Positions 1-32,813 of a stretch of 32,813 bases of DNA are shown here, in pieces. Position 1 is the first letter of the stretch; every line of letters begins with the position of its first letter. The position numbers and the translations under genes are program-made. Origin of the DNA: Clostridia bacterium. GTDB lineage: Bacteria > Bacillota > Clostridia > Lutisporales > Lutisporaceae. Where the stretch lies: the NCBI GenBank assembly GCA_017994115.1, contig JAGOLK010000012.1:1-32813 (forward strand), read 5' to 3'. The notes under the pieces are model-generated. The model did not search any database. It saw only the letters and a list, made by a program, of their open reading frames with translations, and was not told the origin of the DNA.

Positions 1-301
1 AGCCATAGTTCTCCAGGAAGCTGAGGTTGGTGTATATCATGACATATGCCGCACATAGTATCACCCATATGCAGGTAGCCTGCTTGAAATTTTCCCTGAA
101 GCTTTTATAAAAGTCCTTGATTTCATGTACTTCTTCTTTCCTTGCTATTTTTCCTATAACGTAGTACAAAGCAGTAGTAGATGCCCCCACTGTTACCAGC
201 GGTATGCTGGTTATGCACCAGAGCAGGTTAAGTATAATCATCTGGTATACTGCCGTCATTGTTTTATAAATGATTCCCTCGGTATTGAACAGCCATTTCA
301 T
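1..301 (-). CDS. yesL: YesL-like DUF624 membrane protein, C-terminus beyond the window
   Basis: The first 100 codons of a gene that runs off the left edge. Its ATG at 301-299 has an AAGGAG ribosome site about seven bases upstream. Two hydrophobic segments are visible, at about residues 20-48 and 76-90, with the stretch NLLWCITSIPLVTVGAST that is typical of DUF624/YesL proteins, followed by a basic loop and a second membrane segment. In Bacillus, yesL sits with yesM/yesN and sugar ABC genes; here it is the last visible gene of the LplB/YtcP/LipO-type operon. The molecular role of YesL is not established; a link to carbohydrate uptake is inferred from its neighbours. Confidence 0.82.
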   Translation of the reverse strand, partial: MKWLFNTEGIIYKTMTAVYQMIILNLLWCITSIPLVTVGASTTALYYVIGKIARKEEVHEIKDFYKSFRENFKQATCIWVILCAAYVMIYTNLSFLENYG

Positions 302-331
302 AAATACCGCTCCTTCCAGGACTTGTATTAT

Positions 332-370
332 GCTTAAGGCTAATACTCCGGAGGAGTACCAGCCTTAAGC
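332..370. other. Intercistronic hairpin between lipoprotein gene and yesL
   Basis: A perfect 10-bp inverted repeat, GCTTAAGGCT at 332-341 and AGCCTTAAGC at 361-370, encloses a second short stem (TACTCC with GGAGTA). No T-run follows on the minus strand, so it is unlikely to be a full terminator. A position just after a binding-protein gene suits 3'-end protection or partial attenuation that keeps the lipoprotein more abundant than YesL; that role is inferred. Confidence 0.65.
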
Positions 371-393
371 TTATGAGTACCTATTGCATCATT

Positions 394-1914
394 CTATTTC
401 TTTCCCATTTTTACAGCCCATTCATTAAGCTGCTTCTGCTTTTCAGCTATTATTTTGTCAATTCCTGCTGCCTTCATCTCTTCAAGGAACTTCGGCACAT
501 TTACTTCCGGGTCAATTGAACCTGTTTCAAGAGCCGGTACATATTTATCCCACAGGTTGTTCACTGCTGCAATTTCATTTTTTACCGGTGAGGGGTCAAA
601 GTTAAAGCCCAGGGTTTGAGTTCCCGCAGCCTGCTTATTAAATTCCTCGAACTGCTCCCACTTCTTCGGGTCTTCGCTCTCATACAGGTAGTTGATGAAC
701 TGGTTGCCGAACACCCAGCCTGTACCCGGATTGTACTTCTTCTGGTCCGGGCCGGCCTTTATGATGTTGTCGCTGACTTTAACGTAGTGCTTGCCTTCAA
801 TACCGAAGTTTATAAGGTTGTTCAGGTATGGGTCTGTATTAAAGAGTTCAAGGAACATCAGAGCCCTTTCAGGATTCTTTGATGTACTTGAGATAGCCTG
901 TAAGGAACCCATTGTATCCCTGCTTGAAATTACAGGAGGAGTTATATATACCTGTACCCAGTCAAAACCATGTGTAAGGGACATCTCTGCATCTTTTCCC
1001 GGCTTAAGGGATTTGGTTGCAGCAAATATTTTGCCTGCCGCTTCATCGGCATTGTAGTCTGTTACGGTAGCAGCATCCTTCCTGATATAGCCTGCAAGGA
1101 AGAATTTCCTTATAGTCTTAAGCAGTGCCATTGTTTCCGGTTTTTCAAATTCATTGAATACCACAAGATCCTTTGAATCGTTGTATACAACTCCGGGACA
1201 CTTGTCATCGCCGATAACATCCCAGTCCATCAGCTTATACGGCGATTCGCCGTTCAATGCTTCAAGCCCGTATACATTGGGTTCTTTTTCCTTTATTACC
1301 TTGAGCATTGGCTCCAAATCTTCAAGGGACTTTATTGTTGAGATGTCAAAGCCGTATTTGTCTACAAGGTCCTTCTTAATTATGAAACCCCAGGAATGCG
1401 CCTTTTCCTTGTTGGCAGGTATAGCGTAGTTGATTCCGTCAATCTGGGAGCCTTTAAGGAAATCTTCACCCAGCAAAGCCTTTGTCTTCGGAGCATACTT
1501 GCCCAGTAAATCCCTTTCATCATTCAAAGGAACAAATGCGCCTTTTACTGCGTTCTGCATGTAGTTGTTTGCCCAGGCTGCAGTAAAGCATATGTCAAAC
1601 TCCTGCCTTGAGGCAATCATCTGCCTCAGTTTGTCGTCATACTCCGCTCCCCACTGGTAGCACTGAAGCTTTACAGTGGCATTGATCTTGTCCTTGATAT
1701 ACTCGTTGATTTTTTCCTCGATTAGGGCTACATCCTCCTGTTGACCATTGCCTATGAAGTACCATTTCAGTTCAACAGGTTCCAGTGCGGTTCCCGAACC
1801 CGCTTCTGCCGGTTCTGGCTCAGGAGCTGCAGTCTGCTTTGCACAGCCTGCCAGGCTGGTCAGCGCAAGTGCCAGCACCAATGTAAGACATAGAAGTTTT
1901 CTGGTTTTAAACAT
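394..1914 (-). CDS. Solute-binding lipoprotein of a CUT1-type ABC importer (LipO/YtcQ-like)
   Basis: This 506-residue exported lipoprotein should bind an oligosaccharide or polysaccharide fragment outside the membrane and pass it to the two permeases encoded just upstream. The N-terminus has a basic start, a hydrophobic segment and the lipobox LAGC with Cys24 as the lipidated residue. A Pro/Glu/Ala-rich linker (about 28-44) precedes the bilobed binding domain. The length and the C-terminal part resemble LipO-type proteins carrying a DUF3502-like end. The ATG has AAGGGGAG six bases upstream. It follows the YtcP-like permease by about 60 bases and precedes yesL. The substrate cannot be read from the sequence. 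Confidence 0.9.
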   Translation of the reverse strand: MFKTRKLLCLTLVLALALTSLAGCAKQTAAPEPEPAEAGSGTALEPVELKWYFIGNGQQEDVALIEEKINEYIKDKINATVKLQCYQWGAEYDDKLRQMIASRQEFDICFTAAWANNYMQNAVKGAFVPLNDERDLLGKYAPKTKALLGEDFLKGSQIDGINYAIPANKEKAHSWGFIIKKDLVDKYGFDISTIKSLEDLEPMLKVIKEKEPNVYGLEALNGESPYKLMDWDVIGDDKCPGVVYNDSKDLVVFNEFEKPETMALLKTIRKFFLAGYIRKDAATVTDYNADEAAGKIFAATKSLKPGKDAEMSLTHGFDWVQVYITPPVISSRDTMGSLQAISSTSKNPERALMFLELFNTDPYLNNLINFGIEGKHYVKVSDNIIKAGPDQKKYNPGTGWVFGNQFINYLYESEDPKKWEQFEEFNKQAAGTQTLGFNFDPSPVKNEIAAVNNLWDKYVPALETGSIDPEVNVPKFLEEMKAAGIDKIIAEKQKQLNEWAVKMGKK

Positions 1915-1973
1915 ACTCTTCTCCCCTTTAATAATTTTTTATATGCTTGCCTTTTAGGCATAAGCCCTTGTGA

Positions 1974-2870
1974 TTAACCCTTGATTGATCCGATGGTCAG
2001 GCCTTCCACAAAATACTTCTGGAAGAAGGGGTAGGCCAATATTATGGGGCCTATTGCAACTACAGCCATAGCCATTCGTGCTGTCTGGGTCGGCAGATTG
2101 GCCATGATCTGGGTTGCATTGTTTATAGAGCCTGCATTATTTGAAAGGTATATTATCGCTTTATCCACCCTGTACATCAGGTATTGAAGGTTGAAAAGCT
2201 TCTCATTGTTTATGAAGAGCAGCGGTGCATACCAGTCGTTCCAATAAGTCAGTAAATTGAATAGCCCTATTGTTGCCAATACAGGTTTGGCAAGGGGGAG
2301 CACTATCCATACAAAGGTCTGTAACTCACCGGCTCCGTCAATCCTTGCAGCTTCAATTATCCCGTCCGGTATGGTAGTAATAAAGAAGGTCCTCATAATC
2401 AGTACATAAAGCGGGGTCATAAGATAAGGCAGTATAAGTGCCATAATAGTGTCATCTATATGGAGGACATTCACATATACCATATACCAGGGAACAAGGC
2501 CTCCGTTGAACAGCATCGTAAGAAAGGCTATAAATGTAAAAACGTTCCTGTATTTAAAATCCTTTCTGGATATCGGGTATGCATACAAAGCTATGATGAC
2601 AAGGCTTAATGCACTGCCCACCACAGTAACAAACACAGTCACTCCATAAGCCCTCAGAATTACCATTATATCTTTGAAAATGTACTTGTAGGCTTCCAGG
2701 CTCAGGTTTCTGGGAAAAAGGCTGTAGCCGTACATGGTAACCGCCTTCTCATCAGTTATGGAAGCGGAGAAAACAATTAAAAGCGGAAGTACACAGGCTA
2801 TTGTGCAGAGTATCATTAAAATATTGAGCGCTATATCAGCTGTCCGGTTGATTTTAGTGCAATCCCTCAA
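1974..2870 (-). CDS. ytcP: CUT1 ABC sugar permease, MalG/YtcP-like
   Basis: A 298-residue integral membrane permease, one of the two membrane halves of the importer. Six hydrophobic segments can be made out, the first at about residues 12-35. The cytoplasmic EAA loop that docks on the ATPase is visible as EAARIDGAGELQTF, followed by IVLPLAKP. The protein ends in EGLTIGSIKG, the usual YtcP/MalG-type tail. The chosen start is TTG at 2870, eight bases after AAGGAGG; this ribosome site overlaps the stop of the upstream permease gene, which suggests translational coupling. The gap to that gene is 13 bases. Confidence 0.92.
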   Translation of the reverse strand: MRDCTKINRTADIALNILMILCTIACVLPLLIVFSASITDEKAVTMYGYSLFPRNLSLEAYKYIFKDIMVILRAYGVTVFVTVVGSALSLVIIALYAYPISRKDFKYRNVFTFIAFLTMLFNGGLVPWYMVYVNVLHIDDTIMALILPYLMTPLYVLIMRTFFITTIPDGIIEAARIDGAGELQTFVWIVLPLAKPVLATIGLFNLLTYWNDWYAPLLFINNEKLFNLQYLMYRVDKAIIYLSNNAGSINNATQIMANLPTQTARMAMAVVAIGPIILAYPFFQKYFVEGLTIGSIKG

Positions 2871-2883
2871 CTTTCACGCCTCC

Positions 2884-3852
2884 TTAAAACAAAGAACTGT
2901 CTTTGTCGATTTTTCTTACAATATAGTTTGCGGTCAGCACTACTATGAATCCTACCACTGCCTGATAAAACCCCGCTGCCGATGCCATACCTATGTCTCC
3001 GGTCTGCCTGAGTGCCCTGAACACATAAGTTTCTATAACATTGGTCACATCATAAAGCGGGCCGCTGTTCCTGGGTATATTGAAGAACAATCCGAAGTCA
3101 GTGAAGAAGATCCTTCCTACTTTTATCAGCGTTAATACGGTAATTACCGGCATAAGCATGGGAACCATCACTTTGGTTATCTGCTGGAATCTGGAAGCGC
3201 CGTCAACTGCCGCCGCCTCATACAAGGATTTGTCAAAGCCGATGATTGCAGCCAGATAGATTATGCTGTCGTATCCCGTCCATTTCCACGTATTTACCAG
3301 AATAATTATCAAAGGCCAGAACCTTGGGTCTACATACCATTCAACAGGTTGCATACCGTTACTGATAAGAATCTTGTTGATAAACCCCATGTCCGAGCTT
3401 AAGAGGGCAAACACCAGATAGCTTATTACAACCCATGAAAAAAAGTATGGCAGAAACATAACACTTTGATAGAACTTGGACATGCGCTTGTTCAGGAGCT
3501 CATTGAAGACAATGGCAAGTGCAACGGCAACAGTTGCTGCTATAACTATGAATGCAACATTGTACAGAATTGTGTTTCTTGTTATCAGGAAAGCCGCTTT
3601 TGAGTTGAAAAGATATCCGAAATTGTTGAACCCTACCCAGTCGCTTTTCCAGAAGCCTTTTGCATAGTTGTAATCCTTGAAGGCTATTATAATGCCAAAC
3701 ATAGGCAGGTAATTGTTGACCAGCAGCACCAGCAGGCCGGGAAGCAGCATAAGGTACAACACCTTATTCTTTGCCAGTTCTTTAATCAAGGCAGGTTTTT
3801 TTCTTCTTACAGCCGTTATTTCGGTGCCCGAAGCCCTTTGCATTTCAGCCAC
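2884..3852 (-). CDS. lplB: CUT1 ABC sugar permease, MalF/LplB-like
   Basis: First gene of the importer operon, 322 residues, with about six membrane segments starting near residue 32. The EAA loop reads EAAAVDGASRFQQ, followed by VMVPMLMP, as in LplB/YteP permeases. The start is taken as GTG at 3852 because a GAGGGGGGG ribosome site lies seven bases upstream; the in-frame ATG nine bases later would be too far from it. The run of seven G in that site is unusual and could be length-variable. No ATPase gene is present in the operon, so an ATPase from elsewhere (such as the MsmX-like one at 15.7-16.8 kb) must serve it. Confidence 0.92.
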   Translation of the reverse strand: MAEMQRASGTEITAVRRKKPALIKELAKNKVLYLMLLPGLLVLLVNNYLPMFGIIIAFKDYNYAKGFWKSDWVGFNNFGYLFNSKAAFLITRNTILYNVAFIVIAATVAVALAIVFNELLNKRMSKFYQSVMFLPYFFSWVVISYLVFALLSSDMGFINKILISNGMQPVEWYVDPRFWPLIIILVNTWKWTGYDSIIYLAAIIGFDKSLYEAAAVDGASRFQQITKVMVPMLMPVITVLTLIKVGRIFFTDFGLFFNIPRNSGPLYDVTNVIETYVFRALRQTGDIGMASAAGFYQAVVGFIVVLTANYIVRKIDKDSSLF

Positions 3853-3925
3853 AGGAATACCCCCCCCTCTAATTCAGATCCTGTTGGGCTTTACTTTATA
3901 CCCCAATGATATACTGAGGCAGCTT

Positions 3926-3938
3926 TCCATTAAATGGA
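3926..3938. promoter_or_regulatory. 13-bp palindrome upstream of the importer operon
   Basis: TCCATTAAATGGA is a perfect 6-1-6 inverted repeat about 75 bases before the lplB-like start. A possible -10 (TATAAA on the minus strand, near 3895-3900) lies between it and the gene, without a convincing -35. The symmetry and place suit an operator, perhaps for the neighbouring AraC-type response regulator, but no binding data can be read from sequence. Confidence 0.4.
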
Positions 3939-4005
3939 GCATCTTGTGATTTTCTTTTACTATGTTGTTCAAAACCGAAGTACAAAATCTTCCACCTTAA
4001 GACGC

Positions 4006-4057
4006 AAAAAAGCAATATATCCCGATCCTTATCATACGAGTCGAGATATATTGCATT
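4006..4057. repeat. Left terminator-like hairpin, near-copy of 4334-4385
   Basis: GCAATATATC at 4012-4021 pairs with GATATATTGC at 4045-4054, preceded by AAAAAA. The hairpin and the following bases (AGTAATCA at 4064-4071) resemble, in the same orientation, the hairpin next to the response regulator stop and the AGTAATCA at 4388-4395. It therefore looks like a duplicated terminator bracketing the palindrome. Confidence 0.65.
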
Positions 4058-4333
4058 CTTAAGAGTAATCAGAGCATATTAGACTGCTGGAAAAACATCT
4101 ATGTATAAGCCGAGTATGCTTATGCAAGAATTGTCAATGACTCTTATGAGCTGAACCTTAGAAACAGTCGTATGCGAGGCATGGACGCCGAGCAAGCTGT
4201 CACGGTCATGGATGACCTTTGACAGCGTTAGACTTTTCTTAGGTTTAGTGAGTTAGAGTCATCAATTTTTGCATACCGATACGAGGCTATATATAGATGT
4301 TTTTCTAATAGTATGTAATATGCACTTGAAAAC

Positions 4334-4385
4334 AAAAAAGCAATATATCGGCTCGTATAGTATGAGTCGATATATTGCTTTTTTA
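4334..4385. terminator. Bidirectional terminator after the response regulator
   Basis: AAAAAAGCAATATATCG pairs with CGATATATTGCTTTTTT, with further inner pairing (CTCGTA with TATGAG). A-run and T-run flank the stem, so it can stop transcription on either strand. It begins about 13 bases after the stop codon of the response regulator gene and is the natural end of the sensor operon. Confidence 0.85.
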
Positions 4386-4397
4386 GAAGTAATCAAA

Positions 4398-6008
4398 CTA
4401 ACTCCCTGATCTGTACTCGGAAGGGGTCACTCCGGTATATTTCTTAAAGAGCTTTGAGAAGTAATGTGCATCTTTGATCCCTACAAGCTCCGCTATTTCA
4501 TATGTCTTGCAGCAGGAATCCTTCAGGTATTCCTTCGCCTTTTCTATCCTTACCTCATTCAGGTAGTCCACATAATTCTTGCCCAATTCTTTTGTGAACA
4601 TCCTGCTCAGATAGTATATGCTCACATAGGTATGCTCCGCAACTTCATTCAGTGTGATGGGCTCGTTATAGTTCTCACAGATGTAGTCCATTGCCTTTTG
4701 CAGTGTTGAATTTATTGTTTTCCTGTTGAAGCTGTTTATCCTCTCTGCTATACTTGACGCAGTTTCCTCCAGTATCCTGTTTATTTCAACGATACTTTCG
4801 CACTGATCAAGAATGGCAAATATTTCTGTAATTCTTTTATAATGAAAGCTCTCCTCATCCAGCTTCATTGTTGTGGGTATGCTGCAAACAAGATTTATTA
4901 AATTCCAATAGAACTTCTTTATGCTTTCCCTGTCAAGCTTGCACTCATTCACGCACTTTAAAATATCCTTCACTACCAGGGATACACTGTCCTTGTTGCC
5001 TGATTTGACCATTTGGACAAGAGATTTTTCATATACCTCCAGGGCTGAATAATCAGCAGACTTATAAAAGGATTTCAAATCTTCATATAGTATTATTGTA
5101 TTCTTGCCCATGTAAAACTTATAATCAAGGGCTTCAAGGGCCTCCCTTGCCTTATCTGCAAGCTCAAGAGCCCCGTTCCCCTCCGAGCTTATGGATATTG
5201 TGACGGTAAAGCTGAAGCAGTTGCGCACCAGCTCCTGAAGACTCACAGCATCCTTGTAGAGAGAGCTGAACTTGTCTCCTTCAGATTCTTCATTGGGCTG
5301 AATTATGAATAATATGGTCCTGCTGTTAATCGGTACGTCTGCTGTCTTGAAGCTTGTTCCGAGTATTTCCTGAAAGGTGTTGATGATACCGAACTGATAC
5401 AGATGCTTTTCATACTGGCTTTTCGCATTTTCCGGCCCCTCTTCGTCGGTTTCCACAGCCATGATTTTGAACTTATCAATAGTAAGTCCATATAGATTCA
5501 GTTCATCCAAAATCTCATCCTTTTTTGTATTTATCCTGAAAAGAATATCATACAGCAGCTTCTGCCTGAGTACCGGTATTTTACTCTTAAAATGCTTCTT
5601 AAGGTTATTGAGCTCTTCCTCCACTTTGCAGCTGCGCTGCAGCTCCGCTATCGCCTTATTCACTATGGCGGTCAGATCTTCTATTTTTGACGGCTTTAAC
5701 AAATAATCAAAGGCGCCCAGCCTTATTGCTTCCTGTATGTATTCGAAATCCCTGTAGCCGGTAAGTATTATTATCTTGCTTCCGGGCAGCAGCTGCTTGG
5801 TCTCTTTGATCATAGAGAGGCCGTCTACTTCAGGCATATTAATATCAGTTATGAGAATATGGGGGCGCAGCTCCCTTATCATCCTGATGCCTTCCATGCC
5901 GTCGCCGGCTTCCCCGCATACCTCGCAGCCCAAGCTCTTCCAATCAATTATATTTTTGAGGCCTTTTCTTATGATAGATTCATCATCAACAATCAGCACC
6001 TTATACAT
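4398..6008 (-). CDS. yesN: YesN-type response regulator with AraC DNA-binding domain
   Basis: A 536-residue cytoplasmic response regulator. The receiver domain (about 1-120) has the acidic pair D8-D9, the phospho-acceptor Asp55 in ITDINMP, and the conserved Lys in LLKPSK. A long middle region (about 130-420) is typical of YesN proteins. The last hundred residues are an AraC-type double helix-turn-helix (SIYYLSRMFTKELG, then DAHYFSKLFKKYTGVTPSEYR). The start is the ATG at 6008, which has GGAGAT upstream and overlaps the kinase stop by eight bases; an earlier in-frame start lacks a site. It is co-transcribed with, and should be phosphorylated by, the YesM-type kinase. The importer operon alongside is the likely target (inference). 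Confidence 0.93.
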   Translation of the reverse strand: MYKVLIVDDESIIRKGLKNIIDWKSLGCEVCGEAGDGMEGIRMIRELRPHILITDINMPEVDGLSMIKETKQLLPGSKIIILTGYRDFEYIQEAIRLGAFDYLLKPSKIEDLTAIVNKAIAELQRSCKVEEELNNLKKHFKSKIPVLRQKLLYDILFRINTKKDEILDELNLYGLTIDKFKIMAVETDEEGPENAKSQYEKHLYQFGIINTFQEILGTSFKTADVPINSRTILFIIQPNEESEGDKFSSLYKDAVSLQELVRNCFSFTVTISISSEGNGALELADKAREALEALDYKFYMGKNTIILYEDLKSFYKSADYSALEVYEKSLVQMVKSGNKDSVSLVVKDILKCVNECKLDRESIKKFYWNLINLVCSIPTTMKLDEESFHYKRITEIFAILDQCESIVEINRILEETASSIAERINSFNRKTINSTLQKAMDYICENYNEPITLNEVAEHTYVSIYYLSRMFTKELGKNYVDYLNEVRIEKAKEYLKDSCCKTYEIAELVGIKDAHYFSKLFKKYTGVTPSEYRSGS

Positions 6009-7815
6009 TATCCTTATCTCCTTCCGGAACCTGTTCATCAGGAATCCTTACGGTGACCTTGGTATATTCATCATAGCTGCTTTCTATTTTCACTCCGTAT
6101 GAGCTTCCGTACAACAGCTTTATCCTCCTGTTCACGTTTTCCAGGCCTATGCTTTTTCTTGCCGGGACAGCGCCGTTCCCCTCCAGTATCAGTTCATCCT
6201 CCTGCAGCCTTTTATTCAGAGCCTCCAGTTCTTCTGCCGTCATTCCCATTCCGTTGTCCTCAACCTCAAATACGATATGCCCTTCCTCCCTGAATGCCTC
6301 CAGCCTGATTATTCCTTTTCTACGGCTTTTCCCAATCCCGTGCTTTACAGCATTTTCAACCAGGGGCTGAATCAGCAGTCTTGGTATTTTCTTGTCCATA
6401 AGCCCATCATCCAGGATTTTTATTACCTCAAACTTATCTTCATATCTGTTCTTCAATACCGTCATATAGTTGTCTATGTATTCCAGTTCCTCTCTCAGGG
6501 ATATGGTCCTGTCTCCCCTGCCTATGCTTCCGTCTATAAGCTTTGCTAGAGCGGATACCGTTTCGCTTATCTCAGGCACTCCGTTAAGCTGAGCCATCCA
6601 GTTTATATTTTCAAGAGTATTGAACAGAAAATGAGGATTTATCTGGGCTTGCAGCGCCTTTATCTCAGCCTCCTTAAGAGCGATTTCCTCTTTATATATC
6701 CGGTTTACGAGATAGTCTATCTTTTTTGACATTCTATTGAAGCTCTCGCTGAGGTATCCCAATTCATCACTTCTGTCAAGTTCAATATCCTCGTGCTTAT
6801 TGCCCCTCTCCACCTTTTTCATTCCCTCAACGAGCTTGTTGATGGGAGTAATTATATCCACCGAAGTAAGCACGCTGAGCACCGATAGTATGATAAGCCC
6901 GTATACAATAATGAGCAGCACCCATCTCTTCAGGGTATCCATTTCCCGATAAAGCTCCTTTAGGGGTATATGGTAGACAATCTTCCAGCTGGGATCTTCA
7001 AGCTGAACATAGGACACCAGCATTCCTGCCTTGCTGTCCGTATAGAAGCCTCTTTTACCCTGAAGCTGCTGCCTGTAGAAGTTCTTAAGTATTCCTGAAT
7101 TTTCCGCCTGCTTTATTATTTCTTCATTATTCTCCGAGAGTATTGAAATGTAATTCAGGGACTCCTTGGACAAATCGGTATATACCGACTCAAGATACTC
7201 CTTTTTAATATTTATGGCAATGAGGCCGATTTCATTATAACTGTCCCTGTCATAGACCATTCGGGTCACATATATTTCACTTACCTGGCCCTCCTGTTTT
7301 TCAAGAAACCATACCAGCTTGCCCCTGCCTTTTCGCGCAGCTTCTACAATACTGTCGTAAGGAAGTGTGAATTCTATCCTTATCTTCCCATTGTCCGAGT
7401 CAAAGCTGTAAAACCTCCTGTTCTTTGTCACAAGGCATATTGATTGTATTTCATTCCTGGAAAGGGTTGCCTGCCTTAATATGCTTCTTATTTCATTTGT
7501 CCTGTTGTATATGGTTATATTATCCTCATATCCTTTGCTGCTCAGTGCATCATAAACCCTGTTGTCATAAAGTAGTTCAAGGGTAAGCCCCTGCATACTG
7601 GCTGACAGGTCCTTAAAACGCAGCTCTATCATTTTCAGAATGTCCAGGGAATAGTTGATAGACTTCTGCTCAATTATTTCAGCAGACTTCTGATATGAAG
7701 TGACACCTATAAAGAACAGCGGTATGACTATTTGTATATAAAACAACAGCAGCAGCTTGTTCTTTATAGATGTGTTCTTATAAAACAGCACAAATTTGTT
7801 TATAATACTTTCCAT
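6001..7815 (-). CDS. yesM: YesM-type sensor histidine kinase
   Basis: A 604-residue membrane kinase. Membrane segments are at about residues 20-40 and 298-317 and enclose an extracellular sensing region of about 255 residues. A HAMP linker (about 318-372) follows, then the His_kinase domain with QINPHFLFNTLE and phospho-acceptor His395, and a C-terminal ATPase domain with VENAVKHGI (N box) and DNGMGM (G1 box). The ATG has GGGAGAT just upstream and lies 12 bases after the stop of the binding-protein gene. The order binding protein, kinase, regulator suggests that the extracellular part reads the ligand state of the anchored binding protein; this is inference from gene order. Confidence 0.94.
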   Translation of the reverse strand: MESIINKFVLFYKNTSIKNKLLLLFYIQIVIPLFFIGVTSYQKSAEIIEQKSINYSLDILKMIELRFKDLSASMQGLTLELLYDNRVYDALSSKGYEDNITIYNRTNEIRSILRQATLSRNEIQSICLVTKNRRFYSFDSDNGKIRIEFTLPYDSIVEAARKGRGKLVWFLEKQEGQVSEIYVTRMVYDRDSYNEIGLIAINIKKEYLESVYTDLSKESLNYISILSENNEEIIKQAENSGILKNFYRQQLQGKRGFYTDSKAGMLVSYVQLEDPSWKIVYHIPLKELYREMDTLKRWVLLIIVYGLIILSVLSVLTSVDIITPINKLVEGMKKVERGNKHEDIELDRSDELGYLSESFNRMSKKIDYLVNRIYKEEIALKEAEIKALQAQINPHFLFNTLENINWMAQLNGVPEISETVSALAKLIDGSIGRGDRTISLREELEYIDNYMTVLKNRYEDKFEVIKILDDGLMDKKIPRLLIQPLVENAVKHGIGKSRRKGIIRLEAFREEGHIVFEVEDNGMGMTAEELEALNKRLQEDELILEGNGAVPARKSIGLENVNRRIKLLYGSSYGVKIESSYDEYTKVTVRIPDEQVPEGDKDNV

Positions 7816-7827
7816 TGCAAATCTCCC

Positions 7828-9147
7828 TTACTGCTGCACCGCTCTGCGTTCCATTTCTTCAAAAACTTCCTCCGGTGTCATCCTTCCCTCCAAAACGTGG
7901 GGAAAGCTTGTTACAAGCACCTGTTCCCATAGGTTCCTGTCTATAAAGCTGTCTGTAGGCCCGACCAATTCCATTGACCGGGCTATAAGCTCCTTGCCTT
8001 TTCCCATGAGCCTGCCCGGCTGCACGCTTTGATCAGGTATTTTTATATTGCTTATGAAGCCGGTCTCATGGCTGAACAGCTTCGCTGCCTCCACTGATGT
8101 AAGGTGCTTGAGCAGTTTTATGCACATTTCTCTTTTATCCGGATTCTCATAAGCCTTTTTACTCATATGGAAATTGCCGTTTCCCAAACCGTATATTATG
8201 CTGCTTGGGTGTGACTTCCCTTCCTTAAAGGCCGGGAAGGGTATGATATCTACCGTTTCATCATCAGCATCCAGGGAACCGATGCCGATGAACCAGGAGC
8301 CTTGAACTATCATCGCGGCTTTCTTCTCAAGAAAGAGATTATCCCTGGTTTTATCCGCAATCACAAAGGCATTTTCGGGAAATGCCCCCAGCTCATACAG
8401 CTCCTTCACATACTTCATACCTTCAATATAGTTTTCGTTTATCCTGCCTTCCTTATAGGGGTTCTCGGTATATTCCCTGCCTCCCAGCTTCATTACGATG
8501 TTCTGATACAAAAATGTCCCTTCCGGTGTGGAATTGTATGCAATAGGGATTATATCCCTCTCCCTGAATGCCATTACGGCATCCTTAAGCTCTTCATAGG
8601 TCTCCGGTACCTTTATTCCGTACTTTTCAAAAAGGTCTCTGTTCACAAACAGCCCCTCATATATGATTTCGCAGGGCAAGCCATAGATCCTGCCGTTAAA
8701 CCTGTCATAGCTCCATGCGTCTTCGCCGAATCCGGCAGCCCACTCCGGGTCTGAAGCCAGCAGGTCAGTCAGGTCAGCCACCTTCTCCTGGTTTATCAAT
8801 ATCTTTATATCCGAACCGGGCCAAAGCCCGAATACATCGGGGTCACTTCCCTGTGCGAAATTGGTTTTCAGCTTGAAAAGGAATTCCGAACCGGACATCG
8901 ATTCGTTGATAATCTTCACTCCCGGGTTTTCCTCCTCAAATTCATCCAGCAGCATCTGAAGCTGCTGGGCTTTCGTATCGGTGCCACCCCAGCTGCTGAG
9001 GAACCTTAATTCAATTGCTTCCTTCTCTCCGTCGAAGATGTCTGCCGGAATACCCCTGTCATACAGCTTGATTGTATACATGACAGGAATAATTGCCAAC
9101 GCAAGGAATATTGCCAGGTAATATATGTCGGACCTTTTTATTTTCAT
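7828..9147 (-). CDS. Membrane-anchored solute-binding protein, probable sensory subunit
   Basis: 439 residues, resembling family 1 extracellular sugar-binding proteins (LRFLSSWGGTD near the N-terminus, then DPDVFGLWPGSD and VNRDLFEKYGIKVPETYEEL). The N-terminus has one hydrophobic segment (about residues 8-25) but no lipobox Cys, so it is probably held by an uncleaved anchor. The ATG at 9147 is preferred because GGGGTGA lies six bases upstream; a GTG 27 bases earlier has no such site. It is first in an operon with a YesM-type kinase and YesN-type regulator and has no permease of its own. I infer a sensory rather than transport role, as in other binding protein/kinase/regulator trios. Confidence 0.85.
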   Translation of the reverse strand: MKIKRSDIYYLAIFLALAIIPVMYTIKLYDRGIPADIFDGEKEAIELRFLSSWGGTDTKAQQLQMLLDEFEEENPGVKIINESMSGSEFLFKLKTNFAQGSDPDVFGLWPGSDIKILINQEKVADLTDLLASDPEWAAGFGEDAWSYDRFNGRIYGLPCEIIYEGLFVNRDLFEKYGIKVPETYEELKDAVMAFRERDIIPIAYNSTPEGTFLYQNIVMKLGGREYTENPYKEGRINENYIEGMKYVKELYELGAFPENAFVIADKTRDNLFLEKKAAMIVQGSWFIGIGSLDADDETVDIIPFPAFKEGKSHPSSIIYGLGNGNFHMSKKAYENPDKREMCIKLLKHLTSVEAAKLFSHETGFISNIKIPDQSVQPGRLMGKGKELIARSMELVGPTDSFIDRNLWEQVLVTSFPHVLEGRMTPEEVFEEMERRAVQQ

Positions 9148-9194
9148 ATATTTCACCCCAAAATGTGCATTCACAAATTGAGTACTAATTCTCT

Positions 9195-9210
9195 AAATTT
9201 GCGCAAATTT
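9195..9210. promoter_or_regulatory. 16-bp perfect palindrome in the leader of the sensor operon
   Basis: AAATTTGCGCAAATTT reads the same on both strands and lies about 50 bases upstream of the binding-protein start, in an AT-rich stretch that must hold the promoter. No clean -35/-10 pair could be assigned. It is a candidate operator; the cognate regulator is unknown. Confidence 0.45.
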
Positions 9211-9253
9211 CCTGCAAAATTTTGTCTTAGTGCAATATATTACAATAACAGAA

Positions 9254-9279
9254 CAAAAAAAGACCCTTCATAAGGGTCT
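9254..9279 (-). terminator. Intrinsic terminator distal to uvrA
   Basis: On the minus strand AGACCCTT pairs with AAGGGTCT around a three-base loop and is followed by seven T. It is a textbook rho-independent terminator, but it sits about 360 bases beyond the uvrA stop, on the far side of the palindromic element at 9284-9579. It also insulates the sensor operon that begins just below it. Confidence 0.85.
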
Positions 9280-9283
9280 AAAA

Positions 9284-9579
9284 GAAGAATGTGACGTATC
9301 TATAAGTTTACAGTCATACTCCCAGAACAATAGCCTTGTATATCGACTCGCACGATATTAGCTTTAGACAGAATCAGAGCTTGATACTTGTAAAATCCTG
9401 ACGCACATAAATCCAACCTCCTGTTGGTATGTGCTGGATTTACCTCACGTAAATCCCACGGATTTTACTGTGTATCTTCTCTCGATTCTGTTACCCAAAG
9501 CCAATAAGTGCTCGCTGATATACAAGGCCAGTGCTCTGCATTATGACAACAGACTTCAGATATGTCACATTATTCTTCA
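9284..9579. repeat. Second long imperfect palindrome, with a three-way-junction core
   Basis: The 493-base gap between the sensor operon and uvrA holds no gene. GAAGAAT...GTGAC at the left end matches GTCAC...ATTCTTC at the right end. TAGCCTTGTATATC (9331-9344) matches GATATACAAGGCCA, and CAGAATC matches GATTCTG. The core is a possible three-way junction: 9390-9398 with 9460-9468 closes two hairpins, 9403-9434 (GCACAT/ATGTGC plus CCAAC/GTTGG) and 9436-9456 (GGATTTAC/GTAAATCC). I see no clear sequence similarity to the palindrome at 4.0-4.4 kb. It could be a MITE-like element or a structured RNA. Confidence 0.72.
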
Positions 9580-9640
9580 TTTGTGTATTGAGACATGGAT
9601 GGGACAGGAGAAACGTCCCCGTGTCCCCCGTGTCCCCTTA

Positions 9641-12466
9641 CTAATCTCTAGCTAGTATCTTCTTCAAAAACTGGCCAGTGTATGAGGCGTCAACCTTGCA
9701 TATCTCCTCAGGGGTGCCTTGGGCAATAACGGTGCCTCCCCTATCTCCCCCTTCAGGCCCCAGGTCTATTATATAATCAGCCCTTTTAATTACATCCAGG
9801 TTGTGTTCAATTACGATAATGCTGTTGCCTGAATCTACAAGCCTGTCAAGTATGCCAAGCAGCTTGTGTATGTCGGCAATATGAAGTCCTGTGGTAGGCT
9901 CATCCAGTATATATACAGTCTTTCCGGTGCTTCTCTTTGACAGTTCGTAAGCCAGCTTTATCCTTTGAGCCTCACCGCCGGACAGCTCGGTAGAGGGCTG
10001 CCCCAGCTTTATATATCCCAGCCCCACATCAAATAATGTCTGCAGCTTTTTCTGCACTCTCGGTATGTTCTTGAAAAATTCAAGAGCATCCTCCACCGTC
10101 ATATTAAGCACTTCCGAAATATTCCTGCCCTTGTATCTTACCTCCAGGGTCTCCCTGTTGTATCTCTTCCCCTTGCATACTTCACAAGGAACATACACAT
10201 CCGGAAGAAACTGCATTTCAATTTTGATTATACCGTCACCCTTGCAGGCCTCACATCTTCCGCCCTTAACATTGAAGCTGAACCTGCCGTTATTGTAGCC
10301 CTTCATTTTCGCCTCAGGTGTGGCTGCAAAAACTTCCCGTATAATATCAAAAGCCCCTGTATAAGTAGCCGGGTTGGATCTGGGCGTTCTTCCTATGGGT
10401 GACTGGTCAATGTCAATAACCTTGTCAATATGCTCTATCCCTTTTATCCATTTATGCTCTCCCGCTCTCAGCTTGGAACCGTTCAACCTGTGAGAAAGTT
10501 CTTTATATAATATTTCATTGATCAAGGTGCTTTTCCCTGAGCCGGAGACCCCTGTTATGCAAGTAAACACCCCGAGAGGTATATTAACATCCAAGTCTTT
10601 AAGGTTATTCTCCCTGGCCCCTTTTATTTCAATCCATTTCCCGTTGGGTTTTCTTCTCTCCTGCGGAATGGGAATCTGTTTTTTCCCGCTCAGATACTGA
10701 CCCGTAACTGATTCTTCACAAGCCAGTATAGTATCAAGGGATCCGGCTGCAACTATCTCCCCTCCATGGACTCCCGCTCCCGGGCCCATATCAATGATGT
10801 AATCTGCTGCATGCATTGTCTCTTCATCATGCTCAACAACCAGCAGCGTATTCCCCAAATCCGTAAGGTTCCGAAGGGCCTTCAGGAGCTTGCCGTTGTC
10901 CCTCTGATGCAGCCCTATGCTGGGCTCGTCAAGTATGTACAATACTCCTACAAGGCTGGAGCCTATCTGGGTAGCCAGCCTTATCCTCTGTGCTTCTCCC
11001 CCGGATAAGGTTCCTGCGGCACGGGAAAGAGTAAGGTATTCAAGGCCGACAGTAACCAGGAATTCCAATCTCTCATGCAGCTCTTTCAGCACCAGCTTTG
11101 ATATAATCTGCTGCTTTTCGGTAAGCTTCAGGCTCCCGAGAAACTCCATTATCTTATATACAGACAGGCTGCATAATTCAGCAATAGACAATCCGCCTAC
11201 AGTAACCGCAAGGCTCTCCTTCTTAAGCCTTGCCCCCTTGCACTCAGGGCATGGTATAGACGACATGAAATTTTCTATTTCATACCTCATGTAGTTGGAC
11301 TTTGTCTCCAAATAACGCCTTTCAAGGTTGTTCACAACACCTTCGAAGGCCATCATCACTTCGCCGCTGCCATACTCTCTCTGATACTTTACCTTTATCT
11401 TTTCTCCTCCGTTGCCGTATAAAAGGAGCTGTACCGCTTTTTCATCCAATTCGCATATGGGGGTATCCAAACTGAAACCGTAGTGTTTTGCTGCCGCATT
11501 GACTACATTGTAATACCATGAAGTCTCATCAAGATTCTTCCACGGTTCTATTGCCCCTTCCAGGACTGACTTCGTCTTATCCGGTATAACCAGATCCGGG
11601 TCTATCCTCCGGAGTTCACCCAGGCCGTCACAAACCGGGCATTTCCCAAAGGGGCTGTTGAAGGAGAACATCCGGGGTGCGGGATCCTCTATGCTTATTC
11701 CGCACTCCACACAGGCAAAGTTCTGGCTGAACAGCCGTTCCTCCTTGCCGATTATATCGATAAGCACCGTTCCTCCGGAAAGCTTCAGCACGGTTTCAAG
11801 GGAATCAGTCAGCCTCTTGTTTGCACCTTCCTTGACTATAATCCTGTCAACGATTACTTCTATTGTATGTTTTTTGTTCTTTTCCAGCTTGATTTCCTCA
11901 TTGAGGTCGGCAATCTCCCCGTCAATTCTTGCCCTGACGTAGCCGCTCTTCTTTATTTCCTCCAGGAGCTTCTGATGCTCCCCTTTTTTACCCTGAATAA
12001 CCGGGGCAAGAAGCTGTATCCTGGTTCCCGGTTCAAGGGAATTAATATAGTCAACCATCTGATCCACCGTCTGCTGGGATATCTCCTTGCCGCACACATG
12101 GCAGTGAGGTGTCCCTATTCTGGCATAAAGCAGCCTCAAATAATCATATATTTCTGTTACAGTGCCCACCGTTGACCGGGGATTCCTGTTGGTTGTCTTC
12201 TGATCTATGGAAATTGCGGGAGAGAGGCCCTCAATATAATCCAGGTCCGGCTTCTCCATCTGCCCCAGAAATTGCCTTGCATAAGCAGAAAGAGACTCTA
12301 CATAGCGCCTCTGCCCCTCTGCATATATGGTATCAAAAGCCAGGGAGGATTTGCCGGAACCGCTTAGCCCTGTAATCACTACAAATTTATCTCTTGGTAT
12401 TTCTACATCTATATTCTTAAGGTTGTGCTCCCGGGCACCCTTAATAATAATCTTATCCTTTGCCAT
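9641..12466 (-). CDS. uvrA: Excinuclease ABC subunit A
   Basis: 941 residues, the full usual length. UvrA is the ATP-dependent DNA damage-recognition subunit of nucleotide excision repair and loads UvrB. The first Walker A is GLSGSGKS at residues 33-40 and the second is GVSGSGKST near residue 640. Both ABC signatures read LSGGEAQRI, and both Walker B sites are followed by DEP. Zinc-binding cysteines are visible as CHVC, CVEC/CPVC and the C-terminal CEAC...CEVC finger. The ATG has AGAGGTG upstream and lies 11 bases after the uvrB stop, so the two are co-transcribed. Confidence 0.98.
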
Positions 12467-12477
12467 TATACACCTCT

Positions 12478-14460
12478 TTATTTCTTCAGCCTATGCCTCA
12501 ATTCAATTATTTTGTCCCTAAGTTCCGCAGCCCGCTCATACTGCAATGCCCTCGCACAGTCCTTCATCTCTTCCTCCAAAGCAGCAATCAGCCTGAGCAA
12601 ATCATCCTTCCTCATGAATTCTACATCATGCTTAATGCCGTATTTTGCTGACTCTTCTGCGGCAGTAGTGGCTTCAATGATTTCGTGTATCGCTTTTCTG
12701 ATAGTCTGGGGCTCTATACCGTGCTTTTCATTATAATCCATCTGAATCTTTCTTCTTCTGTTGGTCTCACTTATAGCCCTCTTCATGGAATCGGTAATAT
12801 TGTCAGCATACATTATTACCTTTCCGTCCACATTTCTTGCAGCCCTTCCAACCGTCTGGATAAGGGATATCTCCGACCTCAGGAACCCCTCCTTATCGGC
12901 ATCAAGTATGGCAACAAGGGATACCTCGGGTAGATCCAACCCCTCCCTGAGCAGGTTTATGCCCACAAGAACGTCAAATTCACCCAATCTGAGGCTTCTT
13001 ATTATCTTCATTCTCTCTATGGTGAGAATATCCGAATGCAGATACCGCACCTTGATATCCAGCTCCTTCATATAAGCAGTCAGATCTTCAGCCATCTTTT
13101 TGGTGAGTGTGGTAACCAGCACTCTCTGGTTATTCGCAGCCCTCTCCCTCACCTCACCGATAAGGTGGTCTATCTGCCCCTTTACCGGCCGGATTTCAAT
13201 CTCGGGGTCCACCAATCCGGTAGGCCTTATAATCTGTTCAGCCACGCAGGTGCTTCGCTCAAGCTCGAACTTCGCCGGTGTGGCACTGACATAAATCACC
13301 TGGTTAAGCCTCTGCTCAAACTCTTCAAAATTCAAGGGCCTGTTGTCAAAAGCCGACGGCAGCCTGAAGCCGTAATCGACAAGGGACTCCTTCCTTGACC
13401 TGTCCCCGAAATACATACCCCTGACTTGTGGTATCGTGACATGGGATTCATCAACTATCAACAGATAGTCCTTCGGAAAGAAGTCCAGCAGCGTGAAGGG
13501 TGAGCTTCCCGGCGCCCTGCCGCTTATATGCCTTGAATAATTCTCTATTCCAGAGCAGTAGCCTACCTCCTTCATCATCTCAATATCATAATTGGTCCTC
13601 TGCAGAAGCCTCTGGGCTTCAAGCAGCTTATCCTGCTCCTTCAGCTCCTTTACCCTCTGCATAAGCTCCGCCTCAATATTGCTTATTGCAGCCTCAAGCT
13701 TCGCCTGGGTAGTGGCGAAGTGGGAAGCAGGGTATATATATACATGCTGCCTTTCTCCCGTAATATTGCCGGTAAGAGAGTCTATCTCCAGGATTCTTTC
13801 TATTTCATCCCCGAAATATTCAACTCTTATCGCCTTGTCCGATGAGGCGGCAGGGAAAATATCAACAATATCCCCCCTTACCCTGAAGGTGCCTCTGACA
13901 AAATTAATATCATTTCTGTCATATTGGATATCAACAAGCTTTCTCAGCACCTCATCCCTGTCCTTAACCATTCCCTTTCTCAAGGATAACACAAGGGACC
14001 TGTAGTCCTCAGGATCCCCAAGGCCGTATATACAAGACACACTGGCTACGATAATGACATCTTTTCTCTCAAGCAGTGCAGCTGTTGCCGAGTGTCTGAG
14101 CTTATCAATCTCATCATTTATATCAGCTTCCTTTTCTATATATGTATCGGAATGAGCAACATAAGCCTCCGGCTGGTAAAAATCGTAATAGCTGACAAAG
14201 TACTCTACGCAGTTGTGGGGGAAAAACTCCTTGAACTCGCTGCAGAGTTGTGCGGCCAGAGTCTTATTGTGGGCAAGGACCAGGGTCGGCTTCTGAACCT
14301 TTTCAATCACATTGGCAACTGTAAAGGTCTTTCCTGAGCCTGTTACCCCAAGCAGTGTCTGATACTTTTCTCCTGCCAGTATTCCTTTCACCAGCTTTTC
14401 TATTGCCTCCGGCTGGTCCCCCGTGGGCTTATAGTCCGATACAAGCTTGAATCTGTCCAT
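12478..14460 (-). CDS. uvrB: Excinuclease ABC subunit B
   Basis: 660 residues, normal length. UvrB is the damage-verifying helicase-like subunit that hands DNA to UvrC. Walker A is GVTGSGKT at 38-45. The beta-hairpin region carries [11 protein letters not shown], helicase motifs follow ([16 protein letters not shown]), and a UVR domain that contacts UvrC ends the protein (about 620-655, [24 protein letters not shown]). The ATG at 14460 is chosen over an in-frame TTG 18 bases upstream because GAAGGTG lies at proper distance. It is first in the uvrBA operon; a LexA-like box and promoter lie upstream. Confidence 0.98.
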
Positions 14461-14491
14461 AATAACACCTTCTTGCAAAATATATATAAGA

Positions 14492-14519
14492 ATTATATCA
14501 CAGCGATATTAGGTTTACA
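14492..14519 (-). promoter_or_regulatory. uvrBA promoter, extended -10
   Basis: Read on the minus strand, TGATATAAT gives a perfect TATAAT (14492-14497) with the upstream TG of an extended -10. The -35 is weak (TGTAAA, 14514-14519, 16-base spacer), as is common with extended -10 promoters. It lies 31 bases upstream of the uvrB start. A second possible pair is TTGAAA (14528-14533) with TAATAT. Confidence 0.65.
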
Positions 14520-14543
14520 TAATAATATTTCAACATGCCCATT

Positions 14544-14557
14544 AGAACATGTGTTCG
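14544..14557. promoter_or_regulatory. LexA (SOS) box upstream of uvrBA
   Basis: AGAACATGTGTTCG matches 13 of 14 positions of the Gram-positive LexA consensus CGAACRNRYGTTYG; only the first C differs. It lies about 85 bases upstream of the uvrB start, just outside the predicted -35. uvrBA is a standard SOS operon in Firmicutes, which supports the call. Confidence 0.8.
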
Positions 14558-14584
14558 TAATAATATTAATACTAATATTACTAC
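14557..14584. repeat. AT-rich 28-bp imperfect palindrome next to the LexA box
   Basis: GTAATAATATTA, a four-base loop ATAC, then TAATATTACTAC. Eleven of twelve pairs match. It touches the LexA box and lies between the pucR-like gene terminator and the uvrB promoter. It may be an additional binding site or simply a weak hairpin; function unknown. Confidence 0.4.
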
Positions 14585-14595
14585 ATGTCAACAAC

Positions 14596-14620
14596 AAAAA
14601 AGGCCTCCTCCGAAGCCTCT
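14596..14620 (-). terminator. Weak terminator after the PucR/CdaR-like gene
   Basis: On the minus strand AGGC pairs with GCCT (plus AA/TT outside a bulge) and six T follow. The stem is short, so termination may be partial and read-through into uvrBA is possible. It begins two bases after the stop codon. Confidence 0.45.
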
Positions 14621-14621
14621 T

Positions 14622-15614
14622 CTATCTCTCCCTGGATACTATCCATGCGAGCCTGAAAAGCCAGCTGTCCTCAAACCTCTTAAGGTCAAACCCTGTACAC
14701 TTGTATATCTTTTCAAGCCTGTAAAGCAGTGTGTTCCTGTGTATATACAGCTTGGCTGCCGTGTCTGTAAGGTTGAGATTGTTCCTGAAAAACTCCTCTA
14801 TGGTAATCCCCAGTTCTCCTTTCACCATTTCGCTGAATTCAGCCGTAAACACTTTTCTTCTCAAAAATTCCTTAAGCCTTGGATCCAGATTGTATGCCAC
14901 CCTGTACCCATACATACCGTCATAATCAAGGACATTGTCCCCAAGTCCGTATATATGCTTGAGTGACAGCGCCTCCATGCAGTTCCTGTACAGGGGGTAA
15001 AGCTCCGAAGCTTTTGCAGCTCTTCCTCCTATGACTGCATTGCATTCAATAAGCAGTTCGCTTAATACATTTTTTATAAAGCTGCTGCATGACTCTATAA
15101 TGTTTTCGGCTTCTGCCACTGCGATTATCCTGTTTTCATATATAAGTTCTGTTTTAATGTCCATTGTATTTGCCAGGATCTCAAGAATCTCATCCCTTGA
15201 GTTTTCAATATTGTCAATCAGCAGTACATACCCCGGGAGGCAGCTTTTCAAGTTTTCCTCAAGCATTGAAAGCCCGGCGGCGTCCAAATTACCTTCCAAG
15301 GCTCTCTTCAGATAAGCCGATGCGGAATCATCCTTTTCAAAGGCTGAATTCAGAAGCAGCATTACCAGTTTGCCGGCTTCCGATTCATAATACCTGTCTG
15401 CGCTGATGCAAAGGGAAAACCTTAGGCTCCCATCTTCCGGCATGTATATATTCCAGCCCTTAAAGTTTTTTCCCGCATTTTTGCATGCTTCTTCATAGGT
15501 TATATCTATATCGGAGTCCTCCGGACAGATCAACCTTTCATTGGGTGTAATAACAGCCATACGCTTTTCAGTTATCCTTGCCGCCTGTGCAAGCAGCCTT
15601 TGCAGATCAGCCAT
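14622..15614 (-). CDS. PucR/CdaR-like transcriptional regulator
   Basis: 330 residues. The C-terminus holds a PucR-type helix-turn-helix (about 265-325), with NNLNLTDTAAKLYIHRNTLLYRLEKI-like spacing: the short form TAAKLYIHRNTLLYRL is characteristic of this family, which includes CdaR sugar-acid regulators. The N-terminal 250 residues are less conserved and probably sense a metabolite. The second of two close ATGs (15614) is preferred because GAGGT then lies six bases upstream. It follows the MsmX-type ATPase by 84 bases with a hairpin between, so it may regulate that ATPase and other sugar genes; the ligand is unknown. Confidence 0.82.
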   Translation of the reverse strand: MADLQRLLAQAARITEKRMAVITPNERLICPEDSDIDITYEEACKNAGKNFKGWNIYMPEDGSLRFSLCISADRYYESEAGKLVMLLLNSAFEKDDSASAYLKRALEGNLDAAGLSMLEENLKSCLPGYVLLIDNIENSRDEILEILANTMDIKTELIYENRIIAVAEAENIIESCSSFIKNVLSELLIECNAVIGGRAAKASELYPLYRNCMEALSLKHIYGLGDNVLDYDGMYGYRVAYNLDPRLKEFLRRKVFTAEFSEMVKGELGITIEEFFRNNLNLTDTAAKLYIHRNTLLYRLEKIYKCTGFDLKRFEDSWLFRLAWIVSRER

Positions 15615-15641
15615 ATGCATACCTCGACTTGACTCTGAAAG

Positions 15642-15678
15642 AACTATAAGCGAAGGGTAAAACCCTCCGCTTATAGTT
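15642..15678. other. Intercistronic hairpin between msmX-like gene and its regulator
   Basis: AACTATAAGCG at 15642-15652 pairs exactly with CGCTTATAGTT at 15668-15678, and AGGG with CCCT inside. On the minus strand only a short pyrimidine stretch (CTTTC) follows, so it is better read as a processing, stability or attenuation hairpin than a full stop. Confidence 0.6.
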
Positions 15679-15698
15679 TATCATATTTATATATATTT

Positions 15699-16808
15699 TT
15701 ATATTGCCTTTTCAGTCTCTATGTCAAACAGATGTATCTTATCCCAATGCAGGTGCAGCTCGGCAGTATCCCCTGCCCTCATGGAGGTCTTTGCGTCAAC
15801 CCTGGCAATTGCCTGTACGCCGCATTTTGTAAAATGCAGGTAGGTTTCGGAACCCATAAGCTCCGCTACCTCTACCTTGCAGGTAATAACAGAATATTCC
15901 CCGGTCAGGGGATCAACCGCTGCATCATGCAGATGCTCAGGCCTGATGCCTACATATACTTCCTTTGAAACATAGCCGGAATCTTTAAGCCTTATTGCCG
16001 CATCATCCGTCAAACCCAGGGCAGTTCCGTCAGGAAGCTCCAATGCAACCTTGCCCCCCGCTTCAACAACATTGCCCCTGAAGACATTCATCTGAGGGCT
16101 GCCTATGAAGCCTGCAACAAATAGATTAGCCGGTTTGTCATATGCCTGCTGGGGACTGTCTATCTGCTGTATATCCCCGTCCTTCATTATAACAATTCTG
16201 GTTCCCATTGTCATGGCTTCGGTCTGGTCATGGGTTACATATATAAAGGTGGTGTTCAGCCTCTTATGAAGCTTTGCTATCTCAGTCCTCATCTGAACCC
16301 TCAGCTTTGCATCAAGGTTCGAGAGAGGCTCATCCATGAGGAACACTTTAGGCTCCCTGACCATCGCCCTTCCCAGGGCGACTCTTTGTCTCTGCCCTCC
16401 CGATAATGCCTTGGGCCTTCTGTCCAGCAGCGGCTCTATTTCAAGGATCTTTGCAGCCTTCCTGACTCTTTCGTCTATCTCAGCCTTTGGAACCTTTTTA
16501 AGCTTCAAGCCAAAGGCCATATTATCATAAACGGTCATATGAGGATATAAGGCATAGTTCTGAAATACCATGGCTATATCCCTGTCTTTAGGCGCTACAT
16601 CATTTACAAGCCTGTCGCCTATGTAAAGCTCCCCTTCCGTAATCTCCTCAAGCCCCGCTATCATCCTCAGGGTTGTTGTCTTTCCGCAGCCCGAGGGTCC
16701 CACAAGAACAATGAACTCCTTATCCTCAATGTCCAGATTGAAATCCTTCACCGCCGTCACATTTCCTGGGTATACCTTTTTCACATGTTTTAAGGACAGA
16801 TTTGCCAA
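15699..16808 (-). CDS. msmX: MsmX/UgpC-type ATPase for carbohydrate ABC importers
   Basis: 369 residues. This cytoplasmic ATPase powers CUT1 sugar importers and can serve several of them. Walker A is GPSGCGKT (37-44), the Q-loop is in [12 protein letters not shown], the signature is LSGGQRQR (about 135), Walker B ends in LMDEP, and the switch His is in [12 protein letters not shown]-terminal TOBE/OB region (about 240-365) is typical. The start is TTG at 16808, seven bases after GGGAGAG. It stands apart from any permease gene, as MsmX does in Bacillus, and is the best candidate ATPase for the LplB/YtcP-like importer at 0.4-3.9 kb, which has none. Confidence 0.94.
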
Positions 16809-16940
16809 TTCAATTCTCTCCCTTGCTATTTGATAAATTAAGTATATTTCATCGGGAATATTAATTCCATTGGGAGAAATAATGAATGTATGGGGGTATT
16901 TTTGTAGAAATTCATAAAAATGTCCATGGGAGGTATGGAT

Positions 16941-17123
16941 GTGAAAGAAGAAAACAACGAATTTATAAGGGTTTTCAATTATTTTGAAAATGCAAATGCC
17001 AGGAACCGCGATGCTTTCATTGAGCTTCTGGATTATACAATTAAAAACAAAAAAGGTTCGAAACCAATGACTTTATCCGTTACATATCAATATCCCTGTT
17101 CCGGCTTGAATGAAACCTTTTAA
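16941..17123 (+). CDS. Small hypothetical protein, 60 residues
   Basis: The start is taken as GTG at 16941, seven bases after a strong GGGAGG site (16928-16933). The protein is charged and probably helical at first ([20 protein letters not shown], then [14 protein letters not shown]), with no signal peptide or membrane segment. I do not recognise the family. Its last 44 bases overlap the 3' end of the MinJ-like gene on the other strand, and it diverges from the msmX-like gene. The good ribosome site and sensible composition argue for a real gene; the overlap argues for caution. Confidence 0.45.
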
Positions 17124-18375
17124 TAAGCCTCTTTGCAAGGGAGCTGCCCCTGTTTATTTCATAATACAATTCCGCATTATGAGGGACAATCAATATCCCC
17201 AAATCTCCGATTCTGTTCCTGTAGTCCGAGTACTCGGCAGTAACCAATTTACCTCCGTACTTTTCAAACTCCACCCATATAAAAACAGGGCGGGTATCTA
17301 AAAATTCAGCCAGCTGTTTTCCGCTGAGCAGAGCCATTCCATTGATCCTTAATATTGTATCTCCGGGCACGATTCCCATTTCGCCCGCAATGGAATCCTT
17401 TTCGACATAAAGCACTCTTAGGCCTGTCTCTTTACATGTAAAATAAGGTTTGCCCCCTTCCTCCTCCTTTACCCCGTATTGAATGAGCATTTCATGGGCA
17501 ACAGGAGAGAATATTGCGGCTGCAAATGCAAAAAGCCTGAGCTTTGAAGCAATTACCGACAATATGATAAGCACCAGGCTGTAGCCTGCAAGCCTTAAGG
17601 CAGAATTCCTGCATTTTTGTTGAGGAGTTCTCGTTACGGCCAAATCCCCGTAGCCCAGAACTACAGGCACTACAAGGGGCAGATATGCCAGTCCGTGGCT
17701 GCTCCCCGCAGCGGAATGCTTCAGGAGGGGCCACCATCCGGGCATGTCAACAATATTCCCAAGGCTCACTCCGCCTGTTTCATTTCCGAGTATGACAGCA
17801 AAAGCCACCAGGGGAATAGGCCATATTCTGTTCATCATATAACCGCCGATGGTCTTTCCGTCCTTCCCCCTTAAAAATAAAGGGACGGAATAGCTGCTGC
17901 CGTCCATCCATATAAGAAGGCTTTCAACCAGGTGCAGTACGCCAATGAGTGCCATCAGGCCAGGGACATTTACCGACGGAAACCCGAACACCAGGCTCGT
18001 CAGAGCAATAATTCCTCCGGCATAGGAAAAGCACAGGTATCTGGGATTGATTGCAGAAAGCAGGATAGCAACCGCCCATATATAAGTAAGGCCTTCTATC
18101 AGGGAACCTCCTCCCGACCTGGTATAATCCTCTATGCTGATACCTACAAGCGTTACAATAAGGCTTCCTATAAGGCCTGCTGCCAATCCTACAATGAAAG
18201 AACCTGCTGCCTTGTAATGCAGTTCATATCTGCTGCCAAGCATCTTCACTTCAATATCCGAGTTCTTCCTGTAAACCAATATCACTATCAGCACAATGAA
18301 CCAGAAGAATTCATTCGTCAGAAAGCTGCCGAATTGTTCAAATATCAGCCCCATTATCTTAAGCACTGTAAACAT
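17080..18375 (-). CDS. MinJ-like polytopic membrane protein with C-terminal PDZ domain
   Basis: 431 residues. About eight hydrophobic segments cover residues 20-310, followed by a cytoplasmic or surface PDZ domain (about 315-390) with VEKDSIAGEMGIVPGDTIL-like PDZ spacing and INGMALLSGKQL. In Bacillus, MinJ bridges DivIVA and MinD and controls division-site placement. The assignment rests on architecture, length and position: it follows ctp by 15 bases, the order seen in Bacillus (minJ, ctpB, ftsX, ftsE). Sequence similarity is not strong enough by eye to be certain of the same function; a general PDZ membrane factor for the Ctp protease is the alternative. ATG 18375 has GGGGTG upstream. Confidence 0.75.
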   Translation of the reverse strand: MFTVLKIMGLIFEQFGSFLTNEFFWFIVLIVILVYRKNSDIEVKMLGSRYELHYKAAGSFIVGLAAGLIGSLIVTLVGISIEDYTRSGGGSLIEGLTYIWAVAILLSAINPRYLCFSYAGGIIALTSLVFGFPSVNVPGLMALIGVLHLVESLLIWMDGSSYSVPLFLRGKDGKTIGGYMMNRIWPIPLVAFAVILGNETGGVSLGNIVDMPGWWPLLKHSAAGSSHGLAYLPLVVPVVLGYGDLAVTRTPQQKCRNSALRLAGYSLVLIILSVIASKLRLFAFAAAIFSPVAHEMLIQYGVKEEEGGKPYFTCKETGLRVLYVEKDSIAGEMGIVPGDTILRINGMALLSGKQLAEFLDTRPVFIWVEFEKYGGKLVTAEYSDYRNRIGDLGILIVPHNAELYYEINRGSSLAKRLIKRFHSSRNRDIDM

Positions 18376-18390
18376 AAAGCACCCCGCAAA

Positions 18391-19593
18391 CTACTTTATT
18401 TGCTTAAGCAGTTCCGCTACAGCCCTTTCCAGCTGTACATCCTTCACATCCTCAGGGTTCTGCCCCTCTTCTGCCTCCAGGGCTTTAACCTCAATATCCG
18501 GCTGTATGCCTATCTTGTTTATGCTTATACCATTGGGTGTATAGTACTTCTGGGTCGTAAGCTTTATGCCGGAACCGTCTTTGAGCTGCTCAATGGATTG
18601 CACCAGTCCTTTGCCAAAGGTTTTCACACCGATAAGAAGCCCTGCTTTCCTGTCTTTTATGGCACCTGAAACTATTTCAGAGGCACTGGCACTACCTTCG
18701 TCTATCAACACTACAAAAGGCACCTCCAGTTTACCCTTGCCGGATTTGTAATCTTCCCGTTTCTTCGCCTTATCTTCGGTATATACTACAAGCCCCTCAT
18801 CCAGAAGCTCATCAGCTACATCAACGCACTGATTTATGAAACCTCCGGGGTTTTGTCTCAAATCCAATATCAAACCCTTCATATTTTGTGAAGTAAGCTC
18901 TTTCAAAGCTTTCTTAAACTCACTTCCGGTATCCTCATCAAACATGGTTATTCTTATATAACCTATATTATTCTCCATCATATTGCTTTTCACTGTCTTG
19001 AGAATAATTTCTTCCCTGATTATTTCGAATATCTTGGGTTCCCGAACATTATCCCTCATAACGGTCAATGTGACCTTAGTGCCTTTTTTGCCTTTCATAA
19101 GAGCAACTGCCTCTTCCAGATCAATGCCGACTATATCCTTATCGTCCACCTTAATAATTTTATCATTGGTTTTGAGCCCCGCTTTTTCTCCGGGAGTATC
19201 CTCTATGGGGGCCACAACCGTCACATAGCCGTCCTCGCTTCTGCTGACAATGACTCCGATACCTCCATAGGAGCCTTTGGTCGATTCATTGAAATTCTTG
19301 AATTCCTCCTTGGTCATATAAACAGAATAGGGGTCTCCCAAGGACTCAAACATGCCTTTTATTGCACCCTCTATAAGCTTATTGTCCTCTGCACCTTCCA
19401 CATAATTACTCTTGATATAATCTTTAAGTCCCATGAGCTTATCCATACTCTTAATCGCTTTATAATCCTCCTGAGCTATTACCACCTTGTTCCCCAGGCT
19501 GATAGCAATTGTGTTTGTAACGACAAAAGTGCCAAAGGCTGTGACTATTACCAGTATTATTGCCCAGAAAATTGCTGCCCTTTTATTTATCAT
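18391..19593 (-). CDS. ctpB: C-terminal processing protease, S41 family (CtpA/CtpB-like)
   Basis: 400 residues. One N-terminal membrane anchor (about 8-30) leads to an extracellular PDZ domain (about 95-175, with the GSYGGIGV carboxylate-binding loop) and the S41 protease domain. The catalytic Ser is in DEGSASASEI and the Lys in GVKTFGKG, so the Ser-Lys dyad is intact. A putative peptidoglycan-binding helix ends the chain. The ATG at 19593 is preferred over a GTG nine bases upstream because GAGGTG then lies six bases away. It is coupled to the MinJ-like gene. In Bacillus, CtpB cleaves SpoIVFA during sporulation; the substrate here is unknown. Confidence 0.93.
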   Translation of the reverse strand: MINKRAAIFWAIILVIVTAFGTFVVTNTIAISLGNKVVIAQEDYKAIKSMDKLMGLKDYIKSNYVEGAEDNKLIEGAIKGMFESLGDPYSVYMTKEEFKNFNESTKGSYGGIGVIVSRSEDGYVTVVAPIEDTPGEKAGLKTNDKIIKVDDKDIVGIDLEEAVALMKGKKGTKVTLTVMRDNVREPKIFEIIREEIILKTVKSNMMENNIGYIRITMFDEDTGSEFKKALKELTSQNMKGLILDLRQNPGGFINQCVDVADELLDEGLVVYTEDKAKKREDYKSGKGKLEVPFVVLIDEGSASASEIVSGAIKDRKAGLLIGVKTFGKGLVQSIEQLKDGSGIKLTTQKYYTPNGISINKIGIQPDIEVKALEAEEGQNPEDVKDVQLERAVAELLKQIK

Positions 19594-19690
19594 CAATTTC
19601 ACCTCATAAAAAAATCAGAATTCTTACCTCTTCTTATTATATTATTATCATCCTTCATATATTATCTCAATCATTAATTTGTACTTACTC

Positions 19691-20128
19691 TTAATCTTGC
19701 TCCTTTAATACCCTGCACTTGCTGCAGTAACCGTAGATTTCAAATTTGTGGCTTGTTGCCTTGAAGCCCATTGCACTCAACTGTTCCTCATCCAGGCCTG
19801 CGAATGGGCAAATATCCATCTCCCTGGTCTCTCCGCAGCCTTTGCATATTATATGGTGATGGTGGGTTGTTCCGCAAAGCTCATAATGGCTGATGCCGCT
19901 TTCATTATAAAGCTTGTTGATGATTTCAAGAGTACTCAGAAGCTCAAGGTTCCTATATATGGTGGAAAAGTTTATTCCCTTCAGCTTGCTCTTTACCAGC
20001 TCAAATATCTTTTGAGCAGTATGATGCCCGGGGTTTTCATTAAAAACCTCAATAATGAACCTTCTCTGCTCCGTAAGCTTATAGCCCTTCTCCTTCAATT
20101 CGGTTTCCAGTTTTTCAATATCCTTCAT
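19691..20128 (-). CDS. zur: Fur-family metalloregulator, probably Zur
   Basis: 145 residues, normal for Fur proteins. A winged helix covers about 10-85 (TEQRRFIIEVF; FSTIYRNLELL is the recognition helix), then a dimerisation domain with the metal ligands HHHHIICKGC and CSKC forming the structural zinc site. It is the last gene of the znuA-znuC-znuB operon, which favours zinc as its co-repressor over iron or peroxide. The 7-1-7 operator at the head of the operon (22700-22714) is its likely target, giving autoregulation. Assignment as Zur rather than Fur or PerR is by context. Confidence 0.87.
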   Translation of the reverse strand: MKDIEKLETELKEKGYKLTEQRRFIIEVFNENPGHHTAQKIFELVKSKLKGINFSTIYRNLELLSTLEIINKLYNESGISHYELCGTTHHHHIICKGCGETREMDICPFAGLDEEQLSAMGFKATSHKFEIYGYCSKCRVLKEQD

Positions 20129-20158
20129 TTTTGCACTTCCTTGGTCAGCTCTGCAGAA

Positions 20159-20968
20159 TCACTGCATCCTGAATATTCTCTTTACAATTATTATAGCAAT
20201 AAGTATGAATACTGAGGTCAGTACAATGGAACCTCCCGGCGCCAGGTCGAACCAATAGGATGAAAAAAGCCCGATAACTACAGAAATCAATGCAAAGAGC
20301 ACTGACAAAAAAATCGTATTCTTAAAGCTTTTTGATACCAATAAACTGCAGGCTACCGGGACTACCATCAGAGAGGATACCATCATCATGCCGACAACCC
20401 TCATGGAGACAACAATAGTCATAGCCGTCAAAACCGTAAAATACATATTAAGGCTGGATACCGGCATTCCCGCCAATTCTGCACCCTCCTCATCAAAGGC
20501 CATGTAGAAGAATTCCTTGTAGAAAAGCCCTACCGATACCAGTATGATTATACTTAAGCCCAAAATTATGTATATATCAAGTGCATTCACTGCTATTATG
20601 CTTCCGAACAGATAACTCATAAGATCCGCATTAAAGGAATTGGCAAGGCTTATAAGTACAACAGCCAGTCCTATACTTGCCGATAACACAATGGATATCG
20701 AAAGCTCCGCATATTGCGGAAAGTGCTTCCTCAATTTTTCAATTCCTATTGCAGCAGCTAAAGAAAAAATCAGTGCACCCCATAAGGGATAAAGCCCTCC
20801 AAGCATGCCGGCGGCAATCCCCGCCAAGGAAGCATGGGAGAGGGTGTCACCAATCATGGACAATCTTCTCATTACAACAAAAGTACCTATAAGGGGGCAA
20901 ATCACAGCCACCAGCAGTCCTGCTGCAAGAGCCCTCTGCATGAATTCATAATTGAATAATTCAAACAT
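20159..20968 (-). CDS. znuB: Zinc/manganese ABC importer permease
   Basis: 269 residues with about eight hydrophobic segments, typical of ABC-3 family metal permeases. The family stretch RRLSMIGDTLSHASLAGIA lies at about 34-52. It should form the membrane channel for the metal delivered by the binding lipoprotein and be driven by the ATPase encoded 23 bases upstream. ATG 20968 has GGAGGAG eight bases before it. The fur-like gene follows 30 bases later. Confidence 0.93.
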   Translation of the reverse strand: MFELFNYEFMQRALAAGLLVAVICPLIGTFVVMRRLSMIGDTLSHASLAGIAAGMLGGLYPLWGALIFSLAAAIGIEKLRKHFPQYAELSISIVLSASIGLAVVLISLANSFNADLMSYLFGSIIAVNALDIYIILGLSIIILVSVGLFYKEFFYMAFDEEGAELAGMPVSSLNMYFTVLTAMTIVVSMRVVGMMMVSSLMVVPVACSLLVSKSFKNTIFLSVLFALISVVIGLFSSYWFDLAPGGSIVLTSVFILIAIIIVKRIFRMQ

Positions 20969-20991
20969 AAGTTATACTCCTCCATCATTAT

Positions 20992-21744
20992 CTAGTGCCT
21001 GTGTATTATCGGCGAACTATCGCGCTGTCCGTATGCTTCCTTGAATATATCCGAAGCCTGGCTCACGGCACAGTCATGTTCGTAAAGCTTTCCGCCGGAT
21101 AAGCACAATACCCTGTTTACCCTGTTGTCTATGGCACCGATATCATGAGTTACCATTACCAGTGTGATGCCCTTTTCCCTGTTCAGGGATCCCATCAATT
21201 CATAAAAGCTTTCTTCAGACTTCTGATCAATACCTACCGTCGGCTCATCCATAAATATCACCCGGGGAGCGCTGACCAGGGCTTTGGCAATGAATACCCT
21301 CTGCTGCTGCCCCCCTGAAAGCCTTCCGACCATGCTTTTCTTTTGCTCCAGCATACCAACAGTCTGAAGCGCCTCATCAACCTTTTCCCAATGAGTCTTT
21401 TTTATGCGTCCTGCCAAGCCTACAATGGGATATAGGTTAGCCAAAACCACCTCTTCCACTGTTGCAGGGAAGCCCTGGTTGAAGGAAGTGGCTTTCTGCG
21501 GTATGTATCCTATCTTGCCCCATTGATTGAATTTTTCAATATCGGTATCAAAAACCCTGACAGTACCTTCCTGAGGTTTTATCAAACCGAGAAAGATCCT
21601 GAGCATCGTACTTTTGCCCGAGCCATTCGGCCCTACAATCCCTATGAAATCTCCGTCATTAATGCTTGTGCTGACATTATCCAGCACCTTGACTTTACCG
21701 TATCCGAAGGTTATGTTTTCAACTCTTATTATTTCTGCTCCCAT
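20992..21744 (-). CDS. znuC: Zinc/manganese ABC importer ATPase
   Basis: 250 residues. Walker A is GPNGSGKST, the Q-loop is in IGYIPQKATSF, the signature is LSGGQQQRV, Walker B is VIFMDEP and the switch His is in VMVTHDIGAI. This is the standard ZnuC/AdcC/MntB layout. Its ATG directly abuts the stop of the binding-lipoprotein gene, with the ribosome site GGGTGAT inside that gene, so translation is coupled. A His-containing C-terminus (ending SPIIHRH) is a small oddity that might bind metal. Confidence 0.94.
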   Translation of the reverse strand: MGAEIIRVENITFGYGKVKVLDNVSTSINDGDFIGIVGPNGSGKSTMLRIFLGLIKPQEGTVRVFDTDIEKFNQWGKIGYIPQKATSFNQGFPATVEEVVLANLYPIVGLAGRIKKTHWEKVDEALQTVGMLEQKKSMVGRLSGGQQQRVFIAKALVSAPRVIFMDEPTVGIDQKSEESFYELMGSLNREKGITLVMVTHDIGAIDNRVNRVLCLSGGKLYEHDCAVSQASDIFKEAYGQRDSSPIIHRH

Positions 21745-22683
21745 TTAATCACCCAACGCCTTTTTCAAGTTTTCAAGATTTTCATACATTACAGTTATAT
21801 AATCCTTCCCGGACTTTATATCCTCTTCACTGAGGCCTGCCGCATCATTAAGCACCAGAACTCCTGCTCCAACTTCACTTGCCAGGGTCTCAGAGAGCTT
21901 TGGGCTTGTAAGCTTCTCAAAAAAAACATATTTTACTTTCTTCTCCCTGCATTTTCTGACAAGCTCAGCCATCTTTGACGGACTTGGTTCCTCCTGAGGA
22001 TTGATTCCTCTTATTGCAATCTGCTCCAATAAAAAATCATTTGCAAAGTAACCAAAGGACTCATGGGATACAACGATTATATTACTTTTGAAATGCTTTG
22101 AAGCATCCCATATATCTTTGCCCAAATCGGAAAGCCTTGAATCCAGTTCCATCTTCCTTTTTCCATAGTACTCCGAATTCTCAGGATCAATTTCCAAAAG
22201 CGCCTCATAAACATTCTGGGCCTGCTGCCTGAATCTTATGGGACTTACCCATATATGGGGATCATAGATTCCATGCTCATGGCTTTCCCCGGCCTCCTCC
22301 TCTTCACCGTGCTCCGAAGACTTCAGAAGCTCTATGCCCTGACTGGTATCAACTATTCTCGTTCTTTTTTCGTTAATGTTGGGCAGTATTTTATCTAACC
22401 ACGGTTCCATGCCTGCCCCGTTATATATCAGCATGTCAGCCTTGCTGATCTCCGCTGCCGTCTTTGGAGCAGGCTCCCAGTCATGAGGTTCCGCTCCCGC
22501 AGGTACCATAGTTATGACCTCCGCCTTGTCTCCTGCTATTTCACTTGCAAGAAAATACATGGGGTAAAAGCTGACATATATTTTCAATCTTTGGTCAGCC
22601 GGCTCCTTTCCGGCTTCCGTACAACCTGACAGCGCCGTGGCTGACAATAGTAAAATAATTACTGCAGTCATTGCCTTTTTCAT
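21745..22683 (-). CDS. znuA: Zinc-binding lipoprotein of the ABC importer
   Basis: 312 residues. A signal peptide ends in the lipobox LSGC with Cys21 lipidated. The cluster A-I fold carries metal-ligand His in AEPHDWEP, DPHIWVSP and SHESFGYF, and a Glu/His-rich loop (about residues 124-140, HGEEEEAGESHEHG) typical of zinc-specific ZnuA/AdcA proteins. The ATG at 22683 is chosen because AAGGAG lies eight bases upstream and the signal peptide begins there; an earlier in-frame start would run through the operator. It is the first gene of the operon, behind a strong promoter and Fur-type operator. Confidence 0.94.
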   Translation of the reverse strand: MKKAMTAVIILLLSATALSGCTEAGKEPADQRLKIYVSFYPMYFLASEIAGDKAEVITMVPAGAEPHDWEPAPKTAAEISKADMLIYNGAGMEPWLDKILPNINEKRTRIVDTSQGIELLKSSEHGEEEEAGESHEHGIYDPHIWVSPIRFRQQAQNVYEALLEIDPENSEYYGKRKMELDSRLSDLGKDIWDASKHFKSNIIVVSHESFGYFANDFLLEQIAIRGINPQEEPSPSKMAELVRKCREKKVKYVFFEKLTSPKLSETLASEVGAGVLVLNDAAGLSEEDIKSGKDYITVMYENLENLKKALGD

Positions 22684-22699
22684 TGCCTCTGCTCCTTTT

Positions 22700-22714
22700 T
22701 GCAAATCATTTGCA
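22700..22714. promoter_or_regulatory. Fur-family 7-1-7 operator (probable Zur box)
   Basis: TGCAAATCATTTGCA is a perfect 7-1-7 inverted repeat, the classical layout of Fur, Zur and PerR sites. It lies immediately downstream of the znuA -10, over the likely transcription start, where bound repressor would block RNA polymerase. The sequence differs from the B. subtilis Zur core (TCGTAATnATTACGA), so specificity is inferred from the operon. Confidence 0.82.
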
Positions 22715-22719
22715 TTTAC

Positions 22720-22748
22720 ATTGTATAATATGCCCAAGGCTGTGTCAA
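22720..22748 (-). promoter_or_regulatory. Promoter of the znuACB-fur operon
   Basis: On the minus strand TTGACA (22743-22748, perfect -35) is followed after exactly 17 bases by TACAAT (22720-22725, five of six for -10). The Fur-type operator lies just downstream. This is a housekeeping sigma-A type promoter. Confidence 0.87.
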
Positions 22749-22764
22749 TTATGCTGTCTCAAAC

Positions 22765-22793
22765 TTGAATTTTCCTCAAACAGGAAGTATAAT
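22765..22793 (+). promoter_or_regulatory. Promoter of the PAS-AraC block
   Basis: TTGAAT (22765-22770), 17-base spacer, TATAAT (22788-22793). The spacer itself holds a 5-5-5 inverted repeat, TTCCTCAAACAGGAA (22772-22786), a candidate operator placed where a bound protein would cover the promoter. It diverges from the znuA promoter; the two -35 boxes are only 16 bases apart. The leader to the first start codon is about 100 bases with no gene or clear structure. Confidence 0.82.
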
Positions 22794-22902
22794 TAAGAAA
22801 GGTATAAAGAGGCTACAAAGAAGAACGCAATATATGACTGCCCCCCATATCAGAAAATCCTGAAAACGGCATGTATTAAAATGTGATAAAGGATGAAATA
22901 AT

Positions 22903-23673
22903 ATGGAATACAGGCAAAATAACATTATCGAATCATTTCAATCGTTCTTTGGAAAGGAAGAACTGCTTGCGAAAGTAATTGAGTTCTTCCCCTATCCCAT
23001 TCAGGTTTATGCTCCGGATGGAACATCGGTGCTTGTAAATAAGGCCATGCTGGCCGAATTTCATAATGTCAGCCCTGACATGGTTGTGGGAAAATACAAT
23101 ATATTCAAAGATCCTTACATTATTGCCTCAGGCCAGCTTCATGCGGTAAAACGGGCTTTCCAGGGAGAAACCGTCTTTTTCCCGGATGTCAGAGTACCTT
23201 TGGAAGATATTACAGAACGATACGGTATAAAGGATTTAGATGTGGAGGCTGTATATCAGGACATTACGGTTTTCCCCATTTTGGATGACATGAACCGGGT
23301 GTTATTTGTTGTGGCATTTATGATTAACAGGAGGGTTTATCGCGGCAAGGATGAAATTGAAAAGGCGAAAGAATACTTGGAAAACCACTGGATGGATAAG
23401 TTTAACGCAAGTGAAACGGCAAAGGCGGCATGCCTCAGCAAGGCACATTTCACAAAGCTGTTCAAGAAGCATACAGGCGTAACCCCCCATGAGTACTATA
23501 TCAATTATAAAATCAGCAAGCTGAAGGATAAGCTGCTGGATACCAACCTTTCCATAGCTCAGGCCTTTGCTGCCTGCAATATGGACTATAACGGCCATTC
23601 CGCAAGATTGTTCAAAGAAAAGGTCGGCGTTTCCCCTTCCGATTATCGAAAAATCTCAGATGGAAAGAAATGA
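22903..23673 (+). CDS. PAS-AraC transcriptional regulator, copy 1
   Basis: 256 residues. The N-terminal half (about 18-145) looks like a PAS-type sensor fold, starting EFFPYPIQVYAPDGTS and continuing NKAMLAEF. The C-terminal half (about 150-250) is an AraC double helix-turn-helix (LSKAHFTKLFKKHTGVTP and HSARLFKEKVGVSPSDYR). There is no receiver domain, so control is probably by ligand or redox binding to the PAS part. A strong promoter lies upstream, and the stop is 10 bases before the second copy. The DNA-binding half is nearly identical to copy 2 while the sensor half is not. Targets are unknown; the SLH gene downstream is one candidate. Confidence 0.86.
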   Translation: MEYRQNNIIESFQSFFGKEELLAKVIEFFPYPIQVYAPDGTSVLVNKAMLAEFHNVSPDMVVGKYNIFKDPYIIASGQLHAVKRAFQGETVFFPDVRVPLEDITERYGIKDLDVEAVYQDITVFPILDDMNRVLFVVAFMINRRVYRGKDEIEKAKEYLENHWMDKFNASETAKAACLSKAHFTKLFKKHTGVTPHEYYINYKISKLKDKLLDTNLSIAQAFAACNMDYNGHSARLFKEKVGVSPSDYRKISDGKK

Positions 23674-23683
23674 GGGTAAACCC

Positions 23684-24457
23684 ATGAAAGGTCAGATTGA
23701 TGATGCACAATGGAGTTTTGCTGAATCACTGCAGTCGCTTTCTGAGAAACAAGAACTGCTTGCAAAAGTGATCGAGTTCTTTCCCTATCCCATTCAGATT
23801 TTCTCTCCCGACGGTACGGCAAGGATGATTAATAAAGCGGCGCTGGAGATGATAGGCATAAGAAGCATAGAATGTCATGTTGGCAAATACAATGTTTTTA
23901 AGGACCCTATCGTGCATGAGCTTGGCTTTATGGATCAGGTCAGGCAGGTATTGACGGGCAAAACCGTATACCTTAGCAATTTTAATGCGCCTTATAAGGA
24001 TATGATCAAGTATTTTAATGTGAAAGACAGGGATATCCAGACCATAAGCTCAGACATTACTTGTTTTCCCTTGTTGAACGCTGATGGTGCTGTAGAATGC
24101 TTTGCCGCCGTTTTTATCTTTAAAAACATATACAAGGGGAAAGAAGAAATCGGACGAGGCAGACAATATATAGAGGCCCATTGGCAGGAGCCGTTTAACG
24201 CCGACGAAACGGCAAAGGCGGCATGCCTCAGCAAGGCACATTTCACAAAGCTGTTCAAAAAGCATACAGGTGTGACCCCCTATGAATACTATATCAACTA
24301 TAAAATCAGCAAGCTGAAGGAAAAGCTGCTGGATACCAACCTTTCAATCGCCCAGGCCTTTGCTGCCTGCAACATGGATTATAACGGCCATTCCGCAAGA
24401 TTGTTCAAAAAAAAGGTCGGCATTTCCCCGTCTGAATATAGGAAAATGTCGGAGTAA
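23684..24457 (+). CDS. PAS-AraC transcriptional regulator, copy 2
   Basis: 257 residues with the same PAS-AraC layout as the gene before it. The sensor part begins EFFPYPIQIFSPDGTA and diverges in the middle from copy 1. The DNA-binding part matches copy 1 almost residue for residue, including the run LSKAHFTKLFKKHTGVTP. The ATG at 23684 has GAGGG seven bases upstream; open frame upstream of it only overlaps copy 1. A terminator follows at 24486. The pair probably bind the same DNA motif but answer different signals, as homodimers or possibly as a heterodimer (inference). Confidence 0.86.
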   Translation: MKGQIDDAQWSFAESLQSLSEKQELLAKVIEFFPYPIQIFSPDGTARMINKAALEMIGIRSIECHVGKYNVFKDPIVHELGFMDQVRQVLTGKTVYLSNFNAPYKDMIKYFNVKDRDIQTISSDITCFPLLNADGAVECFAAVFIFKNIYKGKEEIGRGRQYIEAHWQEPFNADETAKAACLSKAHFTKLFKKHTGVTPYEYYINYKISKLKEKLLDTNLSIAQAFAACNMDYNGHSARLFKKKVGISPSEYRKMSE

Positions 24458-24485
24458 AATTAGATATCATAAAATTAATAACGAG

Positions 24486-24527
24486 GAAGCCCGGTTTTGG
24501 TTCAGTACGAAAACCCGGCTTCTTTTT
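24486..24527 (+). terminator. Terminator after the PAS-AraC pair
   Basis: GAAGCCCGGTTTT (24486-24498) pairs with AAAACCCGGCTTC (24510-24522) with one mismatch, followed by TTTTTC. The loop sequence TCAGTACGAAAA is exactly complementary to 24543-24554, which could compete with the stem if transcription passes through. Confidence 0.85.
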
Positions 24528-24653
24528 CATTCAAAATAACATTTTTCGTACTGATTATAAGCATATTTTACCTATATTCACAGCTTACAGATTAATAAAA
24601 TATTGATAGCAGCCACAAAAACGCCAGCAGTCCGGATAGAAAGGAGCATTCTT

Positions 24654-25049
24654 ATGGGTAATGAAACGAATGAACTGCTGCCTGGGGAACTGTTTCCTCA
24701 AATCATCGATTTTTTACCTTATCCCATTGCCATATTTACTCCGCAATATACATTGGTTATGATTAACAAGGCATTTGCGAAGGCAGTAAAAATGCGGTTT
24801 ATTAATGCGGAAAAAGGAACCGTACGCATCCTTCAGTACAAGATTGATGATACGCGGCTGGCTGAAGCCGTCAAACGTGTCTTTGCGGGAGACACCTTCT
24901 TCTTAGAGGACTTAAAGAACCCGTTTTCCATGTTTTCAGGAATTACACGGCAAAGCGCACCGCAGCCTGACAGTTTCAATAAGGCTGTTATTTTTCCTAT
25001 AGCCGGTGATGCAGAAATCACCTATGGCGTAATTGTTTTTATGCCGTGA
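24654..25049 (+). CDS. Stand-alone PAS-like protein related to the PAS-AraC sensors
   Basis: 131 residues. The start (FPQIIDFLPYPIAIFTPQYT, then VMINKAF) aligns with the sensor halves of the two PAS-AraC proteins upstream, and the chain stops where their DNA-binding domain would begin. The ATG has AAAGGAG seven bases upstream. There is no membrane segment or signal peptide. It is either a shortened third paralogue or a dedicated sensor or anti-regulator that could dimerise with the other two. It precedes the SLH gene by 46 bases, so they are probably co-transcribed from the 196-base gap after the terminator, in which I see no clear promoter. Confidence 0.72.
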   Translation: MGNETNELLPGELFPQIIDFLPYPIAIFTPQYTLVMINKAFAKAVKMRFINAEKGTVRILQYKIDDTRLAEAVKRVFAGDTFFLEDLKNPFSMFSGITRQSAPQPDSFNKAVIFPIAGDAEITYGVIVFMP

Positions 25050-25095
25050 AGGAGTGAATAACAAAATAAAAAATTTTTATAGGAGGTTAAGATCA

Positions 25096-26646
25096 GTGAA
25101 GAGGAAACTTATGGCTTTTTTAATCACCATGGTGATGATGGTTACCATGATGGGGAATTTATCGGCATTTGCGGCCAATCTGCCGACCGGCGGCAACCTT
25201 GATCAAGCCCCGCAAAACCTGATGGTGGAGCTTAAGGAATGGGAAGATGGAAGACCATATTTTGCGCTTAAGTGGACTAACCCTCAAAGCATATGGGACC
25301 TGGGGCGATATGGTGTTGAACATGGAGAGTGGGGTGCGGAGTATCAGATTGATATGAAGATTGGTGATGGACAATGGCGTTATGACATGGGCGAGAGTCT
25401 TTTCGGGAATGCGCTTGATTTTGATGAAGAATTCGATAAACCCGGAAATTATATAACGGATGATGTTACATGCGATCCTATGGACTTGGGCGTGGATGGT
25501 AATGTAGATATCAAGGCAAATGTCTATCATTTGCGGGTGAGATACGCCTATGTAGCTAATCAGGGCAGCGATGAAGAGCATTATATATACAGCCCCTTTT
25601 CCAATGTTGTTTCTATCGGTACCAAAGCGTTCTACAAGAATGCTTCCACCTGGGCAAAGACAGAGCTCCAAAAGGCTTATGACCTGGGACTTATCCCCGA
25701 CATATTGAAGGGTGCCGATATGACCAAACCGATAACCCGGGAGGAATTTGCCGAGCTTGGGGTATTGCTGTATGAAAAGGTTACAGGTAAAAAAAGCGAT
25801 CCGGTTTCTCCGAATCCTTTTACCGATACTGCAAATCTACAGGTACTGAAGGCTTACAACATAGGTATAACCTCCGGGACCTCCCAAACCACCTTTTCAC
25901 CGAAAGTTTTGATTAACCGTGAGCAATGCGCAACCATGCTGTTCAGGGCGATTAAGGCTATTCACCCCCAAGGGGATTACAGCATTGCGGGCGTCAAGGA
26001 TTTTCCCGACCAGAAAAACATTTCGGCCTGGGCGAATGAAGCAACAAAATATATAAATAAAATCGGCGTAATTACCGGTGACGCCCAGGGCAATTTTATG
26101 CCAAAAGCAGCCACGCCGGCCCAGGAGGCTGCCGGATACGGCATGGCTACAAGGGAACAGGCCATAGCCTTATCAGTCAGAACCTATGATAAAGCGCCGG
26201 AAATTAAAGCATCCGGAACAGGCAGTTCCAATACTGAAATTGATTTGCCGATAACGGCACCGGACAGTTCCAATTCCGGCAGCGATTCATCGGGAGCTAA
26301 AGCAAGCAGCGGTCCCATACCCGCAGATATAAGAGCAGGATTGCCCAAGGGATTTCCTGACATTCCCGTTGCCGCCGATATGAAATACGATGCCTTTCAG
26401 AGCGGGATTTTTTCAAGGGACGGCAAAACTGCCATTGTCTATACGTCGAAACAATCATTAGAAGCTCTTTACAATTTGTATTTTGATTTCTTTAAGGGTT
26501 CAGAGAATTTTTTCACTCACAGACAGAATGATGGAAATTTCTCCTTTATTAGCTGTGTCAAGGATGGATGGGAGATAAAAGTGGATGTTTCGTGGAGTTT
26601 GGAACACTGGGTGTATATCACTGGCACACCCTATGAAGAATATTAA
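25096..26646 (+). CDS. Secreted SLH-domain surface protein
   Basis: 516 residues from GTG 25096, eight bases after a perfect AGGAGGT. The signal peptide is cleaved probably after AFA26. Residues about 35-180 resemble a fibronectin type III-like fold (APQNLMVEL ... FSNVVSIG). Then come about three SLH repeats (about 185-375), recognisable by TREEFAELGVLLYE, FTDT...NREQCATMLFRA and FPDQKNIS...TREQAIALSVR, which anchor to pyruvylated cell-wall polymer. A Ser/Gly-rich linker (about 380-410) leads to a C-terminal domain of about 110 residues that I do not recognise. It is the last gene of the plus-strand block. Confidence 0.88.
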   Translation: MKRKLMAFLITMVMMVTMMGNLSAFAANLPTGGNLDQAPQNLMVELKEWEDGRPYFALKWTNPQSIWDLGRYGVEHGEWGAEYQIDMKIGDGQWRYDMGESLFGNALDFDEEFDKPGNYITDDVTCDPMDLGVDGNVDIKANVYHLRVRYAYVANQGSDEEHYIYSPFSNVVSIGTKAFYKNASTWAKTELQKAYDLGLIPDILKGADMTKPITREEFAELGVLLYEKVTGKKSDPVSPNPFTDTANLQVLKAYNIGITSGTSQTTFSPKVLINREQCATMLFRAIKAIHPQGDYSIAGVKDFPDQKNISAWANEATKYINKIGVITGDAQGNFMPKAATPAQEAAGYGMATREQAIALSVRTYDKAPEIKASGTGSSNTEIDLPITAPDSSNSGSDSSGAKASSGPIPADIRAGLPKGFPDIPVAADMKYDAFQSGIFSRDGKTAIVYTSKQSLEALYNLYFDFFKGSENFFTHRQNDGNFSFISCVKDGWEIKVDVSWSLEHWVYITGTPYEEY

Positions 26647-26666
26647 ACACCTATTATGTACATTAA

Positions 26667-26692
26667 AAGAAGCCACAAATCTGTGGCTTCTT
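26667..26692. terminator. Shared bidirectional terminator of convergent genes
   Basis: AGAAGCCACA pairs with TGTGGCTTCT; pyrimidine-rich sequence follows on the plus strand and CTTCTTTTAATG on the minus strand. It lies between the stops of the SLH gene and the M23 hydrolase gene, which point at each other. Confidence 0.82.
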
Positions 26693-26694
26693 CT

Positions 26695-27834
26695 CTACTT
26701 TTTGCCTGTCAGGTATTTCATGGGATCCACATGCTGGCCGTTTTCCCTTACTTCAAAGTGCAGATGCGGCCCTGTGGACAGTCCGGTGCTGCCTGATTTG
26801 GATATCACCTTGCCCTTTTCAACCTTGTCTCCTACCTTTACAAGGAGCTTGCTGTTATGGGCATATAGTGTCGATATCTTGCCGCCGTGGTCTATGATTA
26901 CGGTATTGCCGTAGCCTCCGTTGTATCCTGAGTATATGACCTTGCCTGCATTCGCAGCAAGCACGGAAGTGCCGCTGGGAACTGCGATATCTATTCCAGT
27001 ATGCATTTTTTTCTTCTTAAGTATGGGATGGGTCCTGTTGCCATATTGTGATGTAATCTTGTAATAACCCGGTGCCGGCCATCCCAGCTCCCCTCCTATA
27101 TACTTTTCCTTTGACTGCAGTTCAACTATCTTTTTTGCAATCTCTTTAGACTGCTCCAGAAGCTTGTCCTCCTGGCGCTCCAGTTCCTTGAGGTCACTTA
27201 GTATCTCTTTCAGGGTCATCTCTTTGACCTGCTTGGCTGTCTCAACCTCTTCCTTTTTCTTACCTATCTCATTCTTAAGCCTTTCTTTCTCTTCCAGCTC
27301 TGATGCCAGCTGGCTTCTTTTATCTGCAACCGAATCCCGGTAGCTTTTCATTTTGCTCAGCAGTTCCATGTCGAAGCTGATGATTTTTTTCAAAAAATCC
27401 ACTCTGGATATGAAATCGGAGAAGCTTACAGAGTTCAGTATTACAGACATATATCCGACATTTCCGTTTTCATACATGACCCTGACTCTCTTTTTCAGCA
27501 GCTCCTTCTGATTCGCAGCTTCACTTGAAGCCCTTTCAAGCTCCCTTGTGGTCACTGCTATCTGGTTCTCCAATTGCGAAAGCTGATTTTCAACACTGGT
27601 AAGCTCATCCTCGGCCTGGTTAAGCTTGCTGTCCAAATCTTCTATGGCTTTTGCCACACTAACTTTCTCAGTCTTTATCTTGTTAATGCTGCTCTGCATC
27701 TGCTTTATCTGCTGATTAAGCTTGTCCTGACTCCTCTGAAGCTCATCTATTTCAGTCGGATTTTTTGCATATACATTAGCACAGGGTATTGAAAGCATAA
27801 GTGCTATCAGAGCTGCTGCTATCCTTTTATTCAA
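26695..27834 (-). CDS. Coiled-coil M23 peptidoglycan hydrolase (EnvC/CwlO-like)
   Basis: About 379 residues. A signal peptide (cleaved after VYA) is followed by a long coiled coil (about 28-245) and a LytM/M23 endopeptidase domain (about 265-375). The zinc ligands are present (MHTGIDIA and PHLHFEVR), so unlike E. coli EnvC the domain looks catalytically competent. It starts 11 bases after ftsX and should be the hydrolase controlled by FtsEX, through contact of its coiled coil with FtsX. The start is set at TTG 27834, seven bases after GGAGG; a GTG six bases earlier lies too close to that site. Confidence 0.88.
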   Translation of the reverse strand: MNKRIAAALIALMLSIPCANVYAKNPTEIDELQRSQDKLNQQIKQMQSSINKIKTEKVSVAKAIEDLDSKLNQAEDELTSVENQLSQLENQIAVTTRELERASSEAANQKELLKKRVRVMYENGNVGYMSVILNSVSFSDFISRVDFLKKIISFDMELLSKMKSYRDSVADKRSQLASELEEKERLKNEIGKKKEEVETAKQVKEMTLKEILSDLKELERQEDKLLEQSKEIAKKIVELQSKEKYIGGELGWPAPGYYKITSQYGNRTHPILKKKKMHTGIDIAVPSGTSVLAANAGKVIYSGYNGGYGNTVIIDHGGKISTLYAHNSKLLVKVGDKVEKGKVISKSGSTGLSTGPHLHFEVRENGQHVDPMKYLTGKK

Positions 27835-27845
27835 CTTCACCCCTC

Positions 27846-28742
27846 CTAAACCTTAATGAACTTTCTTACTGAAATAAGGCTCCCCACTGCTCCGATTACA
27901 ACCCCCACAATGATCAATAGTATTACCATGCTTAATATGATCTGATTAAAGGGTATCAGGGATATGGACATAAAGCCTATCATCTGGTTTTTCACAAGAT
28001 CGGAGCAATAATAGTAACCTGCGCCCAATATTATAGTGGATACCACCGCTCCAATCATCCCTACTACAATACCTTCTATTATAAAGGGCATCCTGACGAA
28101 CCAGTCCGTAGCCCCTACGTATTTCATAATTCCAATTTCACGCCTTCTTGCATACAGGGTAAGCTTAATGGTATTTGCAATAATAAATATTGATATGAAC
28201 AGCAGTATCAGAATAATAACAACGCTGCTCATCCTCATCACATAAGTCGCATTCAGGAGATTTGCAAGCTCCTCTTTGCCGTACACCACCTTTTCAATAT
28301 TTGATATGGATGATACCGACAATGCCACACCGGATGCATCGGAAGGATCTGAAAGGGTGATTAAAAAAGCATCCGGCAGCGGATTATCTCCTTCAAGCCC
28401 CTCTAAAAGATAGGAGTTTTCGCCCCAGTTTTTCTCCAGATTGCTGAGGGCTGTGTTCTTGGATATGAACTCCACGGATTTAACACCATTAATTGATCTG
28501 ATTTCGGTTTCCATAGTATCGATGATATTTTCGCTCAAACCGTCTTCCAGGTATACCATCATCTCTATTTGTGATTCCAGCTTGGTTGCAGCATAATCTA
28601 TATTTATCACTATAATAAAGAATATCCCTATAACCAACAGTGCCGCGATTACCGAGGTTATCGCCGCAGCACTCATGGTGCTGTTTCTTTTAAGGCTTCT
28701 GAATCCTTCTCTGATGAAAAACTTACCTGTCCTAAGCTTCAC
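27846..28742 (-). CDS. ftsX: Cell division protein FtsX
   Basis: 298 residues. It has four membrane segments (about 25-45, 170-195, 220-245, 265-290) and a large extracellular loop after the first, the standard FtsX topology. The N-terminus TGKFFIREGFRSLKRN and the segment ARRREIGIMKYVGATDWFVR are family hallmarks. With FtsE it transmits ATP-driven motion to a cell-wall hydrolase outside. The GTG at 28742 is chosen because AAAGGTGG lies eight bases upstream; it overlaps the ftsE stop by 11 bases, suggesting coupled translation. Confidence 0.95.
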   Translation of the reverse strand: MKLRTGKFFIREGFRSLKRNSTMSAAAITSVIAALLVIGIFFIIVINIDYAATKLESQIEMMVYLEDGLSENIIDTMETEIRSINGVKSVEFISKNTALSNLEKNWGENSYLLEGLEGDNPLPDAFLITLSDPSDASGVALSVSSISNIEKVVYGKEELANLLNATYVMRMSSVVIILILLFISIFIIANTIKLTLYARRREIGIMKYVGATDWFVRMPFIIEGIVVGMIGAVVSTIILGAGYYYCSDLVKNQMIGFMSISLIPFNQIILSMVILLIIVGVVIGAVGSLISVRKFIKV

Positions 28743-29418
28743 TGCTGTACCCACCTTTCATTTCATCCCTGGTAATAATCCCATTTTCTATTTCAACAAC
28801 CCGCTTCTTCATTTTGTCCACTATATCACTGGCGTGGGTGGCCATTAATATAGTCGTACCTCTTTGGTTTATTTCACTCAATGTCTTCATAATGTCCCAT
28901 GACATATCAGGGTCCAAATTCCCCGTAGGCTCATCGGCAATAAGTATTGAAGGGCTGTTGACCATTGCTCTGGCCAAGGATACTCTCTGCTGCTCCCCCC
29001 CTGAAAGCTGCTGAGGATAAAGGCCTGCCTTCTTGCTCAGTCCGACCATGCTCAGTATGATCGGAACCTGGCGCCTTATTTCCTTTGGAGGAGCTTCAAT
29101 AACTTCCATTGCAAAAGCAACGTTCTCATATACCGTCTTCTCCTGCAGCAGCCTGAAATCCTGGAATACTACGCCTATATTCCTCCTGTGAAAGGGTATC
29201 TCCCTTCTTTTGTATTTTGTTATATCCTTATCTCCCACGATGATAGTACCTGTGGTTGGCTCCATCTCCTTGAGCAGCAGTTTTATAATAGTTGACTTGC
29301 CGGCTCCGCTGGAGCCTACAAGAAAAACGAATTCTCCGTTGTTTATAGTCAGGTTGATATTCCTCAATACCTTATTGCCATCTGCAAATTCCTTGCTTAC
29401 ATTCCTCAGCTGTATCAA
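28732..29418 (-). CDS. ftsE: Cell division ATP-binding protein FtsE
   Basis: 228 residues. Walker A is GSSGAGKS (35-42), the Q-loop is in GVVFQDFRLL, the signature is LSGGEQQRV, Walker B is ILIADEPTG and the switch His is in MATHASDI. The start is TTG at 29418, nine bases after AAGGAG; this gives the usual FtsE N-terminus (MIQLRNVSKEF), whereas an earlier in-frame start adds residues not seen in the family. It is first of the ftsE-ftsX-hydrolase operon. The 150-base gap upstream holds the nudC terminator, and I find no confident promoter in it. Confidence 0.95.
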   Translation of the reverse strand: MIQLRNVSKEFADGNKVLRNINLTINNGEFVFLVGSSGAGKSTIIKLLLKEMEPTTGTIIVGDKDITKYKRREIPFHRRNIGVVFQDFRLLQEKTVYENVAFAMEVIEAPPKEIRRQVPIILSMVGLSKKAGLYPQQLSGGEQQRVSLARAMVNSPSILIADEPTGNLDPDMSWDIMKTLSEINQRGTTILMATHASDIVDKMKKRVVEIENGIITRDEMKGGYSSEA

Positions 29419-29563
29419 TCTATCACACTCCTTACCAAAACCGTCAATACAAAACAAATATAGTGCAGATTCGACTCAAACAACTTATACTTCTACAAAA
29501 ATGCAGAAAAATCCTTTAAAAATGCCAATGTTTTTGTTTTGTAATAAATAATTTATTTGCAAT

Positions 29564-29596
29564 AAAAAATGGAGACGTTTCTCCAAACGTCTCCAT
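29564..29596 (-). terminator. Terminator after nudC
   Basis: ATGGAGACGTTT pairs perfectly with AAACGTCTCCAT (12 bp, four-base loop). On the minus strand the stem is followed by a run of T. It starts 12 bases after the nudC stop. Confidence 0.9.
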
Positions 29597-29607
29597 GTCT
29601 TATATTG

Positions 29608-30423
29608 CTATTTCCGATACTTTTCCACGAACCAATCTATCAGTTTCCTTGATATGCTTATTGACCCCGGAATCTGCGGCATTTCATCCACTCCGAACCA
29701 TCCTGCGTCTGCAAGCTCATTATCGTCTATCCGTATCTCACCTTTATCATGCTCTGCCGTAAATGCAAGCATGTACGAATGAGGAAAAGGCCAGGACTGG
29801 CTGCCGAAATACCGTATGTTTTTTACCTCTATGCCTACCTCTTCTTTTATTTCCCGCTTTATACACTCTTCAAGAGTCTCCCCTGCTTCAACAAAGCCTG
29901 CCAGCACACTGTAACGCCCCGAAGGAAAGCTTTTATTCCTGGCTAAAAGCAGCTTATCCCCTTTTGTTACAGCAACAATAACTGCGGGAGACATACGCGG
30001 ATAGAATATTTGCCCGCATTTATTGCATACCCTTGCATGCTCTTCGGTTCTTCTTACTGTGGCTTCTCCGCAGGCGCCGCAGAACCTGTGGGTTTCATCC
30101 CACTCCAATATTTGAACTGCCCTGAATGCCGCCTTCAGCATGCATTCATCAATCTGCCCGTAAAGCTCTCTCAGTCCCACAAACTCCATTTCCTCAGGCA
30201 CCGGGACTGCTTCCGGATACCTGGCAGTGTAGCAGGAATAGCCATCCATACTGCCGATATACAGCTTGTCCGTATCAAGCCCCGGAAGTGCCAAGTCGTC
30301 AGAGTCAGACACCATATATCCCTTCTCCAGTCTTTTCACCAGCAGGCTTCTCTGCCGGAACAGAAATAAAAATGATGTTTTGTCTTCCTCTTCGGGAGGA
30401 ACAATTCCAAAAATAAAATCCAT
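29608..30423 (-). CDS. nudC: NADH pyrophosphatase, NudC family
   Basis: 271 residues. NudC hydrolyses NADH to NMNH and AMP and can remove NAD caps from RNA. A four-Cys zinc ribbon is visible (CGAC about residue 115, CNKCG about 132). The Nudix box follows (GFVEAGETLEEC ... REIKEEVG), with the NudC signature in the form SQSWPFPHS; the usual Pro is replaced by Ser (SQPWPFPxS in the family). The N-terminal domain is of normal size. ATG 30423 has AAGGTG upstream. It appears to be a single-gene unit, flanked by terminators. Confidence 0.93.
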   Translation of the reverse strand: MDFIFGIVPPEEEDKTSFLFLFRQRSLLVKRLEKGYMVSDSDDLALPGLDTDKLYIGSMDGYSCYTARYPEAVPVPEEMEFVGLRELYGQIDECMLKAAFRAVQILEWDETHRFCGACGEATVRRTEEHARVCNKCGQIFYPRMSPAVIVAVTKGDKLLLARNKSFPSGRYSVLAGFVEAGETLEECIKREIKEEVGIEVKNIRYFGSQSWPFPHSYMLAFTAEHDKGEIRIDDNELADAGWFGVDEMPQIPGSISISRKLIDWFVEKYRK

Positions 30424-30472
30424 ATTAACACCTTAACTTTCTGTATGATTACATCACTCAGTATATTATACA

Positions 30473-30519
30473 ACAAATCAGAACCTTCGGATATATCAAC
30501 TCCCGAGGCTCTGATTTGT
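30473..30519 (-). terminator. Probable terminator after the PRK06851-like gene
   Basis: ACAAATCAGA pairs with TCTGATTTGT, with further CCTTCGG/CCGAGG pairing inside. The tail on the minus strand (TGTTGTATAAT) is only moderately T-rich, and it contains a TATAAT that could be the -10 for nudC. Confidence 0.65.
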
Positions 30520-30524
30520 TTGAT

Positions 30525-31616
30525 TTATTTATTCTTCAATATCCCCTTTATCCTCTCAACCGTATTATTCCGCAGCTCCGTAACTGCTCCGAAATCCATG
30601 CAGCCCACATATTTTTTCTCCATGTCATCATGGATAAGCTTTGCTATTTTTATCCTTCTGACGCCTTCCTCCAGCATCCGGAGGTATGTTTCCGCATCCT
30701 TTTGAAGAAGCTCTGCCTTATCCTTGAATTTGCCTTCATCAATGATAGTATCCAGATCTATAATTTTATACGCCTTCATCTCTGTTTTGGGATTTATGGT
30801 TATACCCACCTTCAAGCCCTCAACAACCAAGGTCTGCAGTCTGTCAGGATTCAGAGGCTGATGATATAATTCAACACCATAGCCCTTCATGATGTATTCA
30901 TCAGCAAGAAAAGAGAGTATCTCAGTAGAGACTGTGCCTGCCCCCCCCTTCAGGTAATAGCAGATATAGTTGCTCTGTATTATGCTTTCAACATAATCCA
31001 CCAACCCTTCCGGAGTTATTGAACTGTCAAAAAGATGCCTGACAGCTGCATTTTTATTAATGGCACTGACACCATCCACCAATTCATACCTCAGTTCCGT
31101 TTTAAGCTTATTCAGCTTCTCCCTGTCTACTCCTTCTCCGATAATCTCCTCCATATCGTCCTGCATTTCCTTTGCTGCCCCCAAATACCTGTATGCACTC
31201 TCAAACCTCATTTTTATCTGCTTATTGCAGTTTATGATGTAGTATTTATCCTTCACAAGCCGCGGCTCATCCCAATACTCCCCAAGATTCAGTATTTCAC
31301 CAACCGCACCCGGGTGTTTGGGATCTACTATATGAGGAGCGGTCCCATCCAACAGTGCGACATTTGCCTTTTTTATCACCACTCCGTCCAGGGATTTGTT
31401 ATCTGAGGAGCAATAATGAAGTTCCACATCATATCCCAGTTTCAAAAATTCCTCTCCTATGGTCCTCATGAAGCTTGACTTTCCTGTCCCGGGGCCTCCT
31501 TTGATTACAAATATCCTCTCTGCATCCTCGGGTATGATATAGTCATAAAATGAAAAAAACCCCCTGCTTGTGTTGCCTCCCGGAAAAACCTTCTTTACCC
31601 TGCCCTTTTGTGCCAT
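30525..31616 (-). CDS. PRK06851-like P-loop ATPase with decayed second P-loop
   Basis: 363 residues in two similar halves, each beginning with a P-loop region. The first Walker A, GGPGTGKS (40-47), is intact. The second, KGGAGTVST (223-231), has lost the Gly and Lys of the GxxGxGK[ST] pattern. Proteins of this architecture are widespread in Firmicutes and annotated only as ATPases; no function is established. No membrane segment is seen. ATG 31616 has GGAGGT six bases upstream. It is followed by a terminator and nudC, with no obvious functional partner nearby. Confidence 0.75.
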   Translation of the reverse strand: MAQKGRVKKVFPGGNTSRGFFSFYDYIIPEDAERIFVIKGGPGTGKSSFMRTIGEEFLKLGYDVELHYCSSDNKSLDGVVIKKANVALLDGTAPHIVDPKHPGAVGEILNLGEYWDEPRLVKDKYYIINCNKQIKMRFESAYRYLGAAKEMQDDMEEIIGEGVDREKLNKLKTELRYELVDGVSAINKNAAVRHLFDSSITPEGLVDYVESIIQSNYICYYLKGGAGTVSTEILSFLADEYIMKGYGVELYHQPLNPDRLQTLVVEGLKVGITINPKTEMKAYKIIDLDTIIDEGKFKDKAELLQKDAETYLRMLEEGVRRIKIAKLIHDDMEKKYVGCMDFGAVTELRNNTVERIKGILKNK

Positions 31617-31716
31617 GCTTATACCTCCAAAAGAAAAATCGAATTACTATATCATATGCAATTCCACAGATTTATGCCATAAAGCTTGTATATCATGGAC
31701 CAGGGAGGCAGGTTTC

Positions 31717-32058
31717 TCATCCCAGGCACTTATCGAGGGTCGTTTTATCAGCAGCACCCAGCATGTATCCGTTTGCTCCGATTTCAAATGCATCAAGAGC
31801 ATAATCCCGGCTCTCCGAGATAAAAACCACCCGTATATTGCAATTGGCCAGCTTAACCATTCTTGCCGCTTTTAAACCGGGTATCCCTTCACATCCCAAA
31901 CGTATTATGCATAAAGCCGGATTAGACTTGATAACCTTTGCCATAAACCGGTCATAATCATCGAATACTTCAACCTCTGAGATCTTCTTATTATCAGATA
32001 GGCATTCAAGCATGCGCTTAAGGCTTTCGCTTTTCTTGTCCAATACATACACATTCAT
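31717..32058 (-). CDS. Receiver-like protein lacking the phosphorylation site
   Basis: 113 residues with the outline of a response-regulator receiver (NVYVLD start, GIPGLKAARM in the middle, RVVFISES, then DAFEIGANGYML). Key residues are missing: the acidic pair is reduced to Asp7, Arg53 stands where the phospho-acceptor Asp should be, and the Lys after YML is Gly101. It ends where an output domain would normally begin. The ATG has GGGGGTG six bases upstream. An IS21-type terminus lies 31 bases before the start, so the original promoter is probably gone. It may be a phosphorylation-independent pseudo-receiver or the remnant of a longer regulator. Confidence 0.68.
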   Translation of the reverse strand: MNVYVLDKKSESLKRMLECLSDNKKISEVEVFDDYDRFMAKVIKSNPALCIIRLGCEGIPGLKAARMVKLANCNIRVVFISESRDYALDAFEIGANGYMLGAADKTTLDKCLG

Positions 32059-32097
32059 AAAGTACACCCCCATCTTGAAGAATTCAATATGCGTATA

Positions 32098-32167
32098 CCG
32101 GAACATCCGGACGGCGATTCCGGAAACATCCGGACACGAAACCGGAGGTATCCGGACACTTTGCCGG
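32098..32167. repeat. Terminal 22-bp tandem repeats of the IS21 element
   Basis: CCGG starts at 32098, 32120, 32142 and 32164, exactly 22 bases apart, and ATCCGGAC recurs inside each unit (32105, 32128, 32150). Multiple short repeats at the termini are known for IS21-family elements, where they are transposase-binding sites. Confidence 0.8.
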
Positions 32168-32220
32168 CTAACTTGATTGTAAAATAATTGCTGCATTTGA
32201 GCAACAATAATTAGCATTAT

Positions 32221-32813
32221 TTAGGTCTTGTCCAGATTCTGCATCTTCCTGGTTGCTATAACCTCTCTCATCGAGAGTTTTGAATCAAGCTCCAGAATAT
32301 ATGAGTTATGTATAATCCTATCCATTATTGCATCAGCTATTGTCGGGTCAGGGAAAAGCTCATACCACTGGCTTTGGGATATCTGTCCGGATAGGATCAT
32401 AGAACCCCTGTTGTAACGTGATTCTGCAATCTCCAGTATGTCCCGGCTTTCTTCCAGGGTGTATGACTTCAAGCCTATATCATCAAGTATAAGGAGACGG
32501 GTGCTTTGAAGTCCTTTCATAAACTTTGAATATTGGCCGTTGGACTTTGCTTCTTGAATTTCCAGAAGCAGCTCCGGAATTCTGAAGTACTTTACAGTAT
32601 AGCCTTTTCTGCATGCGCTATTGCCGAAGGCACAAATCAAGTAAGTTTTTCCGCTGCCGGTCTTTCCGGTAGTGATGATATTCAGCGATTTTTCGATGAA
32701 ATCACAGCTTGCGAGTTCAAGGATTGACTGCTTATTAATAGTTCTATTGGAGGAATAATCTATATCTTCGATGCAGGCATTTAAGCCAAGGTTAGCATTC
32801 CTAAGCAAGCGTT
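32221..32813 (-). CDS. istB: IstB-like ATPase of IS21 family, N-terminus beyond the window
   Basis: 197 codons are visible; the frame is open at the right edge, and about 50 N-terminal residues are missing compared with the usual IstB of roughly 250. The visible part starts in the ACIEDIDY region and has Walker A TGKTGSGKT, Walker B LLILDDIG and DPTIADAIMDRIIHNSYILEL, all typical of IstB. IstB is a DnaA/DnaC-like AAA+ helper that assembles on target DNA and stimulates the IstA transposase. The stop is 54 bases from the terminal repeats. No frame disruption is seen in the visible part. Confidence 0.93.
   Translation of the reverse strand, partial: RLLRNANLGLNACIEDIDYSSNRTINKQSILELASCDFIEKSLNIITTGKTGSGKTYLICAFGNSACRKGYTVKYFRIPELLLEIQEAKSNGQYSKFMKGLQSTRLLILDDIGLKSYTLEESRDILEIAESRYNRGSMILSGQISQSQWYELFPDPTIADAIMDRIIHNSYILELDSKLSMREVIATRKMQNLDKT

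Follow-up and report, generated by a model that had tools for sequence, protein, structure and literature searches.

A recurrent PAS-AraC cassette as a candidate dual-input one-component switch for cell-surface proteins in Clostridia

The closest described counterparts of the locus analyzed here are the YSIRK-adjacent AraC regulators of family TIGR04094, in which the gene for an AraC-type regulator adjoins that for a surface protein: EbrB has been shown to regulate esp in Enterococcus faecium (PMC3669262), and the Spy1337-R28 case in Streptococcus pyogenes likewise sets a TIGR04094-type AraC beside a surface-protein gene (PMC7098570). Small accessory proteins paired with AraC-type regulators are typified by the ANR (AraC negative regulator) family, whose member Aar (AggR-activated regulator) feeds back on AggR via protein-protein interaction (PMC10148876). 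Our locus has this kind of neighborhood and this kind of accessory protein, but its two regulators, AraC1 and AraC2, score 41.5 and 46.3 bits against the TIGR04094 model (cut-off 200), carry PAS sensors, are paired and are accompanied by a PAS-only partner. The outputs of systems of this type are SLH/CWB2 proteins or lipoproteins rather than the YSIRK/LPXTG proteins of TIGR04094 systems, and the neighboring SLH protein, as read from its sequence, begins MKRKLMAFLITMVMMVTMMGNLSAFAA and lacks a YSIRK signal peptide. Further, PAS-only has a predicted PAS fold, which descriptions of the ANR proteins do not include, and inhibition by PAS-only is hypothetical. Since the TIGR04094 score and signal-peptide features fail and the fold of PAS-only differs, we regard the locus as a variant that would work like these systems and not as a member of either. 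Relative to AraC/XylS regulators at large, it shares the two C-terminal helix-turn-helix (HTH) motifs and would resemble them in a predicted operator next to the -35 region, but has PAS in place of the cupin-like arm and two regulators with different sensors and, probably, a single DNA-binding specificity. An earlier reading made from the letters of this DNA (hereinafter the sequence-only reading) knew of no named system with this layout; that stands for the full layout, but not for the placing of AraC regulators beside surface genes, for which TIGR04094, EbrB-esp and Spy1337-R28 are precedents. None of the papers found in our literature search describes the module, and the papers on the S-layer of Syntrophomonas wolfei discuss Swol_0133 and Swol_2183 and mention neither AraC regulators nor this layout; the architecture of dual sensors, PAS-only protein and SLH protein thus appears to be undescribed.

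The window, by which we mean the whole stretch of 32,813 nucleotides analyzed, is contig C61 of a clostridial genome of 1.97 Mb (127 contigs, 81% complete). Four plus-strand genes stand in it between minus-strand zinc-uptake genes on the left (znuA, 21745-22737) and a minus-strand M23 peptidase gene on the right (26695-27840), all four open reading frames having the place and strand given them by the sequence-only reading (Table 1). The hairpin following AraC2 is strong (-22.7 kcal/mol, z=-4.4; 0/200 shuffles equally stable), and a hairpin with a T-run was seen by eye at the matching position after the regulators in several other loci. Because of this intervening terminator, we divide the cluster into two transcription units, AraC1-AraC2 and PAS-only/SLH, and reject a single four-gene operon; the promoter candidate upstream of AraC1 likely drives the first of them.

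Table 1. Features of the PAS-AraC/SLH locus, in window coordinates.
Feature	Position	Strand	Description
Candidate sigma-70-like promoter TTGAAT-17-TATAAT	22765..22793	+	Consensus scan, 10/12; position only
AraC1	22903..23673	+	Type-1 PAS-AraC one-component regulator, 256 aa
AraC2	23684..24457	+	Type-2 PAS-AraC regulator, 257 aa; ATG start, upstream TTG discarded
Intrinsic terminator	24483..24525	+	Hairpin fold; ends the AraC1-AraC2 unit
Predicted operator ATTTTTCGTACTGATTATAAGCATATTTTACCTATATT	24541..24578	+	Distal block overlaps the -35 position
-10 element TAAAAT	24596..24601	+	Spaced 17 bp from the distal block of the operator; columns almost invariant in alignment A5
PAS-only	24654..25049	+	131 aa, without DNA-binding domain; leads the output operon; ATG start preceded by a ribosome-binding site
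SLH protein, exported	25096..26646	+	516 aa; GTG start preceded by a ribosome-binding site
Terminator	26667..26692	+	Pattern scan: 11-pair stem, then T-rich tail; closes the PAS-only/SLH unit

The domain assignments of the sequence-only reading, namely two AraC regulators and an SLH protein with PAS in the sensor parts, were borne out by two kinds of evidence. AraC1 and AraC2 both carry the C-terminal double HTH by which AraC/XylS proteins are recognized (Pfam HTH_18, E=2e-17 and 3e-18; 63.7 and 66.3 bits, cut-off 33.6), with both HTH_18 and HTH_AraC above cut-off in AraC1, and the SLH domain is likewise above its Pfam cut-off (6e-9; 36.2 bits, cut-off 20.8). Pfam PAS models all score under cut-off in AraC1, AraC2 and PAS-only (PAS_8 reaches 13.1 bits in PAS-only, cut-off 21.8, and only 1/30 PAS-only members match it at E<0.01); for these regions the evidence is structural, the AlphaFold model of AraC1 (pLDDT 86) giving PAS-like and AraC HTH matches and that of PAS-only (pLDDT 79) having PAS/LOV domains as its best PDB matches, with TM up to ~0.6. 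An ortholog of AraC1 in a congener (L045) is 94% identical over 190 aa, where a contig edge intervenes, and adjoins the same zinc-uptake genes.

The two regulators differ from each other chiefly in their sensors: at the protein level the sensors are 42% and the HTH regions 85% identical, and at the DNA level the HTH halves are ~91% identical against ~50% for most of the sensor half. The HTH dS of 0.38, set against saturation in the sensor half, points to homogenization of the HTH halves by gene conversion in this lineage. Other adjacent regulator pairs show the same disposition (HTH identity 65-91%, sensor identity 34-43%), type-1 and type-2 PAS-AraC proteins fall apart on the tree, and in one locus (L046) both regulators are merged into one 559-aa open reading frame. 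Since the DNA-binding domains are near-identical and the sensors differ, AraC1 and AraC2 probably bring two inputs to a single operator.

The candidate for that operator lies in an operator-promoter element of ~64 bp (24541-24604), of which the form ATTTTTCkTACTAATTATAAGCATATTCAACCTATCCT-N17-TAAAAT is kept upstream of PAS-only in 26 loci. A profile of the 38-bp operator gave leave-one-out scores of 25-51 in these 26 loci and had no match scoring at least 14 in 2 Mb of simulated random sequence. With the same fixed geometry, the operator was found in ~60 loci, nearly always between the regulator and the PAS-only or surface gene; in loci lacking PAS-only, it directly precedes the exported gene (L060, L063, L079, L080, L085 and others). 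The PAS-only/SLH promoter otherwise has a poor -35 hexamer, and the distal operator block occupies that position; because of this overlap, binding would be expected to activate, and the arrangement looks like an AraC activator site. Read as a direct repeat, the operator has its best shift at 21 bp, which does not reach significance (p=0.24). An inverted TCAGTACGAAAA/TTTTCGTACTGA copy is strong in the window, but among ten other loci scored only L076 has a comparable match, and we do not count it as a shared switch. An Rfam search for known RNA elements returned 0 matches.

Profile searches of the window's own genome recovered two strong operator sites, that in the window (53.9 bits, E=3.5e-14) and one on another contig (C108:46796, 67.5 bits), the latter directly preceding an unlinked SLH paralog. 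This gives independent support to the SLH protein as the output, as the sequence-only reading had proposed. The paralog is 94% identical in DNA to the window gene over its first 1.17 kb and differs in its C-terminal part; its upstream DNA aligns with the window only in a short promoter stretch, and this part of C108 yielded no PAS-AraC gene. The window SLH protein comprises a signal peptide (called heuristically), an N-terminal domain, SLH repeats, a Ser-rich linker and a C-terminal domain, an architecture that recurs, C-terminal domain included, in L066, L075, L116, L119 and L123. SLH genes are common in the window genome. In congeners, the operator stands 5' of a truncated ortholog of the C108 SLH gene (L223) and of a gene whose 1073-aa product starts with a signal-peptide-like sequence (L224); elsewhere it precedes a lipoprotein gene (L232). 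Less in keeping with control of surface proteins, it is also linked to DUF4870-like membrane protein genes in L229 and L073 and, in L069, to one for a non-exported AIM24-like protein.

Across 291 genomes of the class, operator and regulators co-occur strongly: with thresholds of E<=1e-40 for regulators and E<=1e-4 for the operator, the latter is present in 12/14 genomes with regulators vs 4/277 without (p=2.6e-16). The exceptions are G004 and G222, with regulators and no operator found at E<=1e-4, and four genomes with an operator and no regulators found at the threshold used. The operator accompanies most [HY]S-type recognition helices and is absent with the AFAR, HYAD, NFSK, NLAK and HYAR types; divergent PAS-AraC subfamilies (L040, L043, L049) adjoin surface genes and are without it.

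The sequence-only reading had tied its proposal to linkage of these genes in other genomes. Relatives, and then a genome collection, were searched with PAS-only and PAS-AraC, and the absence of linkage that would have refuted the proposal was not what emerged: PAS-AraC genes share a cassette with PAS-only and with genes for secreted or SLH proteins in 78 further loci, nearly all from Bacillota MAGs, with the isolate Syntrophomonas wolfei subsp. methylbutyratica in addition. The recurring order, seen in many genera, is a type-1 and/or type-2 PAS-AraC gene, often PAS-only, and then exported proteins. The full gene set is present in the window and in L066, and also in L071 and L099 with contig-edge or partial genes; regulator, PAS-only and SLH gene occur together in L106, L108, L112, L116, L119, L123 and L137. 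The gene 3' of PAS-only encodes a signal peptide in 22/23 assessable true cases, against a background of 37/289 (13%); the Fisher test (p=6e-16) was run on 22/24 and thus includes L122, a truncated regulator mislabeled as PAS-only. The one non-exported exception is an MFS transporter (L074). Families downstream of PAS-only include SLH (13/44), fn3, Glug, CWB2 and Big_2. These counts rest on mechanical gene calls and an in-house signal-peptide heuristic, and the compared genomes are incomplete, with some record titles evidently misbinned. Among the plasmids searched, PAS-only had no match and AraC only distant ones, and we dropped the idea that the module spreads by plasmid.

The tree unites the 30 PAS-only members in one clade (support 96), next to the PAS domains of types 1 and 2, and their median dN/dS is 0.21; on the tree and these ratios PAS-only is a clade of its own under purifying selection, and we reject its reading as a decayed regulator. 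Their alignment shows a conserved core, to which most relatives add an N-terminal coiled-coil-like segment deleted in the window copy. That a conserved clade is encoded inside the output operon suggests feedback by PAS-only on the regulators.

What form this would take can be argued in more than one way. In eukaryotes, VIVID and IPAS consist of PAS without a DNA-binding part and damp transcription factors of the PAS type, and PAS-only, a truncated PAS protein found with PAS-containing regulators, might similarly be a competitive titrator, a role that the sequence-only reading had also raised, drawing AraC1 and AraC2 into mixed PAS-PAS dimers unable to bind DNA. Its fold is common to the regulators, whose PAS domains form the sister clade, it lacks any DNA-binding domain, and it is encoded within the very operon that it would damp; however, the alignment of 30 shows a motif of its own (NPFSMFSGI) not seen in the regulators and, unlike in the eukaryotic cases, PAS-only adjoins an AraC regulator without recognizable PAS in L242 and L042. 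Simple PAS-PAS titration is thus not the whole story, the partner may be something other than a PAS domain, and we consider pure titration somewhat unlikely. Were PAS-only instead a co-sensor or activator subunit required by the regulators, its close linkage and conservation would follow, and its sharing of one promoter with the output would give positive feedback; but in many loci (e.g., L060, L063, L080, L085) the regulator, operator and surface gene look functional although PAS-only is missing, so PAS-only is not essential, and this role is an unlikely one.

Other alternatives concern the module as a whole. The four operator-only genomes might indicate that the operator is read by another regulator, the PAS-AraC genes being mere neighbors; yet in two of the four (G101 and G172) PAS-only, or a fragment belonging to the family, is still encoded, the genomes are incomplete, and both the genome-level co-occurrence and the dependence of the operator on recognition-helix type make such a reading improbable. 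Likewise, the three PAS proteins are paralogs and the genome is rich in SLH genes, as would suit a chance neighborhood in which AraC was duplicated, a third copy decayed into PAS-only and the SLH gene is unrelated, but this is already contradicted by exported-protein linkage far above background and by PAS-only being a single conserved clade with dN/dS ~0.21; we give it scarcely any credence.

We therefore return to control of cell-surface proteins by a dual-input one-component switch, which the comparative sequence evidence makes quite likely, with PAS-AraC regulators very probably controlling the adjoining secreted/SLH surface proteins as a recurrent module. AraC1 and AraC2 would sense different cytoplasmic signals through their different PAS domains and, as homo- or heterodimers, bind one common operator, activating the PAS-only/SLH operon; here we infer the sensing of such signals, direct binding, and activation over repression. 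As the operator also precedes the second SLH gene on C108, the regulon in the window genome would comprise two SLH proteins with a common N-terminal, anchoring half and different C-terminal parts. PAS-only, made together with the output, would most likely act back on the regulators to damp or tune them, by analogy with Aar acting on AggR. More tentatively, the module could represent an undescribed regulatory class of anaerobic Clostridia, in which two PAS inputs and a DNA-binding specificity kept identical by gene conversion form a two-input gate that, with feedback from PAS-only, selects the SLH protein displayed.

The recurrence of both the gene set and its DNA control element in many anaerobic Clostridia makes this look like a real switch for surface display. 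Its one-component design is unusual in joining two sensors to one DNA-binding domain and in co-encoding a conserved sensor-only protein with the output. Since its regulators are named, its operator defined and its targets predicted, the module is directly testable, and it is present in an isolate, S. wolfei subsp. methylbutyratica. Surface proteins govern partner contact in syntrophic and other anaerobic Clostridia, and little is known of their regulation, to which a switch of this kind would contribute.

One subfamily of PAS-AraC regulators carries an additional HTH_17-like (MerR-like) domain at the N-terminus, ahead of the PAS domain. At two other loci, L242 and L042, the PAS-only protein adjoins AraC regulators in which a PAS domain is not recognisable, and its neighbors are lipoprotein or SLH genes. 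AIM24-family or AIM24-like proteins also occur within or adjoining the module (L235; a 300-aa ORF in L069). The Clostridia module is further present in contigs L116, L105, L079, and L099, whose record titles name Micrarchaeota, Parabacteroides, Anaerolineaceae, and Synergistaceae; this discordance, together with the 98% identity of the L116 PAS-only protein to that of Syntrophomonas, suggests that these contigs are misbinned.

The window's own genome encodes a third PAS-AraC on contig C6 (L040), upstream of a 941-aa secreted protein; this pair, listed at L040, L051, and L053, is kept in congeners, and the window-type operator is absent from it. In the window, a near-perfect inverted repeat links CAGTACGAAAA in the terminator loop to TTTTCGTACTG in the operator, with a comparable repeat at only one of the few other loci scored. 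The SLH proteins of the window and L055 are 94% identical (DNA) in their N-terminal/SLH part and unrelated at their C-terminal ends, as if surface heads had been exchanged on a single anchor.

Positions of the features discussed
Locus	Positions	Feature
L049	7784-8773	PAS-AraC with HTH_17-like domain
L052	5376-6440	PAS-AraC with HTH_17-like domain
L243	7467-8435	PAS-AraC with HTH_17-like domain (E=0.002, Pfam; below cut-off)
L242	5612-8300	PAS-only/AraC
L042	1651-8305	PAS-only/AraC
L235	4275-5111	AIM24-family or AIM24-like protein
L040	1595-5355	PAS-AraC/secreted protein
Window	24502-24556	Inverted repeat
Window	25096-26646	SLH protein
L055	8935-10719	SLH protein
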